The position numbers were made by a program, and so were the translations under genes. A stretch of DNA of 64,000 bases from Actinopolymorpha cephalotaxi (GTDB lineage Bacteria; Actinomycetota; Actinomycetes; Propionibacteriales; Actinopolymorphaceae): positions 2,130,850 to 2,194,849 of the forward strand of contig NZ_JACBZA010000001.1 in assembly GCF_013408535.1 (NCBI RefSeq), in the 5' to 3' direction. Numbering within the stretch: position 1 is the first letter of the stretch; the number at the start of each line of letters is the position of its first letter. Below are positions 1 to 64,000 of this stretch, one piece after another. Below the pieces are notes generated by a model. That model was not told where the DNA came from, did not search any database, and worked only from the letters and a program-made list of their open reading frames with translations.

Positions 1-277
1 GGACCTGGCCCGCGACGAGACCCACGACCGCGGACAGCACGCGGGCGCGACGGTCGTCGGTGAGGTACGCCGTCTCGCCGGTCGAGCCGCCCACGAAGAG
101 TCCCGCCACGCCGGCGTCGAGCAGGAAGCCGCAGAGGCGCTCGAGGGAGGCGAGATCGAGTTCGCGGTCCGGGGTGAGTGGCGTGCACACGGGCGGGATC
201 ACGCCGCCCGCGACGGGCCGGGCCGACTGCGGGTGGTGGGGTGCGGGTTGACCGGGCACGAAACTCCTCGAAGACAT
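1..277 (-). CDS. Dihydrodipicolinate synthase / N-acetylneuraminate lyase family aldolase, N-terminal part
   Basis: Partial gene cut by the left edge; 92 N-terminal residues are visible from an ATG at 277. Two family signatures can be read: the opening strand (GGVIPPVCTPLTPDRELD) and the keto-acid binding loop (VGGSTGETAYLT). Members are class I aldolases that use a Schiff-base lysine to condense or cleave pyruvate-type keto acids. That lysine lies outside the window, so the substrate cannot be named. The gene is divergent from a GntR/FCD regulator, the usual arrangement for catabolic sugar-acid aldolases, which makes a catabolic role likelier than lysine biosynthesis. The first 20 residues are a Pro/His-rich extension, so a later start is possible. 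Confidence 0.85.
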   Translation of the reverse strand, partial: MSSRSFVPGQPAPHHPQSARPVAGGVIPPVCTPLTPDRELDLASLERLCGFLLDAGVAGLFVGGSTGETAYLTDDRRARVLSAVVGLVAGQV

Positions 278-292
278 GGGACATGGGATGTC
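273..292. promoter_or_regulatory. Inverted repeat GACAT-N10-ATGTC in a divergent control region
   Basis: Between the aldolase and the GntR gene the arms GACAT (273-277) and ATGTC (288-292) form a palindrome spaced by 10 bases, with a direct repeat (ACATGGG) inside. It overlaps the aldolase start codon. GntR-family regulators commonly bind short inverted repeats next to their own gene, so this is a candidate operator. That role is inferred from position and symmetry only. Confidence 0.35.
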
Positions 293-350
293 TGGACGGC
301 CGAGCGTTACGCTAGCCGAGGTTCGTTCCGATCCGAAAGGTGTGTACTCC

Positions 351-1046
351 ATGGCGGAAAGTGGCCGGCGCAGGCACCTGGAGGAACGCGTCGTCGACCT
401 GATCCTCGAGCAGGGCCTGCCGGCCGGTGCGCCGCTCCCGTCCGAGCCGGCTCTGGTCGACACGCTGGGCGTGAGCCGCAACTCCGTGCGGGAGGCTCTG
501 CGCGCGCTGCACACGCTGGGCATCGTGGACATCCGGCACGGCTACGGCACGTTCGTGGGGAGCGCGCCGCTGACCGCGGTGACGCCGGGCCTGCTGTTCC
601 GTACCCGGCTGCGGGTGCGTGACGACCCCGGCGCCCTCGCCGACCTGGTGGAGGTCCGCGAACTCCTCGAGCTCGGCCTGATCGAACACGTCGCCACCAG
701 CGTCGACGAAGCCCAGCTCGAGACCCTGGACCGCGCGGTCGAGGCGATGGCCGAGGGCGATCTCGCCGCCGCCGACCGCCGTTTCCACGAGGCGCTGTAC
801 GCACCGGTGGCCAACGAGCTCGCCATTCAGCTGATCTCGGTGTTCTGGGACATCTACCACCAGGTGGCCGGCGAACTGGAACGCACGCCGGTCGATCGTG
901 ACCGGGTGGTCCAGGGGCACCGCCGGGTGGTGGAGGCGCTCCGCTCGGGCGACCCGGCGCAGGCCCGGCAGGCGTTGCTGAACCACTTCGCCGACCTGCG
1001 CGATCGCGTCCGGCGGCTGGTGACGGCCGTCTCCGAGTCCCGCTGA
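351..1046 (+). CDS. GntR family transcriptional regulator, FadR/FCD subfamily
   Basis: 231-residue regulator. Residues about 8-75 are the winged helix-turn-helix (PLPSEPALVDTLGVSRNSVR, then the wing HGYGTFVG). The rest is an all-helical FCD effector domain with the expected metal-site histidines in FHEALY, GHRRVV and NHFADL. FCD regulators usually sense small organic acids and repress the neighbouring catabolic operon. Start chosen at ATG 351, with a GAAAGG Shine-Dalgarno at 335-340; an upstream in-frame ATG at 276 would run through the divergent control region and lacks a ribosome site. Divergent from the DapA-family aldolase, which is the most likely target. Confidence 0.9.
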   Translation: MAESGRRRHLEERVVDLILEQGLPAGAPLPSEPALVDTLGVSRNSVREALRALHTLGIVDIRHGYGTFVGSAPLTAVTPGLLFRTRLRVRDDPGALADLVEVRELLELGLIEHVATSVDEAQLETLDRAVEAMAEGDLAAADRRFHEALYAPVANELAIQLISVFWDIYHQVAGELERTPVDRDRVVQGHRRVVEALRSGDPAQARQALLNHFADLRDRVRRLVTAVSESR

Positions 1047-1226
1047 CTCCGGCTCCGCGCCCGCACGCCCGCCTGCCCGCGGCTTCCCCGGACCGGGCGA
1101 CATCCGCGGACCGGGCGGCTTCCACGCCCGGGTGACCTCTGCGGATCCCGCGCCGCTCACCGGTCCGACCGGCGGGCCCTCGGCGGCCGCCCGAGGTGGG
1201 AGTGCCCCTCGGGCAACTGGCACGAT

Positions 1227-2105
1227 GTGGCCGTGCCCCGATCCCTCGACGAACTCCGCGACCTGCTCGACCTCGAGAAGATCGAGGACAACCTCTTCCG
1301 TGGCCGGCAGCCCGAGACCAGGCTCCAGCGGGTGTTCGGCGGCCAGGTCGCGGGCCAGGCCCTGGTGGCGGCCAGCCGCACCATGGGACCGGACCGGATG
1401 GTGCACTCGCTGCACGCGTACTTCCTGCGCCCGGGCGACACCAGCGTCCCGATCGTCTACGACGTCGAGTGCACCCGCGACGGCCGGTCGTTCAGCACCC
1501 GGCGGGTGGTGGCCCGCCAGCACGGCCGGACGATCTTCTACATGAGCGCGTCGTTCCACGTGCCCGAGCCCGGTTACGAGCACCAGGACGCCATGCCGGA
1601 CGTACCCGACCCCGAGCGCTGCCCGACCCTGGGCGAGGTGCTGGAGAAGGTGTCCGGCCGGCCCAGTGCCGCCTGGGCGGAGGAGTGGGCGGCGCTGGAC
1701 GTGCGGTACGCCGGGGACTCCGCACGTGGCGGCGTGCCCGCCGACCCCGAGCACCCGGCCCGCGCCCGGGTGTGGCTGCGGGCCGCCGGCACCCTGCCCG
1801 ACGATCCGGTGCTGCACAGCTGTGTGCTCGCGTACGCCAGCGACCTCACCCTGCTCGGCGCCACGCTGGTGCCGCACGGCACCCACATCGGCGCACCCGA
1901 CCTGCAAACCGTGTCGCTGGACCACGCGATCTGGTTCCACCGGGCGTTCCGGGCCGACGACTGGCTGCTCTACGACCAGGTTTCCCCGTCGGCGGCGGAC
2001 TCGCGCGGCCTGGCGACCGGGCGGCTGTTCACCCCGGACGGCTCACTCGTCGCCTCCGTCGTGCAGGAGGGGCTGATCCGGCAGGTTCCGCGTACGGAAA
2101 GGTAG
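1227..2105 (+). CDS. tesB: Acyl-CoA thioesterase II (TesB family)
   Basis: 292-residue double hot-dog thioesterase that hydrolyses acyl-CoA to free fatty acid and CoA. Recognisable blocks are [15 protein letters not shown] in the N-terminal half and [19 protein letters not shown] followed by VVQEGLIRQ in the C-terminal half. These last carry the Asp and Gln that, with a Thr/Ser, form the TesB active site. Length matches the family (about 285). The start is GTG 1227; a second GTG at 1233 is equally possible, and neither has a strong ribosome site. The thiamine-binding-type protein begins 5 bases after the stop, so the two are probably co-transcribed. Confidence 0.92.
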
Positions 2106-2110
2106 GACCC

Positions 2111-2410
2111 ATGATCGTGGCCTTCAGCATCAGTCCCACCAGCGGAGCCGACGACGGCAGTGTGAGCGAGGCGGTCGCCGAGGCGGTCCGGGTCGTCCGC
2201 GAGTCCGGGCTGCCGAACGAGACCAACGCGATGTTCACCAACATCGAGGGGGAGTGGGACGAGGTGATGGCGGTGGTCAAGCGGGCGGTCGACGTCGTGG
2301 CCGCGACCTCGCCCCGCGTCGGCCTGGTCCTCAAGGCCGACATTCGTCCCGGCCACACCGGCGAGCTCACCGGCAAGGTCGAACGCGTCGAGCGCCTGCT
2401 CGCCGACTGA
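2111..2410 (+). CDS. Thiamine-binding protein, MTH1187/YkoF family
   Basis: 99-residue protein of the MTH1187 family (older name DUF77, COG0011), small ferredoxin-like alpha/beta proteins that bind thiamine or related pyrimidines. Family features are the opening strand [11 protein letters not shown], the central [15 protein letters not shown] and the end of the domain in [20 protein letters not shown]. The ATG at 2111 follows the thioesterase stop closely with a weak GTAGGA site, suggesting coupled translation. No thiamine transport genes lie nearby, so the physiological ligand is inferred from the family only. Confidence 0.85.
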
Positions 2411-2438
2411 CGTACGCCCTGGACCCCGCGCGCGGCGA

Positions 2439-2921
2439 CTACTCGTCGAGCACCAGGACGAACTCCGCGACCTCCGCGCCGCGGCCGTTGGCGAACCCCC
2501 GGTCCTGCCCGCACACCCGGAACCCGCACCGCTGCAGCACCCGCAGCGAGGCGGCGTTGTCCTGCACCGCGCGGGCGCGCAGTGGTCGCAGTGTCACCTC
2601 GGTCAGGAACGCCCGGAGCGCGAGGGTCGCGACGCCACGGCCCCAGTGCTCGCGGCCGAGCCAGTACGTCACCTCGGTGTCGCCGCCGGACTCGTAGCTC
2701 GCCACGTGCCCGGCGACCTGCCCGTCGGCAAGGATCGTCCGCACGATCCCGGTCGGGTGGGTACGGATGCGCTGCCAGCGGGCGGCGAACGCGTCACCGT
2801 CGCTCGGGTCGGCGGGGGTGAACGCCGCCATCCGGATCGCCTCCGGGTCCTGCAGGTGCCCGAAGAAGACCGGCAGGTCGGCGTCCTCGACGGCTCGCAG
2901 TCGTACGTCCGGTGCCGTCAT
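2439..2921 (-). CDS. GNAT family N-acetyltransferase (RimJ/RimL-like)
   Basis: 160-residue acetyltransferase. The acetyl-CoA site is visible as REHWGRGVATLALRAFL (about residues 90-106), followed by DNAASLRVLQRCGF, typical of the RimJ/RimL branch that acetylates protein N-termini or small amines. The opening VRLRAVEDADLPVFF is also typical. Its ATG overlaps the stop of the spermidine-synthase-like gene by 4 bases (ATGA at 2918-2921), so the two are translationally coupled. The substrate is unknown. Confidence 0.88.
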   Translation of the reverse strand: MTAPDVRLRAVEDADLPVFFGHLQDPEAIRMAAFTPADPSDGDAFAARWQRIRTHPTGIVRTILADGQVAGHVASYESGGDTEVTYWLGREHWGRGVATLALRAFLTEVTLRPLRARAVQDNAASLRVLQRCGFRVCGQDRGFANGRGAEVAEFVLVLDE

Positions 2922-3826
2922 GCCGACGTGTCCTCGGTACGTCCTCGCGGCCGCCCGTCGTCGGGTTCGGCCGGGTCGCGCAGCGGCCGCAGACCGGCCA
3001 CGAGTTCGGCCACCCGGTCCGGCAGCACCAGCCGGGCCCGGACCGCACCGGAGGCGAGCCGGCGGGTCAGCCCGTCCAGCGGCAGGTCGGCGTTGGAGGC
3101 CAGCAGCAGCACGTTGCCGTACCTGCGGCCGCGTAGCTGCGACGGCTCGGCGATCAGCGCCACGTGCGCGAACACCTCCCGTAGGGTGGCCGCCTCCGCG
3201 CGGGCGTGGCGTTGCTCGGTGCGGTCGGCGACGTTGGCGACGTACACCCCCGATGGGTCCAGCACCCGCACCAGGTCGTGCGCGAACTCCAGGGTGGTCA
3301 GGTGTTCCGGCACCCGGTTTCCGGTGAACGCGTCCCGGATCACCACGTCCTGGGAGCCGTCGCGCAGTGACGCCAGGCCGGCGCGGGCGTCACCGATGCG
3401 GACACCGATGCCGCGGCCGCGTACCAGACCGAAGCCCTCCCGCACCAGGTCGACCAGAGCCCCGTCGATCTCGAACACCACCTGCCGTGAGCCCGGCCGG
3501 GTGGCGGTGACGTAGCGGGCGAGGGTGCAGCCGGCGCCGCCGAGGTGCGCGACCCGCAGCGGACCGGGAGGCAGGTGGTCGAGGATGTCGCCGGTCCAGC
3601 GGACGTACTCGAAGTCCAGCCGGGTCGGGTCGCCGAGATGGACGTAGGAGCTCGGGACGCCGTTGACGATCACGAACCACCCACCCGGGTCGCCCGGGTC
3701 GGCGGTGAGGGTGACCTCGCCGGTGTCGATGGGGTGGGTTCCGGCGGGTACGGCGGACTGTGCGGAATCGGCGGGGCCGCGGTTGGTGGCCCGCCGGGTC
3801 CGGGCGGGTGGTCGGCGGTCGGGCAC
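2918..3826 (-). CDS. Spermidine synthase-like methyltransferase-fold protein
   Basis: 302-residue protein with the Rossmann core of the spermidine synthase family: the nucleotide loop VAHLGGAGCTLARYV, the acidic ligand strand VVFEIDGALVDLVRE, and DVVIRDAFTGN where polyamine synthases carry their catalytic Asp. The N-terminal beta region (LTADPGDPGGWFVIVNGVPS) also fits. Many actinobacterial homologues are only annotated as spermidine synthase-like, and activity is not proven for them. The first 30 residues are Arg/Pro-rich and probably disordered. It is the first gene of a two-gene unit with the overlapping GNAT. That pairing would fit polyamine acetylation, but this is inference. Confidence 0.8.
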   Translation of the reverse strand: MPDRRPPARTRRATNRGPADSAQSAVPAGTHPIDTGEVTLTADPGDPGGWFVIVNGVPSSYVHLGDPTRLDFEYVRWTGDILDHLPPGPLRVAHLGGAGCTLARYVTATRPGSRQVVFEIDGALVDLVREGFGLVRGRGIGVRIGDARAGLASLRDGSQDVVIRDAFTGNRVPEHLTTLEFAHDLVRVLDPSGVYVANVADRTEQRHARAEAATLREVFAHVALIAEPSQLRGRRYGNVLLLASNADLPLDGLTRRLASGAVRARLVLPDRVAELVAGLRPLRDPAEPDDGRPRGRTEDTSA

Positions 3827-3936
3827 ACCTCAGCCTCGCACGCCGCCCGGCGGCCCGCCGGAGGGGGCCGCGACAGCCGCCGGCGTTCGAACGCAACCCG
3901 ACCTTGACAGCTCTGCCGGACGGTTACGATCGCGCC

Positions 3937-4845
3937 ATGGGCAGGATCTGCGTCCTGGACGCGCCGTCCAACCTCGGTCTGGCGATGCCCTCGCCCGGTG
4001 TCGTGCCCGGCTGCCACAAGCTGGCCGGTGCCCTGCGCGACAACGGCCTGGTGACCCGCAGCCGCGCCACCGACGTCGGCTGTGTCGTTGCGCCGCGCTA
4101 CGACGCCGCGGGCTGGGAGCCCGGCGACGGAGTGATCAACGCCGCCGCCATCGCCGACTTCACCCGCCGGCTGGCCGACCGGGTGAGCGTACGACTGGCC
4201 GGCGGCGACTTCCTCGTGGTGCTCGGCGGTGACTGCAGCATCCTGCTCGGTCCCGCGCTCGCCCTGCGCCGGCACGGCCGGTACGGCCTGGTGTTCGTCG
4301 ACGGCCACTCCGACTTCCGCCACCTGGGCGGCAACGCGGACTACGTGGGTGCCGCGGCGGGGGAGGACCTCGCGCTGGTGACCGGGCGGGGGCAGGACGA
4401 CCTGGCCGACATCGACGGCCTGGCTCCGTACGTCCACGACCGGGACGCCGTGGTGCTCGGGATCCGGGACAACGACGTCCACCTCACCGAGCTTGCCGAC
4501 CTCGGCATTCCGGTCCGAACCGCCCTTGCCATCCGGGCCGAGGGCGCCCGCCGGATCGCCAGCCAGACGGTGCGCTACCTCCGCGAACTCGACGGCTTCT
4601 GGGTGCACGTGGACGCCGACGTCCTCGACCCCCTGGTGATGCCGGCGGTCGACTCGCCCTGCCCGGGCGGGCTGGAACACTCCGAGCTCGCCGCGCTGCT
4701 CGGTCCGATGCTGGCCGACCCACGCTGCCGCGGCCTGGACGTCACCGTCTTCGACCCCGACCTCGACCCCGGCGGCACTCTCGCCGCCCGGTTCACCGAG
4801 ACGATGGTGGAGGCGCTGGCGGGCCGGGCACAGGCGCAGGACTGA
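3937..4845 (+). CDS. Arginase/agmatinase family hydrolase with GGDCS motif
   Basis: 302-residue ureohydrolase-fold enzyme. Metal motifs are VDGHSDF (D122, H124, D126) and VHVDADVLDP (D226, D228), as in arginase, agmatinase and formimidoylglutamase. The first metal motif, normally GGDHS, reads GGDCS with Cys100 in place of the histidine that binds one manganese. A Cys-type motif occurs in a recognisable actinobacterial subset of the family, so this need not be loss of function, but the substrate cannot be assigned. The ATG at 3937 gives a clean family N-terminus (ICVLDAPSNLG). It is divergent from the spermidine-synthase-like gene. Confidence 0.85.
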   Translation: MGRICVLDAPSNLGLAMPSPGVVPGCHKLAGALRDNGLVTRSRATDVGCVVAPRYDAAGWEPGDGVINAAAIADFTRRLADRVSVRLAGGDFLVVLGGDCSILLGPALALRRHGRYGLVFVDGHSDFRHLGGNADYVGAAAGEDLALVTGRGQDDLADIDGLAPYVHDRDAVVLGIRDNDVHLTELADLGIPVRTALAIRAEGARRIASQTVRYLRELDGFWVHVDADVLDPLVMPAVDSPCPGGLEHSELAALLGPMLADPRCRGLDVTVFDPDLDPGGTLAARFTETMVEALAGRAQAQD

Positions 4846-4896
4846 GGCCGCCGGCCGTGGGACACTGCCGGTAGCCGATCAGCGGAGGTGGGCCAC

Positions 4897-5307
4897 GTGG
4901 CCGGCAAGGGAAAGTTCAGCAGGAGCGTGATCAACTACGCCGTGAAGTACGGCCCGCTGGCCTACGAGGCGGTCAAGCACGGACGCGAACCCGCCCAGCG
5001 CGCCGTCACCAACGCGCTCGCCCGCCAGGGCAACCGCCGGCAGGCCCTGCGGCACGCCGGGACCGTCGTCGACGGCTCGGTCCTCCGGGTCTTCCACCGG
5101 GGCGAGCAGGTGTGGGTGGTGTTCGCCGCGGAGACCCCGATCGCGGCCTACCCGGGCGTCGACCGGCCGCTGCCCGAGCTGCTCGAGCACGCCGACCTGA
5201 ACCAACGCGTCCGGCCGGGTGAGGAGTCGTCGCCGCGACTGCCGGCCGGGCTCCCCGGACGGGTGCCGGACGCCGTACGCAAACTCCTTCCGCGCCGGCG
5301 CACCTGA
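4897..5307 (+). CDS. Conserved hypothetical basic protein
   Basis: 136-residue protein I do not recognise by function. It opens with a basic helix (AGKGKFSRSVINYAVKYGPLAYEAVKHGRE), has a small beta-like core (VVDGSVLRVFHRGEQVWVVFAAE) and ends in a basic tail (RKLLPRRRT). No signal peptide or membrane segment is seen. The start is placed at GTG 4897, eight bases after GGAGG (4884-4888), rather than at GTG 4888 which overlaps that ribosome site. It follows the arginase-family gene by 51 bases on the same strand and could share its transcript. Confidence 0.75.
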   Translation: MAGKGKFSRSVINYAVKYGPLAYEAVKHGREPAQRAVTNALARQGNRRQALRHAGTVVDGSVLRVFHRGEQVWVVFAAETPIAAYPGVDRPLPELLEHADLNQRVRPGEESSPRLPAGLPGRVPDAVRKLLPRRRT

Positions 5308-5321
5308 CCCACCGGCTCACT

Positions 5322-5345
5322 CGGCGGGCCCGTGCCAACCCGCCG
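5322..5345. terminator. Small hairpin between convergent genes
   Basis: CGGCGGG (5322-5328) pairs with CCCGCCG (5339-5345) around a 10-base loop, in the 43-base gap between two convergent genes. It is short and lacks a T-run, so terminator function is tentative. Confidence 0.4.
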
Positions 5346-5350
5346 GTCCG

Positions 5351-5776
5351 TCAGTAGTCGGGCCGGCGGCGCATCCGCTTGACGTCGCCCTGCCGCTTCT
5401 TCGACGACAGCCGGCGCTCCACCGACCCCCGGGACGGGCGGGTACGCCGGCGCGCTCTCGGCGGGGGTGCGAGTGCCTGGTCCAGCAGCATCCCGAGCCG
5501 GGCCAGCGCCGCCCGCCGGTTGGCGAGCTGGGATCGGTGCTCGGACGCGGTGACGGTGAGTACGCCGTCCACCAGCCGGTCACCGAGCCGGGACGTGGCC
5601 CGTGACCGTGCCGCCTCGCTCAGCGCGGGCGAACGCGCCAGGTCGAACGACAGGCTGACCCGGGAGTCGGTGGTGTTGACGCCCTGCCCGCCGGGGCCGC
5701 CGGCCCGGGAGAAACGCCAGGTCAGCTCGCCCGGGTCCAGGTCGACAGGGCCCACTCGCAGCGATCCCGGTGCCAT
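5351..5776 (-). CDS. arfB: Alternative ribosome-rescue factor ArfB (RF-1 domain, GGQ)
   Basis: 141-residue stand-alone RF-1 domain protein. The catalytic GGQ is plain in RAGGPGGQGVNTTDSRV, the signature of ArfB (YaeJ/ICT1), which hydrolyses peptidyl-tRNA on ribosomes stalled without a stop codon. It lacks the codon-recognition domains of RF1/RF2 and ends in the expected basic tail (RRLSSKKRQGDVKRMRRR), which in ArfB enters the empty mRNA channel. Length matches the family. It is convergent with the hypothetical gene upstream. The GOLPH3-like gene ends 10 bases before its start, so co-transcription with that gene is likely. Confidence 0.93.
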   Translation of the reverse strand: MAPGSLRVGPVDLDPGELTWRFSRAGGPGGQGVNTTDSRVSLSFDLARSPALSEAARSRATSRLGDRLVDGVLTVTASEHRSQLANRRAALARLGMLLDQALAPPPRARRRTRPSRGSVERRLSSKKRQGDVKRMRRRPDY

Positions 5777-5786
5777 CGGTGGCCTG

Positions 5787-6461
5787 TCAGCTCGACGTCG
5801 TGGAGGCCGTGGTGGCGGCGGTGACGGCAGCCATCGTGGCGGCGTTCACCGCGGCGACCGCCTTCTTCACCGCGTCCGCGGCCCAGGCGCCTTCGGAGAT
5901 CTCCTTGGCCCGCCGCCGGACCGCGCGCCTGTCGGGCGCCTCGACCACCTTCGGCACGACGTCGATCGCCGCCAGCAGTGACACCAGCGCGCCGGTCCGG
6001 TCGTCCGGGGTGAGGCCCTGGACCAGCACACCCGACAGCGTCGTGCGCAGGGAGTTCTCGTGCGAGGAGTCCTCGGCGGGCCAGCGCGTGGTGGGGAAGA
6101 TCCCGAGCACCCGGCCCTTCTCCTGCCGGAGTACGCCGCGGCCGGCGAGGTCGGCGAGCAGCCGTTCCCGCAGTCCCTTGGCGAGTTTGCCGAGGACGTT
6201 CGCGGGCTTGCTGCCCTCCCGCGCGTCCAGGATCGACAGACCGTGGTCGAGGACCGGCTCGCCGGTGGGGCTCTCGTCGCGTACGACCAGGCGCCCCTTG
6301 CGTACGTCCTCGCCCGGACCCGCGACGTCGACCTTCCCCCGCAGCGTCAGTTCGAGCAGGACCGCGCCGGCGAGGGCGTGGTCCAGTTTGGTGCCGTCGG
6401 TCACCGGCAGTCCGGTGCTGTCGTCCAGGAGTAACAGCAGCAGGTCCTCCGCCAGGAGCAT
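5787..6461 (-). CDS. GPP34/GOLPH3 (VPS74-like) domain protein
   Basis: 224-residue protein with the GPP34 fold known from eukaryotic GOLPH3/Vps74, which binds phosphatidylinositol-4-phosphate; actinobacteria carry many soluble homologues of unknown role. Family features are the opening MLLAEDLLLLLLDDSTG, the helix HALAGAVLLELTLRGKV and the late block RTTLSGVLVQGLTPDDRTGA. An Ala/Thr-rich amphipathic tail (VNAATMAAVTAATTASTTS) ends the protein. The start is the ATG at 6461; longer in-frame upstream sequence has low-complexity content and no family similarity. It is followed at 10 bases by arfB. Confidence 0.85.
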   Translation of the reverse strand: MLLAEDLLLLLLDDSTGLPVTDGTKLDHALAGAVLLELTLRGKVDVAGPGEDVRKGRLVVRDESPTGEPVLDHGLSILDAREGSKPANVLGKLAKGLRERLLADLAGRGVLRQEKGRVLGIFPTTRWPAEDSSHENSLRTTLSGVLVQGLTPDDRTGALVSLLAAIDVVPKVVEAPDRRAVRRRAKEISEGAWAADAVKKAVAAVNAATMAAVTAATTASTTSS

Positions 6462-6617
6462 GGTCCGGTCCCCGTCCAGGTCGTCATGCGTGATGGGTCG
6501 TGATGCGTGAGTGGTCGTGATGCGTGGGTCAGGGTCGCCCCCAGCATAGGAGGTGCGGTGACCACCACCGGTAGCTCGCCGCCGGACTGTCAGACGGTCG
6601 TGGAAGACTCCGCTGAC

Positions 6618-7652
6618 ATGGGATACAACGCTGCCGACGATCGTTACGACACGATGCAATACCGCCGCTCCGGTGCCAGCGGCCTGCACCTGCCCGCCGT
6701 CTCACTCGGCCTGTGGCACAACTTCGGTGACGACGTGCCGCTGGAGCGGCAGCGGGGGATCCTCAGGCGGGCCTTCGACCTCGGGATCAACCACTTCGAC
6801 CTGGCCAACAACTACGGTCCGCCCGCGGGGTCGGCCGAGCTCAACTTCGGCAAGCTGTTCAAGCAGGACTTCACGCCCTACCGCGACGAACTCCTCATCT
6901 CCACCAAGGCGGGTTACCTCATGTGGCCGGGCCCGTACGGCGAGTGGGGCTCGCGCAAGTACCTCCTCGCCAGCCTCGACCAGAGCCTCTCGCGGATGGG
7001 CCTGGACTACGTCGACGTCTTCTACTCCCACCGGTTCGACCCGGACACTCCGCTGGAGGAGACGATGGGCGCGCTGGACACCGCGGTGCGCCAGGGCAAG
7101 GCGCTGTACGCCGGGATCTCGTCCTACTCCCCGGAGGACACCCGCAGGGCTGCCGCGATCCTCGCGGACCTCGGTACGCCGATGCTCATCCACCAGCCGT
7201 CGTACAGCATGCTCAACCGCTGGATCGAGGAGGCGCTGCTGGACGCGCTGGAGGACGCCGGAGCCGGCTGCATCGCCTTCTCCCCGCTGGCGCAGGGAAT
7301 GCTCACCGACAAGTACCTCAACGGCATTCCGGAGGGTTCGCGGGCCTCGCAGGGCAAGTCCCTGTCACCGGACCAGCTGTCGGAGAAGAACCTCGGCCAC
7401 ATCCGCGCCCTGAACGCGATCGCGGAGCGCAGGGGGCAGTCGCTGGCTCAGATGGCGCTGTCGTGGGCGCTGCGCGACCCGCGGATGACGTCGGTCCTCG
7501 TCGGCGCCAGCAGCATCGGGCAGCTCGAGGACAACGTGGCCGCGCTCAACCGGCTCGACTTCACCGCGGCCGAGCTGGACGAGATCGACAAGCACGCGGT
7601 GGAGGCCGGTATCAACCTGTGGGCGAGGTCCAGCCGGATCGAGACCTCCTGA
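6618..7652 (+). CDS. Aldo/keto reductase, L-glyceraldehyde 3-phosphate reductase type
   Basis: 344-residue NADPH-dependent aldo-keto reductase very close in sequence pattern to Escherichia coli YghZ/Gpr, which reduces L-glyceraldehyde 3-phosphate and methylglyoxal. The opening RYDTMQYRRSGASGLHLPA and SLGLWHNFGD match that subfamily. The catalytic tetrad is D61, Y66 (DLANNYGPP), K97 (ISTKAGY) and H138 (VFYSHRFD). The C-terminal cofactor block is SVLVGASSIGQLEDNV. The start is ATG 6618, matching the YghZ N-terminus. It is a stand-alone gene, divergent from the GOLPH3-like gene; a detoxification role is inferred from the family. Confidence 0.93.
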   Translation: MGYNAADDRYDTMQYRRSGASGLHLPAVSLGLWHNFGDDVPLERQRGILRRAFDLGINHFDLANNYGPPAGSAELNFGKLFKQDFTPYRDELLISTKAGYLMWPGPYGEWGSRKYLLASLDQSLSRMGLDYVDVFYSHRFDPDTPLEETMGALDTAVRQGKALYAGISSYSPEDTRRAAAILADLGTPMLIHQPSYSMLNRWIEEALLDALEDAGAGCIAFSPLAQGMLTDKYLNGIPEGSRASQGKSLSPDQLSEKNLGHIRALNAIAERRGQSLAQMALSWALRDPRMTSVLVGASSIGQLEDNVAALNRLDFTAAELDEIDKHAVEAGINLWARSSRIETS

Positions 7653-7748
7653 CCGGGTGTTCCTCAGGGACATTTCGGGGTCGGCTAGGGGATGTCGCCG
7701 AAGCGCCCGGGCCGACTGCCGAGCGTAAGGTGTGCGCAGGAGGTAACC

Positions 7749-7904
7749 ATGCTTCGGATCTTGCTGATCATCGCGATCGTCTGGCTGGTACTCAGCATCC
7801 TCGGCTTCCTGGTCAAGGGCCTGCTGTGGTTGGGCTTCGTCGCACTCGTGCTGTTCCTCGCCACGGCTGCGTGGGGATGGGTCAAGCGCAACTCCGCAAG
7901 CTGA
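7749..7904 (+). CDS. Small two-helix hydrophobic membrane protein
   Basis: 51-residue protein made almost entirely of two hydrophobic helices (RILLIIAIVWLVLSILGFLV and GLLWLGFVALVLFLATAAW) ending in WVKRNSAS. An excellent Shine-Dalgarno (AGGAGGT at 7739-7745) precedes ATG 7749, which supports translation despite the size. Similar tiny hydrophobic proteins are widespread in actinobacteria with no assigned function. It stands alone. Confidence 0.75.
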   Translation: MLRILLIIAIVWLVLSILGFLVKGLLWLGFVALVLFLATAAWGWVKRNSAS

Positions 7905-8236
7905 CGTGAGCTTGCGGACCACCTGAAGGTCCGGCCGCCGCGGCAAGGATTTCCTGCCGTGACGGACCGGAACCCGGGCGGCGTACCGACGCGGTGGTGA
8001 CGACATCCGGTCGTCGCCACCGCGTCGTCGCGTTCACCTTCCTCTCACCGCCCGCCCACGAGCCGATCGACCCGCCTGCAAGCCGGAGTTGACGTTCGTT
8101 TGTCGTCGTCCCCCTAGCGTCCTGGGCACCGGCATCGGTCCGGTTTCGACGTGCACACAGCGGTCTCGTCCGTACGAGCTCCGTGTGCTTCTCACCGGGG
8201 CGGGGCGCCGGCATGTCCAATGGGGGGACAATCCAG
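7905..8236. other. 332-base intergenic region before the lamin-tail gene
   Basis: No coding signal is seen. The first part has two weak inverted repeats (GGACC/GGTCC around 7917-7935 and a bulged CGGCAAGGA/TCCTGCCG around 7939-7957) that could end the upstream transcript. A TTGACG at 8089-8094 followed by TAGCGT at 8115-8120 looks promoter-like, but the 20-base spacing is too long to call. Confidence 0.4.
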
Positions 8237-8713
8237 ATGCGACTTCGGTCGACCGTGGCCGCCTTCGTGGCGGCGCTGAGTGTGGCGATGACGGGCGTGG
8301 CGGTGCTCGGCGCGCCGGGCCCGTTCGTGGGCAGTGCGGACGCCGCCACCGCGATCCGGTTCGGCCGGATCCAGTACGACTCGCCCGGCACCGACAACCG
8401 CAGCAACAAGAGCCTGAACGCGGAGTACGTCGTGGTCCGCAACATCGGCACGACGTCGGTAAACCTTCGCGGGTGGACCGTGCGCGACGCGCAGCGCCAC
8501 GTGTACACCTTCGGCACCTTCACGCTGAAGCACGGCACCTCGGTCACCCTGCACACCGGGCGGGGGACCAACACCGCGAGCCACCGCTACTGGGGTTCGG
8601 GTGCCTACATCTGGAACAACACCGGCGACACCGCCACGTTGCGGTCCGGCTCGGGCGCGACGCAGGACACCTGCCGTTGGACCAAGGCCGGCAGCGGCGC
8701 GACCAACTGCTGA
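8237..8713 (+). CDS. Secreted lamin-tail domain (LTD) protein
   Basis: 158 residues: a signal peptide (MRLRSTVAAFVAALSVAMTG, cleavage likely after GSADA about residue 35) and one lamin-tail immunoglobulin-like domain. The LTD pattern is clear: SLNAEYVVVRNIGTTSVNLR, GWTVRDAQRHVYTFGTFTL and YIWNNTGDTATLR. In bacteria such domains occur on exported, often cell-surface or nuclease-linked proteins; this one is free-standing. ATG 8237 is preceded by GGGGGG at 8222-8227. Two late cysteines (TCRWTK, TNC) could form a disulphide. Its ligand is unknown. Confidence 0.85.
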   Translation: MRLRSTVAAFVAALSVAMTGVAVLGAPGPFVGSADAATAIRFGRIQYDSPGTDNRSNKSLNAEYVVVRNIGTTSVNLRGWTVRDAQRHVYTFGTFTLKHGTSVTLHTGRGTNTASHRYWGSGAYIWNNTGDTATLRSGSGATQDTCRWTKAGSGATNC

Positions 8714-8727
8714 CGCCCGTCACGAAC

Positions 8728-8761
8728 GTCTGCCCGCCGGCCCACCGCCCGGCGGGCAGAC
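8728..8761. terminator. Bidirectional terminator hairpin, 13-bp stem
   Basis: A perfect 13-bp stem (8728-8740 with 8749-8761, sequence GTCTGCCCGCCGG on the left) closes an 8-base loop between two convergent genes. It is placed to stop transcription from both sides. Confidence 0.75.
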
Positions 8762-8859
8762 TTGTCTCCGGACCTATCCTCAGGCATGACGTACGGACTG
8801 TCGGCCGAGCTTGTGTGCTGGGCCGGCGGCCGGGCTCAGGGCTGGGCTTACAGCTCGGC

Positions 8860-10062
8860 TTACGGCTCCACACCGTCGGTCTGGAAGCCGATGGTCGCGC
8901 TGGCACGGCGCACAGCACCGACCGGGTCGTGCGGCACCACCTCGTCGAGGAACGCGTAGTCCTTGGCGACGTCACCGAGCCCCGGAACCCGCTTGGCGAC
9001 CTGCCACCAGCCGGCGATGTCGGCCCAGCCCGGCGCCGACAACGAGCCGCCGAAGTGCTGGACTGACAGCGCGGCGCACAGGTTGGCGAACCGCAGCCGG
9101 TGCAGCAACGGCCAGCCGGACAGCGTGGACGTGACGAACCCGGCGGCGAAGACGTCGCCGGCACCGGTCGCGTCCATCGCCTCGACCGGAAGGGCGGGCA
9201 CGTCGGCGTGCTCCCCGGTCTCGTTGTCGACGGCCAGCGCACCCTTGCTGCCCCGGGTGACCACCGCCACCGGGACCAGGTTGCCGAGCTTCGACAGAGC
9301 CGCCTCGGGGGTGTCGGTGCGGGTGTAGGCGAGGGCCTCCGGAGTGTTGGGCATGAACGCGTAGCAGGAGCTGAGGCGTTCCAGCAGCTCCTGCGACCAC
9401 TGTTCGGTCGGGTCCCAGCCGACGTCGGCGAAGACCCGGGTGCCCTCGGCGGCCGCCTTGCGGGTCCAGTCCTCCATCTCCGGGCCGAGATCGACGAAGC
9501 AGGCCCGGCTGCGCGGCAGCCCGCTGGTGGCGATCATCTCGTCGGCGGACAGTGGCGGCTCGTGCGCGTGGGTGATCAGGCTGCGGTCGGCCTGGTAGGC
9601 AAGAGACACCGTGACCGGCGAGTGCCAGTGGGGGAACTCCCGCGACGCCGTCAGGTCGACGTCCTCCTGCTGTTCGAGGGTGCGCCGGCAGAACGTGCCG
9701 TACACGTCGTGGCCGAACGCGGCGGCGAGGGAGGTGCGCAGCCCGAGCCGGGACAGTGCGATCGCGAGGTTGGCGACGCCGCCGGGGGAGCAGCCCATGC
9801 CGTCGGTGTAGATCTCGGTTCCGCTGGTGGGCGGGCCGGCCAGGCCGGTGAAGATGATGTCCAGGAACACCGTGCCGGACAGGAAGACGTCGAACGGCGG
9901 GTCGTCGGGGCGGCGTACGGCGGCCATCGGGTCGTGGGCCGGCCCACGACCGACGACCCGGCCCAGCTCCCACGGGGTGCTGCTGGGGTCGCTGGAGCCG
10001 GCGTTCGGGCCGGTGGGGTGGGCGGCCGCGTCCGGACCCGGCCTGCCTTCCGCCGTGTCCAT
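8860..10062 (-). CDS. PfkB family carbohydrate kinase
   Basis: 400-residue ribokinase-fold sugar kinase. The substrate-side Gly motif is GMGCSPGGVANLAIALSRLG and the ATP/anion-hole signature is DATGAGDVFAAGF, with catalytic base D303. The first 55 residues are a disordered Pro/Gly/Asp-rich extension not found in typical members; the kinase proper begins near FDVFLSGTVFLDII. The ATG at 10062 has a good GAGGGAG ribosome site, which supports the long form; an internal ATG at 9927 is the alternative. The phosphorylated sugar (fructose, ribose, tagatose-type or nucleoside) cannot be decided from sequence. No sugar operon flanks it. Confidence 0.9.
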   Translation of the reverse strand: MDTAEGRPGPDAAAHPTGPNAGSSDPSSTPWELGRVVGRGPAHDPMAAVRRPDDPPFDVFLSGTVFLDIIFTGLAGPPTSGTEIYTDGMGCSPGGVANLAIALSRLGLRTSLAAAFGHDVYGTFCRRTLEQQEDVDLTASREFPHWHSPVTVSLAYQADRSLITHAHEPPLSADEMIATSGLPRSRACFVDLGPEMEDWTRKAAAEGTRVFADVGWDPTEQWSQELLERLSSCYAFMPNTPEALAYTRTDTPEAALSKLGNLVPVAVVTRGSKGALAVDNETGEHADVPALPVEAMDATGAGDVFAAGFVTSTLSGWPLLHRLRFANLCAALSVQHFGGSLSAPGWADIAGWWQVAKRVPGLGDVAKDYAFLDEVVPHDPVGAVRRASATIGFQTDGVEP

Positions 10063-10394
10063 GGGTTTCTCCCTCGCTCTTGCCCGGGCGTACCCGTCCG
10101 GGCGTACTTCTCTGGGCGTCTTCTCCGGGCAACCGGATGTGGGGACTTACCGTAGCGCGCGAACCGGCGGTGTCGGCTGTCCGGGGCCGGTCAGTCGTAC
10201 GGATGTCATGACAATGTTCCGGAGTGCGGGCACCGGGCGCCGTGGCGTGAGCGGCTGCCCGGCTGCGGGCTCGCGAAGCCGGGCGGGTGCGGACGTGGTT
10301 GTGCCCCGGACGACCGGGGCGTCCGGGGCACGAGGGGATGGTGCTTCGAGCCGGGCCGCCCGGGGTCGGGCCCCACGCGGCCGGCTACGGAGGG
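10063..10394. other. 332-base region between the PfkB and sigma factor genes
   Basis: Both flanking genes are on the minus strand. The region holds the leader of the PfkB gene, including a perfect 10-base palindrome TGTCATGACA at 10204-10213 that could be an operator, and a strong hairpin at 10301-10331 behind the sigma factor. No open frame with coding character is seen. Confidence 0.45.
10301..10331 (-). terminator. Hairpin terminator behind the sigma factor gene
   Basis: A perfect 12-bp stem (GTGCCCCGGACG at 10301-10312 with its complement at 10320-10331) and a 7-base loop lie 64 bases beyond the sigma factor stop. No T-run follows, as is usual for GC-rich actinobacterial terminators. Confidence 0.6.
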
Positions 10395-11357
10395 TCAGGC
10401 CGCGTTCGGCCCGACCAGGTCGGGCTCGGCGATCTTGCGGAGGCGGTGCAGGGCGTCGCGCTCAAGCTGGCGAACCCGCTCGCGGGAGAGCCCGAACCGG
10501 TCGGCGATCTCCGCGAGCTTCCACGGCCTGCCGTCGTCCAGGCCGTACCGCAGCCGGACGATCTCCGCGGACCGGTCGTCGAGGGTCTCGATCAGGGCGG
10601 CGAGCCGCGAGCTGGACTCGGCGGCGACGACCGTCTCGTCCGGACCCGGCATGACGTCACGGGCGACCAGGTCGCCGAGCGAGGTCTCGCCGTCGTCGTC
10701 GACGGTGACGTCCAGCGACACGTGGTCACGTCCCCAGCTGACGAGCTCCTCCACTCGGTGCTCCCCGACACCGAGCTGGGCGGCGAGCTCGGCGGTCTCG
10801 GGGTCGCGCCCGAGCTCGCGCTCCAGCGCTCGGCGGGCCGCGCCGAGCGCGTTCAGGTCCTCGACCACATGCACCGGAAGCCGGACGACCCGCGCCTGCT
10901 GGGCGATTCCTCGCGTGATGGCCTGACGGATCCACCAGGTGGCGTAGGTGGAGAACTTGTAACCCTTGGTGTAGTCGAACTTCTCGATCGCGCGGATCAG
11001 GCCGGTGTTGCCCTCCTGTACGAGGTCGAGCAACGGCAGCCCGGATCGTCCGTAACGGCGTGCGATGGAGACGACAAGTCGAAGGTTCGCCTCGAGGAAG
11101 TGGCGCTTGGCCCGGCGGCCCTCGTCGCCGATCCAGGTCAGCTCGTCCTGGGTCGCACCGGCCGACCTCTGGGCCGGAATTCCCGTGCGGCCTCCGTCGA
11201 GGAGTTGCTCGGCAAGCTGACCGGCCTCGATGGCCTTCGCAAGCTCGACTTCCTGCGCCGCGTCGAGCAGCGGCGTTCGAGAGATCTCGTCGAGGTAGCG
11301 ACCGACGAGGTCGCGATCTTCGACAAGGTCTTCGGCGTGGCGGCGGCGCACTGGCAA
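10395..11357 (-). CDS. RNA polymerase sigma-70 family factor, group 2
   Basis: 320-residue non-essential-type (group 2) sigma factor. Regions in order: 1.2 (DLVGRYLDEISRTPLLDAAQ), 2.1-2.4 ([53 protein letters not shown]), region 3 and region 4.2 (GLSRERVRQLERDALHRLRK). It lacks the long N-terminal region 1.1 of the housekeeping factor, and its region 2.4 resembles the primary factor, so overlapping promoter recognition is likely. This layout resembles mycobacterial SigB or streptomycete Hrd paralogues. It is one of three sigma-70 family genes in this window; the other two are a tandem pair near 29-31 kb. Confidence 0.93.
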   Translation of the reverse strand: MPVRRRHAEDLVEDRDLVGRYLDEISRTPLLDAAQEVELAKAIEAGQLAEQLLDGGRTGIPAQRSAGATQDELTWIGDEGRRAKRHFLEANLRLVVSIARRYGRSGLPLLDLVQEGNTGLIRAIEKFDYTKGYKFSTYATWWIRQAITRGIAQQARVVRLPVHVVEDLNALGAARRALERELGRDPETAELAAQLGVGEHRVEELVSWGRDHVSLDVTVDDDGETSLGDLVARDVMPGPDETVVAAESSSRLAALIETLDDRSAEIVRLRYGLDDGRPWKLAEIADRFGLSRERVRQLERDALHRLRKIAEPDLVGPNAA

Positions 11358-11508
11358 GATGACTTCCCTCCCGGCTCGGGACGCGGACCCGGTGGCAGGC
11401 CCGTGAGACGCCCGAGATCTCGCTCACCCAGGTCAACGTCCCGGACGGTCGGACGAATTCCCGGCACGGGGAGTGTTCATCGCGGGGAGGCGGGCTGCTT
11501 TCTCCCGG

Positions 11509-13068
11509 TCACGGCGCGTTCGCGTCGCTCGCCCCGGATCCGGCGTGGATGTCGCGTACGGCCTGCACGGTGTCGGCCTCCGCCGCGGGCTTGTCCTCGC
11601 GGTAGCGCAGGACCCGGGCGAACCGCAACGCCATCCCTCCCGGATAGCGGGACGAGGTTTGGATGCCGTCGAAGGCGATCTCGATCACCAGCTCCGGCCG
11701 CACGTGGACCGTCCAGCGGTCACGGTGGGTCTCCAGCTCCAGCAGCCGCTCGGTCTGCCACCGCAGCAACTCGTCGGTGAGGCCCTTGAACGTCTTGCCC
11801 AGCATCACGAACCCGCCGGTCTCCGGATCGCGCGCGCCGAGGTGGAGGTTGGAAAGAAGGCCGGTGCGCCGCCCGTGCCCCCACTCGACGGCCAGCACCA
11901 CCAGATCGAGGGTGTGCCGCGGCTTGACCTTGATCCATGCGGAGCCCCTGCGGCCGGCGTCGTAGGGCGCGCTCAGCGACTTGACCACGACGCCCTCGTG
12001 ACCGCGGCGTACGGCGTCGGCGAAGAACGCATCCGCCTCGCCCGGATCGGCGGTGACCAGGCGCGGCACGACCAGCTCGTCCGGAAGGACACTCTCCAGC
12101 ACCGACCATCGCTCCGCACCCGGTGCGGTGAGCAGGTCGGTGCCGTCGTGGTGGAGGACGTCGAAGAAGAACGCGCTCAACGGCACCCTGGCCCGTGACT
12201 GCCCGGTGCCACCGCGCGTGCCGACCCGGCTGGCGGTGACCTGGAACGGCCGGGGCCGCCGGGCCTCGTCCAGGGCGAGCACCTCGCCGTCGAGGACGAG
12301 CGACCCTGCGGGGAGGGCGCGCACCGTGGCGACGACCTCGGGCAGCCGGTCGGTCACGTCGTCCAGGGTGCGGGTGAAGATGCGTACGACGTCTCCGGTG
12401 CGGTGCACCTGGATGCGAATCCCGTCGAGCTTCCATTCCAGCGCGGCGGGCCCGGCCAGCTTGCCGAGTGCCTCGGGCACGCCGGGTGCGGGGGAGGCGA
12501 GCATCGGGCGCAGCGGCCGGCCCACTTCCAGCCGGAACGCGTCGAGCACGGCGACGTCGCCACCGCCGGAGACGGCTGCCCGGGCCACCGGGGCGATCGC
12601 GCCGGCGACCATGATCGCCCGGCGTACCTGCGCCGCGGGCAGGTCACTGGCGCGGATCACCGCGTCGACCATCACGCCGTCCAGCGCGCCCTGGCGGAGC
12701 TCTCCGGTCACCAGCCCGGCCAGCAGGCCTTGCTCGGCGCCGGTCGCCCGCGACCACAGTGCGGTGAGCAGGTCGCGCCGGCGTTGCTGGGATCCGCTGC
12801 CCGCCACCTCGGCGATCTCGGCGAAGGCGGCGTCGACCTCGCTCACGCCGAGCGTCGGCCGGTCGGCCGCCGCAGGCAGCTCGCGCAGGGCGGCGTAGCC
12901 CACACCGGTGCGGCGCTGGCGGAGCTCACCGGCGAGGTAGGACACCACCAGCGGCACTTCGTCGGGGTCGGCTGCCCGCAGGCAGTCGGCGATCCGGCGT
13001 ACCTTCTCCAGCCGCGAGGACGTGCCGGAGACCGCCGCGGAGGCCTGCGCGAGGTCGTCGAGGAGCAT
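11509..13068 (-). CDS. ligB: ATP-dependent DNA ligase (LigB type)
   Basis: 519-residue ATP-dependent ligase that seals nicks in duplex DNA. The adenylated lysine is K213 in LEWKLDGIRIQVHR (motif I). Further nucleotidyl-transferase motifs are LVLDGEVLAL (III), FFFDVLH (IIIa), HEGVVVKSL (IV) and SAWIKVKPRHTLDLVV (V). An N-terminal all-helical DNA-binding domain (1-190) and a C-terminal OB fold complete it. Mycobacterial LigB has the same architecture and about the same length. The start is ATG 13068; the long upstream in-frame extension overlaps the divergent pyrD control region and is not plausible. Usually dispensable beside the NAD-dependent LigA. Confidence 0.94.
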   Translation of the reverse strand: MLLDDLAQASAAVSGTSSRLEKVRRIADCLRAADPDEVPLVVSYLAGELRQRRTGVGYAALRELPAAADRPTLGVSEVDAAFAEIAEVAGSGSQQRRRDLLTALWSRATGAEQGLLAGLVTGELRQGALDGVMVDAVIRASDLPAAQVRRAIMVAGAIAPVARAAVSGGGDVAVLDAFRLEVGRPLRPMLASPAPGVPEALGKLAGPAALEWKLDGIRIQVHRTGDVVRIFTRTLDDVTDRLPEVVATVRALPAGSLVLDGEVLALDEARRPRPFQVTASRVGTRGGTGQSRARVPLSAFFFDVLHHDGTDLLTAPGAERWSVLESVLPDELVVPRLVTADPGEADAFFADAVRRGHEGVVVKSLSAPYDAGRRGSAWIKVKPRHTLDLVVLAVEWGHGRRTGLLSNLHLGARDPETGGFVMLGKTFKGLTDELLRWQTERLLELETHRDRWTVHVRPELVIEIAFDGIQTSSRYPGGMALRFARVLRYREDKPAAEADTVQAVRDIHAGSGASDANAP

Positions 13069-13180
13069 GAAAGCATTCTGACGGCGACCACCGACAGGCC
13101 GTAGGACCCGTTGGCCCGTACGCCATCGCACACCTTTCGCACGTCTGCGCTCGAGGGCCGGACACGACGCCGGGACGGAC

Positions 13181-14407
<1,227 letters not shown>

Positions 14408-14433
14408 GTCGCTTCCGGAAGGGAGTGACCGGA

Positions 14434-14467
14434 GGGGCCGCCGCCGGGGGTTCGAGGTGGCGGCCCC
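14434..14467. terminator. Hairpin between convergent pyrD and pepD
   Basis: GGGGCCGCC (14434-14442) pairs perfectly with GGCGGCCCC (14459-14467) across a 16-base loop, in the 66-base gap between two convergent genes. Confidence 0.55.
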
Positions 14468-14473
14468 GGACGC

Positions 14474-16144
14474 TCAGCGGGACCAGGGGAAGGGCAGTCC
14501 GTTGCCCTGCCCGTTGTCCTGTCCGTTGCCCTGGTCGCCAGGGGCCTGGTTGTTCTGGTCCTGTTGCTGGTTCTGCTGCGGCTGCGGGGTCTTGCCGCCG
14601 TCGGTACCCAGCGTCACGTCGACGGTCTTCGACGTGCCGCCGCGGACGTAGGTCACCGTCACCTTGTCGCCGGGCCGGTAGGAGCGCACCGCCGCGATCA
14701 GGCTGTCCGGGTCGGAGATCTGGCGGTCGTCCACCTTGGTGATGACGTCGCCCTTCCGCAGCCCCGCCTTGTCGGCCGCGCCGCCGGCGTTCACCGCCTG
14801 CAGGGAGGCGCCGTTGCCCACGCCGTCGTTGCCGGAGGTTGCCGTCACCGAGACGGCGAGCTGGGCGTGTTCGGCGCGGCCGTTGGCGATGAGTTCCTTC
14901 GCGATCGGCCTGGCCTCGTCGATCGGGATGGCGAAGCCCACCCCGATGCTGCCGCTCTGACCGCCCATCGAGCTGCCGAGCGTGGCGATGGCGCTGTTGA
15001 TGCCCACCACCTGGCCGGCCATGTTGACCAGCGCACCGCCGGAGTTGCCGGGGTTGATCGCCGCGTCGGTCTGGATCGCGTCGATGACGGTGTTCGAGCT
15101 GGACTGGTCGCTGCCGGAGTCACTGCTGCGAACCGGGCGGTTCTTCGCGCTGACGATGCCGGAGGTCACGGTGCCCGACAGGCCCAGCGGAGATCCGATC
15201 GCGACGACGTTCTGGCCGACGCTCAGGTCGGAGGACCGGCCGAGCTGGGCCGGATGCAGGCCGGACTTCCGGTTGGCCCGGATCACGGCGAGGTCGGTGG
15301 TCGGGTCCGTGCCGACGACGGACGCCTTCACGGTCTTCCCGTCGTTGAACGTGACGCTGAGCCGGCCGCCCTGGCTGCCGGCCGCCGCGACGTGGTTGTT
15401 GGTGAGGATCAGCCCGTCGTCGCTGAGGACGATGCCGCTGCCGTTGCCGGTGCCCTGTGAGGTCGCGATCGTGATCGACACCACGCTCGGCAGCACCTTG
15501 TCGGCCACCTGCTGCACACTGCCCACCGGGGCCGAGGCGGCGTTCTGCGACCGCGCCGCCGGCTCGTCCAGAGCAGTGGAGGAGCTGCCCGGCTGGTCGT
15601 GACCGAAGTAGTCGGTCGCGGCCGCTCCGACTCCGCCGCCGAGCAGCCCGGCGACGAGCGCGAGGGCGGCGACCCCGGCGGCCGAGCGCCGTCGCGGACG
15701 GCCCGAGTCGGTTCCGGTCGTCCGGCCCTGGTCGGTGGGCGGTCCGCCGAAGCCTCCGGAGTACGAACCCGCGTACGAGCCGGGTTGGGGAGAGGGGCTG
15801 TACGCCTGGCCGTAGGGGTTCGGGCCGTACGCGGTGTGGCCGGCGTACGACTGTCCGTACGACGAACCGCCCTGCGTCTGGGAGCCCTGCGTCGAACCGC
15901 CCTGCGTCTGGGTGCCCTCGGCGTGGCTCTCCTGGTCACGGGCGCCCTGGCCTGGCGGCTGCGCGGGGTCCTGGCCCTGCGGCTGCGCGGCGTACGGGGG
16001 CAGCGGAGCGGTGTCCTCGCGCCCGCCTGTGGACGAGACCGGCTGGCCGTCCGGGCGCGCTGCAGCCGGCTCGTGCGCGGAAGATGCGGGAGCCGTCCCG
16101 TCGGTGCGGTCCGGCCGGCCCGGCGTGGGTGTCGTCTCGTTCAT
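14474..16144 (-). CDS. pepD: Membrane-anchored HtrA/DegP-type serine protease, PepD-like
   Basis: 556-residue S1C protease. Order: a disordered Gln/Gly/Ser/Tyr-rich cytoplasmic region (1-150) with short repeats such as TQGGS, one transmembrane helix (about 155-177), trypsin-like domain with triad H251 (TNNHVAA), D284 (TDLAVI) and S368 (NPGNSGGAL), one PDZ domain (about 430-515, AGLRKGDVITKVDD) and a Gln/Asn-rich tail. The protease faces outside and would handle misfolded exported proteins. It lies 73 bases downstream of the histidine kinase in the same order as mycobacterial mprA-mprB-pepD, where PepD feeds back on the stress response. Function by analogy is well supported; direct regulation is inferred. 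Confidence 0.92.
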   Translation of the reverse strand: MNETTPTPGRPDRTDGTAPASSAHEPAAARPDGQPVSSTGGREDTAPLPPYAAQPQGQDPAQPPGQGARDQESHAEGTQTQGGSTQGSQTQGGSSYGQSYAGHTAYGPNPYGQAYSPSPQPGSYAGSYSGGFGGPPTDQGRTTGTDSGRPRRRSAAGVAALALVAGLLGGGVGAAATDYFGHDQPGSSSTALDEPAARSQNAASAPVGSVQQVADKVLPSVVSITIATSQGTGNGSGIVLSDDGLILTNNHVAAAGSQGGRLSVTFNDGKTVKASVVGTDPTTDLAVIRANRKSGLHPAQLGRSSDLSVGQNVVAIGSPLGLSGTVTSGIVSAKNRPVRSSDSGSDQSSSNTVIDAIQTDAAINPGNSGGALVNMAGQVVGINSAIATLGSSMGGQSGSIGVGFAIPIDEARPIAKELIANGRAEHAQLAVSVTATSGNDGVGNGASLQAVNAGGAADKAGLRKGDVITKVDDRQISDPDSLIAAVRSYRPGDKVTVTYVRGGTSKTVDVTLGTDGGKTPQPQQNQQQDQNNQAPGDQGNGQDNGQGNGLPFPWSR

Positions 16145-16217
16145 GGTCCCTAGGTTTGTCCCGGTAGCTGAGAGCCGACTGAGAGCCCCCCGTGAGCGGG
16201 CGAAGAAATGCCGGGTC

Positions 16218-17744
16218 TCAGCGGTTTCGGCGGGGGTGGTCGACGGGCGGAGAGGTCTGTGGGGGCGGGTTGACGGGTGGGGCCTGCGCCGGCGCGTTCA
16301 TCCCGGGCAGCACAAGAGTCATCAGCGTCCCGCCGTGCTGGCCGCGCCCGACACTGACCGTACCCCCGTGCCGGTCGGCGGCCTGCTTGACGATCGCCAG
16401 GCCGAGGCCCGATCCCGGCATCGTCCGCGCCTCGGTGGACCGGTAGAACCGCTCGAAGACGTGTGGAGCGTCGGCTTCGGCGATTCCGGGACCCTGGTCG
16501 GCCACGGTGAGGACCCCGTCGCGCAGGCGTACCGTCACGGCGGCGTTCGGCGGGCTCCACTTCGCGGCGTTGTCGAGCAGGTTGGTCACCGCCCGTTCGA
16601 GGGCCTGGGAGTCGCCGAAGACGGTCCAGGGCTGGGTCTCGACGTCGAAGCGCACGGCGGGGGCCCGGCGGCGTACCCGCTCGGCCGCGCCGGCCACGAC
16701 GTCGGCGAGGTCCACGGGCGCGTGCGCGGTGGCGGGCGGGTCCTCGCGGGACAGCTCCACAAGGTCGCCCACCAGGACGGAGAGCTCGGCCATCTGGGCG
16801 CGCACGTCGGCCAGCAGCGCGAACCGGTCCTCCCGGGAGAGCCCGGGCCGGGCCTCGCTCTGGGCGAGCAGGTCGAGGTTGGTACGCAGACTGGTGAGTG
16901 GCGTACGCAACTCGTGGCCGGCGTCGGCGATCAGCCGGCGTTCCCGAGCGCGGGCCGCGGCCAGCGCGGACAGCATCGAGTTGAAGGCGTGCGCCAGCCG
17001 GGCGAGCTCGTCGTCGCCCTGCACCGGGATGGGGCGCAGCTCGCCGGTACGGGCGACGTGCTCGGCGCCGGCGGTGAGCCGCTCCACCGGGCGCAGGCCG
17101 GTCCGGGCGACGGCGACACCGGCGTACGCCGCGGCCGCAACCCCACCCGCACCGACGAGGAACAGGACGAACCCCAGCCGGGACAGGAGGTCCTCGGTGC
17201 CGGCGCGGGACTGGCCGAGAACGAGCGCCCAGCCCGGACCCCGTCCGGCCGGCACCGCCACCACGCGGTAGCTCTGACCGCCCATCGCCGCGGTGCGCAC
17301 GCTTTCGGGTACCTCGCCCCTCGCCACTGCCCGCTCCGGTGCGCCGAGCGGCGGCGCGATCGGGTTGCCGTCGTGGTCGCTGGCCGAGATGAACCTGTCG
17401 TTCGCGTTGAGGAGCGCGATCCGGATGTCGGCTGCGCCGAGCGCCTCCGACGGCACCCGGGCGAGAAAGCCCTGCTCGGCCAGCGGACCGGCCGCCGCGG
17501 CGCGGGCGCGGTCGAGCAGGTTGGCGTCCACCTGGTCGAGCAGCGACACCCGCACGGTGATGTACGCCGCGAGCGAGATGAGGACCACGATGATGCCCAC
17601 CCCGAACGCCGCCAGCAGCCCGACCCGGTTGCGCAGGCTGACCGAGCGCAGACGGTTCTGGGTCGAGGTCCGTGCGGTGCTTCCGCCCGGGCCGCCGCTT
17701 CCACCGCCGGCGGCCGGAGGCGTTCTCGGTTCGTTCAGGCTCAT
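16218..17744 (-). CDS. mprB: Sensor histidine kinase, MprB-like
   Basis: 508-residue membrane kinase. Two transmembrane helices (about 41-63 and 191-212) flank an extracytoplasmic sensor of about 125 residues, followed by a HAMP segment, the phospho-accepting His277 in [14 protein letters not shown], the N box ([11 protein letters not shown]392), G1 (DQGPGI) and G2 ([11 protein letters not shown]). A Pro-rich tail ends it. Its start overlaps the response regulator stop by 4 bases. Gene order regulator-kinase-HtrA protease matches the MprAB envelope-stress system. The stimulus is not readable from sequence. Confidence 0.93.
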
Positions 17745-18421
17745 GGTGGGGTGTCGCGGAGTACGTAGCCCACGCCACGCACGGTGTGCAGCAGCCGGGG
17801 CTCGTCGCCGGCCTCGGTCTTGCGGCGGAGGTAGCCGACGTAGACCTCGAGGGAGTTGGCGGAGGTGGGGAAGTCGAATCCCCAGACATCCTCGAGGATC
17901 TGGGACCGCTCCAGGACCTGCCGGGGATGACGCAGGAAGAGTTCGAGCAGGGAGAACTCCGTGCGGGTCAGGCTGATCTGCCGGTCGCCGCGGCGTACCT
18001 CCCGCGTCGCCGGGTCGAGGGTGAGGTCGGCGTACGACAGCAGCGAACTGTCCGCGCCCGGGGTGGAGCGGCGCATCAGGGCCCGCAGCCGGGCCAGCAG
18101 TTCCTCCAGCGCGAACGGCTTGCTGAGGTAGTCGTCGGCTCCGGCGTCCAGACCGGCCACCCGGTCGGCGACGGCATCCCTCGCGGTGAGCACGAGTACG
18201 GGTACGTCGTTGCCGGTGGCGCGCAGCGCACGGCAGGTGGCGATCCCGTCCAGCCGGGGCATCATCACGTCCAGCACGACCGCGTCGGGGCTGGAGGCAG
18301 CCACCCGCCGGAGCGCCTGCTCGCCGTTCTCGGCGAGGTCGACGTCGTAGCCGTTGAAGACCAGCGAGCGCCGCAGGGAGTCACGGACACCCTGGTCGTC
18401 GTCCACCACGAGAATTCGCAC
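17741..18421 (-). CDS. mprA: OmpR-family response regulator, MprA-like
   Basis: 226-residue response regulator: receiver domain with acidic pocket D8/D9, phospho-acceptor D51 ([12 protein letters not shown]) and K101 ([20 protein letters not shown]), then a winged-helix DNA-binding domain (about 130-225, [20 protein letters not shown] and [12 protein letters not shown]). It is the first gene of the regulator-kinase-protease unit and overlaps the kinase by 4 bases (ATGA type coupling). In mycobacteria MprA activates its own operon and pepD, plus stress sigma factors; the same is inferred here from synteny. Confidence 0.93.
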
Positions 18422-18486
18422 GGGATCAGTCTGCCCCGCTCACCTGAACAGAGGCTGAGCGCGCGCTCACGACACGTCCACCGAGG

Positions 18487-18774
18487 TCAACGGCGGATCT
18501 CGAAGCCGGTGAGCCCTTCGGGTGATTCGGGAAACTCCTCCACCTTGTCCACCCGGGCCGCGGGCGGACCTGACCGGCACCAGTCGACCAGGGCACGCAC
18601 CCCCTCGGGACCGCCCTCGAAGGCGGCCTCCACCGACCCGTCGGGCTGGTTGCGTACCCACCCGGCGACGTCGTGCTCGTCGGCGGTACGCCGGCAGGTG
18701 TCGCGGAAGAAGACGCCCTGGACGGCGCCGTGGACGACGACCCGGACACGGGCGGAGGGGACCGAAGCGGACAT
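18487..18774 (-). CDS. acyP: Acylphosphatase
   Basis: 95-residue enzyme that hydrolyses acyl phosphates. Both active-site blocks are present: VRVVVHGAVQGVFFRDTCRR, with the phosphate-binding Arg, and VAGWVRNQPDGSVEAAFEG, with the catalytic Asn. Family length is about 90-100. It lies 65 bases upstream of the mprA-like regulator on the same strand, so read-through into the two-component operon is possible. Confidence 0.93.
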   Translation of the reverse strand: MSASVPSARVRVVVHGAVQGVFFRDTCRRTADEHDVAGWVRNQPDGSVEAAFEGGPEGVRALVDWCRSGPPAARVDKVEEFPESPEGLTGFEIRR

Positions 18775-18847
18775 GGCCCCAGCTTGCCGTGCCGGCCGGT
18801 CGCCCAGGCGGTCAGGGCCGATTTCAGGGCCGATTTCAGGGCGGATC

Positions 18848-19363
18848 TCAGGTTCGGTTCAGAGCCGGCTCGCAGCCCGCCGCCGTGCCTGTCCGGCAGC
18901 GCCAGCCGTGCTCGGTGAGCAGGAACGTCTCGGCGACCGGAAGCCGGTGCCGCCCGGCCTCTGCGGTCAGGGCGGACACCCACGCGTCGTCGGTGGGCAG
19001 CCAGACGACCCGGCCGCGGCGGCAGCGGACCATCGCCACCGCGTGGGTGGGCGGGATGGTCGGTCGTGGCGGAGCCAGCGGAGCCAGGCAGGCCAGGACG
19101 GCCGCGTGCAGATCGGCGGCGGGGACCGGACCGGGAGCGGCGGCGAACCAGCCGGCGCGTTCGACGTAGCCCCGGGAGAGGCGGATGACGCCGACCAGCA
19201 CCCGGTCGGTGCCGAACGGGACGTGCCGGCCGAGCCGGCGCAACAGCGTGGCGGGGTCGCGCGCGGTGCCGCGAGTGACAGTGGTGCCTGGACGGACGCC
19301 CGGGGCGTCCGGAGTGGTCGCCGGCGCCGGGACGGCCGGTTCGTGGTCGGTGACGGGGGTCAT
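18848..19363 (-). CDS. Hypothetical protein
   Basis: 171-residue soluble protein I do not recognise. The start (ATG 19363) gives a Pro/Thr-rich N-terminal 35 residues, then a folded-looking region (VLVGVIRLSRGYVERAGWF, HAVAMVRCRRGRVVWLPTDD) and a C-terminal TFLLTEHGWRCRTGT. No signal peptide, membrane helix or catalytic motif is evident. It lies upstream of acyP in the same direction with a 73-base gap and is divergent from the gene at 19532. Confidence 0.6.
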   Translation of the reverse strand: MTPVTDHEPAVPAPATTPDAPGVRPGTTVTRGTARDPATLLRRLGRHVPFGTDRVLVGVIRLSRGYVERAGWFAAAPGPVPAADLHAAVLACLAPLAPPRPTIPPTHAVAMVRCRRGRVVWLPTDDAWVSALTAEAGRHRLPVAETFLLTEHGWRCRTGTAAGCEPALNRT

Positions 19364-19531
19364 CGCCACAGCGTGCCGTGCTCGGGTCGTGGCGCGCCGT
19401 GGTTGTCCACAGGTGGCGCCCTGTGGATGACCGGTCGCACGCCGTGTCGATCTTCGGCATGCTCGCGGATGACGGCCCAGACCTGAGGTAGTCCCGATCA
19501 CCCCGGACCCAGCGCGGAGGAGCGACGACGA

Positions 19532-20137
19532 ATGAAGCGTGGCGGCGGCACGGATGGCACGGCGGACCCACTCGGCACGGCCGGCAGGTCCGGCAGGTCC
19601 GGCACGGTCGGCAAGGACGCGGACGGACCGGAGTCGTTCCGCATCGTCGGGCGCGTGCTTGTCGATCCGCCCCTGCGCGCGGAGGAGTTCGAGTATCTGG
19701 CCGCGTTCACCGAGTCCCGTCGCTGGTGCCGCTTCGACGGCCCGTACGCCGTTCCCGGCAACCCGTTGGCCGAGTGCCTGGATCCCGGCCTCGACCTTGC
19801 CCGTTACGTCGAGCCGGCGCCGGGCCAGCCGGGGCTGTGGTGCCCGTGGCGCCTGTCGGACGGCGGTCACGCCCTGGTGCCGGTGTTCGAGCCCGCGCTC
19901 GGTGAAGGCTCCCCGCCGGAGGAGGCGGCGTCCTGGCTCACGTACCTCTGCGACCACTTCCTGCGCACCGGCGCGATGGCGGGCAGACATTCCGGCGATC
20001 GGGCGCGGTGGTTCGGTGGCTTCGGCTTCGACCACGTGCTCGACGGCGCGGCCGTGGTCTGCAGTGAGTTGTCGGGGAGGCTGACGCTGATCGAGATGTC
20101 GGCCAACTCCGTGTCCGTGCAGCCGCTCGCGAGCTGA
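19532..20137 (+). CDS. Hypothetical protein
   Basis: 201-residue acidic soluble protein without a recognised domain. After a Gly/Thr/Ser-rich leader of about 35 residues it reads as one compact domain (FRIVGRVLVDPPLRAEEFEY through LTLIEMSANSVSVQPL). It contains several conserved-looking aromatic blocks (RRWCRFDGPYAVPGNP, LWCPWRLSDGGHALVPVFE, RWFGGFGFDHVLDGAAV). ATG 19532 is preceded by GGAGGAG (about 19516-19522) at ideal distance, which supports the start. No functional context nearby. Confidence 0.7.
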   Translation: MKRGGGTDGTADPLGTAGRSGRSGTVGKDADGPESFRIVGRVLVDPPLRAEEFEYLAAFTESRRWCRFDGPYAVPGNPLAECLDPGLDLARYVEPAPGQPGLWCPWRLSDGGHALVPVFEPALGEGSPPEEAASWLTYLCDHFLRTGAMAGRHSGDRARWFGGFGFDHVLDGAAVVCSELSGRLTLIEMSANSVSVQPLAS

Positions 20138-20394
20138 CGCCGGCGTTCGCCCGGAGACCTGTGGATCGCTCGCCGACTGCGTCTTCGCACCGTTCCGGTG
20201 ACTCACCGTGGCCGGCCGTCTCGCAGGCTGGAACCTCCCTCTGCGCGTGATCCTCCCGCCGGTCCTCCCCGCCTGTCGACCTTCACCGGTGTCCGGTTTA
20301 GGTGGTACTTTCCGGTTGTTCTACGCGCAGGTGCAGCCCGGTCAGGTGGGCGCGCGTCTGCCGGTTGTGTCGGGCAGTCGGTTGGGCGGTCGTA

Positions 20395-20928
20395 GTGCGA
20401 CGTGTCGTAGCGGGGTTGGTGGTTGTCGCCGCCGGGCTGACAGGTCTCACGGGATGCGGTGGCGACTCTCCGCAACCGTCCGAACTCTCGAAGAAGTCGA
20501 GTACACCCACTCCGACGGCGACGCCGAGCGCCTCTCCGACTCCCACCACCGCTGCCGACCCGGCGGCCTTCGTCCGCCAGTACATCGCGGCCGCCAATCT
20601 GCTGGTGAAGAACGGCGACGCCTCGAGGATGCGGGCGATGAACGCGCCCGGCTGCAACTTCTGCCAGAGCACCGCGAAGTCACTCGCGACGTTCCACGCC
20701 AACGGCGGTTCCTACGTCGGCGACGCGAGCTGGCATGTCACCGAGGTCGGCAAGCCCACCGGGACCAACCCGGTGAAGGTGTCCGCCTACGTCAAGGTCA
20801 ACCCGCACAAGGTCGTCTCCAAGCGCGGCGCCAGTCCCAAGACGGATCCGGGCCGCCTGATGTTGTTCGACTTCACGCTTGCGAAGGGACAGGACCGGTG
20901 GACGGTCAAGAACCTCGTCGTCAACTGA
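20395..20928 (+). CDS. DUF6318-type lipoprotein
   Basis: 177-residue exported lipoprotein. From GTG 20395 the protein begins VRRVVAGLVVVAAGLTGLTG followed by Cys, a lipoprotein signal with lipobox LTGC. A Ser/Thr/Pro linker (about 25-55) leads to a domain of about 110 residues (ADPAAFVRQYIAAANLLVKN, NAPGCNFCQSTAKSLATFHA, SYVGDASWHV) resembling the actinobacterial DUF6318 family, with a conserved CxxC. The alternative upstream in-frame ATG 20302 would bury the signal peptide. It overlaps the next gene by 31 bases, so both are made together. Confidence 0.72.
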   Translation: MRRVVAGLVVVAAGLTGLTGCGGDSPQPSELSKKSSTPTPTATPSASPTPTTAADPAAFVRQYIAAANLLVKNGDASRMRAMNAPGCNFCQSTAKSLATFHANGGSYVGDASWHVTEVGKPTGTNPVKVSAYVKVNPHKVVSKRGASPKTDPGRLMLFDFTLAKGQDRWTVKNLVVN

Positions 20929-21845
20929 GACCGCCGAAGGGCGGCCGTCGCGGGGGCGCGGCGTTGCGGTTGGCCTGCACCCTGCTGCTCACCCTGGGCA
21001 TCACCCTGCTCGCTGGTCCGGTGCTCACCGGGACGGCGTGGGCCAACTGCGGGTTCGATTCGGACGGACAGTGGCACTGTGACGGCGACGACCCCGGACC
21101 CGGTGGTCCGGGAGGGCCCGGCGGGCCGGGTGGTCCGGGCAACCCGGGCCCGGCGCCGAAACAGCCGTACGACACCTACGCCACGCCGGCGTGCATGGTC
21201 AACGGACCGCCGCCGGGCGACCCCAACGCGATGTGCATGAACGCCGCCATGGCCTGCCAGACGCGAGGCGAAAAGGGCATCATGATGCGCTACTACGTCC
21301 AGTGGGAGCAGAACGGCCCCTGGGAACTCGTGCGCACCGCCTGCTCCGGCGAGCCCGACCCCAACAACCCGCCTCCGCCGGTGACGCCGCAGCAGGTGGA
21401 ACGCTGGCTGGTCAACGGTTGGCTGCCGAAGTCCAACGTGGGAGTGAGCCCGGGCAACGGCCACACGTTGCTCAACTTCCCGACCATCTTCTACGCCAAC
21501 CAGACGACCAGGTACGACGTCACCCGCGACGTGCCGGACGGTTCCGGCCGCAGGATCCACGTGACGGCGGAAGCGACCGGGTTCGACTGGCACTGGGGCG
21601 ACGGCACCGCGGTCACGCACACCGACGAGCCCGGGCAGAAGTACGCGGAGTCGCTGCCGCAGGACGCCTACGTCACGCACCCGTTCGAGAAGCCGGGCCG
21701 CTACACGGTGCGCGTCGACGTGCAGTGGAGCGGGCGGTTCGCGGTCCAGGGCGAGGTGGGTCAGCCGTTCGGCCCCGTCACGGTGCCCCGCGGGCGGCCG
21801 GCGCCGGTCACGGTGCTGGAGAAGCAGGACGTGCTGTCGCGCTGA
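20898..21845 (+). CDS. Secreted PKD-domain protein
   Basis: 315-residue exported protein. The start is taken at GTG 20898 inside the end of the lipoprotein gene, giving a signal peptide (LACTLLLTLGITLLAGPVLT, cleavage near GTAWA). A Gly/Pro spacer follows (GPGGPGGPGGPGGPGNPGP), then a Cys-containing domain (CMVNGPPPGDPNAMCMNAAM) and a PKD-like beta domain (about 205-295: ATGFDWHWGDGTAVTHTDE, HPFEKPGRYTVRVDVQW). PKD domains are extracellular interaction modules. The 31-base overlap with the lipoprotein gene suggests that the two act as a pair at the cell surface. Its 3-prime end overlaps the convergent dinB end by 38 bases. Confidence 0.75.
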   Translation: MDGQEPRRQLRPPKGGRRGGAALRLACTLLLTLGITLLAGPVLTGTAWANCGFDSDGQWHCDGDDPGPGGPGGPGGPGGPGNPGPAPKQPYDTYATPACMVNGPPPGDPNAMCMNAAMACQTRGEKGIMMRYYVQWEQNGPWELVRTACSGEPDPNNPPPPVTPQQVERWLVNGWLPKSNVGVSPGNGHTLLNFPTIFYANQTTRYDVTRDVPDGSGRRIHVTAEATGFDWHWGDGTAVTHTDEPGQKYAESLPQDAYVTHPFEKPGRYTVRVDVQWSGRFAVQGEVGQPFGPVTVPRGRPAPVTVLEKQDVLSR

Positions 21846-23283
21846 CCTTCGGGCTGACCCGCTGGCCGGGGTCCCAGGTGAGCGGGGTGTAGGGAGCGAG
21901 GTCGGGGTCGTCGGTGCCGAAGGTGCGCACCGGCCCCGGCCCGGTCGCGGCGGTCTCGAACCGCACCGTGACCCGGCGCAGGCCGGCGCCCCACACCCAG
22001 CCCGGGCCGTACTCGGTGTGGATGACGTCCTGCCCCGCCGACCAGCGGGGCGGCTCCGGCTCGCGCGGAACGCCGTCGGCGGTGGCCGCGAGCCCGGCCT
22101 CGTCCGCGACCTCGGCCGCGCGCGGGCCCTGGACGACCTGCGGCCTGCCCGCCGCCTCGACGAGGTCGGCGTCGTCGGCCTTTCTGGCGGCGAGGTCGGC
22201 CTCCAGTTCACCACCGGCAGCCGAGCCGAACAGGTCCTCCTGCACCCAGTCGGCGAGACCTGACATCCCGACGCCGAGCAGGCGTACTCCCGCGGAGGTG
22301 TCCACCTCGGCCAGCAGGCGGCGGGCGAGCCGGTTGACCACCCGTACGTCGTCGGTCGGCCCGGCCAGAGTGGCCGACCGCGTGTAGGTGGTGAAGTCGA
22401 ACAGCCGGATCTTCACCGTCACGGTGCGCCCGGACAGGCGTTCGCGGGTCAGGCGTTCGGACACCCGGGTGCCGAGCCGGTCGATGATGACCGCCAGCAT
22501 GGCCGGGTCGACGATGTCGTGTTCGAAGGTGTCCTCGGCGCTGATCGACTTCGACTCCCGCAGCGGAACGACGGCACGGTCGTCCTCGGCCATCGCGAGC
22601 CGTGCGAGTGCGTGCCCGTGTGCCCGGCCGAGTGCCGCCACCAGGTCCGGCTCGCCGGCGCGGGCGAGTTCGCCCACCGTGTGGACGCCGATGCGGCGGA
22701 GCCGTTCGGCGGTGGCCGGGCCGACGCCGGGGATGCGCCCCACCGGCATCGGATGGAGCAGGTCGGTCTCCGTGCCGGGCTCCACCACCAGCAGGCCGTC
22801 GGGTTTGCGCAGGTCGCTGGCGATCTTGGCGACGAGCTTGGACGTGCCCGCCCCTACGGAGGCGGTGACCCCGCCGGTGACCTCGCGTACCCGCTCCTTC
22901 AGGGCCGCGGCCAGCTCCTCGACCCCGGCCACGGACAGGTCGCGGCTCGCGTCGCCGGCCAGGTCGACGTAGGCCTCGTCCAGGGAGACCGGCTCGACCA
23001 GTGGGGAGACCTCCCGGAGAACGGCCATCACCGCGCGGCTGGTGATGCGGTAGGCGGCGAACCGCCCGGTGAGGTACGCCGCGTGCGGGCAGCGTGCCCT
23101 GGCCTCGGCGGTCCGCATGGCCGACCGGACTCCGAACACCCTGGCCTCGTACGACGCGGTGGCCACGACACCGCGGGTGCCCACCCCGCCGACGATGACC
23201 GGCTTCCCGCGCAGTGAGGGCTTGTCGCGCTGCTCGACCGCGGCGAAGAAGGCGTCGAGGTCGAGGTGGACGATGCTGGGCAC
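21808..23283 (-). CDS. dinB: DNA polymerase IV (Y family)
   Basis: 491-residue translesion polymerase. Palm motifs are IVHLDLDAFFAAVEQRD (D8 and D10 bind metal) and VSLDEAYVDLAGDASRDLS (the catalytic Asp-Glu). The thumb and little-finger domains follow (PGVGPATAERLRRIGVHTVG, ISAEDTFEHDI). After about residue 400 there is an extra C-terminal domain (DVIHTEYGPGWVWGAGLRRV), seen in actinobacterial Pol IV homologues and absent from Escherichia coli DinB. The start is GTG 23283, eight bases after GGAG; GTG 23292 lies too close to that site. No LexA box was found upstream. Confidence 0.93.
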   Translation of the reverse strand: MPSIVHLDLDAFFAAVEQRDKPSLRGKPVIVGGVGTRGVVATASYEARVFGVRSAMRTAEARARCPHAAYLTGRFAAYRITSRAVMAVLREVSPLVEPVSLDEAYVDLAGDASRDLSVAGVEELAAALKERVREVTGGVTASVGAGTSKLVAKIASDLRKPDGLLVVEPGTETDLLHPMPVGRIPGVGPATAERLRRIGVHTVGELARAGEPDLVAALGRAHGHALARLAMAEDDRAVVPLRESKSISAEDTFEHDIVDPAMLAVIIDRLGTRVSERLTRERLSGRTVTVKIRLFDFTTYTRSATLAGPTDDVRVVNRLARRLLAEVDTSAGVRLLGVGMSGLADWVQEDLFGSAAGGELEADLAARKADDADLVEAAGRPQVVQGPRAAEVADEAGLAATADGVPREPEPPRWSAGQDVIHTEYGPGWVWGAGLRRVTVRFETAATGPGPVRTFGTDDPDLAPYTPLTWDPGQRVSPKVSATARPASPAP

Positions 23284-23429
23284 GCTGCGCACTCCGCCAT
23301 CCTGCCAACCCGCGCGGACACTCCGAACGGCTGCCGGGTTCTCGTCCACAGCCACCGGATCGGCGCGGATGTCCCCAGGACCGGTCACGACAATGCCGGG
23401 GTGGCGACGCCGCTGACACGCTCGACGGC

Positions 23430-24413
23430 ATGAGAACACCAACCGGTACCGACCGGCTCACGTTGCGTGGCCCGGAGGACGTCCTCGCCAAGATTCCGTT
23501 CCTCGTGGGGTTCCACCCGGAGGACAGCCTGGTCACGCTGACCTTCGACGAGGACCGGGAGCTGACCCTCACCGCCCGGGCCGACCTGCCCGAACCCGAT
23601 CTCACCCCGCAGGAGCTGCGAGCCGCCGGTGACCGCCTGGCCTGCCTGGTCTTCGGGCGCGAGGTTCGATACTGCCTCCTGGTCGCCTACACCGCCTCGA
23701 GAGCACGGGCCACCCCTGCGCTGCGTGCGGCGGTCGCGGCGTTCGCCGACGTGGACGTGACCGTCCTGGACGCCATCGTCGCCGACGGGACCCGCTGGTG
23801 GTCCGATGTCTGCGCCGACCCCGTGTGCTGCCCGCCGGAGGGAAAGCCCTACGACCTCGCCTCCCATCCGCTGACCGCACGGTCGATCTACAGGGGAGAG
23901 GTGGCGCTCGCCGGGCAGGAGGAGTTCCGGCGAACGGTCGCGCCGCCGTCGGGCGCCGCGCGGGTGGCCGCCGAGCAGGCCCTCGCGCGGGTCGTCTCCG
24001 CCCGGGCGGCCGACCTCGGCGGGCACGACGGAGCCGGCCTGGTGGCCCGGCTGTTCGCCAGGGCCGGGGGAGGTGAGCGGCTGACCGACGAGGAGATGGC
24101 GCGGATCGCCGTCGAGGTGTGCGATGTCGCCGTACGAGACGAATTCTGGTCACAGATCACCAGGGAGTCCGCGGACCGCCATGTCGAGTTCTGGTCCGAG
24201 GTCGTCCGGCGCACGGTCCCGCCCCACGACGTCGCCGCCGCGGCGCTGCTGGCGTTCGCCGCCTGGCTCCAGGGACAGGGCGCGCTGGCTCGCTGTGCCC
24301 TCGAGCGGGTGCACGCCTGCGACCCCGACTACTCCATGGCGCGGTTGATCGAGCAGGTCCTGCGGTGCGGCATCCCGCCCGAGGCGTGGGAGCCTCCACC
24401 GGTCGGGCCATGA
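23430..24413 (+). CDS. DUF4192 domain protein
   Basis: 327-residue soluble protein of the actinobacterial DUF4192 family, function unknown. Family hallmarks are the opening LTLRGPEDVLAKIPFLVGFH with PEDSLVTLTF, the strand CLLVAYTASRARA and the central RWWSDVCADPVCCPPEGKPY. A C-terminal helical part (AAALLAFAAWLQGQGALARC) looks like a TPR-type hairpin. It is divergent from dinB with a 146-base gap and stands 134 bases before the glutamate-cysteine ligase family gene. Confidence 0.88.
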   Translation: MRTPTGTDRLTLRGPEDVLAKIPFLVGFHPEDSLVTLTFDEDRELTLTARADLPEPDLTPQELRAAGDRLACLVFGREVRYCLLVAYTASRARATPALRAAVAAFADVDVTVLDAIVADGTRWWSDVCADPVCCPPEGKPYDLASHPLTARSIYRGEVALAGQEEFRRTVAPPSGAARVAAEQALARVVSARAADLGGHDGAGLVARLFARAGGGERLTDEEMARIAVEVCDVAVRDEFWSQITRESADRHVEFWSEVVRRTVPPHDVAAAALLAFAAWLQGQGALARCALERVHACDPDYSMARLIEQVLRCGIPPEAWEPPPVGP

Positions 24414-24547
24414 GGGCCATGAGCGCTCCGAGCGGGCCGGCCGGTGACCGGCGGTTCGCTCGCTCCTGGTTGAGCGATCGGTCCCCGCGGCAGATAGGTT
24501 TCGGTACGAGGCTCCGGCAAGGCCAGCCCCCTTGGGAGAGGAAGTCG

Positions 24548-26026
24548 ATGGGCCAGGACATCAAGCCCCGCTCGTTCAGCCCTGAGGACCGGGCATTGTT
24601 CCGCGACAAGCTGCGGCGATGCCTGCGAGCGTTCGTACGAATGTCCGAAGAAGGCCGGTTCGAGGTCCGGCGGCCCTTCACCGGGTTCGAGATCGAGTTC
24701 AACCTCGTCGACGAGCGCGGTGACCCCTCTCTCACCAACAGCGAGGTGCTGGCCGCGATCGACGACGAGTCGTTCCAGACCGAGCTCGCCCAGTACAACG
24801 TCGAGATCAACGTCGAGCCGCGCCGGCTACGCGGCAGCGCACTGCGGGAGTTCGAGGACGACCTGCTGACCCGCCTGGAGACCGCCGGCGCCAAGGCCAG
24901 GGCCGTCGGCCCGGAGCTGGTGATGGTCGGGATCCTGCCGACGGTGACACCGGACCACATGGGCGCGGAGACGCTTTCGCCGAAGACCCGTTACCGGATG
25001 CTCAACGAGCAGATCATCGCCGAGCGGGGAGAGAACATCCGCATCGGACTCGAGGGCGTGGAGAAGCTCGAGCTGACCAGCGACTCGGTGGTGCCGGAGT
25101 CGACGTGCACGAGCACCCAGCTGCACGTGGAGGTCAGCGAGGGTGCCTTCCCGGCGTACTGGAACGCGGCCCAGGCCATCGCCGGCCCACAGGTGGCCGT
25201 GTGCGCCAACTCGCCGTTCCTGTTCCAGAAGGAGCTCTGGCGCGAGACCCGGATCAAGCTGTTCGAGCAGTCGATCGACACCCGCAGCGTCGAGCTGACC
25301 GAGCAGGGGGTCCGCCCGCGGGTGTGGTTCGGCGAACGCTGGCTGGAATCCGTGACCGACCTCTTCGAGGAGAACCAGCGCTACTTCTCGCCGCTGCTGC
25401 CCGAACTCGCCGACGAGGATCCGCTGGAGGTCCTCGACCGGGGCGGTACACCTCGGCTGGCCGAGCTCTCCCTGCACAGCGGCACCATCTACCGCTGGAA
25501 CCGCCCGGTCTACGACGTCGCCGACGAGCGCCCGCACCTGCGGATCGAAAACCGCATCCTGCCCGCCGGGCCGACCGTCGTCGACACGATGGCGAACGCC
25601 GCCTTCTACTTCGGTCTCGTCCGCCGCCTGGCCGCGGACGAGCAGCCGGTGTGGTCCCGGCTTTCCTTCGAGGCGGCCGAGGACAACTTCCTGTGTGGCG
25701 CGCGCGAGGGCATCGGTGCCCGGCTGCAGTGGCCCGGACTCGGTGAGGTCGGGGCGGCCGAGCTCACCCTGGACACACTGCTGCCGCTGGCGTACGAAGG
25801 CCTGGACCGCTGGGGGGTCGACCCCGCCGATCGCGATCGGCTGCTCGGCGTGATCGAGCAGCGCTGCCGTACCGGCCGGAACGGGGCGGAGTGGCAGGCG
25901 GCGGTGTTCCACCGGCTGTACGACGGCAGTGGACTCTCCCGACTGGACGCCCTGCGGGCGATGACCGCCCGGTACGTCGAGCACATGCGCTCCAACGCAC
26001 CCGTGCACACCTGGCCGCTCGACTGA
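24548..26026 (+). CDS. Glutamate-cysteine ligase family (GCS2-like) ATP-dependent carboxylate-amine ligase
   Basis: 492-residue enzyme of the GCS2 / carboxylate-amine ligase family, which joins glutamate or a similar carboxylate to an amine by an acyl-phosphate. Visible blocks are GFEIEFNLVDERGDPSLTNS (glutamate and Mg site), YNVEINVEPRRLRG, STCTSTQLHVEVSEG and IENRILPAGPTVVDTMANAA. In actinobacteria these proteins may make gamma-glutamyl compounds, for example the EgtA step, but no ergothioneine genes flank this one, so the product is open. ATG 24548 follows a GGAGAGGAAG ribosome site. Confidence 0.82.
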   Translation: MGQDIKPRSFSPEDRALFRDKLRRCLRAFVRMSEEGRFEVRRPFTGFEIEFNLVDERGDPSLTNSEVLAAIDDESFQTELAQYNVEINVEPRRLRGSALREFEDDLLTRLETAGAKARAVGPELVMVGILPTVTPDHMGAETLSPKTRYRMLNEQIIAERGENIRIGLEGVEKLELTSDSVVPESTCTSTQLHVEVSEGAFPAYWNAAQAIAGPQVAVCANSPFLFQKELWRETRIKLFEQSIDTRSVELTEQGVRPRVWFGERWLESVTDLFEENQRYFSPLLPELADEDPLEVLDRGGTPRLAELSLHSGTIYRWNRPVYDVADERPHLRIENRILPAGPTVVDTMANAAFYFGLVRRLAADEQPVWSRLSFEAAEDNFLCGAREGIGARLQWPGLGEVGAAELTLDTLLPLAYEGLDRWGVDPADRDRLLGVIEQRCRTGRNGAEWQAAVFHRLYDGSGLSRLDALRAMTARYVEHMRSNAPVHTWPLD

Positions 26027-26364
26027 CCGAAGACTCACGGGCGCGTCAGGCCAACCCTGTCGTTCCCAACCGGGTCGGGCCCGTGGCCCGAGTCGCCAAC
26101 CGTGTCGCGCCCGTGGCCCGAGTCGTAAACCGCGTCGCCAACCGTGTCGGGCCCGTGGCCCGAGTCGTAAACCGCGTCGCCAACCGTCTTGGGCCCGTGG
26201 CCCGGTCGGTCGATCGTGGCACCCCGCGAACCCGTAGTTCCGATGGGGCGACCACCAGCACCGCGCACCCCGACTTTGTGCTGCGCACATAAATTTGATG
26301 AGTTCGCCTGGGCAGGCAACCGTGGAGTGTTGTGAGACGTCACAACTCCGAGAAGGAGGTGACC
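26027..26364. other. 338-base intergenic region carrying a tandem repeat and the whiB leader
   Basis: The first two thirds are the 42-bp tandem repeat described separately. The last 80 bases form the leader of the WhiB gene, with an imperfect hairpin (TTGTGA 26330-26335 / TCACAA 26340-26345) just before the ribosome site. Frames through the repeat are open on both strands because the unit is a multiple of three; none has a ribosome site or a family match, so I do not call a gene. Confidence 0.55.
26074..26207. repeat. Tandem repeat, 42-bp unit, about 3.3 copies
   Basis: Copies: 26074-26103 (30 bases, lacking an internal 12-base block), 26104-26145 (42 bases), 26146-26187 (42 bases, one mismatch to the previous copy) and a partial copy 26188-26207. 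Each begins GTCGGGCCCGTGGCCCGAGT or a one-base variant and ends GTCGCCAACCGT. The missing 12 bases in copy 1 (GTAAACCGCGTC) are themselves a near-repeat of GCCAACCGTGTC, so the array has a nested structure. GGGCCC and GGGCCACGGGCCC make each unit partly self-complementary. It lies between two unrelated genes. Confidence 0.85.
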
Positions 26365-26700
26365 ATGCCCATCAGACAGCGATCCACCCGTCCAGGCGGA
26401 CGGCGCCTCATTGTCGTCGAGCCGTTCCTGGAGTGGCACGAGCAAGCGGCGTGCTGTGACGAGCCGTCCGAACTCTTCTACGGACCGGAGGGTGAGTCCC
26501 AGCACGAGCGGCTGGCCCGCGAAGCACGCGCCCTGGCCGTCTGCAACCAGTGCCCTGTCCGTACACCATGCCAGAAACACGCCCTGAAGCGTCCCGAATC
26601 CTACGGCGTGTGGGGCGGCACCACCGAGTCGTCACGTTCCGCCGCTCGGCGCTCGGGCACCGAGGCGCCGCGCCGGAAGCAGGTCGTGGCCGTCGAGTAG
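26365..26700 (+). CDS. WhiB family iron-sulfur transcriptional regulator
   Basis: 111-residue WhiB-like protein. The four [4Fe-4S] cysteines are C30 (or the adjacent C31), C60, C63 and C69 (AVCNQCPVRTPC). The G(V/I)WGG turn follows (YGVWGGTTES), then a basic tail (RRSGTEAPRRKQ) for DNA contact. WhiB proteins work with the primary sigma factor region 4, which makes the two nearby primary-type sigma genes notable. Which WhiB subclass it belongs to (WhiB1-like housekeeping or stress type) cannot be fixed. An excellent ribosome site (GAAGGAGGT) precedes ATG 26365. Confidence 0.93.
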   Translation: MPIRQRSTRPGGRRLIVVEPFLEWHEQAACCDEPSELFYGPEGESQHERLAREARALAVCNQCPVRTPCQKHALKRPESYGVWGGTTESSRSAARRSGTEAPRRKQVVAVE

Positions 26701-26815
26701 CCGCTCCGCCCCTGACCGCCTGAGAGCCGCCGGCCGGTGGCCCGGACGCCCCCGGCACGCCACCGGCCGCGTCACCGACAGCCTCTCGTCCCGCCACTCC
26801 GTCACCCCGGCTCCA

Positions 26816-27379
26816 TCAGCGCGGGCCGCGACCGAAGTCCCGTGCCTGTGGCCCTCGAAGCCGCGGCACGACCACCGGGGCTGACGGTGTGGTCAGGTCG
26901 AACCACCCGATCCGGGTCGCCACGTAGACCGGATCCGGGTGCACCCCCACGATCGCGCAGGCCACCAGCCAGGCGCGCGACCACGCGTGGTCGCCGTCGA
27001 GACTCTCCAGCGGACCGGGCCGCACCGTCAGGAGGGCGGCTCGGCGGCGCGGCCGGTGTGGGTCCGCGGCGGCCTCGGCACCCGGATCATCGGTCAGCAC
27101 CCGGTCCAGCCCGGCCACGGCGAGGTCGACCCGGAGTGCATGGTCGGGTTCACCCGCGGTGGCCGCCAGCAGGTTGGTGGAGGGGTCGCCGACGGGAGCT
27201 CCCGTGGAATCCAGCGGCAGGATCCGGGCCGTCGGCGCGAACGCTTGCCTACGCGTCTGCCCCCGCAGGATCCACACCGAGGCGGTGACCAGTCTGGCCA
27301 GATCAGGGTGCGGGGAACCCGTCCCCGAACCGTCCGGAACAGGTGCCGAGGGCGGCACGGCGGACGGCGGGGGAGTCAT
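26816..27379 (-). CDS. Hypothetical protein
   Basis: 187-residue soluble protein, not recognised. After a Pro-rich 25 residues it has LARLVTASVWILRGQTRRQA, then RVDLAVAGLDRVLTDDPGAE, ending in YVATRIGWFDLTTPSAPVVV and a basic tail. No signal peptide, membrane span or metal motif. The start is ATG 27379. It is convergent with whiB and divergent from the universal stress protein gene. Confidence 0.6.
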   Translation of the reverse strand: MTPPPSAVPPSAPVPDGSGTGSPHPDLARLVTASVWILRGQTRRQAFAPTARILPLDSTGAPVGDPSTNLLAATAGEPDHALRVDLAVAGLDRVLTDDPGAEAAADPHRPRRRAALLTVRPGPLESLDGDHAWSRAWLVACAIVGVHPDPVYVATRIGWFDLTTPSAPVVVPRLRGPQARDFGRGPR

Positions 27380-27547
27380 GGTGGCAACCTTGCCCGTACG
27401 GCATGATCCCCGGTTGCCGTCATCCACAACCCGGCTGTAGTAGCGTCCGGCACCAGGAGTGATCCCCGCCGGCCTGTCCCAGCCTTGGTGCAGTCCGGTG
27501 CCGCTCCAAGATCCCGTTCCGCCCCACCGGTCCTCGGAGGTGCCCCG

Positions 27548-27946
27548 ATGTCGGCGATCGTCGTCGGATACGTCGACAAACCGGAGGGGCGTGCCGCCCT
27601 CCGCCGTGCCGCCACCGAGGCCAAACTCCGCCAGGCCAGACTCGTCGTGGTCAACGCCCAGGGCGCCGGCGCCCAGGGCGCCGTGGAGGCCGACGAGGCC
27701 GTTGCCGGAGTCCGCGCCGAGTTGGACGCGCACGGACTGGGCTACGAGTACCGCGAACTGGGGCAGGGCGCCGAGCCGGCCGACGACCTGATCGCGGTCG
27801 CCGACGAGGTGGCCGCCGAGTTCATCGTGATCGGTCTCCGCAGGCGTTCGCCGGTAGGAAAGTTGATTCTGGGCAGTAACGCCCAGCGAATTCTTCTGGA
27901 CGCCTCGTGCCCGGTGCTGGCGGTCAAGGCCGACCCCGACGTCTGA
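27548..27946 (+). CDS. Universal stress protein (UspA family)
   Basis: 132-residue single Usp domain. It opens with the typical strand IVVGYVDKPEGRAALRRAA. The ATP-binding loop is in the late block FIVIGLRRRSPVGKLILGSN followed by AQRILLDASCPVLAVK, a recognisable G-2x-G-9x-G(S/T) type pattern. Such proteins bind ATP and help survival under starvation or redox stress; targets are not predictable. The start ATG 27548 has a weak GGAGG-type site (CGGAGGTGCCCC). Confidence 0.9.
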   Translation: MSAIVVGYVDKPEGRAALRRAATEAKLRQARLVVVNAQGAGAQGAVEADEAVAGVRAELDAHGLGYEYRELGQGAEPADDLIAVADEVAAEFIVIGLRRRSPVGKLILGSNAQRILLDASCPVLAVKADPDV

Positions 27947-28301
27947 GGGGGCGAAGGCCAGGCTCGTCTGGTCGGCCCCCGGCCGCGGGTTCCGGCTGTC
28001 GGACATCACACCAGCAGAGTCACCCCGGGGCGGATTTCCCGTGCCACGGCGCGGGCATACAGTCTGCGAGCACACACGGCCCGGGGAGTGCGGGGGAAAT
28101 GTGTCATTTGGAGGCCGACGTATGCTGGAACATCGAGCATCCGGGCCCGACCGCGTGAGGCGCACTCGTGCCGCGAAGTCATCCTGACAATCCCTACCAG
28201 GTGCCGTGCGTGCATCTGGCCGAGAGCATGTCAGAATGCTCTCTTGCGCACTTGCCCGGTGTCCCGGTCACTCTCACCACTAGTACGACGAGAGGAAGGT
28301 C
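27947..28301. other. 355-base leader and promoter region of the primary sigma factor gene
   Basis: No gene is seen. An 8-bp perfect hairpin (28222-28243) sits about 60 bases before the start codon. A GGGAAAT block near 28104-28110 followed about 19 bases later by GTATGC resembles the GGAAT-N18-GTT layout of SigR-type promoters, which are known to drive hrdB in Streptomyces. The match is incomplete, so I mark it only as a possibility. The ribosome site is GAGGAAGG just before GTG 28302. Confidence 0.35.
28222..28243 (+). promoter_or_regulatory. Perfect 8-bp hairpin in the rpoD leader
   Basis: GAGAGCAT (28222-28229) pairs with ATGCTCTC (28236-28243) across a 6-base loop and is followed by TTGCGCA. 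It may be a leader structure or a weak terminator of upstream read-through; sequence alone cannot decide. Confidence 0.4.
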
Positions 28302-29918
28302 GTGTCGTCCCGCACGTCCCGGAATGCCCAGCTTCTTGACAGCCCGGAAGTCCAGCGACTCGTCGACCAAGGTCGCGAGCGTGGGCACGTCACCGCCGAG
28401 GAGGTGCGTGGCGCGTGTGAGGAAGTCGGTATCGACAAGACCCAATGGGCTCACCTGCTGCGGTACCTCGGTGAGGAAGGTGTGACCGTGTCGGTCGACT
28501 CCACAACTCAGACGACCCGCAAGCGGGTGGCCGCGGCCGCCTCTCGCCGGGCCGCCGCTGTCACCCAGAGCGCCGCGACCCCAGCCAAGCCGGCCGCTGC
28601 TCCGGCCCACAAGACCCGCAAGGTCAAGGAAGCCCCCACCACGCCTCCGGCCGCCGCCAAGGTGGCCGCTGTCGGCGACGTGGCCCAGCCCACCGAGCTG
28701 TCCACCGAGGCGCCCGAGGCCGCCGAGCCCACCGAGGCCGAACTCGCCGCCGGGAGCACCCCCGACGCCGAGGTCTCCGCGGTGACCGCCCGGCCCGCTG
28801 CCAAGCGCGCCGGTGCCAAGACCGCGAAGAAGGCCGTCGGGGCCAAGGGCAAGAAGGCCGTGTCCGGCAAGGCCGGCGGCGACGCCGGGACCGAGGGTGA
28901 GGCCGACACCGACGCCGAGTTCAACCCTGAGCTGGAGGAGGAGGGGTTCGTCCTCTCCGAGGGCGACGACGCCGACGAGCCCGAGCAGCAGGTGATGGTC
29001 GCCGGCGCCACCGCCGACCCGGTGAAGGACTACCTCAAGCAGATCGGCAAGGTCCCCCTGCTGAACGCCGAGCAGGAGGTCGAGCTGGCCAAGCGGATCG
29101 AGGCCGGCCTGTTCGCCGAGGAGAAGCTCGGCGGCGAGGCCGGAGCGCCTCCCGCGGACCTGGTGACCGAGTTCGAGTGGATCGCTGAGGACGGCCACAA
29201 GGCCAAGAACCACCTGCTGGAGGCCAACCTCCGCCTCGTGGTGTCGCTGGCCAAGCGTTACACCGGCCGCGGCATGCTCTTCCTGGACCTGATCCAGGAA
29301 GGCAACCTCGGCCTCATCCGCGCGGTGGAGAAGTTCGACTACACCAAGGGCTACAAGTTCTCGACGTACGCGACCTGGTGGATCCGGCAGGCGATCACCC
29401 GCGCGATGGCCGACCAGGCCCGCACGATCCGCATTCCGGTGCACATGGTCGAGGTGATCAACAAGCTCGCCCGGGTCCAGCGGCAGATGCTGCAGGACCT
29501 CGGCCGCGAGCCCACCCCGGAGGAGCTGGCCAAGGAACTCGACATGACCCCGGAGAAGGTCATCGAGGTCCAGAAGTACGGCCGGGAGCCGATCTCGCTG
29601 CACACCCCGCTCGGCGAGGACGGTGACTCCGAGTTCGGTGACCTGATCGAGGACTCCGAGGCGATCGTTCCGGCCGACGCGGTCTCGTTCACGCTCCTGC
29701 AGGAGCAGTTGCACGCCGTGCTGGACACGCTCAGTGAGCGTGAGGCTGGCGTGGTCTCCATGCGGTTCGGGCTCACCGACGGCCAGCCCAAGACCCTCGA
29801 CGAGATCGGCAAGGTCTACGGCGTGACCCGCGAGCGGATCCGCCAGATCGAGTCCAAGACGATGTCCAAGTTGCGGCATCCGTCCCGTTCGCAGGTTCTG
29901 CGCGACTATCTCGACTGA
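28302..29918 (+). CDS. rpoD: RNA polymerase primary sigma factor (RpoD/SigA/HrdB)
   Basis: 538-residue principal sigma factor. Residues 1-60 form a conserved region 1.1-like helical part ([40 protein letters not shown]). A long Ala/Lys/Glu-rich linker (about 65-215) follows, as in other actinobacterial primary factors. Then come region 1.2 ([20 protein letters not shown]), regions 2.1-2.4 ([40 protein letters not shown]), region 3 and region 4.2 ([20 protein letters not shown]). It ends in the canonical [11 protein letters not shown]. Starts at GTG 28302 behind GAGGAAGG. A nearly identical shorter copy follows directly at 30134. Confidence 0.96.
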
Positions 29919-29934
29919 CGCTCGACCTACGCTG

Positions 29935-29971
29935 CGCAGGACCCGGGCCGGGTGGCGGCCCGGGTCCTGCG
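29935..29971 (+). terminator. Strong hairpin terminator between the two sigma genes
   Basis: A perfect 15-bp stem (29935-29949 with 29957-29971, beginning CGCAGGACCCGGGCC) and a 7-base loop lie 17 bases past the first sigma stop. It is followed by TTGTGCGTT. It should separate the transcripts of the tandem sigma genes. Confidence 0.75.
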
Positions 29972-30002
29972 TTGTGCGTTCCGGCGTCCCAGCCGGTAGA
30001 CT
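29972..30002 (+). promoter_or_regulatory. Candidate promoter of the second sigma gene
   Basis: TTGTGC (29972-29977) and TAGACT (29997-30002) are separated by 19 bases. TAGACT is a good actinobacterial -10 box for the primary sigma factor; the -35 box is weaker and the spacing slightly long. It lies directly behind the terminator of the first sigma gene and 131 bases before GTG 30134, supporting independent transcription. Confidence 0.5.
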
Positions 30003-30023
30003 CTGCGATCTTGGACGCTCTTC

Positions 30024-30053
30024 CGCCCCGTACCCGCTCAGGAGTACGGGGCG
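30024..30053 (+). promoter_or_regulatory. Perfect 10-bp hairpin in the second sigma leader
   Basis: CGCCCCGTAC (30024-30033) pairs with GTACGGGGCG (30044-30053) around a 10-base loop. If transcription starts near 30009, this would be the first structure in the 5-prime leader. It could tune mRNA stability or act as an attenuator. Confidence 0.45.
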
Positions 30054-30133
30054 TTCGGCTTACTGGCCACCGTCGTATCCGCGTCAGTCCATTGCCGCGC
30101 CCCCGCGGGTGCCGGCTCGACCGAAGGAGGAAC

Positions 30134-31249
30134 GTGGCCGCGCAGAGCAGGACCGAGGTCAAGAACAGCACCAAGGCCGGCCCGAAGAACGGTCCCGAGG
30201 CCGGTCCCGAGTCCGGCCCTGAGGCTGCAGCCGGGACCAGCGGTGAAGCCGGGCAGGCGGCTCCCGAAGAGGGCTTCGTTCTCGCCGACGACGACGCCGA
30301 CGAGCCCGAGCAGCAGGTGATGGTCGCCGGTGCCACCGCCGACCCGGTGAAGGACTACCTCAAGCTGATCGGCCGGGTCTCCCTGCTGAACGCCGCGCAG
30401 GAGGTCGACCTGGCCAAGCGGATCGAGGCCGGCCTGTTCGCCGAGGAGAAGCTCGGCGGTGAGGCCGGACCGCCTCCCGAGGACCTCGTCGCGGAGTTCG
30501 AGTGGCTGGCCGAGGACGGCCGCCTCGCGAAGAACCACCTGCTGGAGGCCAACCTCCGCCTCGTGGTGTCGCTGGCCAAGCGTTACACCGGCCGCGGCAT
30601 GGGGTTCCTGGACCTGATCCAGGAGGGCAACCTCGGGTTGATCCGTGCGGTGGAGAAGTTCGACTACTCCAAGGGCTACAAGTTCTCGACGTACGCCACC
30701 TGGTGGATCCGGCAGGCGATCACCCGCGCGATGGCCGACCAGGCACGCACGATCCGCATTCCGGTGCACATGGTCGAGGTGATCAACAAGCTCGCCCGGG
30801 TCCAGCGGCAGATGCTGCAGGACCTCGGCCGGGCGGCCACTCCGGAGGAGCTGGCCAAGGAGCTGGACATGACCCCGGAGAAGGTCATCGAGGTCCAGAA
30901 GTACGGCCGGGAGCCGATCTCGCTGCACACCCCGCTGGGTGACGATGGGGGTTCGGAGTTCGGTGACCTGATCGAGGACTCCGAAGCTGTGGTGCCGGCC
31001 GACGCGGTGGCGTTCAGGCTGTTGCAGGAGCAGGTCTACTCCGTCCTCGAAACCCTGTCCGAGCGCGAGGCGGGCGTGGTGTCGCTGCGCTTCGGCCTGG
31101 GCGACGGCCAGCCCAAGACGCTGGACGAGATCGGCAAGGTCTACGGCGTGACCCGCGAGCGGATCCGCCAGATCGAGTCCAAGACGATGTCGAAGCTGAG
31201 GCATCCGTCGCGCTCGCAGGTGCTGCGCGACTACCTCGACCTCACCTGA
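30134..31249 (+). CDS. Second primary-type sigma factor, tandem paralogue of rpoD
   Basis: 371-residue sigma factor starting at GTG 30134 behind a strong GAAGGAGGAAC site. From [11 protein letters not shown] to the end it differs from the upstream RpoD at only about 26 of roughly 300 positions, and regions 2.4 and 4.2 are identical. It lacks the region 1.1-like start and long linker; instead it has a 55-residue Gly/Pro/Glu-rich N-terminus ([18 protein letters not shown]) and shares only the acidic EEGFVL...[14 protein letters not shown] block. It ends DYLDLT instead of DYLD. Promoter specificity should equal RpoD; differences are expected in auto-inhibition, core binding and expression. Confidence 0.93.
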
Positions 31250-31277
31250 GGTGACCCCACGTCCGTGGGGTCACCTC
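31248..31277. terminator. Bidirectional terminator overlapping both stop codons
   Basis: GAGGTGACCCCAC (31248-31260) pairs perfectly with GTGGGGTCACCTC (31265-31277) around GTCC, a 13-bp stem with a tight tetraloop. The arms reach into the stop codons of the second sigma gene and of the convergent glucoamylase-family gene, so it can end both transcripts. Confidence 0.75.
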
Positions 31278-32919
31278 ACCTGCCCGTGCCGGCGGATCGT
31301 CCGGCGCTGAAGCGTTCCCGTGCCAGCAACGGCCGGATCGCGCGTTCCACCTGCCCACGGGAGAAGTACCCCCGGATGTCGTCGTGGCTCAGCGCGTTGC
31401 CGATCGGGCCGAGAACCATCGCCTGGTCCAGCGCGAGGTACCTCCGCGCGACCGTGCCGCTGCGTACCGCCACCGCGTCATAGAACCCGCCCGGCCCGTA
31501 GGAGTCGAAGTCGTGCTCCAGCCGGAGGAGGTTGTCCACCGCCGCGTGCTGGGCGTAGGGCAGGGCGAGGAAGGACGCGTGCGGGGTCACCACGCCGTCC
31601 CCGAAGGGCTTGGTCGGCTGGGCGGGCCGGCAGCCCTCGTAGCCGAGGTCGACGTCGGTGCCCTCGATGTCGGAGGGGTAGCCGGTGGGGTCCATCCCCA
31701 TCGCGTCCACCCCCCACGCCGCGTATCCGCCTCGCGGGTCGCTGGCGGGGGAGAAGCCCCAGTAGCCGTACTTCGCGTCGTTCAGCCCGTGTTCGATCTG
31801 CCCCTGCACGTACGCCGGGTGGTTGACGCCCCAGCTGCGCGGTCCCCAGCGCTCCTCCGGCACGAACATCGCGGGCATCAGCGCCTCGAACATGTCGCCG
31901 CCCCAGGTCGGCACGAACCGCAGCCCGCGGTACTCGTAGGACCCCTCGAACACCGGTACGCCGAGGTAGCTGGTGGAGAAGCCTGCCGGTCGCTGTTCCG
32001 GCCAGCTCCAGTCACAGGAGGCCGGGAAGGTGCGGTACGGGGCGTAGTAGTGCTTCGCCGGGATCTGTCCCATCGCGATGCCGACGTAGCTCGCGATCCG
32101 GGGTTCGGAGTTGAGGATGTCGTAGTGGTTGCACGTGTACCAGACGTCCGGGCCGCGGCCGCGGTAGTTGCCGGTCACCGAGCAGCCGGGTGGCTCCTCG
32201 TCCCAGAAGCCGCCGCGGAGCAGCCCCGCCGGGAAGTCGGCGCCCCTGCCCTGCGGGTCGTAGAAGAAGCCGAAGTCCATCCGGTCCAGCAGGTGCTGGG
32301 CCTGGGCGGCACGGGCGGGCATCGCGCCGCGTACCACCATGAGGGCGGCGGCCAGCCAGCCGTTGTCCACCGAGGACAGGAACGGGTGGACGGTGTTGCC
32401 GTCCTCGGGCCACTTGCGCAGGACGGCGCCGGTGGCCGGGTCGTACCAGTTGTAGAACATGCCGGACGACTCGTGGAAGGACAACCGGCCGAGAGTGTCC
32501 AGCGTCTGCCGCACCCGGTCGTCGGCCTCCTTGGCGCCGACCACGCCCAGGTCCCGGGCGGCGACGGTGCTCCAGAGATAGCCGCCGATGTTCGTCGGAG
32601 AGGTGTAGCCGCTGCGGGAGCCGGGCGCCAGGTCGCCGCCGATGTAGTCCGCCGGCAACCCGGTGGCCGGGACGACCATCGCGTCGAAGGACCGCCAGGT
32701 GTCCCGGGCGTAGCGCAGGAGGGTCTGCCGCTCGGCCGGGAGAGTGGCGCTGCTCATGGACTGCTCCCCGGCCTGGGCGTCGGCGTGCTCGGACGGCTGC
32801 ACGGCGGTCAGAGCGGTGGTACGGACGGTGGCCGGCCGTTCGGCGGCCAGCGCGGGAGTGGCGCCCACGATCGACAGGGCCAGGAGGAGCGGGACGGCGG
32901 TGTGCTTCCAGCGGGCCAT
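31276..32919 (-). CDS. Secreted glucoamylase-family (PF10091-type) protein
   Basis: 547-residue exported protein. A Sec signal peptide (KHTAVPLLLALSIVGATPALA) precedes an (alpha/alpha)-toroid domain. The first half (about 65-230) has DUF3131-like features (RYARDTWRSFDAMVVPATGL, SPTNIGGYLWSTVAARDLGV, SVDNGWLAAALMVV). The second half is the glycoamylase-like domain (TSYLGVPVFEGSYEYRG, FVPTWGGDMFEALMPAMFVP, YGYWGFSPASDPRGGYAAWG, VVTPHASFLALPYA). Related bacterial proteins act on beta-1,2- or other glucans at the cell surface, but the substrate here is undetermined. The start is ATG 32919 (MARWKH). Confidence 0.85.
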   Translation of the reverse strand: MARWKHTAVPLLLALSIVGATPALAAERPATVRTTALTAVQPSEHADAQAGEQSMSSATLPAERQTLLRYARDTWRSFDAMVVPATGLPADYIGGDLAPGSRSGYTSPTNIGGYLWSTVAARDLGVVGAKEADDRVRQTLDTLGRLSFHESSGMFYNWYDPATGAVLRKWPEDGNTVHPFLSSVDNGWLAAALMVVRGAMPARAAQAQHLLDRMDFGFFYDPQGRGADFPAGLLRGGFWDEEPPGCSVTGNYRGRGPDVWYTCNHYDILNSEPRIASYVGIAMGQIPAKHYYAPYRTFPASCDWSWPEQRPAGFSTSYLGVPVFEGSYEYRGLRFVPTWGGDMFEALMPAMFVPEERWGPRSWGVNHPAYVQGQIEHGLNDAKYGYWGFSPASDPRGGYAAWGVDAMGMDPTGYPSDIEGTDVDLGYEGCRPAQPTKPFGDGVVTPHASFLALPYAQHAAVDNLLRLEHDFDSYGPGGFYDAVAVRSGTVARRYLALDQAMVLGPIGNALSHDDIRGYFSRGQVERAIRPLLARERFSAGRSAGTGR

Positions 32920-33086
32920 GGCGGCGTCCTCCCCGAGCCGCGCGGGCGGCCCGACCGCCGGAACGCTCCGCGCTGATCGACGCCGAGTATGGCCGGGAAA
33001 GCGTGGCCGGAGAAGATCCACGCGGGTCCGGGTGCGACCGGTCCCGGACGGGCGGTGGTCCGGCAAACGCCTCCGGACGTGAAACG

Positions 33087-33112
33087 GCCGGTCACCCTGG
33101 AGGGTGACCGGC
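33087..33112 (-). terminator. Intrinsic terminator behind the DUF7455 gene
   Basis: A perfect 11-bp stem (GCCGGTCACCC at 33087-33097 with its complement at 33102-33112) and 4-base loop. On the minus strand the stem is followed by CGTTTCAC, a short T-run. It lies between the DUF7455 stop and the glucoamylase-family gene. Confidence 0.65.
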
Positions 33113-33131
33113 TCGTTCACATCTGTGGGAG

Positions 33132-33155
33132 GTGTGCGGCCTAGTCGCCGCACAC
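33132..33155 (-). terminator. Second hairpin behind the DUF7455 gene
   Basis: GTGTGCGGC (33132-33140) pairs with GCCGCACAC (33147-33155) around a 6-base loop, 10 bases past the DUF7455 stop. With the hairpin at 33087 it forms a tandem termination region. Confidence 0.55.
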
Positions 33156-33165
33156 GGCACTGTTC

Positions 33166-33372
33166 CTAGTTGGGGTTGTCCGCCGCGAGCCGGTTGGTCT
33201 CGTCGTGGATGTCGGACGCGACCTCCCGGAGCTTCTCCGAGTGCTCTCGTCCGTGGTGTCCGCAGAACAGCAGCTCACCGCCGGACGCGAGGGACACCCT
33301 GACGTAGGCCTGGGCGCCACAGCGGTCGCAGCGGTCCGCGGCCGAGAGCGGTGTAACAACTGCAGCAGTCAC
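33166..33372 (-). CDS. Small zinc-ribbon-like DUF7455 protein
   Basis: 68-residue protein with CDRCG near residue 15 and CGHHGREH near residue 37, a CxxC/CxxH-type metal site on two beta hairpins (AYVRVSLASGGELLFCGHHG), then a helix (SEKLREVASDIHDETNRLAA). The family is found throughout actinobacteria, often beside topoisomerase IV genes as here; function unknown. GTG 33372 is chosen because the upstream sequence lacks similarity. The start overlaps the stop of a possible small upstream frame by 4 bases. Confidence 0.8.
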   Translation of the reverse strand: MTAAVVTPLSAADRCDRCGAQAYVRVSLASGGELLFCGHHGREHSEKLREVASDIHDETNRLAADNPN

Positions 33373-33572
33373 GTGATCTTCACTCCGATCCGTCGGGGAC
33401 TCCACTCCAGCAACATCAAACCAGGTGCACGGTGTTCCCGCTCCCGGGGTTTTGCCCCGCAGAGTCCGACGACCTCGCCGGCCAGGACATGTGCCATGTG
33501 GCCAACGTACTGCGCGATCGGCGCACGCGCCCGGCCCGGTCCCGCGAGGTACGGGACCTTTGGCAGCGTCAT
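33369..33572 (-). CDS. Possible small coupled protein upstream of DUF7455
   Basis: 67-codon frame from ATG 33572 (MTLPKVPYLAGPGR...). Its TGA overlaps the GTG of the DUF7455 gene in a GTGA arrangement, as seen for translationally coupled genes. It contains YVGHMAHVLAGEVVGLCGAK and a basic tail (LLEWSPRRIGVKIT), vaguely like small Cys-containing actinobacterial proteins. No strong ribosome site is present and I find no certain family, so it may be a chance frame. Confidence 0.35.
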   Translation of the reverse strand: MTLPKVPYLAGPGRARAPIAQYVGHMAHVLAGEVVGLCGAKPREREHRAPGLMLLEWSPRRIGVKIT

Positions 33573-33826
33573 CGGGCCGTTTCGCCCCTCGGTGCTGTGG
33601 TCAACGTCACAGCGGCCGAGGCGACGAGTCCGGCGGCACGGAACGGACTTTCCTCCGAGAGGAGGAGGATTCGGACACGTGAAGATCACGACCGGCGGTC
33701 GGCGGCGTGGGAGTGGGCCACTGTCGGAGGCCCTGGGTAGCCTGACATTCGCATCGGCGGCCATTTCCAGCACTGCGGCCGGATGCCACTGAAAGCACCT
33801 GCATCGACACGGAGAGGAGTCGTCGG
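33373..33826. other. 454-base divergent region upstream of parE
   Basis: The left half may encode the small protein at 33369-33572; the right half (33573-33826) holds no gene and should carry the parE promoter. GTGATCTTCAC (33373-33383) and its exact complement GTGAAGATCAC (33679-33689) form a distant 11-base inverted repeat. A purine-rich GAGAGGAGGAGGA at 33657-33669 looks like a ribosome site but no good frame follows it. Confidence 0.4.
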
Positions 33827-35905
33827 TTGACTCGGCCCGCGGACCTGGACCACTCCGGCTACACCGCCCAGCACCTCACGGTTCTCGAGGGCCTCGAGGC
33901 GGTGCGCAAGCGGCCGGGGATGTACATCGGGTCCACCGACACCCGGGGACTGATGCACTGTCTCTGGGAGCCGATCGACAACGCCGTCGACGAGGCGCTC
34001 GCCGGCGCCTGCAGCCGCATCGACGTCATCCTGCACGCCGACGGGTCGGCGGAGGTACGCGACGACGGCCGGGGGATCCCGGTCGACATCGAGCCCCGGA
34101 CCAAGCTGTCCGGCGTCGAGGTCGTGTTCACTCGGCTGCACGCCGGCGGCAAGTTCGGCGGTATCTCCTACACCGCCTCCGGCGGACTGCACGGCGTCGG
34201 CGCGTCGGTGATCAACGCGCTGTCCGCCCGGCTCGACGTCGAGGTCGACCGCTCGCCCGCGAAGTGGGGTATGAGCTTCCGTCGCGGCGTGCCGGGCACG
34301 TTCTCCGACGACGGGCCGCGGGCGTCCTTCTCCAAGGGGTCCGGACTCGCCAAGATCGGCCGGGTCAAGCGGGGTACGACGGGGACGCGGGTGCGCTTCT
34401 GGCCCGACCGGCAGATCTTCACCAAGGACGCCACGTTCGTCTTCGACGAGCTCGTCACCCGGGCCCGGCAGACCTCCTTCCTGGTGCCCGGCCTGGAGGT
34501 GGTGGTCCGGGACGAGCGCGAGGCCGAGGTCCGCGAGGAGAGCTTCCGGCACGACGGCGGCATCGCGGAGTACTGCGAGTTCCTGGCCACCGACGAGGGC
34601 GTGACCGACGTGCTCCGGCTGCAGGGCGGGGGTCACTTCACCGAGACCGTCCCTGTGCTCGACGACCAGGGCCATCTCGCCCCGAGCGACGTCGAGCGGG
34701 ACCTCGCCGTGGACGTCGCGGTGCGATGGGGCACCGGATACGAGACGGAGATCCGTTCGTTCGTCAACGTCATCTCCACGCCCAAGGGCGGCACTCACGT
34801 GCAGGGCTTCGAGCGCGCGCTCGGCGGCACGTTCAACGATGCCCTCAAGGCCACCCGCGTCCTGCGGGCCAGCGAGCCCGACGTCACCAAGGACGACATC
34901 CTGGAGGGGCTCACCGCGGTGGTGACCGTCCGGTTGGCCGAGCCGCAGTTCGAGGGCCAGACCAAGGAGGTGCTCGGCACCCCGGCGGCGGCGAAGATCG
35001 TGTCCCAGGTCGTCCGCAACGAGCTCAAGGCGTTCCTCACCTCCTCCAAGCGGGGCGAGAAGCAACAGGCGCGCGCGGTCCTGGAGAAGGTCGCCTCCGC
35101 CGCCCGGGCCCGGCTCGCGGCCCGCCAGCACCGCGACGCCCAGCGGCGCAAGAGCGCCCTGGAGTCGTCGGCGCTGCCGGCCAAGCTCGCCGACTGCCGT
35201 TCGACCTCTGCGGACAACACAGAGTTGTTCATCGTCGAGGGCGACTCCGCGCTCGGCACCGCGAAGCTCGCCCGCAACGCGGAGTTCCAGGCACTGCTGC
35301 CGATCCGCGGCAAGATCCTCAACGTCCAGAAGGCGTCCGTCTCGGACATGCTGAAGAACGCCGAGTGCGCGGCCATCATCCAGGTGGTCGGTGCGGGATC
35401 GGGGCGTACGTTCGACCTGGACGCCGCCCGCTACGGCAAGATCATCTTCATGGCCGACGCCGACTCTGACGGCGCGCACATCCGGTGCCTGCTGGCCACG
35501 TTGTTCTGGCGCTACATGCGGCCGCTGGTCGAGGCCGGCCGGGTCTACACCGCCGTCCCGCCACTGCACCGGTTCGAGCTCACCAACCCCAAGAAGGGGC
35601 AGAGCAAGTTCCTCTACACCTACTCCGACCAGGAGTACCAACGCACCTGCGTCCAGCTGGAGAAGAAGGGCGTCCGCTGGAAGAACCCGCCCCAGCGTTA
35701 CAAGGGGCTGGGGGAGATGGACGCCGACCAGCTCGCCGAGACCACGATGGACCCCCGGCACCGCACGCTGCGCCGGATCACCATGGCGGGAGCGGAGGAG
35801 GCAGACCGGGTGTTCGACCTGCTGATGGGCAACGACGTGGCACCCCGGCGGGAGTTCCTGGTGGCGAACGCCTACGAGCTGGACGACGCCCGCATCGACG
35901 CCTGA
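33827..35905 (+). CDS. parE: DNA topoisomerase IV subunit B (ParE/GyrB family)
   Basis: 692-residue type IIA topoisomerase ATPase subunit. GHKL ATPase motifs are EPIDNAVDEALAGAC, VRDDGRGIPVDIEP and ASGGLHGVGASVINALS. The TOPRIM domain has EGDSALGTAKLARN and ADADSDGAHIRCLLATLFW, followed by KRYKGLGEM-type QRYKGLGEMDADQLAETTMD. With the ParC homologue at 37496 it should form topoisomerase IV, which decatenates chromosomes; gyrase proper would be encoded elsewhere. It appears to start at TTG 33827, seven bases after GGAGAGGAG, an unusual and weak start codon. Confidence 0.92.
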   Translation: MTRPADLDHSGYTAQHLTVLEGLEAVRKRPGMYIGSTDTRGLMHCLWEPIDNAVDEALAGACSRIDVILHADGSAEVRDDGRGIPVDIEPRTKLSGVEVVFTRLHAGGKFGGISYTASGGLHGVGASVINALSARLDVEVDRSPAKWGMSFRRGVPGTFSDDGPRASFSKGSGLAKIGRVKRGTTGTRVRFWPDRQIFTKDATFVFDELVTRARQTSFLVPGLEVVVRDEREAEVREESFRHDGGIAEYCEFLATDEGVTDVLRLQGGGHFTETVPVLDDQGHLAPSDVERDLAVDVAVRWGTGYETEIRSFVNVISTPKGGTHVQGFERALGGTFNDALKATRVLRASEPDVTKDDILEGLTAVVTVRLAEPQFEGQTKEVLGTPAAAKIVSQVVRNELKAFLTSSKRGEKQQARAVLEKVASAARARLAARQHRDAQRRKSALESSALPAKLADCRSTSADNTELFIVEGDSALGTAKLARNAEFQALLPIRGKILNVQKASVSDMLKNAECAAIIQVVGAGSGRTFDLDAARYGKIIFMADADSDGAHIRCLLATLFWRYMRPLVEAGRVYTAVPPLHRFELTNPKKGQSKFLYTYSDQEYQRTCVQLEKKGVRWKNPPQRYKGLGEMDADQLAETTMDPRHRTLRRITMAGAEEADRVFDLLMGNDVAPRREFLVANAYELDDARIDA

Positions 35906-36042
35906 TCCGTGCCGGTGCGGCGGCTGAGCCGGGTGCCGCACCGCCGCGCCGGCGCCTGACCCGGCGGCGAAAGCCTTTACGGGCCCTTTACGCGGCGCGA
36001 CCGATCGGGCACGGTGGTCATCCCACGAGAAGGGGGACCACC

Positions 36043-37404
36043 GTGCCGGACTCCGCAAGCTCCGCCAGCGTCACCTCCGACACCGACGCCGAGCCCGAAC
36101 TCCGCAGGGCGATCGGCCCCAAGCTTCTGTTGTTCTTCGTCGTCGGCGACATCCTCGGCACCGGCATCTACGCCCTGACCGGCAAGGTCGCGGGTGAGGT
36201 CGGGGGAGCCGCGTGGATGTCGTTCGGCCTGTCGTTCGTGGTGGCGATGTTCACTGCGACGTCCTACGTCGAGCTCGTCGGCAAGTACCCCCGAGCGGCC
36301 GGAGCGGCGTTGTACGCCCAGCGCGCCTTCGGGATTCACTTCCTGACGTTCATGGTCGCGTTCGCGGTGATGTGTTCGGGCCTGACCTCGGCCGGTGCCG
36401 CGGCCCGAACGTTCGGCGGTGACTACCTCACCGAGTTCGTCGACGTGCCGACGCTGTTGGTGGTGGTGGCGTTCCTGGTCGTCCTCGCGCTGATCAACTT
36501 CCGGGGAGTGTCGGAGTCGGTACGCCTCAACGTCGTGCTGACCTGCGTCGAGGTGTCCGGCCTGTTGTTCATCATCGTGATCGGAGCGATCGCGATTCTT
36601 CGGGGAGTCGGCGAACCGGGCAGGTCGTTCGAGTTCAACTCCGACGGCAACCCGTTCGGCCTGGTGGTGAGCGGCGCGGCGCTGGCGTTCTTCGCCCTGG
36701 TGGGTTTCGAGGACTCGGTCAACATGGCGGAGGAGACCCACAACCCGCAACGGGTCTTCCCGCGGGCGCTGTTCATCGGCATCTCCATCACCGGTGTCAT
36801 CTACATGCTGGTGGCGTTCATCGCGACCAGCCTGGTCCCGCTGGACACCCTGAGCGGGTCCGACGGCCCGCTGCTGGAGGTGGTCCGGGTCGGCGCCGAC
36901 TGGCTGCCGCTCGCGGTCTTCTCACTGATCGCGTTGTTCGCGGTGACGAACTCCGCGCTCATCAACATGCTGATGGCGTCCCGCCTGGTCTACGGCATGT
37001 CCCGGGAGCGGATCGTTCCCCGGGCGCTCGGCGTCGTCCACCGCACCCGGCGCACGCCGTGGGCGGCCATCGTGTTCACCTCGGTGCTTGCCATCGGCCT
37101 GGCCACGTGGGGCGGGGTCAGCCAGCTCGGGGGTACCACCGCGCTGCTCCTGCTGTGTGTCTTCACGCTGGTCAACGCCGCGGTGCTGGTCCTGCGAAGG
37201 GACCAGGTGGAGCACCGGCACTACCGTGCGCCGACGGTGTTCCCGGTGCTCGGGATCGTCTGCTGCGCCTACCTGGCCACACCGTGGAGCGGGCGCGACC
37301 CGCAGGAGTACGCCATCGCGGGTGTGCTGCTCGCGATCGGTCTGGTGCTGTGGCTGGCCACCTGGGTGGGGCGGCGGTGGAGCGGCGCCACGGCCCGGTC
37401 CTGA
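36043..37404 (+). CDS. APC superfamily amino acid permease
   Basis: 453-residue transporter with 12 predicted membrane helices. The first helix carries the APC substrate motif (LLFFVVGDILGTGIYALTGK), followed by PRAAGAALYAQRAFG and FFALVGFEDSVNMAEETHNP. Family members exchange or take up amino acids or polyamines across the membrane; specificity cannot be read. GTG 36043 is preceded by AGGGGGAC. It follows parE by 137 bases and is convergent with parC, so it is inserted between the two topoisomerase IV genes. Confidence 0.92.
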   Translation: MPDSASSASVTSDTDAEPELRRAIGPKLLLFFVVGDILGTGIYALTGKVAGEVGGAAWMSFGLSFVVAMFTATSYVELVGKYPRAAGAALYAQRAFGIHFLTFMVAFAVMCSGLTSAGAAARTFGGDYLTEFVDVPTLLVVVAFLVVLALINFRGVSESVRLNVVLTCVEVSGLLFIIVIGAIAILRGVGEPGRSFEFNSDGNPFGLVVSGAALAFFALVGFEDSVNMAEETHNPQRVFPRALFIGISITGVIYMLVAFIATSLVPLDTLSGSDGPLLEVVRVGADWLPLAVFSLIALFAVTNSALINMLMASRLVYGMSRERIVPRALGVVHRTRRTPWAAIVFTSVLAIGLATWGGVSQLGGTTALLLLCVFTLVNAAVLVLRRDQVEHRHYRAPTVFPVLGIVCCAYLATPWSGRDPQEYAIAGVLLAIGLVLWLATWVGRRWSGATARS

Positions 37405-37461
37405 CGGACGGGCCGGGCACGCGAGCCGATCTCGTTCGGCGGGCCGGGCGTGAGGAGTGGG

Positions 37462-37489
37462 TCCGGCCCGGGCGAGTGGCCGGGCCGGA
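37462..37489. terminator. Bidirectional hairpin between the permease and parC
   Basis: TCCGGCCCGG (37462-37471) pairs with CCGGGCCGGA (37480-37489) around an 8-base loop in the 91-base gap between two convergent genes. Confidence 0.65.
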
Positions 37490-37495
37490 TCCGCG

Positions 37496-39943
37496 TCAGG
37501 TGAGCGGGCCGCCGATGGCGGCGATCGGCTTGGTGGACGGCTCGCCGGAGCCATCCCGCCGCCCGGTCGCGGGCGGCAGCGGCACCGCCGCACCGGCGGC
37601 GGTGGCGGCCCGCGCGGGTGCCGGCCCGGCCCAGGCGAGCTGGATGACCTCCTCGCCCTTGAGGAACCGGTGACAGCGCACCCCTCCGGTCGCGCGTCCC
37701 TTGGGGGGGTACTCGGTGTAGGGGGCGACCTTGAGTGAGCCGCCGTCCATCCCGGGCAGCGCGGAGGTCGAGCCGGCCACGGTGACGACGACGGCTTCCT
37801 GGTCGGCGGGCACGGCGCCGAAGAAGACCACCCGGGCCTTCGCGCCGAGCCGGATCCCGCTCACCCCGCCGGCGGTCCGGCCCTGCGGGCGTACGGCGTC
37901 GGCGGCGAACCGCAGCAGCTGGGCGTCACTGGTGACGAAGACCAGGTCCTCCGCACCGGTACGCAGCTCGGTCGCACCGACCACCTCGTCGCCCGCCTTG
38001 AGGGTGATGACCTCCCAGGCGTCACGGTTGGCCAGGTGATCGGGTGCGAGCCGCTTGACCACGCCGGCGGCGGTGCCCAGCGCGAGGCCGGGGGAGTCGG
38101 GGTCGAGGGTGGTGAGGCACACGCCGCGTTCGCCCTTGTCCAGCGAGACGAACTCGCTCAGCGGCGCGCCACCCTGGAGGTTGGGGACATGGGCGGTCGG
38201 CGGCAGCGCCGGCATGTCGAGCACGTTCAGCCGTACCAGCCGTCCGCCACTGGTGACCAGGCCGACCTGGCCGCGGGCGGTGCCGCGTACGGCGGACACC
38301 ACAACGTCGTGCTTGGCACGCGCGCCCTCGGTCGGCAGCGGTTCGTCACCGGTGGTGCGGGCCATCAGCCCGGTGGAGGACAACAGCACCCAGCACGGGT
38401 CGTCGGCTACCTCCAGCGGGACGGTGCTGGTGACGGCGTGCCCGGACGACTCCAGCAGCACGGTGCGGCGTTCGGAGCCGTAGGCGTTGGCCATCTCGGT
38501 CAGCTCGCCCGACACCAGCCGCTTGAGGAGGCGTTCGTCCTCCAGGATCGCGGTGAGCTCCTCGATCTCCTTCTCCAGCGTGGACTTCTCCTTCTCCAGC
38601 TCGATGCGGGAGAACTTCGTCAGCCGGCGCAGCTGCATGTCGAGGATGTACTGCGTCTGGATCTCGGTGAGGTCGAAGACGGTCATCAGCCGGTCCTTCG
38701 CCTGCCCGGCGTCGTCGCTGCCGCGGACGATCTGGATGACCTCGTCGATGTCGATGATGGCCAGCAGCAGGCCCTCGACCAGGTGCAGCCGGTCGGAGGC
38801 CTTGTTCAACCGGAACGTCGTACGCCGCCGGGTGACGTCGTAGCGGTGGCCGAGGTAGACCTCCAGCAGCTGCTTGAGTCCGAGCGTGCGCGGCTGGCCG
38901 TCGACCAGGGCGACGTTGTTGATGTTGAACGACTCCTCCATCGGCGTGAGCTTGTAGAGCTGCTCGAGGATCGCCTCGGGGTGGAAGCCGTTCTTGATCT
39001 CGATGACGAGCCGCAGTCCGTGCGCCCGGTCGGTGAGGTCCTTCAGGTCGGAGATGCCCTGCAGCTTCTTGGACTGGACGAGCGTCTTGATGCGCTCCAT
39101 CACCCGCTCGGGGCCGACGTTGTAGGGGAGCTCGGTGACGATCAGGCCCTTGCGCCGCGGCGTCACGTTGTCGATCCGGACGGTGGCCCGCATCTTGAAC
39201 GCGCCCCGGCCGGTCTCGTAGGCGTCCCGGATGCCGGCCAGGCCCACGATCTTGCCGCCGGTGGGAAGGTCGGGGCCGGGGACGTAGCGCATCAGGTCGT
39301 CGAGGCTCGAGCTCGGCTTCTTGATCAGCTGCCGGAGCGCCTGGATCACCTCGACCAGGTTGTGCGGCGCCATGTTGGTGGCCATGCCGACCGCGATCCC
39401 GGAGGCGCCGTTGACCAGCAGGTTGGGGATGGCCGCGGGCAGGACCTGCGGCTCGCTCTCCTGGCCGTCGTAGTTGGGCTTCCAGTCGACCACGTCCTCG
39501 TCCAGGGATCCGGTCATCGCCAGGGCCGGCGCCGCCATCCGGCACTCGGTGTAGCGCATCGCGGCGGGACTGTCGTCGTGGGAGCCGAAGTTTCCGTGGC
39601 CGTCGATCAGCGGCACCCGCATCGCGAACGACTGGGCCATCCGGACCAGCGCGTCGTAGATCGCCGAGTCGCCGTGCGGGTGCAACTTACCCATCACCTC
39701 ACCGACCACCCGCGCGCTCTTGACGTGCGGGCGGTCGGGGCGCAGCCCCATGTCGGACATCGTGTAGAGGATCCGCCGCTGCACCGGCTTGAGGCCGTCG
39801 CGGGCGTCGGGCAGCGCTCGGGTGTAGATCACCGAATAGGCGTATTCGAGGAAGCTGGTCCGCATCTCGTCGCCGACGTCGATGTCGCTGATCTGCTCCT
39901 CGAAGTCGTCCGGGGGCGGCAGCGTGGCTTTGCGACGGGCCAT
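37496..39943 (-). CDS. parC: DNA topoisomerase IV subunit A (ParC/GyrA family)
   Basis: 815-residue DNA-cleaving subunit. The winged-helix region has [40 protein letters not shown] and the catalytic tyrosine in [11 protein letters not shown]. The coiled-coil tower and exit gate follow ([20 protein letters not shown]). The C-terminal beta-pinwheel (from about residue 500) has degenerate blade motifs ([20 protein letters not shown]) and no full GyrA box, which supports ParC. It also has an Ala/Pro-rich tail ([20 protein letters not shown]). The partner subunit is the ParE at 33827. ATG 39943 is used; a GTG at 39955 is possible. Confidence 0.93.
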
Positions 39944-40143
39944 ACGGAAGTGCACTCCTCAGGTTTGGTGAGGCCGAACCAGGTGGCTGGGGTCCTCGAA
40001 GAATCGTGCCACCCACCACCGACAGTGCCACACAGCGACTCGCGGGCGGCGGCCGCTCGTCGTCGGCCCACCCCCGTCAGCCCACCCCGTCGTCGGCCCT
40101 CCTCGTTGCGCCTGCCGTCAGCCCCGGTCGCCGGCGTCTGCCG

Positions 40144-40893
40144 TCAGGGCGCCGGCCGGGGGAACGGTGCGGCCGCCGCGACGAGCTCGGTGACCAGCAC
40201 GATCGAGGCCGCCTCCACCGCCAGCAGGCACACCAGTACGACCAGCTGGAACGCCGCGGCCCGCAGCGGCGGGGCGCCGCCGAGGACCATCCCCACGAAC
40301 GTGCCGGGCAGGGTCACCAGGCCGACCGTCCGGGTCTGGTCGAGCGCGGGCAGCAGCGCGTCCGCCCCGGCCCGCCCGGCGATCTCGCGGTACGCCTGCC
40401 GCGGGGTCAGCCCGACGGTCATCGCCGCCTCGACCTCGCCCCAGCGGCCGCGGAGCTCTGCCAGCACCCGCCGCCCGGCGAGGGTGGTGGCAGACATCGC
40501 CCCACCGACCAGGATGCCGCCGAGGGGGAGGAGGGTGGCCGGGTTCGTCGGGACGCTGCGGGTCAGCAGGAGGAGGACGAGGACCGGTACCGCGGGTACG
40601 ACGATCGCCGCGCCGGCCCGTGCCCAGGCGTCCGGCAGGCCGCGCAGCCGGCGGGCGCTGGTGAGGGTCGCCACCCCGGCCATCAGCACGAGGAAGGCGA
40701 GCGTCCCGGCGTACGACGAAAGCGCGAAGCCGACCACGAGGCCGACCGCACCGAGCTGGACGATCGCGCGGCCGACGGCGAGCGGGAGGGCGCGCTGGTG
40801 GCCCAGGCCGCCGAGCCTGGACAGCAGCGCGGCGAGGCCGGCCAGGACCGGGAGGAGTACGAGGGTCGCGGGGCCCAACCCGACGGAGTGCAT
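40144..40893 (-). CDS. UPF0014/FetB-like ABC transporter permease
   Basis: 249-residue polytopic membrane protein of the UPF0014 family, whose Escherichia coli member FetB exports iron with the ATPase FetA. Signatures are RAIVQLGAVGLVVGFAL, PLGGILVGGAMSATTLAGRR, EAAMTVGLTPRQAYREIAGR and TVGLVTLPGTFVGMVLGGAP. No ATPase gene lies beside it, so either a distant FetA partner exists or the protein acts alone. ATG 40893 overlaps the divergent GNAT control region closely. Confidence 0.88.
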   Translation of the reverse strand: MHSVGLGPATLVLLPVLAGLAALLSRLGGLGHQRALPLAVGRAIVQLGAVGLVVGFALSSYAGTLAFLVLMAGVATLTSARRLRGLPDAWARAGAAIVVPAVPVLVLLLLTRSVPTNPATLLPLGGILVGGAMSATTLAGRRVLAELRGRWGEVEAAMTVGLTPRQAYREIAGRAGADALLPALDQTRTVGLVTLPGTFVGMVLGGAPPLRAAAFQLVVLVCLLAVEAASIVLVTELVAAAAPFPRPAP

Positions 40894-40909
40894 GGGACAG
40901 GATGGACCC

Positions 40910-41743
40910 GTGACTGCGGACACCCGGCCACCAGGTCCCTCATCAGGTCCCCCACCAGGTCCCTCCGGACGCCGCGCGGAACCTCCCCGGGAAGGCCCGG
41001 GAGACACCGGCCTCCCTGCCGGTCGCTCGCTCGGCGACCTGTTCGCCCGGGTCGAGCGCGCCGAGTGGCCACCGCCCGACGGCACCTTCCGGGTGCTGCC
41101 GCAGCCACCGGGACGCACCGCGGCGGTGGTCGCCTTCACCGCGCACACGGTGGTCGCCGCGGACGTATCGCCCGAGTGGGTGCGCGGTGTACTCGACGGC
41201 TCCGAGGGCTCCGAGGGCTCCGAGGGCTCCGAGGGCTCCGAGGGCTCCGACGGCTCCGACGGCTCCGGTGCCACCGACCTGGGGGCGCCGATGAAGCCGG
41301 CGTTCCTGTCCGCCCTGGCCGCGTACACCGGCCGCCGGATCGGCGCGCTCGACCAGATGATGCTGGCCGGCCCACTGCCCGGTCGGCCGTCGCCGGAGCT
41401 GACGGGGCTACCGGAGCTGACCGAGATCACCGACTCGGGCCATCCCCGCGTACGCCGGGCGCACCGCTACCGCGACGACGTACGCGTGTACGCCGCGGAC
41501 GGCGGCCTCGTCCTGGTCGGCCGCGGGCTGGCCGGCCGGTGGGAGATGGCGTTCGAGGTCGAGCCCGACCGGCAGGGCCGCGGACTCGGCCGGTCGCTGG
41601 CCCTCGCGGCCCGCCACCTGCTGCCGCCCGGCGCCGGCGCGGTGTGGGCGCAGGTGTCACCGGGCAACGCCGCGTCGGTCCGGACGCTGCTGGCGGCCGG
41701 CTACCGTCCGGTCGGCGCAGAGGTGCTGCTCGTCGCACGGTGA
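40910..41743 (+). CDS. GNAT N-acetyltransferase with internal Gly-Ser-Glu repeat
   Basis: 277-residue protein. The C-terminal part is a GNAT domain (about 185-277): RWEMAFEVEPDRQGRGLGRS with the acetyl-CoA loop, then WAQVSPGNAASVRTLLAAGY. The N-terminal part (40-180) is a separate region of unknown fold (SLGDLFARVERAEWPPPDGT, PAFLSALAAYTGRRIGALDQ) interrupted at residues 97-120 by GSE repeats. GTG 40910 is used; an in-frame ATG at 40892 overlaps the divergent FetB start and would add six residues. The substrate is unknown. Confidence 0.78.
   Translation: MTADTRPPGPSSGPPPGPSGRRAEPPREGPGDTGLPAGRSLGDLFARVERAEWPPPDGTFRVLPQPPGRTAAVVAFTAHTVVAADVSPEWVRGVLDGSEGSEGSEGSEGSEGSDGSDGSGATDLGAPMKPAFLSALAAYTGRRIGALDQMMLAGPLPGRPSPELTGLPELTEITDSGHPRVRRAHRYRDDVRVYAADGGLVLVGRGLAGRWEMAFEVEPDRQGRGLGRSLALAARHLLPPGAGAVWAQVSPGNAASVRTLLAAGYRPVGAEVLLVAR
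41198..41269 (+). repeat. 9-bp coding microsatellite (Gly-Ser-Glu/Asp)x8
   Basis: Eight in-frame copies of GGCTCCGAG or variants: five GSE, two GSD and one GSG. The copies are identical at DNA level for the GSE part, a sign of recent slippage. The repeat encodes a flexible acidic linker between the two halves of the GNAT protein and keeps frame whatever the copy number. Confidence 0.9.
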
Positions 41744-41949
41744 TTCCCGGGCCCGAGCCAGGGACCGAACCGGGGACCGAGCCGGGGGCATGCGCCCGGG
41801 GTATGAGCCGGAGGACGGATACCAGATGTGGACCGGGCCACGCCCCGCGGCCGGACACAAATCCTGCGCCCGCCCGGGCTCGGAGTTTCCGGCCGGGTGG
41901 CGGAAGCCCACCGGTAGTGTGGGCGCCGGAACCGTCAGGGAGGCAGTGC

Positions 41950-43566
41950 ATGTCCGGCTCGAGTAGGCGCGCCTTCTTGCTGCGTTCGCTGGCCCTCGGG
42001 GTGTCCGCTCCCACGGTGGCGTCCGTCCTGGCCGGCTGCACCGGTGACGACGGCCGGCCGTTCGGTAACCCCGCGACCCGCCAGCGAGCCGACGACGCCG
42101 CGCGCTACCGCGGCCAGATCACCGTTGCCTCGTTGGAGAATCCGCCGAAGGCGGCGCAGGAGGCGCTGACCCGGGCCTACCGCGAGCACCAGCCGGACGT
42201 GCGGATCTCCTGGCAGACCAAGGACTACGCCGACTCCGGTGCGTACGAGCGCTGGCTGGGCACCCAGCTGTCGGCCAACCGGGTCGGGCCGGACATCGTC
42301 ACCAGCGGCTACGCGCCGGACTTCCGCGGCTTCGTCGACTTCAACGAGTACCGCGCGCAGGTCAACCCCTACACCGGTGATGCCTGGGAGAAGGACTACG
42401 CGTTCGAAAAGTACCGCGAGCTCACCGCCGAGGGCACCCGGCCGCAGCTCGGCACCGACCAGCTGCACCTGTTGTGGTACTACAACAAGGAGATCTTCGC
42501 CGCGGCCAACGTCAGTCCGCCGAGGAACTGGCGCGAGGTCGTCGAGGTCAGTGCGAAGCTCAAGCGGGCCGGGCACATTCCGCTGTCGACGAACTTCGAC
42601 TACATCCTTCCCGGCTGGATCTGCTCGGTCTACTTCGACCAGTACCACCCCTCCTGGTCCACCGCCGCGCGCTCACAGCCGGGCGACTGGAACTGGAACC
42701 CCGAGCTCGACGGCGACTTCGACTACGACGCCAACGACCCGGCGCTGCACGCGAAGTACACCTACAGCGCCCAGCGGTTCTACCAGGCGCTGAAGGCCAA
42801 GACGCTGCGGTACGACACACCGGCGATGGTCGAGCTGGTCACCAACCTGATCAGGGTCTTCCCGCAGTACTCGAACGGCGACTTCTTCGCCTACACCGAC
42901 CAGTACCTCCCGTTCGTCCAGGGCAAGGCCGCGATGCTCGTGGACGGCTCGTGGTCGCTGACCCTGCTGCACAAGGACCTTCAGTCGCTGACCGAGACCC
43001 GGGCCAAGAAGCTCGGGATCAAGGCCGGCAAGCTGGAGCCGTTCGACTGGGACGTCTTCGAGTTCCCGCCGATGGAGGGCCCGCTGGTCGAGTCGCGGCC
43101 CCGCCCGCCCGAGGGCACCACGGGCTATCACCTCGGAGTGGTGGAGAAGGAACCCGAGCACACCGAGATGGTGATGGACTTCCTGATGTTCTGGTTGTCC
43201 AAACCGGGCTACACCGCGTTTCTGCAGGGCACCTCGGACGCGCACGAACTCGCGCCGGCCGGCCCGCCGATGGTGAACGGCATCGAGTACCCCCGGGAGA
43301 TCGCGGACCTGCTCGGAAAGGTCCAGCAGAAGGGCATCGCCGGCCCGGCGTACGGCAGCTTCTGGGTCAACGGCCCCGGCGGCGGGCGTACCACCCAGCT
43401 TCTGCAGGCGTTGTTCACCAACGTCCTGCAGCGCCGTACGCCACCGCAGGAGTACGCCACCCAGGTGCAGAAGACGATCGAGACCCACTTCGCCGACATC
43501 CTGGCGAACACCGGCCTCACCGAGGACGACGTGGCCAACCCGGCGCGGCGGCCGCGTTCGGTCTGA
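41950..43566 (+). CDS. ABC transporter substrate-binding lipoprotein (sugar type)
   Basis: 538-residue extracellular solute-binding protein, family 1 type (carbohydrate). The signal has a twin-arginine-like SSRRAFLLR and a lipobox (ASVLAGC, lipidated C30), so it is exported, perhaps by Tat, and anchored to the membrane. Binding-protein blocks: ISWQTKDYADSGAYERWLGT, GPDIVTSGYAPDF, LHLLWYYNKEIFAAANV and QGKAAMLVDGSWSL. No permease or ATPase genes are nearby, so it is an orphan receptor or uses a remote transporter. A strong AGGGAGG site precedes ATG 41950. Confidence 0.9.
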   Translation: MSGSSRRAFLLRSLALGVSAPTVASVLAGCTGDDGRPFGNPATRQRADDAARYRGQITVASLENPPKAAQEALTRAYREHQPDVRISWQTKDYADSGAYERWLGTQLSANRVGPDIVTSGYAPDFRGFVDFNEYRAQVNPYTGDAWEKDYAFEKYRELTAEGTRPQLGTDQLHLLWYYNKEIFAAANVSPPRNWREVVEVSAKLKRAGHIPLSTNFDYILPGWICSVYFDQYHPSWSTAARSQPGDWNWNPELDGDFDYDANDPALHAKYTYSAQRFYQALKAKTLRYDTPAMVELVTNLIRVFPQYSNGDFFAYTDQYLPFVQGKAAMLVDGSWSLTLLHKDLQSLTETRAKKLGIKAGKLEPFDWDVFEFPPMEGPLVESRPRPPEGTTGYHLGVVEKEPEHTEMVMDFLMFWLSKPGYTAFLQGTSDAHELAPAGPPMVNGIEYPREIADLLGKVQQKGIAGPAYGSFWVNGPGGGRTTQLLQALFTNVLQRRTPPQEYATQVQKTIETHFADILANTGLTEDDVANPARRPRSV

Positions 43567-43635
43567 CGGAAGCTCGTCCGGGCCTCGGGCGCTCGCCGGA
43601 GGTGGTGCCTGTCGGCCGGCCGACCGTGCCGAAGG

Positions 43636-43893
43636 TCAGCGCTGGTCGGGCGCGAGGTCGACGAACTGGTCGCGCGGCTCACCCGCTGCCGCGCTCATCG
43701 CGGAGGGGGCGGGTCCCGGCCGGCGCGGCTCGCGTACCCCGGCCGGCGGTGGCCCCGCGTCAGGCGGTCCGCCCGGCCCTGACGGCCCCGGAGGCAAGGA
43801 CTCCCGGCGCCTGCGCAGCCGGGAGAGCAGGCCCCCTCGCCGGCGCGGCGGATGCCCCACGCGGCGGGATCGTGGTCGAGGCCGTCCGGGCAT
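43636..43893 (-). CDS. Possible small Arg/Pro-rich protein
   Basis: 85-codon frame that starts 8 bases after the stop of the small HTH gene, so it could be the second gene of that transcript. It is Arg- and Pro-rich and low in complexity (GGLLSRLRRRRESLPPGPSG) with no domain. In GC-rich DNA such frames arise easily by chance; only position favours it. Confidence 0.3.
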   Translation of the reverse strand: MPGRPRPRSRRVGHPPRRRGGLLSRLRRRRESLPPGPSGPGGPPDAGPPPAGVREPRRPGPAPSAMSAAAGEPRDQFVDLAPDQR

Positions 43894-43901
43894 CGTTCCC
43901 C

Positions 43902-44132
43902 CTACTTGTGCTTGCGTCTGAGCAGACCGGCGCGGCCGGCGAACCGCTTGTGGACCGCCTGGCGACTGACGCCCAGCGCGGCGGCGATGACCTCCCAGGA
44001 GCAGCCCTGGACCCGGGCCCGGCGGACCTGGATCTCGGTCTCGGCGTCGAGTTGGCGCTCGAGCGCGGCGATCTGGCCCAGCGCTTCCAGTGGGTCCTTC
44101 GCCCGCAGCGTGTCCACGAGTGTGTCCGGCAC
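43902..44132 (-). CDS. Small helix-turn-helix DNA-binding protein
   Basis: 76-residue protein: an N-terminal acidic helix (DPLEALGQIAALERQLDAET, likely coiled coil) and a clear HTH (WEVIAAALGVSRQAVHKRF), ending in a basic tail (LLRRKHK). Proteins of this size and layout are common in actinobacteria, and some sit beside Clp N-domain genes; none is here. The GTG start at 44132 lies six bases after a consensus -10 box, so the message appears leaderless. Palindromes overlapping the promoter suggest autoregulation. Confidence 0.85.
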   Translation of the reverse strand: MPDTLVDTLRAKDPLEALGQIAALERQLDAETEIQVRRARVQGCSWEVIAAALGVSRQAVHKRFAGRAGLLRRKHK

Positions 44133-44138
44133 GGTGTC

Positions 44139-44167
44139 AATCTAGGTTGACGTCCGATGGTTGTCAA
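44139..44167 (-). promoter_or_regulatory. Consensus housekeeping promoter, leaderless, for the HTH gene
   Basis: On the minus strand TTGACA (44167-44162) and TAGATT (44144-44139) are separated by exactly 17 bases. The G of the GTG start codon is 7 bases after the -10 box, where transcription should begin, so the mRNA would have no 5-prime leader. This is the best promoter in the window. Confidence 0.85.
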
Positions 44168-44187
44168 CCAAAGTTGGCAACCATCGG
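44154..44187. promoter_or_regulatory. Large palindrome over the HTH promoter -35 region
   Basis: CCGATGGTTGTCAAC (44154-44168) and GTTGGCAACCATCGG (44173-44187) are inverted repeats matching at 14 of 15 positions with a 4-base centre (CAAA). Adjacent GGTTGAC (44145-44151) and GTCAACC (44163-44169) form a second, overlapping palindrome. The site covers the -35 box of the HTH promoter and faces the Pat gene, so it is a likely operator for one or both genes. Confidence 0.7.
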
Positions 44188-44236
44188 TGCGAGGTCGTTG
44201 TCCCCAGCGGGACGTTCATGAGCCGACCCGGCCGGA

Positions 44237-44290
44237 CCCCGGTTCGGACGGGACCCCGATCGACCCCGACCGACCCCGACCGAACCGGGG
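44237..44290 (+). promoter_or_regulatory. Long hairpin with tandem repeat loop in the Pat leader
   Basis: CCCCGGTTCGG (44237-44247) pairs perfectly with CCGAACCGGGG (44280-44290). The 32-base loop holds three near-copies of a 10-base unit (GACCCCGACC type). It ends 29 bases before GTG 44320. If transcribed it would be a stable leader structure; it may instead be a protein-binding site. Confidence 0.55.
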
Positions 44291-44319
44291 CGAAATGGAC
44301 CGCGGCTACATTCGTTCCT

Positions 44320-46992
44320 GTGACCGCCGACCTGCCGTACCCCGCCCGCTGGGAGGCCGACGTCGTGCTCCGCGACGGCGGTACGGCCCTCCTGCGGCCG
44401 ATCCGGTCCGACGACGCCGAACTGCTGGTGGCCTTCTACGCACGCGTGTCCGACGAATCGAAGTACTACCGGTTCTTCGCGCCGTACCCCCACCTGTCCG
44501 CGCGCGACGTCGAACGCTTCACCCAGGTCGACCACCGCGACCGGGTGGCGTTCATCCTGACCGTCGGCGACGAGATGATCGCCGTGGCCCGCTACGACCG
44601 GATCGGTCCGCGGGAGGCGGAGGCGGCGTTCCTGGTGCAGGACGCGCACCAGGGCCGGGGAGTGGGCAGCGTCCTGCTGGAGCACCTCGCCCAGGCCGCC
44701 CGGGAGAACGGCATCGAGAAGTTCACCGCCGAGGTGCTGCCGGAGAACCGCCGGATGGCCGTGGTCTTCCGGGAGGCGGGCTATGAGGTGACCGGCGACA
44801 TGGAGGACGGCGTTGTCACCTTCGCCCTGGAGATCGAGCCCACGTCGATGAGCATGGCGGTGATGGGTGCGCGCGAACACCGGGCCGAGGCCCGCTCGGT
44901 GGAACGCCTGCTCACCCCGGCTTCGATCGCGGTGGTCGGCGCCAGCCGGTCGCGGGACAAGGTGGGCCAGGCGCTGGTCCGCAACCTCGTGCTCGGCGGC
45001 TTCACCGGACCGGTGTACGCCGTGAACCCGACCGCGCGCGCGGTGGCCGGCGTGCCGGCGTACGGCAGCCTGCTCGACGTTCCCGGCGAGATCGACCTCG
45101 CGGTGGTGGCTGTTCCCGCGGACGCCGTCCGCGACGTGGTGATCGACTGCGCGGCCAAGGGGGTGCACGGCCTGCTGGTCGTCTCCAGCGGGTTCGCCGA
45201 GACCGGGCGGGAGGGGCGCGAACGTCAACGCAAGCTTGCGCGGCTGGCGCGGGCGTACGGCCTGCGGGTGATCGGCCCGAGCGCGCTCGGCATCATCAAC
45301 ACCTCGCCCGATCTGTGCCTGAACGCGTCCCTGTCGCCGGTGGTGCCGGCGCGCGGTGCGGTCGGCTTCTTCTGCCAGTCCGGCGAGCTGGGCTCGGTGA
45401 TCCTGGAGACGGTGGCCCGGCGGGGTCTCGGCCTGTCGACGTTCGTGTCCGCGGGCAACCGCGCCGACGTGTCCGGCAACGACCTGATGCAGTACTGGGG
45501 CGAGGACGCGGCGACCGAGGTGGTGCTGCTGTTCCTGGAGTCGATCGGCAACCCGCGGAAGTTCAGCCGAGTGGCCCGCCGGTTGGCGCAGACCAAACCG
45601 GTGGTGGCGGTGCGGTCCGGCCGGTTCACCCAGGGTGTGCCGATCGGCCACACCGTGCACCGTACGACCGTGCCGCAGGCCGCGGTCGACGCGATGTTCC
45701 GCCAGGCCGGGGTGATCCTGGTGGACACCCTGGACGCGATGCTCGACGTCGCCCAGGTGCTGGCGTACCAGCCGCTGCCCGCCGGGGGCGACCTCGCCAT
45801 CGTCGGCAACTCCGACTCCCTCGGCATGCTGGCCGCCGACTCCGCCGCCGAGGCCGGGCTGACGGTGGTCCGGCAGGCCGGTGCGCTGCCGCCCGACGCC
45901 ACCGCGGAGGACTTCGAGCGCGCGCTCGGTGAGGTGATCCACGACGAGGAGGTCGACTCCGTCCTGGCCGTGTGGGTCTCCCCGGTCGACCGCGACGGCG
46001 CCGACGTGGCCGAGGTGATCGCCCGGGTGGCGGGGGAGTGCACCAAGCCGGTGGTGGTGACGTTCCTCGGCAGCCAGGGCGTACCCGAACCCCTGCGCCG
46101 CTACGACGAGGACGGCGTGGCCGTTCGCGGCTCCGTACCCTCCTACCCGTCGCCCGACGCCGGCGTGCGCGCGCTGGCCAAGGTGACCGCGTACGCCCGG
46201 TGGCGGGCCAGCCCGCGCGGCCGGATCCCTCCGCTGGAAGGAATCGACGACGACCGCGCCCGGTCCATCGTCGCGGGCGTGCTGGCCGACCGGCCCGACG
46301 GCGGCGACGTCGAGGGCAAGGACCTGGACGACCTGCTGGCCTGCTACGGCATCGACATCTGGCCGGCGTACCCCGTCGGGTCCGCCGACGAGGCGGTGGC
46401 CACCGCCGAACGCCTGGGCTGGAACGTCGTCCTGAAGGCGACCGCGCCGCACCTGCGCCAGCGTCCCGACATGGCCGACGTGTGGCGCAACATCGACACC
46501 GAGGTGGAGATGCGGGACGCCTGGGCGACGATGGCCGGCACCATCGGCGAGCCGGAGCGGGCCGGGTTCGTGGTGCAGCAGATGGCGGCGCCGGGCGTAC
46601 CCGTGGTGATCGGGTGTGCGGAGGACCAGATGTTCGGCCCGATCGTGTCGTTCGGCCTGGCGGGTGTGGCCACCGACCTGCTCGGCGACCTCGCCTACCG
46701 CATCCCGCCACTGACCGACGTCGACGCGGCGGAGATGGTCCGGGAGGTGCGCGCGGCCCCGCTGCTGTTCGGCCACCGGGGCGGCGAACACGCCGACGTC
46801 GCCGCGCTGGAGGACCTGCTGCACCGGGTGTCCCGCCTCGCGCAGGACCTGCCGGAGGTGGTGACCGCCTACCTCCAGCCGGTGCTGTCCCGCCCCAGCG
46901 GGCTCACGGTGCTCGGCGCGCGGGTGCAGGTGGTGCCGGTCGAGCCGCAGGCCCGCACCGACTGGTACGCCCGCCGGCTCACCCGGCTCTGA
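44320..46992 (+). CDS. pat: Pat-type bifunctional GNAT acetyltransferase / ADP-forming acyl-CoA synthetase-like protein
   Basis: 890-residue protein. N-terminal GNAT domain (about 1-165) with DAHQGRGVGSVLLEHLAQAA. It is fused to an NDP-forming acyl-CoA synthetase-like part: CoA-binding domain (LLTPASIAVVGASRSRDKVG), ligase domains (VGFFCQSGELGSVILETVAR, SAGNRADVSGNDLMQYWGED) and a C-terminal ATP-grasp. Such Pat/PatZ-like proteins acetylate lysines, notably inactivating acetyl-CoA synthetase. In PatZ the synthetase part has lost catalysis and senses acetyl-CoA; whether HTVHRTTVP keeps the phospho-His is worth testing. GTG 44320 has no ribosome site, and a TACATT at 44307-44312 suggests a leaderless message. 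Confidence 0.9.
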   Translation: MTADLPYPARWEADVVLRDGGTALLRPIRSDDAELLVAFYARVSDESKYYRFFAPYPHLSARDVERFTQVDHRDRVAFILTVGDEMIAVARYDRIGPREAEAAFLVQDAHQGRGVGSVLLEHLAQAARENGIEKFTAEVLPENRRMAVVFREAGYEVTGDMEDGVVTFALEIEPTSMSMAVMGAREHRAEARSVERLLTPASIAVVGASRSRDKVGQALVRNLVLGGFTGPVYAVNPTARAVAGVPAYGSLLDVPGEIDLAVVAVPADAVRDVVIDCAAKGVHGLLVVSSGFAETGREGRERQRKLARLARAYGLRVIGPSALGIINTSPDLCLNASLSPVVPARGAVGFFCQSGELGSVILETVARRGLGLSTFVSAGNRADVSGNDLMQYWGEDAATEVVLLFLESIGNPRKFSRVARRLAQTKPVVAVRSGRFTQGVPIGHTVHRTTVPQAAVDAMFRQAGVILVDTLDAMLDVAQVLAYQPLPAGGDLAIVGNSDSLGMLAADSAAEAGLTVVRQAGALPPDATAEDFERALGEVIHDEEVDSVLAVWVSPVDRDGADVAEVIARVAGECTKPVVVTFLGSQGVPEPLRRYDEDGVAVRGSVPSYPSPDAGVRALAKVTAYARWRASPRGRIPPLEGIDDDRARSIVAGVLADRPDGGDVEGKDLDDLLACYGIDIWPAYPVGSADEAVATAERLGWNVVLKATAPHLRQRPDMADVWRNIDTEVEMRDAWATMAGTIGEPERAGFVVQQMAAPGVPVVIGCAEDQMFGPIVSFGLAGVATDLLGDLAYRIPPLTDVDAAEMVREVRAAPLLFGHRGGEHADVAALEDLLHRVSRLAQDLPEVVTAYLQPVLSRPSGLTVLGARVQVVPVEPQARTDWYARRLTRL

Positions 46993-47011
46993 GCAGGGCC
47001 TCCGAACGCGA

Positions 47012-47047
47012 CGAGGCCCGGTCCGCTTCGCAGTGGGCCGGGCCTCG
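47012..47047. terminator. Hairpin between convergent pat and oxidoreductase genes
   Basis: CGAGGCCCGGTCC (47012-47024) pairs with GGGCCGGGCCTCG (47035-47047), 12 of 13 matched, around a 10-base loop. On the plus strand TTCGGTCCTTCGT follows. Confidence 0.7.
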
Positions 47048-47061
47048 TTCGGTCCTTCGTA

Positions 47062-47075
47062 CGTACCTAGGTACG
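47062..47075. other. Perfect 14-base palindrome CGTACCTAGGTACG
   Basis: A self-complementary 14-mer in the short gap between the pat terminator and the oxidoreductase stop. It contains the rare tetranucleotide CTAG, which is under-represented in actinobacterial DNA. It could be a protein-binding site; no known consensus is claimed. Confidence 0.5.
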
Positions 47076-47096
47076 CCGTTTCGCCTTACCCTCGGC

Positions 47097-48092
47097 TCAC
47101 AGGTCGGCGAGGGTGACGACCCGCTTCTCCTTCACCGAGGCGTACGCGCCGAGGATGACCTTCAGCACGTGCACACCCTCGACCTCGGTGTTGATCGGCC
47201 GGCGCTTGTCGGTGACGCAGGTGATGAAGTCGGCGATCTCCGCGGAGAACGCGTGCACCTCCGGGAACTCCACCGTCGTGAGCTCACCGTCGGTGGTGCG
47301 GTGGTTCAGCGTCTTGCCGTCGCTCCACAGCGTGCCCTTCTCCGCCACCACGGAGAACTTCTCGGTCACCGCCGCCGGCTGGTAGGCCCAGCTGGTGACG
47401 ATGGTGCCCACGCTGCCGTCGGCGAAGCGCACCATGACCTGGGCGGAGTCCTCGCCCTCCATCTCCAGCCGGTGCCGGCTGGTCATCGCCACGACCTCCG
47501 ACGGTTCGGCGGTGGCCAGGTGGAGCAGGAGGTACGTCGGGTGGTAGCCGGTGTCGATCAGCTCGCCGCCACCGGCGGTCTGCAGGCTGCCGCGCCAGCC
47601 CATGTCGGCGTTCAGGCCGCGGTTGAAGAAGCTGTCGGTGGTCCGCAGCTCGTAGACCTTGCCGAGCGCACCGCTCTGGATGAGCTCGCGGGCCTTCGCC
47701 ACCGGCGGCATGAACAACTGGTTGTGCGCGCACATGAGCGTCACGCCGTTGTCCTTGACCGCCTGGGTGATCTTGGCGGCCTCGTCGGTGGTGATGCACA
47801 GCGGCTTCTCGCACAGGATGTGCTTGCCGGCCTCGGCGGCGGCGAGGATCGCGTCCGCGTGCAGGTGGTGGGGGAGGCAGATGTCGACCGCGTCGACATT
47901 CGCGGTGGCGATCAGGTCGCGGTAGTCGGAGAAGACCTGCGCACCGCCCACCTGCTCGGCGCGGGTGCGGGCGTTCTCCTCGACCACGTCGGCGACCGCG
48001 GTCACCTTCGCCCGGTCGGGGATTTCGAGGTAGCCACGGACGTGCGGGTTGGAGATGCCGCCACAGCCGATGAGCCCGACGTTCACGGTCAT
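47097..48092 (-). CDS. Gfo/Idh/MocA family NAD(P)-dependent oxidoreductase
   Basis: 331-residue dehydrogenase of the glucose-fructose oxidoreductase / inositol dehydrogenase family. The Rossmann loop is VGLIGCGGISNPHVRGYLEI, the catalytic EKP motif is HILCEKPLCITTDEA and the active-site region is GGGELIDTGYHPTYLLLHLA with the key Asp and His. Substrates are usually sugars, inositols or amino sugars. A second family member lies 191 bases upstream on the same strand, and the two may act on the same sugar route. ATG 48092 has a GGAGGATC ribosome site. Confidence 0.92.
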   Translation of the reverse strand: MTVNVGLIGCGGISNPHVRGYLEIPDRAKVTAVADVVEENARTRAEQVGGAQVFSDYRDLIATANVDAVDICLPHHLHADAILAAAEAGKHILCEKPLCITTDEAAKITQAVKDNGVTLMCAHNQLFMPPVAKARELIQSGALGKVYELRTTDSFFNRGLNADMGWRGSLQTAGGGELIDTGYHPTYLLLHLATAEPSEVVAMTSRHRLEMEGEDSAQVMVRFADGSVGTIVTSWAYQPAAVTEKFSVVAEKGTLWSDGKTLNHRTTDGELTTVEFPEVHAFSAEIADFITCVTDKRRPINTEVEGVHVLKVILGAYASVKEKRVVTLADL

Positions 48093-48283
48093 AGGGGAGA
48101 TCCTCCTGGTAGCAACTGCGGGTTGACACGTGGTCCCGGCCGGTCTGTTCTCACAGGGTTTCCTTCGGTCGGGATGTACGGGATCTCGGCGACGCTGCCG
48201 ATCTCCGCTCGTCCGGACTTCTCGTCCGGGTCAGCTCGGGGTCAGGGGAAGGTTCGGTTTCAGCGGTTCAGGCGCTCGGGTGC

Positions 48284-49285
48284 TCAGCCGGTCACGCTGT
48301 CGATGCGGACCGGCCCGTCGACGGCGACCGAGTGGTTCGCGGCCTCCATCAGCCGGGTGAGGTCGACGCCCATCTCGACGTTGGCAGTCGGCCGGGTGCC
48401 CTGCCCGATGTGCTCGACCCACTGGTCGAACGCGTCCGGCTGGTCGCCGGGCACGGGGAGCTCGACCCACTTCTCGCCGCCCTCGTGTCCGGGGCTGCGC
48501 ACCAGCAGCTTCTGGTCGGGCGTACCGAACAGCAGGCTGCCCTTCGTACCGTGGATCTCGATGCTGAAGGGGGAGTACGTGGTGGCGAAGCCGGCCTCGA
48601 CGACCCCGATCGCGCCGTTGGGGTAGCGGAGCACGGCGACCGCGTTGTCCTCGACCTGGCGGCCGGTGACGTGGCCGTAGCTCGCGCTCACCGACTCCGG
48701 CATCGCGCCGAGGAACAGCCGGGTGAGGTACATCGGGTGGCAGCCGAGGTCGACCAGGGCGCCGCCGCCGCACTGCTCGGGGTCGTAGAAGTGCTCCGGC
48801 AACCAGCCCTCGCCGACCGCGCCGCCGTGGGAGAGCCGGGTGCGGACCAGCGCGAGCTCACCGAGGTGGCCAGACTCCAGCACTTCCCTGATCGCCTGGG
48901 TGTAGCCGTGGTACAGCCTGGGCAGCGACAGGATCAGCGTCACGCCCGCCTTGTCGACCTCGGCGAGGATCTCGTTGCACTCGCGCACGGTGAGGGCGAG
49001 CACCTTCTCGGTGAAGATGTGCTTGCCGGCCCGGGCGGCGGCGCTGATCACCTCGGGGTGGATGTTGGTCGGCGTGTCCACGATCACCGCGTCCACGTCG
49101 TCGCGGGCGAGGACGTCGGCGAGGTTCTCGTGGAAGGGGACACCCAGCTTGTCCGCCTCGGCCCGGCCGCGTGCCGGGTCCTCGTCCCAGGCGGCCACGA
49201 TCTCCGTGCCCGGGTGTTCCTGGGCCTGGCGGGCGTAGCCGAGGGCGTGGACGTGCCAGAAGCTGAGCATGGCGATACGAATCAT
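48284..49285 (-). CDS. Gfo/Idh/MocA family oxidoreductase
   Basis: 333-residue member of the same family as the next gene but divergent from it. The N-terminal dinucleotide loop is atypical (IAMLSFWHVHALGYARQAQE in place of the usual GxGxxG), and the catalytic motif is TEKVLALTVREC, where the family proline is replaced (EKV instead of EKP). Further blocks are CGGGALVDLGCHPMYLTRLF and YSPFSIEIHGTKGSLLFGT. The altered loop suggests unusual cofactor binding or a non-classical role. It is the first gene of the pair; ATG 49285. Confidence 0.88.
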   Translation of the reverse strand: MIRIAMLSFWHVHALGYARQAQEHPGTEIVAAWDEDPARGRAEADKLGVPFHENLADVLARDDVDAVIVDTPTNIHPEVISAAARAGKHIFTEKVLALTVRECNEILAEVDKAGVTLILSLPRLYHGYTQAIREVLESGHLGELALVRTRLSHGGAVGEGWLPEHFYDPEQCGGGALVDLGCHPMYLTRLFLGAMPESVSASYGHVTGRQVEDNAVAVLRYPNGAIGVVEAGFATTYSPFSIEIHGTKGSLLFGTPDQKLLVRSPGHEGGEKWVELPVPGDQPDAFDQWVEHIGQGTRPTANVEMGVDLTRLMEAANHSVAVDGPVRIDSVTG

Positions 49286-49760
49286 CGAAACCCATTCTGT
49301 ACGGGGACGAGCAGGCCGAGCCGGGCGCGAACCGGATCTTCGACCCGGGTGACGGTGATTCGAACCGATGCGACGGCTCGGCGGTTTTCTGTGCGGTCCC
49401 GACCATTCTTTCGGGGTGCGCCGGGGGCAAGTCCAACCCGCAGGGGGATACCGGCCCCGTGTGGCCGCACATGGCCAGGCGAGGAAGACTCGGGGTGAGC
49501 GGGTGTGACGGAACGAGGCGGTCGAGAGGGCTTCTCGGAAGGCTTGTCGGTGGTCGGGGCTAGCATGGCCAAGCCCTGACAAAACCCGCTCCGGGACCGT
49601 TCGGCAGGTGGCTCCACCAGGCCGCTGACCTGCTCGTTCGATCACCGGCACGCGCTACGCCAAGGCCAGACCACGCCAGATGCCGGACCACGCCGGACCA
49701 CAGACCGATGCCAGAACCACCACAGCCCACCAGCCCCGCTGCCGAGGACGGAACCACCAC
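49286..49760. other. 475-base divergent region upstream of uvrA
   Basis: No coding frame with a family match is visible. Near 49665-49710 the block GGACCACGCC is repeated in tandem with small changes. I looked for a LexA box (GAAC-N4-GTTC type) that would place uvrA under SOS control and found only half-sites (for example GTTCG at 49637-49641). The uvrA ribosome site is weak (GGACGGAACC). Confidence 0.4.
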
Positions 49761-52934
<3,174 letters not shown>

Positions 52935-53011
52935 GTGGCGTCCGGCCGGGCGCTCCTCGGCGCCGGCCGGTGATCGGCTTGCCGGTCGTGGCGGTCGGTA
53001 GGGTCGAACGC

Positions 53012-53656
53012 ATGTCTTCGCCCATCGACACCCAGGCCACCGACCTCCTGCTCACCACCACCCGGGCGGTCCGCAAGCGACTCGACCTCGACCGCCCGGT
53101 GCCGCGGGAGGTGCTGCTGGACTGCATCCGGCTCGCCGTCCAGGCGCCGACCGGAAGCAACCAGCAGGGCTGGCGCTGGGTGATCGTGACGGACCCGGAC
53201 AAGCGGGCCCGGCTCGGTGAGCTGTACCGCTCCGGCGGCGCCGCCAACATGCGCGCCGCCCGCCAGGCGGAATCGCGTGGGGCGCAGCAGGACCGTGTGC
53301 AGGACTCGGCCCGCTACCTCATGGAGGTCATCGACCGGGTGCCGGCGCTGGTCATCCCGTGCATCGAGGGGCGTATCACCGACGTCCGGCACGCGGCCGG
53401 CTTCTTCGGCTCGATCCACCCTGCCGTCTGGAGCTTCCAGCTGGCGTTGCGCTCGCGGGGTCTCGGCTCGGCGTGGACGTCGTTCCACCTCGCCCACGAG
53501 GAGGAGACCGCCGAGCTGCTCGGCATCCCGCCGGACGTCACCCAGGCGGCTCTGCTGCCGGTCGCCTACACCATCGGCACCGACTTCAAGCCGGCCACCC
53601 GCCGCCCGGTCGAGGAGATCACCTACTGGGACAGCTGGGGCCACGTGGAGAAGTGA
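53012..53656 (+). CDS. Nitroreductase family FMN protein
   Basis: 214-residue flavin reductase. FMN/phosphate motifs are TTTRAVRKRLDLDRPVPREV and APTGSNQQGWRWVIVTD, and the C-terminal cofactor block is RSRGLGSAWTSFHLAHEEET with LLPVAYTIGTDFKPATRRP. Such enzymes reduce quinones, nitro compounds or F420-like electrophiles with NAD(P)H; the substrate is not predictable. ATG 53012 follows GGTAGGG; an in-frame GTG at 52970 is less likely. It is 77 bases after uvrA. Confidence 0.9.
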   Translation: MSSPIDTQATDLLLTTTRAVRKRLDLDRPVPREVLLDCIRLAVQAPTGSNQQGWRWVIVTDPDKRARLGELYRSGGAANMRAARQAESRGAQQDRVQDSARYLMEVIDRVPALVIPCIEGRITDVRHAAGFFGSIHPAVWSFQLALRSRGLGSAWTSFHLAHEEETAELLGIPPDVTQAALLPVAYTIGTDFKPATRRPVEEITYWDSWGHVEK

Positions 53657-53824
53657 GTGCGGGTCACGCGGCGCGGCGACTGTTGCCCGGTGCTCGCGCG
53701 GCGTGACAAAGTGGCCGGGGCGCCGGGGTCATGACGGACGACTGTCTGCCTCGCCGGTCTGCCTCGTTGGTCCGGCCCACAGGGCTGTCTCGTTGGTGTG
53801 CCTCGTACGACAGGAGTGGTCGAC

Positions 53825-55228
53825 GTGCCCCGGTTCACCCCGGATCCGACGTTCTATCCCTCACCGCGAGACGCCGCCGCCGCGCCGGTGGAGAAGCTCG
53901 CCTACGTCGCGGCGTTCGCCCGCCCGGCCGACAAGCCCGACGCGCTCGCAGTCCTCGACGTCGACGAGACCTCCGCCTCCTACGGCGAGGTGGTCGGCTG
54001 GACGGAGTTGCCCAACCTCGGCGACGAGGTGCACCACTTCGGCTGGAACGCCTGCAGCAGCGCGCTGTGCCCGACGGCGGCGCACCCGCACGTCGAACGC
54101 CGCTATCTCGTCGTACCCGGAATCCGCTCGTCCCGGATCTACGTCATCGACACCCGCGACGACCCGACCAGCCCGCGAGTCGTCAAGGTGCTGGAGGCCG
54201 ACGAGCTCGGCAAGCGAGCCGGCTACTCCCGCCCCCACACCGTCCACTGTGGCCCGGAGGGCATCTACGTGTCCGCGCTCGGCGGCCACGGTGAGGAGGG
54301 CCCGGGCGGGGTGGCGATCCTGGACCACACCACGTTCGAGGTCCGCGGGCCCTGGGAGGCCGACCGCGGCGACCAGTACCTCGCGTACGACCTGTGGTGG
54401 CACATCGGCCACGACGTAGCGGTGACCAGCGAGTGGGGCACGCCGTCGATGATCGAGAACGGCGTGGTTCCCGAGCTCCTGCTGGCCAACAAGTACGGCC
54501 ACCGGCTGCACTTCTGGGACCTGCGCAAACGACGCAACATCCAGACCGTCGACCTCGGCGCCCAGCACCAGATGGCGCTGGAGCTGCGCCCGGCGCACGA
54601 CCCGAGGAAGCAGTACGGCTTCGTCGGCGTGGTGGTGAGCACCGAGGATCTGTCCGCGTCGGTGTGGCTGTGGACCCGCGAGGGCTCGGAGTTCGCGGTG
54701 CGGAAGGTGATCGAGATCCCGGCCGAGCCGGCCGACGCGGCCGACCTGCCGCCCGCGCTGCAGCCGTTCGGAGCGGTCCCGCCGCTCGTCACCGACATCG
54801 ACCTGTCGGTCGACGACCGTTTCCTGTACGTCTCGGCGTGGGGGACGGGGGAGTTGCTGCAGTACGACGTCACCGACCCCGAGCACCCGCGCAAGACGGG
54901 GTCGGTGCGGCTCGGCGGCGTCGTCCGGCGTACGCCACATCCGGCCGTGCCGGAGCTCGCGCTGTCCGGCGGTCCGCAGATGGTGGAGGTGAGCCGCGAC
55001 GGCGCCCGGGTGTATGTCTCGAACTCCCTCTACGGCGCGTGGGACGACCAGTTCTATCCCGACGGGGTAGGTGCGTGGGTGGCCAAGCTCGATGTCGATC
55101 CGCGGACAGGCGGCCTGACCCCGGACGAGCGGTTCTTCCCGCACGACACGGACTTCCGGGGCCGCCGGGTGCACCAGATCCGGCTCCAGGGCGGCGACGC
55201 CTCCTCGGACTCCTACTGCTTCCCCTGA
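53825..55228 (+). CDS. Selenium-binding protein / methanethiol oxidase (SBP56 family)
   Basis: 467-residue beta-propeller enzyme of the SBP56/SELENBP1 family. Homologues in Hyphomicrobium and humans are copper-dependent methanethiol oxidases, making formaldehyde, sulfide and hydrogen peroxide. Blocks: LPNLGDEVHHFGWNACSSAL containing the family Cys, YSRPHTVHCGPEGIYVSALG, DLWWHIGHDVAVTSEWGTPS, and HQMALELRPAHDP. Conserved histidines in these blocks fit the copper site. GTG 53825 lies after AGGAG at good spacing. The next gene on the same strand is a membrane protein with intramembrane histidines, which may serve it. Confidence 0.92.
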   Translation: MPRFTPDPTFYPSPRDAAAAPVEKLAYVAAFARPADKPDALAVLDVDETSASYGEVVGWTELPNLGDEVHHFGWNACSSALCPTAAHPHVERRYLVVPGIRSSRIYVIDTRDDPTSPRVVKVLEADELGKRAGYSRPHTVHCGPEGIYVSALGGHGEEGPGGVAILDHTTFEVRGPWEADRGDQYLAYDLWWHIGHDVAVTSEWGTPSMIENGVVPELLLANKYGHRLHFWDLRKRRNIQTVDLGAQHQMALELRPAHDPRKQYGFVGVVVSTEDLSASVWLWTREGSEFAVRKVIEIPAEPADAADLPPALQPFGAVPPLVTDIDLSVDDRFLYVSAWGTGELLQYDVTDPEHPRKTGSVRLGGVVRRTPHPAVPELALSGGPQMVEVSRDGARVYVSNSLYGAWDDQFYPDGVGAWVAKLDVDPRTGGLTPDERFFPHDTDFRGRRVHQIRLQGGDASSDSYCFP

Positions 55229-55365
55229 TGGCCGTACCGCTGCGATGACAGTCCGGTTCCGATGACCGTTCCCGCACCCGCGGCTGGTACCGCCGCGGAC
55301 CGCCGGTCGTCAGCTACCGCCGACGACCGTCGGGTCACGACAGCCGTCCTCGTCGCGATGACCAG

Positions 55366-56055
55366 ATGACAACGGGAACGACTCTGGCGCTGGCCGGACT
55401 CGGCGCCTTCCACGGGCTCAACCCGGCCATGGGCTGGCTGCTGGCGGTGGCGATCGGGCTGCAGGAACGCAGCCGGTGGGCGATGGCGCGCTCGCTGGCG
55501 CCGATCGGCGCCGGGCACTTCGTCTCGATCGCGGCCGTGGCGGTGGCGGTGACGGTCGGCGCGTCCGCGTGGACGACCCGGGTGGTGGCCGTCGCGGGCG
55601 GAGCGGCTCTTTTGGGTATGGGAATGTGGCGGCTGCTGTCCAAGCGGCACTTCACCTGGGTGGGGATGCGGCTTTCCGCCTGGCAGCTGGCAGCGTGGTC
55701 GTTCCTGATGGCCTCGGTGCACGGCGCCGGCCTGATGCTCGTACCCGTCCTGGCTTCCGGCGGACGCAACGGCCCGGCAGGCCATCTCGGACACACCATG
55801 GCGAGCGAGCCGGGGACGGCGGCGAAGGAGCCCGGCGGCCGGACCACCGGCCTGGGCGAGGCGGCGGTGCACGGCCTGCTCGCCGCCGGTGTGCACACCG
55901 TGGCCATGCTCGCGGTCGGCGCGGTGATCGCGTTCGTGGTCTACCAGTTCGTCGGCCTGACCATCCTGCGCACGGCCTGGATCAACCTCGACCTGATCTG
56001 GGCGGTCGTGCTGCTGGCTGCCGGACTCCTCACCCTGGTCGGTGTGCTCGTCTGA
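55366..56055 (+). CDS. Polytopic membrane protein with conserved His motifs, possibly metal transport
   Basis: 229-residue protein with about six membrane helices (5-31, 43-66, 71-90, 108-131, 165-190, 205-229). Histidines sit inside or at the ends of helices: H16 in LGAFHGLNPAMGW, H51 in GAGHFVSI, H119 in ASVHGAGLML, H169 and H177 in AAVHGLLAAGVHT. This pattern resembles NiCoT/HupE-like metal carriers without being a clear member. A His-rich loop (130-160) joins helices 4 and 5. It follows the copper-type methanethiol oxidase gene by 137 bases, so delivery or export of a metal for that enzyme is an attractive inference. Confidence 0.7.
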   Translation: MTTGTTLALAGLGAFHGLNPAMGWLLAVAIGLQERSRWAMARSLAPIGAGHFVSIAAVAVAVTVGASAWTTRVVAVAGGAALLGMGMWRLLSKRHFTWVGMRLSAWQLAAWSFLMASVHGAGLMLVPVLASGGRNGPAGHLGHTMASEPGTAAKEPGGRTTGLGEAAVHGLLAAGVHTVAMLAVGAVIAFVVYQFVGLTILRTAWINLDLIWAVVLLAAGLLTLVGVLV

Positions 56056-56146
56056 GGCCGGCTGCCGGCTCGCGGGATCCTGCCGTGCCGGGGTGTTCCG
56101 CCTGACCGGCGGGCCACCCCAGCCCGGCTGGTTGGGCGACGTCCGG

Positions 56147-57487
56147 TCAGTGGCGGGCGGGCAGCGGCGGCAGCGGTTCGGCCTTGCCGACCACGAACGC
56201 GTACGTGAACGCACCGATCACGGCGATGACGGCGGCCACGAGGAACGACGGCAGGTAGTTGCCCTTGTACATGTCCAGCAGCACGCCCATGACGTACGGG
56301 CTGATGATCCCGGCGATGTTGGACGCGAAGTTCTGGATCCCGCCGATCGAGGCGACGTGCCGCGAGCTCGGCGCGACGTCGCCGGGCAGCGACCAGATGC
56401 CGGTGGCGGCGACCGCCAGGCTGGTGTAGGAGATGGCCAGGAAGGCCAGCGCCAGGTAGATGTTGGCCGCCATCGCGGCGAACACGATGACCGCGCCGCC
56501 GAGCAGGCCGCCGACCATCACGGTCTTGCGCACCCGGGTGACGTCGGCTCCCCGCTGGACCGCCCGGTCACCGAGCCGGCCGGCCAGCCAGCCGAGCAGC
56601 ACCGCGCAGATGCCGGGCACCATGCCGAGCGTGCCCATCTGCGCCAGGTCCATCCCGCGGGCGTCCTTGAGGTAGGTCGGGAACCACGTGAGGAAGAAGT
56701 AGATGACGAAGTTCAGGCAGAAGAAGCCGAGCATCATGCCGCGGACGGTGCGGTAGCGGAACAGCGAACGCCACTTGACCTGCGGGGCGTCGGCGTCGTC
56801 GTTCTCGTCCAGCCGGGCGCCGTTGGCCAGGATGTACTCGCGCTCCAGGTCGTTGGCGCGCGGGTGTTCGGTGGGATCGCGGTAGAAGCGGTACCAGACG
56901 AACGCCCAGATCACTCCCAGCACGCCGAGCACGATGAACGAGAAGTGCCAGCTGACCAGGGCGATCAGCCCGGTGACGATCGGCAGCGCAAGAGTGTTCC
57001 CGACCCGTGAACCGGAGTCGACGACGGCCGCGGCGAAGGCGCGTTCGTGCCGGGGAAACCAGCGGGAGTTGGCCTTCGTCGCCGCGGGGTACGCCGGGCT
57101 CTCACCGGCGCCGAGGGCAAAGCGCACAGCGAACAGCGACCAGAAGCCGCGGGCGAACGAGGTGAGGATGGTGAAGATCGACCACCACACCGCCGCGAAC
57201 GTCAACGCGCGCCGGGGCCCGGCCCGGTCGGCGAACCAGCCGGCGAGCAGCATGAACCCGTCGTACGCCCAGAAGAACGCCCCGAAGATGAGGCCCTTCT
57301 GCGCGTTGGTGAGCTCGAGGTGCAAGCTCTCCTGCATGAACGGCAGCGCCACGGCGAGGTTCGCGCGGTCGAGGTAGTTGAGAGTCAGTCCGGCGAACGC
57401 GATCCACAGGACCACGTAACGCGCCCGGCTGGCCCCCGCGGGCGGCTTGGGAGCCGTCTCCGTTCTCTGTTGCGAAGACGTGGCCAT
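56147..57487 (-). CDS. MFS transporter, anion:cation symporter (sugar acid) type
   Basis: 446-residue transporter with 12 helices. Family marks of the ACS branch (hexuronate, glucarate, galactonate transporters) are FAGLTLNYLDRANLAVALPF, the loop GWFADRAGPRRALTF and ALGAGESPAYPAATKANSRW with FPRHERAFA. The second half has VKWRSLFRYRTVRGMMLGFF and NFASNIAGIISPYVMG. Likely substrate is a sugar acid taken up with H+ or Na+. ATG 57487 lies four bases after GGAGG. The Gfo/Idh/MocA gene upstream on the same strand is separated by a strong terminator. Confidence 0.92.
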   Translation of the reverse strand: MATSSQQRTETAPKPPAGASRARYVVLWIAFAGLTLNYLDRANLAVALPFMQESLHLELTNAQKGLIFGAFFWAYDGFMLLAGWFADRAGPRRALTFAAVWWSIFTILTSFARGFWSLFAVRFALGAGESPAYPAATKANSRWFPRHERAFAAAVVDSGSRVGNTLALPIVTGLIALVSWHFSFIVLGVLGVIWAFVWYRFYRDPTEHPRANDLEREYILANGARLDENDDADAPQVKWRSLFRYRTVRGMMLGFFCLNFVIYFFLTWFPTYLKDARGMDLAQMGTLGMVPGICAVLLGWLAGRLGDRAVQRGADVTRVRKTVMVGGLLGGAVIVFAAMAANIYLALAFLAISYTSLAVAATGIWSLPGDVAPSSRHVASIGGIQNFASNIAGIISPYVMGVLLDMYKGNYLPSFLVAAVIAVIGAFTYAFVVGKAEPLPPLPARH

Positions 57488-57672
57488 GCATCCTCCGAAC
57501 TTCCGTGCGGACACTCGAGCGCTGTCGCCACGGATTCAGCTGACCATCAGATGAATCGAAGCAAAGCGGCCGCCATTCTGGAGCCTGTCGCGGGGCGGCC
57601 GTCAACCAGGCGACGCTCAGCCGGGGGAAAACCTGACCGAACGTGGACAGAAAGTAGTCAAAGGGAAGTAAA

Positions 57673-57712
57673 GGCGTACCACCCCCGGAAATCGGCCCGG
57701 GGGAGGTACGCC
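57673..57712 (-). terminator. Strong intrinsic terminator with T-rich tail
   Basis: Arms 57673-57688 and 57697-57712 (GGCGTACCACCCCCGG and its complement) match at 15 of 16 positions around an 8-base loop. Read on the minus strand it is followed by TTTACTTCCCTTT. It lies between the Gfo/Idh/MocA gene and the MFS gene, so the two are not simply one operon. Confidence 0.85.
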
Positions 57713-57775
57713 GGCTGGTCCGGTGAGCGGGGTCGCCCTGCGGAGTCGGGGGTGAGGGACTGGTGGGGATCCGGG

Positions 57776-58828
57776 TCAGTCCTTGCCCCAGGTCACCTTC
57801 TCCACCTGGCCGGACACCACCGAACGCGCCGCCGTCTCGGCCAGTGCGAGGCTGGCGAGGTTGCGGCGGCCGGAGCTTTCCGGTTCCTCGCCTGCCTCGA
57901 CGGCGCGGGCGAACTCCGCCAGTGATCCCGCCCGGCCGATGTAGGGGACGTCGAGCATCGTCACCGGCTCGGCGGCCGGTCCCTCCTCGCCGCGCCGGGT
58001 CACCCGGATGTGATCACCCTCGGGCGAGCCCGCGGGCCCGTCCCGGCCCGTCCAGTAGATCTCGCCGTTCTCGCACTCCAGGTGCCACGCGCCCGACCAC
58101 GCGGTGGGCTCGCCCGAGCTCACCCAGCTGCCGCGGTAGCTGACCACGCTGCCGCCGTCGAAGGTGACGGTGAGGACTGCCGAGGCCTCCTCCTTGAACC
58201 GGCTCCACGGTGGGTCGGTGACCTGGGTGTACACCGAGACCGGATCCTGGCCGAGCACCATCCGCATCAGGTCGAAGTGGTGGATCGCCATGTCGTACAG
58301 CAGCGGATGGACGAGCTGGTAGTGGCGGTGGCCGGCCTCCGGCGCGTTGTTCGCCCACTTGCGGAAGTCGACGTGGACGGTGCCCAGACGGCCGAGCGCC
58401 TTGTCGGCGACCAGCCGGGCGGCGGTGCGGGCAGCGGGGTAGAAGCGGTAGTTCTGGCTCACCATCACGGTCCGGCCGGCCTGCTCCGCGGCGGCGAGGA
58501 CCTCGTGCGCCTCCGCGACCGTGGGAGCGAACGGCTTCTCCACCAGGACGTGCTTGCCCGCGTGCAGCGCCTCGACCGCCAGCGGGACGTGCGCCCCGAC
58601 GGTGGCGGTGACGAGCACCGCGTCGGCGGGCACCTTGTCCATCGCCTCACCCAGCGAGGTGAAGCACTGCTCCTCGGGTATGCCGGCTCGCTTGCGTGCC
58701 TTGGCCAGCGCGGTGGGGTCGGCGTCGACGACCGCGACGCGTTCGATGGTGGGTACGCGCGGAACGGCGTTGACCGCCCAGTCGCCGCCCCATCCGCCGA
58801 TGCCTACATGGATCAACCGCAGTGCCAC
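57776..58828 (-). CDS. Gfo/Idh/MocA family oxidoreductase
   Basis: 350-residue NAD(P)-dependent dehydrogenase. Dinucleotide loop LIHVGIGGWGGDWAVNAVPR, catalytic EKP in HVLVEKPFAPTVAEAHEVL, and active-site region HPLLYDMAIHHFDLMRMVLG with the family Asp/His pair. The start is GTG 58828, nine bases after GAGGAG; an upstream ATG at 58885 would add 19 residues without similarity. It is the third family member in the window and, with the sugar-acid transporter downstream, suggests use of an uncommon sugar. The exact substrate is unknown. Confidence 0.92.
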   Translation of the reverse strand: MALRLIHVGIGGWGGDWAVNAVPRVPTIERVAVVDADPTALAKARKRAGIPEEQCFTSLGEAMDKVPADAVLVTATVGAHVPLAVEALHAGKHVLVEKPFAPTVAEAHEVLAAAEQAGRTVMVSQNYRFYPAARTAARLVADKALGRLGTVHVDFRKWANNAPEAGHRHYQLVHPLLYDMAIHHFDLMRMVLGQDPVSVYTQVTDPPWSRFKEEASAVLTVTFDGGSVVSYRGSWVSSGEPTAWSGAWHLECENGEIYWTGRDGPAGSPEGDHIRVTRRGEEGPAAEPVTMLDVPYIGRAGSLAEFARAVEAGEEPESSGRRNLASLALAETAARSVVSGQVEKVTWGKD

Positions 58829-58991
58829 GGTGATGCGCTCCTCGTGTCGTTCGTCTGTCGAGCGGTCAACCGCCCGACTGGTCACTCAGGGCCTGCCATG
58901 CCGGCAGACCCTACGAGCCTGGCGAGGAGTCGGTGCCCGGGGCGAGCCGATGCCCGATGGTGGCCAGCCGGGTGGCGCGAGGAGGTCGCGG

Positions 58992-59912
58992 TCAGTAGCG
59001 GCGGTACGCCCTGAGCACGCGCAGTGCCCCGAGCGTGACGATCGCGCGCCACTCCCGGGTGGCCGTCTCACCCGGCGCGTCCCACGAGATCGGCCAACTG
59101 CCGTCGGGCTGCTGCGCCGCCGCGAGTGCGTCCAGGTGCGCCTGCACGGTGTCGTCGGGGAAGAACCGGCGACGTGGGCTGTCCGGGCGCGGCGCGAACT
59201 GCAGCGGTGTGAGGCCGTAACCGCTGCCCGGCCACAACTGGAACAGCGCGAGCTCGCCCAGCCGGGCGCCCAGCGCGTCGTGGGCCCGCTCGGCGCGCCC
59301 GCGGTCGGGATCGGTCTCCAGGAACCGGAGCACGCACAGGGCGGTGTGCGCGTCGGTCACCGCGTCGGGGCGGTCCAGTTGGCGCCAGCAGAACGCCGCG
59401 GCGGCCTCGACCCAGGGGTGGTCGATCCCGAGGGCGCGGAAGCGCCCGGCCAGCGCGGCGGTGGGGTTGAGTCCGGCCGGATCCTCGCCCGCGCCCCAGT
59501 GCTCGGCCCGCGCGTGGGCGGCCACCGTGGGCAGCACGATGGGCACGCCACCGCCGTCGGTGGCCACTCCCGCGAGGTAGTCGCCGGTGCCGGCGAGCAG
59601 GTCGCGAGCCGGACCCGGATCCTTGGTGGTGGCCGCGAGGTCGTCCAGCACGTCGAGGGCGAAGTCGGCGAACAGCGGCTGGCTGTCAGGGGTGCGGGCG
59701 TCGGGTTCGAGCGCGTGGCCGAAGCCGCCGTCGGGGTTGCGGTGCGCGCGCAGGGCGGCCAGAACGGCGGGCACGGCCGACAGGTCGTCGTCGAGGTGGA
59801 CCTGGGCGAGGCGGCGTTCGAGGATCCGGCCCTCGGAACCGACGAAGGCCCGGGCCCGGCCCACGTCCACCGTGGCCGGGGTGCCGGCCGAGGAGTTGGT
59901 TGGCGAACTCAT
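58992..59912 (-). CDS. Terpene cyclase / prenyltransferase-like alpha-toroid protein, function unknown
   Basis: 306-residue protein with QW-type toroid repeats: HRNPDGGFGHALEPDARTPD near residue 58, and AAAQQPDGSWPISWDAPGET near residue 275, where Pro-Asp-Gly-(Gly/Ser) turns join paired helices as in squalene cyclases and protein prenyltransferases. It lacks the DxDD or DxDTAE catalytic motif of terpene cyclases, so it is probably a scaffold or an enzyme of another kind. ATG 59912 is 9 bases after the stop of the AraC-type gene, so the two form an operon. Confidence 0.78.
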   Translation of the reverse strand: MSSPTNSSAGTPATVDVGRARAFVGSEGRILERRLAQVHLDDDLSAVPAVLAALRAHRNPDGGFGHALEPDARTPDSQPLFADFALDVLDDLAATTKDPGPARDLLAGTGDYLAGVATDGGGVPIVLPTVAAHARAEHWGAGEDPAGLNPTAALAGRFRALGIDHPWVEAAAAFCWRQLDRPDAVTDAHTALCVLRFLETDPDRGRAERAHDALGARLGELALFQLWPGSGYGLTPLQFAPRPDSPRRRFFPDDTVQAHLDALAAAQQPDGSWPISWDAPGETATREWRAIVTLGALRVLRAYRRY

Positions 59913-59921
59913 GGCGGGACG

Positions 59922-60740
59922 TTATCCGCGCCCACCGACAACCTGCTTGTACGGAACGGACGTCGCGTCAGAACCCCGGCCGGGAGAGCGGTGATCGGGT
60001 CCGCCGCCCCGGCCGGCCGGCGGCGCGGGGGCGTGATCCGCCCGAAGGAGTGCGCTCGCCGTGGAGCCGGCCAGGTCCCGGCAGTCCCGGGCGAGGTGGG
60101 CCTGGTCGGTGTAGCCGGCCGCGGCGGCGAGGTCGGCGAGTGTGGCCCGCGGATGCCGGCGGGCGAGGTCACGGACGCGTACCAGCCGGGCGACCCGGGC
60201 GAACATGGCCGGTCCGTAGCCCACGGCGGCAGCGAACCGGCGCCGGAACTGCCGTTCTCCCAGCGGGACCTCCGCCAGCGTTTCCCCCACCCGCCGGCCG
60301 CCCGCGGTGAGCACGCGCACCACGTGCTCGACCTCCCGATCCGGCTCGCGGGTCCCGGCCCGGTCCAGTCGGCCGGCGACCAGGGCCGCGAGGTGACCCG
60401 GTCGTTCGACCAGCTCGCGGGTCGCCCGCGCACCGGCCGCGCCCCACAGGTCGGCCAGGTCGACCCGCTGGTCCCGCAGGTCCGCCGCGGAAACACCGAG
60501 CACGCGGGCGGCCCGGCCGATCCGGAACCGCAGCCCGTGGACGGGCACGCCGAGGTCGTACGGGGAGAACCAGGGGCCGGTGTCCGGGCCGGCCACGAAC
60601 ACCCGGTCCGGCGCGACCACGATGTCCAGGCACCCGTCGGGAAGGATCGGCGCGATCCCTCCGAACGAGGACCGCCACAGGCAGCGCACGTCGCCGGCGA
60701 GGGCGGCCGGCGCGGGAACCTCGGCGTACGTCGTGCTCAC
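59922..60740 (-). CDS. AraC family transcriptional regulator
   Basis: 272-residue regulator. The N-terminal domain (1-150, CLWRSSFGGIAPILPDGCLD, GPDTGPWFSPYDLGVPVHGL) is the effector-type domain found in many actinobacterial AraC proteins. The C-terminal double HTH is seen in LGERQFRRRFAAAVGYGPAM and ATLADLAAAAGYTDQAHLAR. A low-complexity basic tail follows. It is first in an operon with the toroid-fold gene and divergent from the four-module Cys/His protein gene, so it may regulate one or both. Confidence 0.88.
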   Translation of the reverse strand: MSTTYAEVPAPAALAGDVRCLWRSSFGGIAPILPDGCLDIVVAPDRVFVAGPDTGPWFSPYDLGVPVHGLRFRIGRAARVLGVSAADLRDQRVDLADLWGAAGARATRELVERPGHLAALVAGRLDRAGTREPDREVEHVVRVLTAGGRRVGETLAEVPLGERQFRRRFAAAVGYGPAMFARVARLVRVRDLARRHPRATLADLAAAAGYTDQAHLARDCRDLAGSTASALLRADHAPAPPAGRGGGPDHRSPGRGSDATSVPYKQVVGGRG

Positions 60741-60795
60741 GGCCTCACGCTAACGCCGCCCACCCCCGGCGCCGGATCCGGACGAGTCCCGATGA

Positions 60796-60825
60796 GTCCG
60801 TGCGGACCGGGCAAGCCGCACGGAC
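60796..60825 (+). promoter_or_regulatory. Perfect 10-bp hairpin upstream of the Cys/His-module gene
   Basis: GTCCGTGCGG (60796-60805) pairs with CCGCACGGAC (60816-60825) around a 10-base loop, 53 bases before ATG 60879 and 55 bases from the divergent AraC start. It may be an AraC operator or a leader hairpin. Confidence 0.45.
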
Positions 60826-60878
60826 ACCGCGGAATGCCCGGTTCGGCGCCGCCGGCGCCGATGAACCACACTGGGGCC

Positions 60879-62279
60879 ATGGCTCTCCCCGGCTGGCTGT
60901 CCGACCTCATCCGAGGGCCGGGCGGACGCGGCGACCGAGCGCGGCCGCCGGACGCCCACACCCGGTCGGCAGCGCTGGCCGCTCTCGGCGGCGACGGATG
61001 CGCGGTGTGCCGGATCGCCCTGGAAGCCGGCCAGCGGTGGTTCTTCGCGTACGAGAACGACACCCGCGTCGATCTCGGCCTCCGCGAACGCCTGGAACGC
61101 TCGTTCGGTTTCTGCGCGCCACACACCCGGCACCTGCTCGACCTCGGTGCGTCGACGTCCTGGCTGGCCCGTTGGGTGTTCGCCGACGTCGCCCGGGCCG
61201 CGGTGGGGGCGGTCGCCGCGCCGGAGCCTCCCTCGATCGGGCCGTGCCCGGCGTGCGAGGCGGTCGAGCGGGCCGAGCGGGACGCGGTGCGCAACCTCGC
61301 CTCCGGGCTGTTCGACCAGGACGTCCGTGAGCTGCTGCTCGCCGGCGACGGGTTCTGCCGCGCACACGGGCTGGCGGTGCTGCGGCGCACCGGGCGGGAC
61401 CAGGCCCGGCTGGTGGCGATGATGCTGGACGAGCGGCTGAGCAAGGACCCGGTGACCGCCCGCGACGTGCTGGTCGGCGCGCAGCCCGACGCGCCGAGAC
61501 GGCGCAGGCTGCGCGAACGCACCGCCGAGCGCGTGCTCGCCGCGGAGGAGGCGGGCAGGACTGCCCGGCCACTGGGTGACGCCGACGTCGTACTGGACTG
61601 GCCGTGCTGCCCGATGTGTGCCGCCGGCCACCTGGTCGAGTGGCGCTACCTGCACTGGCTGGTCGACCTGCCCGAAGCCGAGGCGGCGGAGCTGCGGGGC
61701 GGGGCGACCTTGTGCGCGGAACACCTGGCCGACCTGGCCGGGGTGCGGATCACCTCCGGTGACGTGGGCGCGGTCCGGCTCACCGAGGACGGCCTGCTCG
61801 CTCCGGTGGCCCAGGTGATCGAGCACGTGGCGCAGCTGTGGAGCAAGGACCTGCGTACCTTCGTCGGCCGGTTGGACGGCGCGTCGGCGGGTGCGGCGCG
61901 GGCCGCGGCCGCGGACGTCGGACAGTGGATTCGTTGCCATCTGTGCGAACGTCGCGCGGCCGCGGTCCAGCGCACCGAACGGCTGCTCGGGCTGGTCGCC
62001 GCGGACCCGGCCTACGCCGGGCGGCTGCACGACGCACACGGGGTCTGCCTCCGGCACGGCCTGGGCACCCGGCTTCCGGCGCCCTGGCAGCAGCTCCTGC
62101 GGGCCCGGACCGGTCTGCTGTGCTACGAGCTCGACGAGGCAGAACGCAAGGCGGGCTGGGACGCGCGGTGGGAGATCCGCGGCGCCGAGATGGCCGTCTG
62201 GCGGCGCGCACCGTACCTCCTGGACGGCCAGGTCCTCGGTCCGGCGGTCCCGGACGCCGACGGCTCCGCTCACGCGTAA
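60879..62279 (+). CDS. Four-module CxxC...CxxH protein, function unknown
   Basis: 466-residue soluble protein built from four repeats of one pattern, CxxC followed 32-35 residues later by CxxH: C41/C44 with C79/H82, C123/C126 with C160/H163, C244/C247 with C279/H282, C353/C356 with C390/H393. Each CxxC-CxxH set could bind one zinc or iron-sulfur group. Examples are CAVCRI, CPACEAVERAE, CCPMCAAGH and CHLCERR, paired with CAPHTRHLL, CRAHG, CAEHLADL and CLRHG. I cannot name a characterised family; it may belong to an actinobacterial DUF. ATG 60879 is used; an in-frame ATG at 60861 is possible. Confidence 0.75.
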   Translation: MALPGWLSDLIRGPGGRGDRARPPDAHTRSAALAALGGDGCAVCRIALEAGQRWFFAYENDTRVDLGLRERLERSFGFCAPHTRHLLDLGASTSWLARWVFADVARAAVGAVAAPEPPSIGPCPACEAVERAERDAVRNLASGLFDQDVRELLLAGDGFCRAHGLAVLRRTGRDQARLVAMMLDERLSKDPVTARDVLVGAQPDAPRRRRLRERTAERVLAAEEAGRTARPLGDADVVLDWPCCPMCAAGHLVEWRYLHWLVDLPEAEAAELRGGATLCAEHLADLAGVRITSGDVGAVRLTEDGLLAPVAQVIEHVAQLWSKDLRTFVGRLDGASAGAARAAAADVGQWIRCHLCERRAAAVQRTERLLGLVAADPAYAGRLHDAHGVCLRHGLGTRLPAPWQQLLRARTGLLCYELDEAERKAGWDARWEIRGAEMAVWRRAPYLLDGQVLGPAVPDADGSAHA

Positions 62280-62311
62280 GGACATACCGGTCGCCGGCGG
62301 GAGTCGGCGGT

Positions 62312-63070
62312 TCAGTGCATCCCCTTCGTGGCGTGCACCCGGATGCGGCGGTAGTCGATCCACCAGTGGCCGTCGCGGTACAGGCTTCTGCGCATCGTCT
62401 CCTCGAGACGGGTGAAGAACGAGTCCTGGTCGGGAACGTCGGCGATCAGGTCGGCACAGAACATCCGCACCCAGTTGACCAGGCCGTCCGGGCCCTCCAG
62501 CGGCGTCGGACGGTCGAACAGCCAGGCGGCGTCCACCTGGAACCGTCCCGCCTCCTCCAACGTGGAGGTGTATTCGCCGATGGTCGGGAAGTAGAACCCG
62601 TGGATGGCGATCGGCAGCCCGAGCTCCGACCGGACCCGCCAGATACCGCTCACGACCCGCTGGATGTTGCCCGAGCCGCCGAACTCGGTGACGAACCTGC
62701 CGCCGTCGCGCAGCGCGTTGGAGATCGCCTCCGTCGCGCCGTAGCTGTCGTCCACCCAGTGCAGGGTGGCGTTGCTGAAGACGGCGTCGAACTCCCCGTG
62801 ATAGCCGAGGCCGCAGACGTCGGCCACCTCGAACGGATGGTCGGGGTATTTCTCCCGTGCCCTGGCAACCATCTCCGGGCTGGCGTCGACCCCGATCGCG
62901 TCCACGCCGCGGGCCCGCAGGGCGGCGACGTGGTCGCCGGTGCCCGAGCCGACGTCGAGGACGCGTTCGCCGGGCTGGGCGTCGAGCAAGTCCAGAGCGT
63001 CGCCACCCCGGGCGGCGACGAAGCCGTGCTTGCCGTCGTACAGGTCTGCGTTCCACTTCACTGCGGTCAT
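62312..63070 (-). CDS. Class I SAM-dependent methyltransferase
   Basis: 252-residue methyltransferase. Motif I is ERVLDVGSGTGDHVAALRAR, followed by the acidic ligand in DAIGVDASPEMVARAREKY, motif II in FDAVFSNATLHWV and a trans-aconitate-methyltransferase-like C-terminal part (WAWLFDRP-type AAWLFDRPTPLEGPDGLVNW). The opening (KWNADLYDGKHGFVA) is also typical of that branch. The substrate, probably a small carboxylate, is unproven. It is convergent with the Cys/His-module gene with a 32-base gap. Confidence 0.9.
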   Translation of the reverse strand: MTAVKWNADLYDGKHGFVAARGGDALDLLDAQPGERVLDVGSGTGDHVAALRARGVDAIGVDASPEMVARAREKYPDHPFEVADVCGLGYHGEFDAVFSNATLHWVDDSYGATEAISNALRDGGRFVTEFGGSGNIQRVVSGIWRVRSELGLPIAIHGFYFPTIGEYTSTLEEAGRFQVDAAWLFDRPTPLEGPDGLVNWVRMFCADLIADVPDQDSFFTRLEETMRRSLYRDGHWWIDYRRIRVHATKGMH

Positions 63071-63144
63071 GGGGGAAACCTACTCTCGAAAGTCCATCAT
63101 GCGAGATTCGAATCTCGCTATTCGGTCACGGCGATAGTCGGAGC

Positions 63145-63594
63145 TCAACGGCTCAGGCGGCGCAACGCGGGAATCGCCAAGCAGACCTGGCGATCGGCGT
63201 GGAGACTCGCCAGCGGGTGCCAGGCGACGGCTGTGATCACCTGGGCGTCCGCGGCGAGCTCGGGATCGAAGCCCGTCGTCGCGACCGCCGCGGGATCCAC
63301 CTTCACCAGAAAGCAGGTCTCCGCCGCCGGCGCGCTGCCGGGAGTTCGATGGCGCCGAACGTAGAGCAGCCCACCGACAGTCCCGACGAGCCCGGTTTCC
63401 TCGCGTACCTCACGGAGTACGGCCTCCTCGAGCGTCTCGCCGTCCTCGACCCCGCCGCCGGGCAGCGTCCAGTACGCGCGAGTGCTCTCGACGTGCCGGA
63501 CCATCAGCACCTTCGGTAGGGCCGGGTCGCGGAGGACCACCGCGCACACCCGTTCCCGCGCGGGTCCGGGATCCGGCAGTCCGTCGTCGGGCAC
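63145..63594 (-). CDS. Nudix hydrolase
   Basis: 149-residue Nudix protein. The Nudix box is complete, starting GGGVEDGETLEEAVLREVRE and continuing ETGLVG, with the REVREE glutamates that bind Mg2+. Such enzymes hydrolyse nucleoside diphosphates linked to another group; the RAYWTLPGGG entry resembles ADP-ribose or oxidised-nucleotide hydrolases, without certainty. ATG 63594 lies 10 bases after the CrcB stop, so the genes are co-transcribed. Confidence 0.92.
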   Translation of the reverse strand: MPDDGLPDPGPARERVCAVVLRDPALPKVLMVRHVESTRAYWTLPGGGVEDGETLEEAVLREVREETGLVGTVGGLLYVRRHRTPGSAPAAETCFLVKVDPAAVATTGFDPELAADAQVITAVAWHPLASLHADRQVCLAIPALRRLSR

Positions 63595-63604
63595 GGGCGA
63601 ACCC

Positions 63605-63985
63605 TCAGCCGGGCCAGACCAGGCCGCCGGCCGCGAAGCCGAGGAACGCCGCGCCCAGCCCGGCCAGCAGGTTGGCGCCGACGTTCGCGGCGGCCGGGAG
63701 GAACGCGCCGTCCTCGACCAGGCGCAGCGTCTCGAAACCGAACGTCGAGTAGGTCGTCAGCGCGCCGCAGAAGCCGGTGGCCACCAGGGCGTACGTGGTC
63801 GGGCCGAGGCCGTGCGCCGCGCTGCCCGCCGCGACCACGCCGAGCACCAGGCTGCCCACGACGTTGACCGTGAGCGTTCCCCAGGGGAAGGCGGCACCGT
63901 GGCGTTGCTGCACCAGCCGATCGAGGTGGTAGCGCAGGGGAGCGCCCACCATCCCGCCGGCCAGTACGGCGAGCACCACGCTCAT
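63605..63985 (-). CDS. crcB: Fluoride efflux transporter CrcB (Fluc)
   Basis: 126-residue membrane protein with four helices that works as a dual-topology dimer to export fluoride. Signatures: GGMVGAPLRYHLDRLVQQRH, WGTLTVNVVGSLVLGVVAAG (with the channel Asn) and GFCGALTTYSTFGFETLRLV, which contains the conserved STFGFE. ATG 63985 is four bases within the stop of an upstream frame (ATGA), the arrangement of paired crcB genes in actinobacteria. Downstream is the Nudix gene. Confidence 0.94.
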   Translation of the reverse strand: MSVVLAVLAGGMVGAPLRYHLDRLVQQRHGAAFPWGTLTVNVVGSLVLGVVAAGSAAHGLGPTTYALVATGFCGALTTYSTFGFETLRLVEDGAFLPAAANVGANLLAGLGAAFLGFAAGGLVWPG

Positions 63986-64000
63986 GCGTCCGGCCCGTCC
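63982..64000 (-). CDS. Last codons of an upstream gene, probably a second crcB
   Basis: Only five codons (DGPDA) and a TGA that overlaps the crcB start as ATGA. Paired fluc/crcB genes often join in this way, but the visible part is too short to identify. Confidence 0.3.

What the first reader, a model, noticed from the sequence alone, without database searches (positions are those of the whole stretch)
44130..44190. Textbook leaderless promoter under a large palindrome for a small HTH protein
Seen: TTGACA-N17-TAGATT on the minus strand, with the GTG start exactly 7 bases after the -10 box, so the mRNA should lack a leader. Over the -35 box lies a 34-base palindrome (14/15 arms) and an overlapping GGTTGAC/GTCAACC palindrome. 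In this GC-rich window no other site matches consensus so well. Inferred: a very strong promoter held in check by a repressor, most simply the 76-residue HTH product itself, and possibly also controlling the divergent pat gene.
Basis: partly seen in the sequence, partly recalled or inferred. Interest (0 to 1): 0.62.

Follow-up and report, generated by a model that had tools for sequence, protein, structure and literature searches.

The report
Leaderless self-repressor with paired operators
A tiny DNA-binding protein in a soil actinobacterium appears to switch off its own gene through two matched DNA sites laid over its promoter; the same design recurs in many related bacteria, and a one-base difference in the spacing of the site separates it from the related drug-sensing protein ClpC2.

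Summary
In detail: TTGACA-N17-TAGATT on the minus strand, GTG six bases later, the only such site (9/12 or better) in 64 kb. But the letters of the 34-base palindrome are private to this genome. Conserved instead are two 16-bp operators, GTCAAC-N4-GTTGAC, at 44163-44178 (over the -35) and 44136-44151 (over the -10), 27 bp apart.

The 76-residue HTH protein is a stand-alone relative of the N-terminal domain of ClpC2, a published autorepressor with the same half-sites. Of 90 distinct stand-alone HTH genes, 89 carry such a site (10/12 or better); all 155 closest sites (11/12 or better) have a 4-bp spacer, whereas all 57 from 30 ClpC2-type fusions have 5 bp. By DNA alone, the paired motif occurs in 78 of 296 genomes (reversed control 0); 22 of 30 loci read encode this HTH.

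Best reading: a leaderless autorepressor, co-transcribed with a conserved 85-residue basic protein; control of pat is not supported. It also suggests that ClpC2 reads DNA through an N-terminal helix absent from both its crystal structures, against the published C-terminal assignment. Binding, transcript start, signal and the small protein's function are untested.

The parts
43902..44132 (-). Stand-alone 76-residue HTH protein (predicted autorepressor), GTG start, TAG stop
   Evidence: 8 of 8 family genomes; AlphaFold2 mean pLDDT 86.8; helices 2-11, 14-41, 46-53, 57-65
43938..43964 (-). Codons 57-65 (RQAVHKRFA), the predicted recognition helix
   Evidence: Q58 in 92 of 92 stand-alone and 29 of 29 fused homologues aligned
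44163..44178 (-). Operator 1, GCCAACTTTGGTTGAC (11 of 12 to GTCAAC-N4-GTTGAC), over the -35
44136..44151 (-). Operator 2, GTCAACCTAGATTGAC (11 of 12), contains the -10; ends 3 nt before GTG
44162..44167 (-). -35 hexamer TTGACA
44139..44144 (-). -10 hexamer TAGATT
44130..44132 (-). GTG start codon, predicted transcript start (leaderless mRNA)
   Evidence: geometry here and in 81 loci with two sites; start not mapped
44154..44187 (.).
43636..43893 (-). Second gene of the predicted operon: 85-residue Arg/Pro-rich basic protein, ATG 8 nt after the HTH stop
   Evidence: 8 of 8 family genomes; dN/dS 0.17-0.27 in five pairs; no Pfam, PADLOC or PHROG match
44307..44312 (+). Separate -10-like TACATT of the divergent pat gene (GTG at 44320)

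Best explanation
The HTH protein dimerises and binds the two GTCAAC-N4-GTTGAC operators that overlap the -35 and -10 of its own promoter, and so blocks RNA polymerase. When repression is lifted by an unknown signal, a leaderless mRNA starting at the GTG makes more repressor and, from the next cistron, the 85-residue basic protein. Shown here: the sites, their conservation with HTH genes, the conserved second gene, and the fixed 4-bp spacer that differs from the 5-bp spacer of the related ClpC2 fusions. Inferred: that the HTH protein itself binds them, that it does so as a dimer, that binding represses, that the mRNA is leaderless, and that the two genes share an mRNA.
For: Of 90 distinct stand-alone HTH genes, 89 have a site of 10/12 or better (69 have two of 11/12 or better, 17 one), and all 155 sites of 11/12 or better have N4. 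Site-to-site distance is 27-29 bp in 81 of 81 loci with two sites of 10/12 or better. The 515 kb of other DNA in the same 93 loci hold no N4 site of 11/12 or better, and Markov-resampled upstreams give 0.06 per set against 159. Reciprocal test: the motif occurs in 78 of 296 class genomes, reversed control 0; of 30 loci read, 20 have the HTH start codon 2-13 nt after the operator, 2 more hold the HTH, and 6 have, 3 nt after it, the ATG of a protein that looks like a serine hydrolase. In the own genome only this locus has two N4 sites (1 mismatch or fewer) side by side. ClpC2, with a homologous N-terminal domain, is a published autorepressor with the same half-sites duplicated over -35 and -10 and a predicted leaderless mRNA (PMC10030653).
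Against: No binding, expression or transcript-start data were seen for this gene. Another repressor sharing the site, such as the genome's own ClpC2-like proteins, is not excluded. Foldseek found no PDB match at E 0.001 or better for the model. For the related RelI its authors report no evidence of DNA binding (PMC13284704), so the domain can serve another use.
Confidence: 0.85

Rival explanations
1. The sites are read mainly by a ClpC2-like fusion protein of the same genome (such as G000:C1:2001930-2002649), making this gene a target in a ClpC2 regulon rather than an autorepressor.
For: Same half-sites; that fusion gene has its own operator pair; its domain is homologous.
Against: All 57 sites (11/12 or better) of 30 fusion loci have N5, all 155 stand-alone sites have N4; the own genome keeps both kinds. 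18 of the 30 genomes with a fetched fusion also hold the exact N4 pair motif, so the difference is kept in shared cells.
Confidence: 0.08
2. The operon is a toxin-antitoxin pair: the HTH protein is a RelI-like antitoxin that autoregulates, the 85-residue basic protein the toxin.
For: RelI (PDB 9sdc) is the best sequence match among solved structures (E 1.5e-8; 2.2e-10); two small genes in an autoregulated operon is a TA layout.
Against: The second gene matches no Pfam, PADLOC or PHROG family, is Arg/Pro-rich, and is kept right after the HTH gene in 8 of 8 family genomes, unlike the patchy spread usual for TA pairs (general knowledge). In 71 of 80 homologous loci the next gene resembles Clp_N, a serine hydrolase, a transporter or permease, or an AAA ATPase. 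relSI has the toxin first and no reported inverted repeats.
Confidence: 0.1
3. The repressor jointly controls divergent pat through the same operators.
For: Divergent pat is adjacent in 4 of 8 family genomes, including another genus.
Against: pat has its own conserved -10 next to its start; its distance to the operators varies from about 40 to several hundred bp; pat was not found within 1.5 kb in 4 of 8.
Confidence: 0.1
4. The 34-bp palindrome as a whole is the functional operator, or forms a cruciform with its own role.
For: 15-nt arms, 14 of 15 complementary; 7 or more of 9 flanking pairs also complementary, with other letters, at one site in 5 other loci of the 92 tested, so longer dyads may sometimes add affinity.
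Against: The arm letters occur in no other of the 92 loci, and 86 of 92 have fewer than 7 of 9 flanking pairs; the 16-bp core is what is kept. It lies upstream of the predicted transcript. (Confidence raised from 0.04 to 0.06.)
Confidence: 0.06

Closest known systems
ClpC2 of mycobacteria (Rv2667; Taylor et al. 2023, PMC10030653)
   Same: Homologous N-terminal domain; GTCAAC/GTTGAC half-sites duplicated over -35 and -10; start codon a few nt after the inner site; predicted leaderless
   Different: ClpC2 is fused to a Clp_N-like domain that binds cyclomarin; its operator spacer is 5 bp, here 4 bp; here the next gene is a small basic protein
Split HTH + Clp_N operons of other actinobacteria (50 of 80 named loci)
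   Same: Same stand-alone HTH, N4 operators, same start geometry
   Different: Second gene is Clp_N there, a small basic protein here; none of my paper searches showed a description
RelI antitoxin of RelS-RelI (Rv2664; Han et al. 2026, PMC13284704)
   Same: Small protein with a related HTH
   Different: Sits after a RelE/ParE-like toxin gene; no inverted repeats reported upstream; no evidence of DNA binding reported
Cluster A mycobacteriophage immunity repressor (PDB 7r6r, PMC9283540)
   Same: Weak profile match in the HTH (E 0.005-0.007), aligning its T-R-Q-A-V with S56-V60 here; in that structure an Arg-Gln pair at the start of the recognition helix touches two guanines. That this is the same Arg-Gln pair is inferred
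   Different: Monomeric two-domain repressor on an asymmetric 13-bp site

Membership tests
ClpC2 (HTH-Clp_N fusion autorepressor) | N-terminal HTH-containing domain | tested here: met
   family profiles match 8ada (Rv2667 N domain) at E 0.006 and 0.003; the own-genome ClpC2-like N domain matches 8ada at E 2e-11 and the window HTH at E 5.6e-6
ClpC2 (HTH-Clp_N fusion autorepressor) | C-terminal Clp_N (ClpC1 NTD-like) domain | tested here: not met
   the 76-residue protein ends after the HTH; no Clp_N among its Pfam rows, whereas the own-genome fusion has it
ClpC2 (HTH-Clp_N fusion autorepressor) | Operator GTCAAC-n5-GTTGAC, often in two copies over -35/-10 | tested here: not met
   two copies over -35/-10 are present, but the spacer is 4 bp
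ClpC2 (HTH-Clp_N fusion autorepressor) | Represses its own promoter | not testable with these tools
   needs gel shift and reporter assay
RelI-type antitoxin | Encoded next to a RelS-like (RelE/ParE-like) toxin gene | tested here: not met
   the gene after it has no family match; the gene on its other side is divergent pat. RelS itself was not used as a query
RelI-type antitoxin | Small HTH protein similar to RelI | tested here: met
   9sdc at E 1.5e-8 and 2.2e-10 with family profiles
Leaderless sigma-70-type promoter | -10 hexamer 6-7 nt before the start codon, -35 17-18 nt before the -10 | tested here: met
   window: 6 nt and 17 nt; of 81 loci with two sites, 71 have TANNNT 6-7 nt before the start, 2 at 8-9, 8 none within the stretch searched
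Leaderless sigma-70-type promoter | mRNA 5' end at the start codon | not testable with these tools
   needs 5' end mapping

The most novel reading that the evidence does not exclude
The small HTH repressors and ClpC2 read the same half-site with the same kind of recognition helix and are kept apart in one cell by a single base pair of operator spacing (4 against 5). The helix that reads DNA in ClpC2 lies just after the crystallised N-terminal fragment and before the crystallised C-terminal one, so the published assignment of DNA binding to the Clp_N-like domain would be indirect or wrong. The module is a general self-repressing switch placed in front of unrelated effectors (Clp_N proteins, serine hydrolases, transporters, AAA ATPases, and here a small basic protein without known relatives).
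Probability: 0.65. Interest if true: 0.72.

Novelty: new variant of a known kind. Interest (0 to 1): 0.6.

Why it matters
It joins a large set of small actinobacterial genes to one testable mechanism, with an operator simple enough to predict regulon members from DNA. It offers a clean natural case of possible repressor insulation by one base pair of half-site spacing. It also makes a direct, checkable challenge to how ClpC2, which protects mycobacteria from cyclomarin, is thought to bind DNA. And it flags a conserved operon partner of unknown function.

Tried and rejected
Rejected: the 34-bp palindrome as the conserved operator. Rejected: joint control of pat. Considered and lowered: toxin-antitoxin pair.

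Led nowhere: Foldseek on the window model gave no match at E 0.001 or better. The VIA-align second look gave only ordinary HTH or helical matches, best Z 5.5; neither 8ada nor 9sdc is among the listed rows, which is no evidence either way. The AlphaFold model of the own-genome ClpC2-like N domain was poor (mean pLDDT 71.7; the block 71-80 averages 42; only a short helix 70-73), so it does not confirm the recognition helix; this counts somewhat against the ClpC2 part of my reading. A search for the small basic protein beyond the family (147 genomes, 39 with a match) gave, apart from the 8 family genomes, 31 weak matches (E 4e-7 to 9e-4). The 12 of these that I read look like C-terminal tails of another protein sharing a REPR-type motif, with no N4 site of 10/12 and no family HTH in the fetched stretches. 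The paired motif in viral contigs (29 stretches) is probably mostly chance: 1 of 29 holds a family HTH, and most are of low G+C. Single N5 matches in the own genome are background (224 places against 10 for the reversed pattern), so I count as operators only sites beside a start codon. Five further inner-half pairs in the own genome (7 places, reversed control 0) were not tied to genes.

Limits: start codons were chosen with the operator in view, so the distance to the start is partly circular, though frame and start-codon use constrain it (84 ATG, 9 GTG of 93). In one search the -10 was sought only 4-11 nt before the start. Two N6 matches of 11/12 near starts do not appear under the non-overlap rule; at 10/12 or better one search shows 167 N4 sites and 4 of other spacers. 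The 80 named loci are the best 80 of 159, many from Streptomyces. Three loci were duplicates and were dropped for the 90-locus count; still hold them (93 loci, 159 sites). In one search one stand-alone locus (L105, 126 aa) and one fusion (L217, no start codon found, no site) were left out of the alignment. The fusions form one clade (support 0.992), so the spacer difference may be one old change since conserved. AlphaFold was run on monomers only.

Full report
What is there. The window lies in a 6.86-Mb genome whose nearest named relatives found here are Actinopolymorpha rutila, A. pittospori and A. alba. On the minus strand a 76-residue HTH gene (43902-44132) starts with GTG six bases after TAGATT, with TTGACA 17 bases further up. 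A scan of the whole 64 kb by the same rule finds no other such promoter.

The conserved unit. Eight of eight genomes of the family have an orthologue. Their upstream sequences keep two 16-bp sites, GTCAAC-N4-GTTGAC, 27-28 bp apart: in the window 44163-44178 and 44136-44151, each 11 of 12 to the consensus. The right half of the outer site contributes the -35 TTGAC; the inner site holds the -10. The outer-arm letters of the 34-bp palindrome occur upstream of no other locus of the 92 tested. Longer dyads around a site do occur elsewhere with other letters: 7 or more of 9 flanking pairs in 6 of 92 loci, the window's included. The GGTTGAC/GTCAACC pair is simply the two inner half-sites.

How general it is. 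A scan of 84,980 species genomes with the orthologue alignment gave 159 relatives, of which the best 80 were returned. With 13 loci from family genomes (8 orthologues and 5 paralogues) these make 93, or 90 after removing three duplicates. Of the 90, 69 have two sites of 11/12 or better, 17 have one and 4 have none; at 10/12 only one (L034) has none. All 155 sites of 11/12 or better have a 4-bp spacer although spacers 1-9 were allowed; two N6 matches seen without the non-overlap rule do not appear under it. The same loci elsewhere (515,509 bases) hold 12 such sites of all spacers and none with N4; Markov-resampled upstreams gave a mean of 0.06 per set of 93. In 81 loci with two sites, 71 have TANNNT 6-7 nt before the start codon, 2 have it 8-9 nt before, and 8 lack it; the -35/-10 spacer is 17 or 18 in all 73 with both.

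Reciprocal test. The paired motif alone was searched in 296 genomes of the class: 78 have it, and the reversed motif occurs in none. Of 30 loci fetched, 20 have a start codon of a family HTH 2-13 nt after the operator and two more contain one. Six have, exactly 3 nt after it, the ATG of a protein resembling by eye the PF00144 serine hydrolase; one has an alpha/beta-hydrolase-like ORF (4 nt, by eye); one has nothing recognisable. The genomes of those last eight loci were searched, and all eight hold a close family HTH (E 2.6e-26 or better; I did not check that each is stand-alone). In two of them it lies about 33 bp from a second copy of the motif (coordinates). So the operator probably also marks target operons in trans.

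Relation to ClpC2. Taylor et al. 2023 (PMC10030653; passages and sections 10-11 read) showed that mycobacterial ClpC2 represses its own promoter through CGTCAAC-n5-GTTGACG, in many species duplicated over -35 and -10, with a suggested leaderless mRNA. They solved residues 4-72 (a dimer) and 94-252 (with cyclomarin) and placed DNA binding in the C-terminal domain from its charge and R185/R189 mutants. Here, 30 ClpC2-type fusions from the class gave 57 sites of 11/12 or better, all N5; 28 loci have two, one has one, one has none. The own genome has both kinds: N4 at this locus, an N5 pair before its ClpC2-like gene at 2001930, and a single N5 site directly before an in-frame ATG of a second fusion (L006). 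The 72-residue chain 8ada ends at Gly-Val, just before the segment that aligns with our predicted recognition helix. As the other construct starts at 94, neither structure contains that helix. The part shared by stand-alone and fused repressors is this N-terminal domain. That ClpC2 reads DNA through this helix is therefore inference. It fits the paper's use of a dimerisation mutant and a C-terminal-only variant to argue that the dimer, which forms through the N-terminal domain, is needed for tight binding. It has to explain the reduced binding of R185A/R189A, and my own model of a ClpC2-like N domain was of low confidence there. MAFFT places four extra residues in the fused proteins between the conserved Asp-Pro region and the HTH, a possible cause of the longer spacer; this is a hypothesis.

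What it controls. The next gene, 43636-43893, is an 85-residue Arg/Pro-rich protein kept after the HTH gene in 8 of 8 family genomes (5-47 nt after its stop), with GVREPRRP invariant and dN/dS 0.17-0.27 in five pairs. It has no Pfam, PADLOC or PHROG match. In the 80 named loci the next gene resembles Clp_N in 50, a PF00144 serine hydrolase in 8, an ABC transporter in 5, an FtsX-like permease in 4, an AAA ATPase in 4, the small basic protein in 2, and is unassigned in 7 (four representatives named by Pfam, the FtsX one just under its cut-off; the AAA name rests on a motif read by eye). Divergent pat has its own conserved -10 and was not found within 1.5 kb in 4 of 8 genomes.

Literature. Han et al. 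2026 (PMC13284704; outline, passages and section 22 read) describe RelI, a small HTH antitoxin with similarity to an HTH region of ClpC2, homologues fused to other domains, and no inverted repeats upstream of relS. So an HTH in ClpC2 has been noted in print, but in the passages I read it is not tied to the operator. A 2026 proteomic study (PMC12913811; passages) repeats the promoter-binding model for ClpC2; the words helix-turn-helix and operator do not occur in its text. PMC9283540 was seen in passages. Searches that combined clpC2, operator, HTH, spacer, GTCAAC and Streptomyces (listings only apart from the papers named) showed no paper in the held open-access library on the stand-alone repressors, the 4-bp spacer or the spacer difference. 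Most subscription papers are not held.

Verdict.

Noticed in passing
G000:C1, 9 places incl. window 44159-44169: GGTTGNCAACC occurs 9 times in the own genome against 2 for the reversed pattern; the other eight places were not tied to genes.
   Followed up: no
L006 (G000:C1:2732862 onward): A second ClpC2-like fusion in the same genome (its Clp_N part judged by eye) has one N5 site (11/12) ending directly before an in-frame ATG, and no N4 pair.
   Followed up: partly
L001, L039, L056, L061, L078, L107: Operator dyads extended by 7-9 of 9 flanking pairs with unrelated letters; whether this tightens binding is unknown.
   Followed up: partly
window 44237-44290: 16-nt inverted repeat (94%) and three GACCCCGAYC units in tandem between the operators and pat.
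   Followed up: no
L022 / L032 (A. alba), between HTH gene and pat: Long inverted repeat around CACGTATACGTG in the widened intergenic region, perhaps a small mobile insertion (read by eye).
   Followed up: no
L018, L019, L020, L030: Upstream of the HTH gene lies what looks by eye like the 3' end of a LuxR-type gene in place of pat (pat not found there).
   Followed up: partly
L296 (viral contig): Family HTH after one operator pair, and a tandem array of motif matches spaced 27 nt about 2 kb further on.
   Followed up: partly
L307 (Mycobacterium phage prophi104-2): Distant HTH relative annotated as antitoxin, preceded by a BrnT-like toxin, in line with the RelS-RelI layout.
   Followed up: no
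window about 41180-41270, minus strand: Short tandem Ser-Glu-Pro-type repeat in the N-terminal part of a 428-aa ORF (seen in the translation).
   Followed up: no
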